Position numbers and translations under genes: made by a program | The notes under the pieces: generated by a model | What the model saw: only the letters and a program-made list of their open reading frames with translations | What the model was told of the DNA's origin: nothing | The model's database searches: none | Source: Caldilineae bacterium | Lineage (GTDB): Bacteria; Chloroflexota; Anaerolineae; J102 | Reading direction: 5' to 3' | DNA length: 10,995 bases | NCBI GenBank assembly: GCA_011192085.1 | Contig: DUEQ01000511.1 | Coordinates: 1 to 10,995, forward strand | Part shown: positions 1 through 10,995 of the stretch, in pieces | Numbering within the stretch: the stretch's first letter is position 1 | Layout of the letters: each line of letters begins with the position of its first letter

Positions 1-1605
1 GTGGATTTCGATAATATCTATCTCGGCCTGCGGCAACTGGACGAGGACGCAGCCGAACAGTTCGCGGCCAACCCCGCCCATTGGCTGGCCTGGTTGGAAG
101 AGGGCATGCCGGGCATGCCCGAGGAACAAGTCCAGGCCAGCGCTCAGCGCGACATCCTCATCCGCAAGTGCTATCTCAACCCCCGCGACTTTCAGCGCTA
201 TCGCCCCTTCTTCACCCGCTCCGCCTTCTCGGTGGTGGACTGCCCTTCGCTGACCTCCCAGGGCAAGAACAGCGCGGACATCTACATGGTCATGGACATT
301 CTGGACACGTTGAACCATGCCACGCATTTCGACGAGTTCATCATCCTCTCCGGCGATTCCGACTTCATGCCCGTGCTACTGCGGCTGCGGGCCTACGATC
401 GACGCACCGCCATCCTCTCGGCCGGGCCCGCGTCCGCGGCCTTCATCGCCGCGGCCGATCTGGTCATCAGCGAGGATGTCTTCATCGAATACGCGTTAGG
501 CATGGGCGGCGAAGAGGGCCGCAAGCCTGCGAATGGCACGATCCCGCCCATCACGGCCACGCCCGAACTCCTGGACGCCATGGCCGAAAAGCTCTATGCC
601 GAGGCCAGCGCCAACGGCGAGCTCCTGGCCACCGACCTGCCCAAACTCTATCGCCAGTTCCCCGAATTTCGACGGGACAGCAACTGGCTGGGGTTCTACT
701 CCTTGCGCGCCCTCACCACCCATCTGGTGCGACGCCATCCCAACCTGCGCATCACCGAAGGGGACCCCTGGCGCGTGATGGTGGAGCTGCCGCGCAAATC
801 CGCCAAATCGAAACGCCAACCCGCGGAACGGGCCGCCTCCCTCACCAGCGAAGACCGCATGCGCAAACGCATCCTCGATCTGGTCCGCAAGCTCGTAGCC
901 CGCTCTCAGGAGCCCATCCTCATGGGTCGGGCCGCGCAGGAGGTCATCGACCAGATCGGCAAGCAAGTGATCGAAAGTCACTGGGCGGGCGCGGGCACCT
1001 TCAAAAACCTGCTGCAAAGCGAGGACAGCCTGGGCTTCGAGATCGCCACCTCCCCTTCGCCCGGTTTCCTCTACGATCCCCAGCGCCATGCCCTGCCCAG
1101 GGAGGAGGAAACCGGCAAGACGAAGGATGAGATGCCGCCCAAACTGGCCGAATTCGCCAAACGCATCAGCCAGATCACGGGCGCGCCCTTCCTCACCCCC
1201 CGGCAGTACGCGCTCATCTTCACCGCCCTGGCCGAGGACCTGAAAGAGCATCGCTATCACCTCACCTCCACCTCCAAGGCGGTGCGCGACCGGCTTATCG
1301 AACAGGGCGAAGCCGTCTCCCGCACAAACATCAACAACGTCCTCAAGGGCATCGCCTACGCCAAACACCGCTTCACCAAACGGGATACGCCCCAAAGCCT
1401 GGCTCGGGTCTATCGCTCCTACATCCTCTCCCGCTGCGAGAATGCGGAGATGGAGCTTTCGCGCGAGGAAAAGCGGATGCTGAAGGAATGGATCGAGGGC
1501 GGCTTGCGGGAGTTGCAGCAAAAGAAGAAATCGGAGAAAAGCGAGAAGAAGAACGGCAAGAAGAGCGAAAAATCCACCGCGCTGGTGAAAGCCGAGACGA
1601 AATAA
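1..1605 (+). CDS. NYN-domain putative RNase with C-terminal OST-HTH/LOTUS modules (5'-truncated by window)
   Basis: The frame is open from base 1. The first residues read VDFDN, which is the inside of the usual NYN opening (hydrophobic-IDFDN), so a few codons lie outside the window and the GTG at base 1 is probably not the start. NYN domain is about residues 1-165: acidic residues D2 and D4 with N5, D93 and D99 in SADIYMVMDILD, and SGDSDF (D119, D121), the LabA/DUF88 metal-binding pattern of a PIN-like nuclease. Residues about 184-262 look like an OST-HTH/LOTUS RNA-binding winged helix. Residues 285-360 may be a second diverged copy and 378-475 a further helical domain. The tail (505-534) is Lys/Ser/Glu-rich and probably disordered. 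Known of the family: bacterial NYN-LOTUS proteins are predicted RNA-processing enzymes. RNA cleavage here is inferred. It sits 6 bp ahead of dinB, so the two are probably co-transcribed. Confidence 0.85.
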   Translation: MDFDNIYLGLRQLDEDAAEQFAANPAHWLAWLEEGMPGMPEEQVQASAQRDILIRKCYLNPRDFQRYRPFFTRSAFSVVDCPSLTSQGKNSADIYMVMDILDTLNHATHFDEFIILSGDSDFMPVLLRLRAYDRRTAILSAGPASAAFIAAADLVISEDVFIEYALGMGGEEGRKPANGTIPPITATPELLDAMAEKLYAEASANGELLATDLPKLYRQFPEFRRDSNWLGFYSLRALTTHLVRRHPNLRITEGDPWRVMVELPRKSAKSKRQPAERAASLTSEDRMRKRILDLVRKLVARSQEPILMGRAAQEVIDQIGKQVIESHWAGAGTFKNLLQSEDSLGFEIATSPSPGFLYDPQRHALPREEETGKTKDEMPPKLAEFAKRISQITGAPFLTPRQYALIFTALAEDLKEHRYHLTSTSKAVRDRLIEQGEAVSRTNINNVLKGIAYAKHRFTKRDTPQSLARVYRSYILSRCENAEMELSREEKRMLKEWIEGGLRELQQKKKSEKSEKKNGKKSEKSTALVKAETK

Positions 1606-1611
1606 CCCCTC

Positions 1612-2805
1612 ATGCCCCGCAAAATCCTCCACCTGGACCTGGACGCGTTCTTCTGTGCGGTGGAGGAGCAGCGCGACCCGGCCCTGCGAGGCAAGCCTTT
1701 TGCGGTGGGAGGCCGGCCCGAGGGGCGGGGCGTGGTCGCGTCCTGCTCCTATCCCGCCCGGGCCTTTGGCGTGCATTCCGCCATGCCCATGGCCCAGGCC
1801 GTGCGCCTGTGCCCCGACCTCATCATCATCCCGCCCCATCGAGAGGCGTACCTTCGGGCCTCGCGGGAGGTCATGGCGCGGGTGCGAGAGCTGACGCCCC
1901 TGGTGGAGCAGATATCCATCGATGAGGCGTTTCTCGATGTAAGCGATCTGCCCGAGCCTCTGGAGATCATCGCCCGCGGGCTGCAATCCCGCATTCGCGA
2001 GGAGCTGGGGCTGCCCTGTTCGCTGGGGGGAGCCACCAACAAGCTGACGGCCAAAATCGCCAATGACGTGGGCAAAAGCCGGGCCGGAAAAGGGGGATAT
2101 CCCAACGCCATCACCATCGCGCCGCCGGGCGAAGAGGCCGCGTTTCTGGCGCCGCTGCCCGTGCGCGCGTTGTGGGGCGTGGGCCCCAAGTCGGAGGAGA
2201 AGCTCCACGCGTTGGGGATTTTCACCATCGGGCAGTTGGCCGCGTATCCGCAACAGGCGTTGGGCAGGTTGTTTGGGCAGCACGGCTGGGAGCTGGCCCG
2301 CCGCGCCCGGGGCATAGACAATCGCCCGGTGATCAGCGAGCGAGGTCGGGCCAAATCCATCAGCAAGGAGACTACCTTCGCCCGGGATGTGAGCGACGCC
2401 CAGAAGCTGCGCCGGACCCTGGAGAAGCTGGCCGCGGGCGTGGCCCGGTCGCTGCGCCGCAAGAAACTCCTGGCCCGCACCGTCAAGCTCAAGCTACGCT
2501 TCAGCGATTTCACCACGCTCACTCGTCAGACCACGCTGGCTGCGCCCACCAACGCCGAAGCAACCATCATCGCCACAGCCGCCGACCTGTTCGACCGGTT
2601 GTGGCGGCCCAGTCAGCCGGTGCGGCTCATCGGCGTGGGCGTCAGCAACCTGCAAGAAGGCCTGGTGCAGCTCGCGCTATGGGATGAGCAGGATGACCAG
2701 ATTCGACGCCTGCAAGAGGCGGTGGATGCGTTGCAGGCCCGTTTCGGCCCCAACGCCATCCACCGTGGATTTCATGCCGCTGAGGGAGATGGTGCAGAGG
2801 CATGA
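1612..2805 (+). CDS. dinB: DNA polymerase IV (Y-family translesion polymerase)
   Basis: This Y-family polymerase (397 aa) copies past damaged or misaligned template. It opens with KILHLDLDAFFCAVEE: D9 is a catalytic metal ligand and F14 sits at the steric-gate position that excludes ribonucleotides (E. coli D8 and F13). The second catalytic motif is SIDEAFLD with D104 and E105. Finger residues YPARAFGVHSAMP (48-59) and the thumb helix-hairpin-helix LWGVGPKSEEKLHALGI (188-203) follow, then the little-finger domain to about 345. QLALWD (353-358) resembles the beta-clamp binding motif QLxLF, and the extra tail to 397 matches longer DinB forms. The ATG is 6 bp after the stop of the NYN gene with no clear Shine-Dalgarno, which points to translational coupling. 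Its TGA overlaps an ATG at 2802, but the next gene more likely starts at 2883. All catalytic residues are intact. Confidence 0.95.
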   Translation: MPRKILHLDLDAFFCAVEEQRDPALRGKPFAVGGRPEGRGVVASCSYPARAFGVHSAMPMAQAVRLCPDLIIIPPHREAYLRASREVMARVRELTPLVEQISIDEAFLDVSDLPEPLEIIARGLQSRIREELGLPCSLGGATNKLTAKIANDVGKSRAGKGGYPNAITIAPPGEEAAFLAPLPVRALWGVGPKSEEKLHALGIFTIGQLAAYPQQALGRLFGQHGWELARRARGIDNRPVISERGRAKSISKETTFARDVSDAQKLRRTLEKLAAGVARSLRRKKLLARTVKLKLRFSDFTTLTRQTTLAAPTNAEATIIATAADLFDRLWRPSQPVRLIGVGVSNLQEGLVQLALWDEQDDQIRRLQEAVDALQARFGPNAIHRGFHAAEGDGAEA

Positions 2806-2829
2806 TTACCGATGCCCCATCAAGTCATG

Positions 2830-2858
2830 TAAAATATCCCAACAGGCTAAGCCTATTG
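2830..2858 (+). promoter_or_regulatory. Putative promoter/operator ahead of lipid kinase
   Basis: In an AT-richer gap, TAAAAT (2830-2835) could be a -10 box, with no convincing -35. A 19-bp near-palindrome, CAACAGGCTAAGCCTATTG (2840-2858, 8 of 9 arm bases pair around a central A), lies where transcription would begin, and TTGATCAA (2856-2863) overlaps its right end. It could be an operator or a 5' RNA hairpin. No regulator is identifiable from sequence. Confidence 0.35.
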
Positions 2859-2882
2859 ATCAACTCGCCCAGGGATGACGCC

Positions 2883-3800
2883 ATGCCCGACATGCTCATT
2901 ATCTTCAATCCATTCTCCAACCGCGGTGACAGCAAGCACACCATTGACTCTGTACTCCAGAATCTTTCCAAAAGCAAGCTGGATTTCGAGGTGAAGCTGA
3001 CCAAGGGCCGCCGCCATGCCATCGAGCTGGCCCGCGAGGCTGCCGACGCGGGCGTGCCGGTGGTAGTGGCTGCGGGCGGTGACGGCACCGTCAATGAAGT
3101 CGCCAATGGCATCTTGCTGTCCGCCAAGGGGCAAGAAGGCGTGCCGCCCACGACCATGGGCGTGCTGCCCATGGGCAGCGGCAACGATTTCGCCTGGGGA
3201 CTGGGCATCCGAAATGGGGTGGAAGAGGCCGTCGACAGGTTGAAGCGAGGGCATGCCAAGGTCATCGATGTGGCCTGGGCCGAGTTCGACAATGCGCCCC
3301 CGCGCTTCTTCGTGAACATGCTGGGATGCGGCTTCGATGCCCGCGTGAATATCGAAGCGCATAAAATCCAACGCCTGCGGGGATTCGCCATCTACCTGGC
3401 TGCGGTGCTGAAGACGCTATGGGTCTATTTCGAGAAACCGCCCGTGCGCTTGCGCATCGATGAGAAAACGCTGGAAACGCCCGCGTTCATCACCTTCGTG
3501 GCCAACGGGCCTCGCCTGGGAGGCGGTTTTCTAGCCACACCCCAGGCCCGCCAAGATGACGGTCTCCTGGACCTGTGCATCGCCACCGACATCCACCGTC
3601 GCGAAGTGGGGCCGCTGATTCCCAAGTTGATGAAGGGGAAGCACATCGATCACCCTAAGATCATCATGGATCGGACGAGAAGCGTCACCATCGAGAGCGA
3701 TCATCCCCTGCCCTGTCAGGCCGATGGCGAGACCATCGGCGAGAATTTGCACCTCATCCGCATTGTCACCATTCCCCAGCGTCTACGCGTCATCGTCTGA
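2883..3800 (+). CDS. Diacylglycerol kinase-family lipid kinase (YegS/BmrU-like)
   Basis: Soluble kinase of the DAGK catalytic family (305 aa from this start), expected to transfer phosphate from ATP to a lipid such as diacylglycerol or a related alcohol at the membrane face. Seen: the N-terminal strand LIIFNPFSN (5-13), nucleotide-binding GGDGTVNEV (65-73), MGSGNDFAW (97-105, usually GTGNDFAR), NMLGCGFDARV (145-155) and the late QADGE (279-283) holding the catalytic-type Asp281. The length is normal for the family. The frame stays open back to an ATG at 2802 that overlaps the dinB stop, but the extra 27 residues are unlike the family, while ATG 2883 directly precedes the first strand and has AGGGA 7 bases upstream. 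Same strand as dinB, so it may be co-transcribed or use its own promoter in the gap. Which lipid it uses cannot be told; the R-to-W change after NDFA is unusual but not a catalytic loss. Confidence 0.88.
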   Translation: MPDMLIIFNPFSNRGDSKHTIDSVLQNLSKSKLDFEVKLTKGRRHAIELAREAADAGVPVVVAAGGDGTVNEVANGILLSAKGQEGVPPTTMGVLPMGSGNDFAWGLGIRNGVEEAVDRLKRGHAKVIDVAWAEFDNAPPRFFVNMLGCGFDARVNIEAHKIQRLRGFAIYLAAVLKTLWVYFEKPPVRLRIDEKTLETPAFITFVANGPRLGGGFLATPQARQDDGLLDLCIATDIHRREVGPLIPKLMKGKHIDHPKIIMDRTRSVTIESDHPLPCQADGETIGENLHLIRIVTIPQRLRVIV

Positions 3801-3804
3801 GGGC

Positions 3805-3838
3805 GCATGGGGGCGTCCATGGGCCTGCGCCCCCATGC
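3805..3838. terminator. Stem-loop between convergent genes, possible bidirectional terminator
   Basis: A perfect 11-bp stem GCATGGGGGCG (3805-3815) / CGCCCCCATGC (3828-3838) with a 12-nt loop begins 5 bases after the kinase stop. It lies between that gene and the convergent hisI unit. Neither strand has a T-run after the stem, so it is not a canonical intrinsic terminator; it may stabilise 3' ends or act with Rho. Confidence 0.5.
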
Positions 3839-3856
3839 CTTGCCGCTGATTGTCGA

Positions 3857-4036
3857 TCATCCGCCCCGCAGGGCCGCCCTTTCACCGGGGACTATCTGCT
3901 GGCGTCGCCTCAGATAGGGTGAAAATCCGATATTCATTGCATGGAAGGTAATGACGCGTGGCAAGGCGTCCACGATTTCCAACGCGACATGATGAATTTT
4001 GGCCTCGAATCGCAACCCCTCCCTCAAGTCAGCCAT
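3857..4036 (-). CDS. Doubtful 59-aa ORF overlapping the end of hisI
   Basis: A short frame starts with ATG at 4036 inside the last codons of hisI (8-bp overlap around GATGGCTGA) and runs to TGA at 3857. The product starts [20 protein letters not shown] and ends basic/Gly-rich; I recognise no domain. The overlapping start would suit translational coupling to hisI, and no other gene is visible in this stretch. It is not HisE, which would contain a PRA-pyrophosphohydrolase helix pattern that is absent here. Codon use is only weakly like the neighbours. It may equally be non-coding 3' sequence. Confidence 0.2.
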
Positions 4037-4424
4037 CAGCGGGCTGGGGAGCGGGCAACTGACGGTGGAAGCAGGTGACCGCGCCGGTGTGACAGGCCGG
4101 GCCGTGGGGGCGCACCAATACGAGGAGCGCGTCGCCGTCGCAGTCAAGGCGGATGCTAATGACATCCTGATAATTGCCGCTGGTCGCGCCTTTGTGCCAC
4201 AGCTCGCGGCGGCTGCGACTCCAGAACACGGTCTGACCCAGCTCCAGGGTGCGGGCCAGGGCCTCGCGGTTCATGTAGGCCAGGGTGAGGACGAGTCCGG
4301 TGTCCGCGTCCTGGACGATGGCGGGGATGAGAGGGGATTTGTCGAAATCGACGTCCTCCACTCGGGCGACGTCGATGGCTCCAGCCTGGGGATCGAAGGG
4401 GGTGTGGGGATTCGGATGCATCAT
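4029..4424 (-). CDS. hisI: Phosphoribosyl-AMP cyclohydrolase
   Basis: Cytosolic enzyme of histidine synthesis that hydrolytically opens the adenine ring of phosphoribosyl-AMP to give ProFAR. The 131-residue protein has the full family pattern: [14 protein letters not shown] (26-39), AYMN (49-52), [18 protein letters not shown] (67-84), the metal motif D94-C-D96-G-D98, and zinc cysteines C95, C111 and C118 with the family spacing of 16 and 7. It stops shortly after CFHR, so it is the stand-alone HisI type; no HisE domain follows in any frame. Two adjacent ATGs (4424, 4421) are possible starts and there is no Shine-Dalgarno, though a good promoter lies about 65 bases upstream. No other his genes are in the window, so it is a single-gene unit here. 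Confidence 0.95.
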
Positions 4425-4488
4425 CGCGTGGGCGGGATGTTTTTTGCCAATTCGTTACGGTTTTGATCAGGACGTTTGGGTTTGAGAT

Positions 4489-4517
4489 ATTATCCACCAC
4501 GCCTTCCCAAAAGACAA
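4489..4517 (-). promoter_or_regulatory. Sigma70-type promoter for hisI
   Basis: On the minus strand, -35 TTGTCT (4517-4512) and -10 GATAAT (4494-4489) are separated by exactly 17 bp. Predicted transcription start is near 4482, giving an untranslated leader of about 58 nt before hisI. The -10 box matches the consensus at 5 of 6 positions, the -35 at 4 of 6. Confidence 0.6.
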
Positions 4518-4609
4518 GGGGGCGCCCCAACAGCCTATGCTTCTCAAGGGTTACATCGCCAAAGAAGAACGCATTGAAGAGCCCAATCTCAGTTCACGTC
4601 CACGCCACC

Positions 4610-4750
4610 ATGCCCGAGTCACAGAGCCACACCACGGTGCAGGAGGACGTGGCCACCCCCCTGCTGGAGCCGGAGGAGGTGGAGGGGCTGGAAAGCGAGG
4701 AGAAAGCGCCTGAGACCCCCAACGAGTCGCCCCCGGGTCAGGAAGCGTAG
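4610..4750 (+). CDS. Doubtful 46-aa acidic ORF with strong coding-like GC3
   Basis: This short frame starts [20 protein letters not shown] and is rich in Glu and Pro with a very high fraction of G/C third positions, as in real genes of this window. No Shine-Dalgarno precedes the ATG. The same frame is open upstream to 4463 but there it crosses the hisI promoter. In another frame, an ATG at 4537 begins [20 protein letters not shown] and runs to 4713, ending in Gly-rich, shadow-like sequence. Joining the start of one to the end of the other would give a roughly 70-residue acidic protein, so a frameshifted gene is possible. No family recognised. The 4425-4919 spacer otherwise holds only promoters and a terminator. 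Confidence 0.25.
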
Positions 4751-4794
4751 GGCGGAGGCCGAAAGTTCGCCCCCTCGCCCCTCCGCCCGCGGAT

Positions 4795-4823
4795 TTGCCA
4801 GGCGACGGGGAAAGCACTATAAT
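4795..4823 (+). promoter_or_regulatory. Near-consensus sigma70 promoter for aspS
   Basis: -35 TTGCCA (4795-4800) and a perfect -10 TATAAT (4818-4823) are spaced by 17 bp. The start of transcription would be near 4830, about 90 nt ahead of the aspS ATG. This is the strongest promoter match in the window. Confidence 0.8.
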
Positions 4824-4833
4824 TGCCTGCATC

Positions 4834-4875
4834 GCCGCTGCGGCGCGGGCCCATCGCCCGACCAGCGGCTTTTTT
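4834..4875 (+). terminator. Intrinsic terminator within the aspS leader
   Basis: Stem GCCGCTG (4834-4840) / CAGCGGC (4863-4869) encloses a second stem CGGGC (4846-4850) / GCCCG (4856-4860) and is followed directly by T6 (4870-4875). It lies downstream of the aspS promoter and upstream of the aspS start codon, so it should terminate part of the aspS transcripts at about 45 nt. The left arm can also form a short hairpin GCCG-ctg-CGGC (4834-4844), a possible competing structure. Alternatively it ends transcripts from upstream. Confidence 0.7.
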
Positions 4876-4901
4876 GCTTATTCATCGTTGCATTTATTCC
4901 C

Positions 4902-4906
4902 GGAGG
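4902..4906 (+). promoter_or_regulatory. Ribosome binding site of aspS, unusually far from the ATG
   Basis: GGAGG lies 13 bases before ATG 4920, longer than the usual 5-9. An in-frame ATT at 4911 is nearer (4 bases) but is a rare start codon, and protein homology favours the ATG. Confidence 0.6.
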
Positions 4907-4919
4907 ACTGATTGCCATC

Positions 4920-6680
<1,761 letters not shown>

Positions 6681-6728
6681 CCCTGCCTTCATTCTTAGGG
6701 AAAAGGTAACTGCTTAGACATCCTGATG

Positions 6729-6778
6729 GATGACGCATGTTGCGTTGAACAGGCCTCGTTTGACGCATTCATGTCATC
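6729..6778. repeat. 50-bp imperfect inverted repeat between aspS and the recombinase-like gene
   Basis: Outer arms GATGAC (6729-6734) and GTCATC (6773-6778) enclose inner arms TGCGTTGAAC (6741-6750) and GTTTGACGCA (6758-6767) with a 7-nt loop; the inner arms pair over 10 bp as RNA with two G-U pairs. No T-run follows. It may end the aspS transcript or be a regulatory or repeat element. It overlaps the words CGTTTGACG (6757-6765) and TCATGTCATCA (6769-6779), both of which recur as complements at 10092-10141. Confidence 0.5.
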
Positions 6779-6838
6779 AACGTCGCTTTCGTTGCGATGG
6801 GAGGCATGCAGATGTAAGTCATTGCCCTCGGACGGGAA

Positions 6839-6867
6839 TTGACAAGATGGTCGGGAGCGTGTAGGAT
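6839..6867 (+). promoter_or_regulatory. Sigma70-type promoter of the recombinase-like gene
   Basis: A perfect -35 TTGACA (6839-6844) and -10 TAGGAT (6862-6867, 4 of 6) are separated by 17 bp. The start would be near 6874, 55 nt before ATG 6929. A small inverted repeat, ATGCGC (6871-6876) / GCGCAT (6887-6892), covers the predicted start and could be an operator or 5' hairpin. The promoter rules out a translation start at the TTG at 6839. Confidence 0.7.
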
Positions 6868-6928
6868 GAGATGCGCCTTTGGCTATGCGCATGCCCTTCC
6901 TCCCTCATTCACCCGGCGAGGGTCCCCC

Positions 6929-7918
6929 ATGACTGCTCAAGACCTCTTCAGCCAGACCGACCAGCCCATCGACCCCGGCAAACCTCCCGCGCCCATGGGC
7001 GAACTGCCCCAGAATCTCACCGCCGAGAGCGCGATCACCGCGGCCCTGGGCCCTTATCGCATCTATCTGGAGCAGCAGGGCCGGGCGTTGAACACCATCA
7101 AGGCCTTTCTCGGGGATATCCGCATCCTGCAACGCTATTTCGCCGAGCGAGGCGAAAACCCGGCGGTGGGCGAGATCACCACCGACATGCTCAATGCGTT
7201 CTTGCACTGGCTGTGCCATGAACGCGAGAACAAACAGGGCGAGATCATGGGCTGCAAGCCCAAAACCTACACCCGCCGGGTGACCTCCCTCAAGTCCTTC
7301 TTCGGCTGGCTGTTCGAAACGGATGTCATCGCAGAAAACCCAGCGGCCGCGGTGGTGCAGCGCAGCGCCCGCGCGCCCCTGCCCCGCATCCTCACCGATG
7401 AGGAGATCGAGAAACTGCAAAACACCGCCCGCGACATGCTCTGGTCGCCCCGCAAACCGGACGCCCGGGCCTATCTCCTGCTGCTGGTGCTTCTCCAAAC
7501 AGGCATCAAGAAGAGCGAGCTCCTGCGGCTGGAGCTGTCCGATGTGGACCTCTCCAACCCCAGGGAGCCCACCATCCAGGTGCGCTATGGCGATTCCCGC
7601 TATGCGTACAAAGAGCGCAAGCTCTTCCTGGGGCCTGCGTTCACCCCGGTGTATAAGCAGTTCCTGCGGCAGTATCAGCCCAAGGAGCGGGTGTTCGAGT
7701 GGAGTCCCCGCAATCTAGAGTATGTACTCTCCGACCTGGCGGAGAAAGCGAGCGTGAACCCCAAACACATCTCCTTCGAGATCCTGCGCTGGACCTCCGC
7801 GGTGCGGGCCTATCGCTTCGGCATGCCCCCCGAGGCCATCCGCAAGAAGCTGGGGTTAAGCCCTATCGCCTGGCGAGAGACCTTCGAGAAGATTCAGAAG
7901 CTGGCCGCGCCGCGATGA
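6929..7918 (+). CDS. Tyrosine-recombinase-fold protein with degenerate active site (XerC/D-like pseudo-recombinase)
   Basis: 329 residues, with a proline-rich start, a SAM-like core-binding domain (about 33-135) and a phage-integrase-type catalytic fold (about 150-325). Aligned by eye to XerD, the active site is largely lost: Arg I of TGLRxSEL is K194 (TGIKKSELL), the HxxR His is E284 though R287 remains (EILRW), the LGH His is L310 (LGLS), and the nucleophilic Tyr is F319 (RETFEKI). A Lys in YKERK (around 228) may keep the beta-hairpin lysine. It should therefore bind DNA but not cut it covalently; a structural or regulatory DNA-binding role is inferred. There is no frameshift or stop, so it looks maintained rather than decaying. 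ATG 6929 is preceded by GAGGG 6 bases upstream, and the promoter lies just before. It stands alone between aspS and a convergent gene. Confidence 0.85.
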   Translation: MTAQDLFSQTDQPIDPGKPPAPMGELPQNLTAESAITAALGPYRIYLEQQGRALNTIKAFLGDIRILQRYFAERGENPAVGEITTDMLNAFLHWLCHERENKQGEIMGCKPKTYTRRVTSLKSFFGWLFETDVIAENPAAAVVQRSARAPLPRILTDEEIEKLQNTARDMLWSPRKPDARAYLLLLVLLQTGIKKSELLRLELSDVDLSNPREPTIQVRYGDSRYAYKERKLFLGPAFTPVYKQFLRQYQPKERVFEWSPRNLEYVLSDLAEKASVNPKHISFEILRWTSAVRAYRFGMPPEAIRKKLGLSPIAWRETFEKIQKLAAPR

Positions 7919-7936
7919 CGCGGGGCGGAGGGGGGA

Positions 7937-7989
7937 GCGGATGCGCGCGGCCGGGGCGCGACACGCACGCAGGCGGATGACGCATCCGC
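7937..7989. terminator. Alternative G+C-rich stems between convergent genes
   Basis: CGCATCCGC (7981-7989) can pair with GCGGATGCG (7937-7945), a perfect 9-bp stem, or its part CATCCGC (7983-7989) with GCGGATG (7973-7979), a 7-bp stem with a 3-nt loop. It lies in the 84-bp convergent gap. No T-run follows on either strand, so terminator function is only likely by position. Confidence 0.4.
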
Positions 7990-8002
7990 ATGGCGGGCTT
8001 GC

Positions 8003-10009
8003 TTACGCCAGGACCCGTTGGGCCAGATGCACATACTCCGCCCGCACGCTCTGGCTGGGATCCAGGCCCAGCTCACGCAGGAGCTTGGAGATGAGATCGG
8101 CCTTGTGCTCCGCGTCGCTGGCCGACCAGGTGCGGGCCTTGATCTCCACGAAGTCGCCCATCCCCTGGGGTCGGGTGATGTGGTCCATGTTGATGGCGAA
8201 CTCCGCGTCCTCATACGTCACCCGATAGCGGGTGCGCCACTTCACCACCTCCACTTCCTCATCGGGGTTGAAGTATTCGCGATAGAAGCGCAGGGAATAG
8301 GTGGCCTGGGCGGTGTAGCGAGAGCGGGTGAGAATGATGGAATCTTGATACTCCCGCTCGACGATGCCCTCCATCAGCGTGAGGGTGTAGAAGGGCTTGA
8401 CGGTGAGCCCCGCGGGCCCGACGCCCGGCTCCTTCCCCACCAGCTCGTTGTCCTCCCGATAGCGCAGATAACGATTGTCGCGGCCGCCAAAGAGGAAATA
8501 GGTGTCGAACTGCTGCCGCACCGAGTGTTTGACCACGTCGAGGTGCAATTCCTGAAGCCGCTTCTCCACCCCTTGCAGGTCGTGGGTGCGCACCTTCACC
8601 TGCACCTCGAAGGTCTCCCGCTGTTCGAACCCGCCGATGGCGATGATCTTGATCAGCAGGCTGCCCTCCCGTTGGGACATGAAGTCGTTGATCTGTTGCG
8701 CTATCTCCCGGGCTCGGGCCTGCACCGCGGGCAGATCGATGGTCAGCAGCTCCCGATCTCGCACCAACTGCCTGCCATGCACCCACACATGGCGCACATC
8801 GCTGGCGTGAGCTGCATAGACCAGATGGCTGTAGACGTTGTTTGGGCTGAGATGGAAGCGGGGGGTGGCGTGGGGCGCGTCCTGATCCACGACCACGATA
8901 TCGGCATACTTGCCCGCCTCCAGGCTGCCGATGACGCCATCCAAATGCAGCGCCTTCGCGCCCTCGATGGTCATCATGGCGAAGACGTCGGGCGCGGGCA
9001 GCGCGGTGGGATCGCCTTTGACCGCTTTAGGGAGGAAAGAGGCTAGCCGGGCCTCCTCGAACATGTCCAGGTCGTTGTTGCTGGCCGGGCCGTCGGTGCC
9101 GATGCCCACGGGAATGCCCGCCTCGCGCATCTCGACCACGGGAGCGAAGCCCGAGGCCAGTTTCAGGTTCGATGAGGGATTATGGGCCACGCCCGCGTCC
9201 GTTCCAGCCAGGAGTTTGATCTCGTGGGGTTCAATGTGGACGCAATGGGCCGCGATGAGTTTGGCTTCGGTCAGGCCCAGGCGGTCCACATATTCGATGG
9301 GAGGCGCGCCGAAGTCCCGCTTGGCGTCGGTGACCTCCAGCGCGGTCTCCGAGAGATGGATGTGGATGGGCGCGTCCATCTCCAGGGCCAGATTCAGCAC
9401 ATCCCGAAGGATGTCGTCGGTGGTGGTGTAGGGTGCGTGAGGCGCGATGGCGGGCGTGATCAGCTCATGCCCCTGCCAGCGCTTGATGAAGCCCCGACAC
9501 AGATCGAGACTCTCCTCGTAAGAGGCCGCGTCGGGCGAGGGGAATTTGAGCACGGTCTGGCCCAGCACGGCCCGCATCCCCACATCCGCGGCGGCCCTGG
9601 CCACATCCTCTTCGTAATAGTACATGTCGTTGAAGGTGGTGACGCCGCTGAGGAGCATCTCCGCACAGCCCAGTCGCGTGCCCACGTCCACGAAATCAGG
9701 CCCCACGAACTCCCGCTCCACCGGCATCATATACCCCAGCAGCCACACATCCAGCCGCAGATCATCGGCCAGGCCCCGCAGCAGGGTCATAGGCACATGA
9801 GTGTGGGCGTTGACAAAGCCGGGAATGACCAGCTTGCCCGTGGCGTCCACCACGTTGTCGCTCTCCACAAGCTGCCGCACCCGGTCTTCGGGCCCGACGG
9901 CCACGATCTGATGGCCGCGAATGGCGACAGCTCCGGGCGAGAAGAGGTCCCGCCGGGCGTTCATGGTGACGACGGTTCCCCCGGTGATGAGGGTGTCGAC
10001 TTGGCGCAT
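8003..10009 (-). CDS. Fused MTA/SAH deaminase-type amidohydrolase and CYTH domain protein
   Basis: A single 668-residue frame. Residues 1 to about 440 form a TRZ/ATZ-MtaD amidohydrolase expected to deaminate 5'-methylthioadenosine or S-adenosylhomocysteine: metal His69 and His71 (NAHTH), H218 and E221 (HIHLSE), H255 (AAHCVH), D306 in GTDGPASNNDLDMFEE, and the closing beta-sandwich GKYADIVVVD and VWVHGRQLV. Residues about 460-668 form a CYTH (triphosphate tunnel) domain: FEVQVKVR (467-474) in place of ExExK, QFDTYF (500-505), YLRYR (514-518), KWRTRYRV (590-597), NMDHI and GDFVEIKAR (618-626). There is no stop or shift at the junction (about 8632-8690); M444 is an in-frame ATG but lacks a Shine-Dalgarno. 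AGGAG lies 6 bases before the start. CYTH enzymes act on triphosphate compounds; the joint role is unknown. Convergent with the recombinase-like gene and 203 bp from the upstream DsbA-like gene. Confidence 0.9.
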   Translation of the reverse strand: MRQVDTLITGGTVVTMNARRDLFSPGAVAIRGHQIVAVGPEDRVRQLVESDNVVDATGKLVIPGFVNAHTHVPMTLLRGLADDLRLDVWLLGYMMPVEREFVGPDFVDVGTRLGCAEMLLSGVTTFNDMYYYEEDVARAAADVGMRAVLGQTVLKFPSPDAASYEESLDLCRGFIKRWQGHELITPAIAPHAPYTTTDDILRDVLNLALEMDAPIHIHLSETALEVTDAKRDFGAPPIEYVDRLGLTEAKLIAAHCVHIEPHEIKLLAGTDAGVAHNPSSNLKLASGFAPVVEMREAGIPVGIGTDGPASNNDLDMFEEARLASFLPKAVKGDPTALPAPDVFAMMTIEGAKALHLDGVIGSLEAGKYADIVVVDQDAPHATPRFHLSPNNVYSHLVYAAHASDVRHVWVHGRQLVRDRELLTIDLPAVQARAREIAQQINDFMSQREGSLLIKIIAIGGFEQRETFEVQVKVRTHDLQGVEKRLQELHLDVVKHSVRQQFDTYFLFGGRDNRYLRYREDNELVGKEPGVGPAGLTVKPFYTLTLMEGIVEREYQDSIILTRSRYTAQATYSLRFYREYFNPDEEVEVVKWRTRYRVTYEDAEFAINMDHITRPQGMGDFVEIKARTWSASDAEHKADLISKLLRELGLDPSQSVRAEYVHLAQRVLA

Positions 10010-10042
10010 GATGGGCTCCTGTTCTGAAAATAGAATTCGCGA

Positions 10043-10067
10043 GGCTTGCAGAGATGATCTCGAAGCC
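10043..10067. repeat. Near-palindrome upstream of the deaminase-CYTH gene
   Basis: A perfect 11-bp palindrome GAGATGATCTC (10051-10061) is flanked by GGCTT (10043-10047) and AAGCC (10063-10067), forming an interrupted hairpin. It lies 34-58 bp upstream of the start codon, in the leader or promoter region, so it is a plausible operator. I found no convincing -10/-35 pair here. Confidence 0.4.
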
Positions 10068-10091
10068 GAGGTTGGCTGAGTTTGCCAATGG

Positions 10092-10141
10092 CGTCAAACG
10101 TCAAGCGTCAAACGTGATGACATGACGGATGGCGTTTGACG
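10092..10141. repeat. Triplet of CGTCAAACG/CGTTTGACG words, possible operator cluster
   Basis: CGTCAAACG occurs at 10092-10100 and 10106-10114, and its complement CGTTTGACG at 10133-10141, so the last two form a 9-bp stem around an 18-nt loop. TGATGACATGA (10115-10125) lies in the loop. The same nonamer and the complement of the 11-mer recur at 6757-6779 upstream of the recombinase-like gene. The cluster is 82 bp or more upstream of the deaminase-CYTH start. Confidence 0.45.
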
Positions 10142-10146
10142 AACTT

Positions 10147-10199
10147 GGCCGCCCGCGCCCGGTTGGCTTGTAGATTTTCATTGGTATCCGCGGGCGGCC
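10147..10199. terminator. Long-loop stem downstream of the DsbA-like gene
   Basis: A perfect 11-bp stem GGCCGCCCGCG (10147-10157) / CGCGGGCGGCC (10189-10199) encloses a 31-nt, AT-richer loop. Its right arm overlaps a compact palindrome GGCCGC-TC-GCGGCC (10196-10209) that begins 3 bases beyond the DsbA-like stop codon (minus strand). No T-run follows on the minus strand. Probably a 3'-end structure. Confidence 0.4.
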
Positions 10200-10212
10200 G
10201 CTCGCGGCCTGA

Positions 10213-10974
10213 TTACTGGGCTGCCGCCGCGATGGCCGCGCGGAAAGCGTCGGGCGTGCGCGGGCCGTCGTAACGCTGGCCGTTGATGAAGATGGTGGGC
10301 GTGCCGTTGACTCCGCGGGCCGCGGCGAGCTGATCGATCTTCTGGATTTCCTTCAGATGCTCCTTTTTATCCAGACATGCGTTGAACTGATCCCCATTCA
10401 GCCCCATCCGCTCGGCCAGCTTCTTCAAATTCTTGGGGAAGACCGCGATCTTTCCCTGATCCGCGATGCGGCGGAAGAGCTCCTCGTGATATTCCCAAAA
10501 CTTGCCTTGATCCGCGGCGCATTCCGCGGCCAGGTTGGCGTTGTAGGAATCGGCGCCGCCGATGACGCGGTATTTGTACTCCCAACGCACCGTGCCATCT
10601 TTGACCAGCTCCATGAGCACTGGCCCCAATTCAAAGGTGAAATCCGCACAATGGGAGCAGAGAAAATCTTCATACGTTTCCACCAGCACGGGTGCGTTGG
10701 GATCGCCGATGGTCGTGCGATCCACGGGCTGGCCCACGCGTTCATCGATGGTTGCGCCGGGCTCACTGGCCGCGGCTTTGCTCTTCTGGCTGTTGACGTA
10801 GCCGATGGCGCCCAACGCGATGATGAGGAGGATTCCCAGGCCGATTAATCCCCAAAACACCATGCGATTCTGCTTCTTTTTGGACGCGCTTTTGGGGCGC
10901 GAGCCTTTCCTCGGCGAAGGCGCGGGTGAGGATGTCGAGGACGATTTCTTTTTGCGAGAAGATTTCTTCGCCAT
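10213..10974 (-). CDS. Membrane-anchored DsbA-family thiol:disulfide oxidoreductase
   Basis: 253 residues: a Lys/Ser-rich cytoplasmic tail (1-37), one transmembrane segment (about 38-60, MVFWGLIGLGILLIIALGA), a linker, and an extracytoplasmic DsbA-like thioredoxin fold (about 85-250). The redox pair is C106-S-H-C109 in YEDFLCSHCADF, with the cis-Pro loop GTPT (224-227, P226) and the family segment DQGKFWEYHEELF (155-167). Two further cysteines are C152 and C200. Expected role: forming or handling disulfides in exported proteins, anchored by the N-terminal helix (family knowledge); its substrates and electron acceptor cannot be read here and no DsbB/VKOR partner is in the window. The ATG is preceded by AGGAGA 10 bases upstream, close to the window end. 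The basic tail is compatible with N-in topology. Confidence 0.92.
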   Translation of the reverse strand: MAKKSSRKKKSSSTSSPAPSPRKGSRPKSASKKKQNRMVFWGLIGLGILLIIALGAIGYVNSQKSKAAASEPGATIDERVGQPVDRTTIGDPNAPVLVETYEDFLCSHCADFTFELGPVLMELVKDGTVRWEYKYRVIGGADSYNANLAAECAADQGKFWEYHEELFRRIADQGKIAVFPKNLKKLAERMGLNGDQFNACLDKKEHLKEIQKIDQLAAARGVNGTPTIFINGQRYDGPRTPDAFRAAIAAAAQ

Positions 10975-10995
10975 ACGTGCATAGTCTCCTTGAGC

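Follow-up and report, generated by a model that had tools for sequence, protein, structure and literature searches.

A widely distributed fusion of an MTA/SAH-deaminase-type amidohydrolase to a CYTH triphosphate-tunnel domain with altered metal-site residues in Chloroflexota

Several groups of described proteins stand closest to the gene product analyzed here. One comprises the structurally characterized MTA/SAH deaminases from Chromobacterium violaceum (4f0r/4f0s) and Pseudomonas aeruginosa (4dyk/4gbd, with 4gbd representing a structure with methylthio-coformycin), together with TM0936 (1p1m); these are chains of 404-458 residues without a CYTH domain. Another comprises proteins in which a CYTH domain is a module of a longer chain; the fusion partners listed for these in PMC8233210 are HD hydrolase, exopolyphosphatase, nucleotidyl kinase and CHAD, with no amidohydrolase among them. 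Among the latter group, plant TTM1 and TTM2 (7z67) join a CYTH domain that lacks the metal motifs to a uridine kinase, an enzyme of nucleoside metabolism (PMC8233210), and thus provide a precedent for the arrangement considered here, although the partner is a kinase in the plant proteins and a deaminase in our case. We found no paper on a fusion of CYTH with an amidohydrolase or deaminase in the open-access literature, in keeping with the first-pass annotation of this DNA, which knew of no described fusion; the architecture may already be on record in domain databases.

The window, i.e., the whole stretch of 10,995 nucleotides that we analyzed from a contig (DUEQ01000511.1) of a Caldilineae bacterium, carries the fusion gene at positions 8003..10009 of the (-) strand (668 codons; ATG at 10009, stop codon at 8005-8003), a strand that the first-pass annotation had left unstated. 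Pfam places Amidohydro_1 (PF01979) at residues 60-414 (E 6e-78) and CYTH (PF01928) at residues 484-655 (E 9e-4) of the 668-residue protein. Together with two-domain relatives, this confirms the single uninterrupted two-domain frame proposed in the first-pass annotation, and the sequence motifs quoted there are present. The CYTH profile match lies close to the cut-off: it reaches 24 bits when scored together with its neighbours in a genome search, but 19.5 bits alone in hmmscan against a cut-off of 23.2. A whole-chain predicted model (AF2; mean pLDDT 91.6, pTM 0.85), as the annotation had recommended, contains the eight-stranded tunnel fold in the CYTH half. Subdivided by Pfam and fold matches, the protein consists of the amidohydrolase domain (residues 1-440; 8690..10009, (-) strand), a linker that is partly helical in the AF2 model (residues 441-464; 8618..8689, (-) strand) in which E448 and K454 are invariant in 72 rows, and the CYTH/triphosphate-tunnel domain (residues 465-664; 8018..8617, (-) strand).

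Elsewhere in the window, Pfam shows nothing unusual. The remaining genes encode an NYN-domain protein, a Y-family DNA polymerase, a diacylglycerol-kinase family protein, a phosphoribosyl-AMP cyclohydrolase, a class II tRNA synthetase with a GAD domain, an XerC/D-like tyrosine recombinase (6839-7918, (+) strand) that adjoins the fusion gene and reaches none of the cut-offs of the ten NCBIfam models listed for it, and a DsbA-like thioredoxin protein (PF13462; 10213..10974, (-) strand) upstream of the fusion gene on the same strand. The latter scores 123.3 of the 190 bits set for the NCBIfam 'Rcas_1661 family thioredoxin-like (seleno)lipoprotein' and is thus under the cut-off. Across 80 loci, a DsbA-like gene lies upstream in 26 and VKOR in 20, and we saw no functional tie between either neighbour and the fusion in these 80 loci.

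The kinship of the N-terminal half with MTA/SAH deaminases, as originally annotated, is borne out by phmmer, Foldseek and the conserved catalytic residues. The best PDB matches in phmmer are 4f0r, 4dzh, 4dyk and 4gbd; Foldseek yields TMt values of 0.96-0.97 to 4f0r, 4dyk and 4gbd, with TM0936 (1p1m) ranking lower. Across the described deaminases, identity over the domain is 36-41% and TMt 0.94-0.97, the catalytic residues align, and the alignments stop between residues 435 and 440 of the window protein. Conservation was counted in an alignment of 99 distinct rows, leaving out as unreadable those rows without letters at a given site. The HxH metal motif (H69 and H71; 9797..9805, (-) strand) is present in 93/93 readable distinct rows, with 6 rows lacking letters there, and so is E98 of the PxE motif (9716..9718, (-) strand; 93/93), which occupies the position of the ribose-binding Glu in TM0936-type deaminases. 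H191, H218 to E221 (HLSE; 9347..9358), H255 (AAHCVH; 9245..9247) and D306 (GTDG; 9092..9094, all (-) strand) are each kept in 94/94 readable distinct rows. HxH, two further His, Asp and HxxE form the metal and catalytic set of MTA/SAH deaminases; this set is complete in the window protein and in every readable row and aligns with the solved deaminase structures. Judged from these residues and from its closest solved relatives, which are MTA/SAH/adenosine deaminases, the N-terminal domain is probably a metal-dependent deaminase of 5'-substituted adenosines, with 5'-methylthioadenosine, S-adenosylhomocysteine, 5'-deoxyadenosine or adenosine as predicted candidate substrates. We do not assign it to one of these compounds because, among the 25 NCBIfam models listed out of 73, no curated equivalog cut-off was reached (best NF006549, 487.7 of 540 bits).

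The deaminase-CYTH fusion is real, old and widely kept. The whole-protein query found a match of some kind in all 61 genomes searched (its own and 60 relatives), and two-domain matches were present in 6 of 8 same-genus relatives, in 10 of 11 further genomes of the same family and in many other families of the class; of the remaining two same-genus genomes, one has a copy cut by a contig end (G006) and the other (G002) a weaker amidohydrolase match only. In the search across genomes that the first-pass annotation had called for, a profile built from the CYTH part alone matched 243/396 genomes of the window's class, with frames examined for part of these matches, and 89/400 genomes of the phylum, 39 of the 89 lying outside the window's class. 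Among the 90 matches listed in the phylum search, 88 sit in open frames of at least 657 codons and the two short ones (G521, G376) sit at contig ends. Of the best 80 of 509 relatives in the named collection, 76 span both domains, although one of them (L037) lacks about its last 20 residues because its contig stops there, and the remaining 4 are truncated by contig ends; both domains also occur in 16 of 20 further loci, the other 4 being cut in the same way. The fused frame is continuous in many assemblies rather than split by a stop codon. One stop each was reported within the CYTH match of three genomes (G598, G666, G417); the G666 frame (L122) extends to residue 662 of the window protein, and this stop is therefore the end of the chain. 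Genome G134 has two CYTH-profile matches, whose frames measure 686 and 678 codons, and may hold the fusion twice.

A misassembly or frameshift that joined two adjacent genes might be suspected in a source assembly as fragmented as this one (581 contigs, completeness 76.5%), but the same fused frame recurs in many other assemblies, among them the complete Herpetosiphon aurantiacus DSM 785 genome (locus L082), and we therefore rule out an artefact, whose probability is negligible. A standalone form of the fusion-type CYTH domain was likewise considered, and found no support among the short frames followed up: those in G521, G374, G287 and G376 are all cut by contig ends; among the best 80 of 509 relatives a contig edge marks the start of L060, L083 and L103 and the end of L075; and match coordinates place the frame starts of G323, G232, G369 and G301 at the first bases of their contigs. 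Of these best 80 relatives, 79 are labelled as members of Chloroflexota groups. The exception, L103, is a Caldisericaceae MAG whose copy is truncated, with the CYTH part at the contig start; a misbinned contig or a transfer is possible there.

We built a maximum likelihood tree from the amidohydrolase domains of 32 fused rows (the window protein and every third fused protein of more than 640 residues) and 20 unfused ones. All fused rows fall on one side of one branch, with a support of 100/100 and in 100% of 200 bootstrap trees. A single fusion event followed by descent would be the simplest reading of this grouping, which by itself does not prove one origin. We infer that the fusion is spread over at least two Chloroflexota classes, taken as Anaerolineae and Chloroflexia; the assignment of relatives to the Chloroflexia relies in part on their place in the tree beside Herpetosiphon.

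Beyond the fusion itself, the striking feature is the strict loss, as a pair, of predicted metal-binding glutamates from the CYTH domain. The canonical ExExK motif reads ExQxK (8594..8608, (-) strand), with E468 and Q470 in 98/98 and K472 in 99/99 readable distinct rows, and the canonical ExE motif of strand 8 reads E622-x-K624 (8138..8146, (-) strand; 98/98 readable distinct rows), both mapped by hhalign. By comparison, ExExK and ExE are each present in 11/11 aligned standalone CYTH domains of the same phylum, a control set derived from 30 loci that gave 24 canonical CYTH pieces by pattern, of which 11 were aligned. ExExK occurs in 23 of the 24 pieces; the odd one (L152) is read as a wrong pattern match, its EREIK aligning with the others. 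The 'complete CYTH-like domain' of the first-pass annotation is consequently complete in fold but incomplete in its catalytic signature. On the phosphate-binding side, the RxR motif (R516 and R518; 8456..8464, (-) strand; hhalign) is kept in 99/99 distinct rows. Strand 5 carries R562 (98/99) and R564 (99/99; 8318..8326, (-) strand), the latter aligned by hhalign with a Glu of canonical CYTH domains, and strand 6 carries K590, R592 and R594 (8228..8242, (-) strand; 99/99 distinct rows); when aligned with 2een, K590 and R592 coincide with its KxR. The strand-4 Lys of canonical CYTH domains is missing (hhalign). The fusion CYTH thus departs from SaTTM (7ns9) and PH1819 (2een) in ExQxK, ExK, the extra strand-5 Arg, the lack of the strand-4 Lys and the joined deaminase. 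A PDB sequence search with the CYTH profile returned only three MutS matches (E 0.5-0.6), with plant TTM1/TTM2 absent from the matches, while a single CYTH sequence retrieved 2een at E 0.039.

A distant NCBIfam match to TIGR00318 could be taken to indicate a class IV adenylate cyclase or a thiamine triphosphatase joined to the deaminase, and the YxRxR of the window protein fits the W/YxRxR pattern of thiamine triphosphatases (PMC8233210). The aromatic residue of this pattern (YLRYR in the window) is variable in the family, the site being Arg in 60, Tyr in 15, Phe in 3 and Trp in 1 of 99 distinct rows. According to the motif rules in PMC8233210, class IV adenylate cyclases have HF ahead of ExExK, a small residue where RxR has its first Arg, and ExA. 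In the fusion no HF precedes the ExExK position (EQRETFEVQVK in the window), the first Arg of RxR is retained (R516, 99/99 distinct rows), and ExK, rather than ExA or ExE, is found in 98/98. Nor are both Glu of ExE and ExExK, as in thiamine triphosphatases, present in the ExK and ExQxK of the fusion, and the strand-8 ExK (98/98 readable distinct rows) departs from the signature of inorganic triphosphatases (TTM). The adenylate cyclase or standard two-metal triphosphatase activity that the annotation had put forward for assay is unlikely by these rules, and the cyclase or thiamine triphosphatase reading retains a very small chance of being correct.

The second Glu of ExE is required for catalytic metal 2 in triphosphatases (PMC8233210). 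It is nevertheless conceivable that the CYTH part remains an active hydrolase whose metal site has been modified, working with a single metal or with Lys substituting for metal 2. PPPi, PPi or an adenosine-bearing polyphosphate would then be cleaved, and the chain would handle the two products of one reaction, e.g., a nucleoside and tripolyphosphate. Strict conservation would fit this idea, with 28 CYTH residues, the RxR pair and a DTY sequence included, conserved at 99% or more; the DTY fits the published DxY pattern (PMC8233210), even though hhalign left its Asp unaligned. Moreover, plant TTM2, which lacks both ExExK and ExE, reportedly has pyrophosphatase activity in vitro (PMC8233210); degenerate motifs hence do not prove absent catalysis, and this counts against the sensor reading that we favour below. 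Set against an active enzyme are the replacement of one Glu each of ExExK and ExE in 98/98 readable distinct rows, the Arg at a further Glu position, the absent strand-4 Lys and the fact that we saw no obvious substitute carboxylates in the fusion CYTH. On balance we regard a working hydrolase as rather unlikely.

The tunnel itself seems to be maintained. At strand positions taken from the predicted model (strand 4 from residue 538), 17/52 inward positions but 2/51 outward ones are invariant at at least 99% (Fisher p 0.0002), a test that is partly circular in that known ligand residues set the inward side; mean identity inward versus outward is not striking, 32/256 parity flips being as high or higher. 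The 17 invariant inward positions include ten Lys/Arg and four Asp/Glu, and the ten basic residues suggest that the tunnel is kept for an anionic ligand. Read from sequence conservation, anion binding appears maintained and metal binding reduced. The same barrel serves in Mediator subunits such as Med18, where it is not known to have a catalytic role, and Med18 is among our structural matches; a CYTH part that has lost ligand binding and acts as a mere scaffold, dimerisation or stability module is, however, distinctly improbable, given that its invariant strand residues mostly point into the tunnel and include many basic ones.

We therefore favour, at a probability of about 45%, the reading that the CYTH barrel is a (poly)phosphate sensor that controls the fused deaminase without fast hydrolysis. 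A sensor without two-metal catalysis is suggested because ExQxK and ExK are found in 98/98 readable distinct rows, as against ExExK and ExE in 11/11 standalone domains, and the reading gains support from the conservation of the fusion as one tree group with the deaminase residues retained in all readable rows. The barrel would have kept its ring of phosphate-binding Lys/Arg while losing part of the two-metal carboxylates, with the invariant K624 taking the place of the second Glu for metal 2. Its ligand may be a molecule that carries a polyphosphate (ATP, PPPi, PPi or polyphosphate); binding would need little metal or none, and hydrolysis would not be fast. As a ligand, adenosine thiamine triphosphate is a speculation prompted by PMC8615392. 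Opening or closing of the tunnel might then pass through the linker and set the activity or the oligomeric state of the deaminase, and the ligand-gated control that the first-pass annotation had envisaged is in this respect plausible. Removal of SAM by-products would thereby be tied to energy or phosphate status.

The other suggestion of that annotation, a coupled adenosine/nucleotide pathway, found no support. We compared profiles in 44 chosen genomes, 30 with and 14 without a CYTH-profile match. S-adenosylhomocysteine hydrolase is over the cut-off in all 44 (30/30 and 14/14), MTA phosphorylase (MTAP) in 27/30 with and 11/14 without a CYTH match, and classical adenosine deaminase in 23/30 versus 6/14 (Fisher p 0.04 toward co-occurrence, relatedness ignored). 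Since these enzymes are co-present, the fusion stands in for none of them.

Gene neighbours in relatives touch on nucleoside or adenine-nucleotide chemistry, but none is general and the window has none of them. An MTAP-like gene lies downstream in 14/100 loci; 13 of these are convergent and at least 54% identical to the probe, nine of them within about 120 bases of the fusion end (L038, L043, L044, L047, L053, L054, L073, L084 and L107), while the remaining one (L105) is weak at 27% identity. We rejected a route from MTA to MTI via a neighbouring MTI phosphorylase: two neighbours score 306.1 and 296.8 as MTAP (TIGR01694, cut-off 274.85) versus 211.9 and 197.2 as MTI phosphorylase (cut-off 223). 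Being convergent, not operonic, and better scored as MTAP, this neighbour probably does not use the deaminated product as its substrate. A pyrimidine-nucleoside phosphorylase (PyNP) is found near the fusion in 8/100 loci and the dephospho-CoA kinase CoaE in 11/100. In ten of these 11 (L112-L117 and L120-L123), from two families (f71, f107) that do not belong to the window's class, CoaE follows 3' of the fusion in the same orientation; the gap is less than 30 bases in six, which suggests a fusion-CoaE operon there. Among the neighbours tested, Pfam confirmed three CoaE, two phosphorylases and one PyNP.

Collectively, this is a new combination of known parts with altered CYTH metal-site residues. 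It may even be, although this is less likely than not, an undescribed bacterial CYTH class, in which two metal-ligand Glu would be replaced by Gln and Lys and a metal-poor, strongly basic polyphosphate receptor would gate a nucleoside deaminase, giving an energy or phosphate switch on SAM by-product salvage that became fixed a single time and has persisted in at least two Chloroflexota classes. Because organisms in culture (Herpetosiphon) carry the fusion, these ideas are directly testable. If true, they would caution against annotating such chains as adenylate cyclases, and a bacterial triphosphate-tunnel domain would serve as a sensor, not as an enzyme, on a SAM/purine clean-up step.
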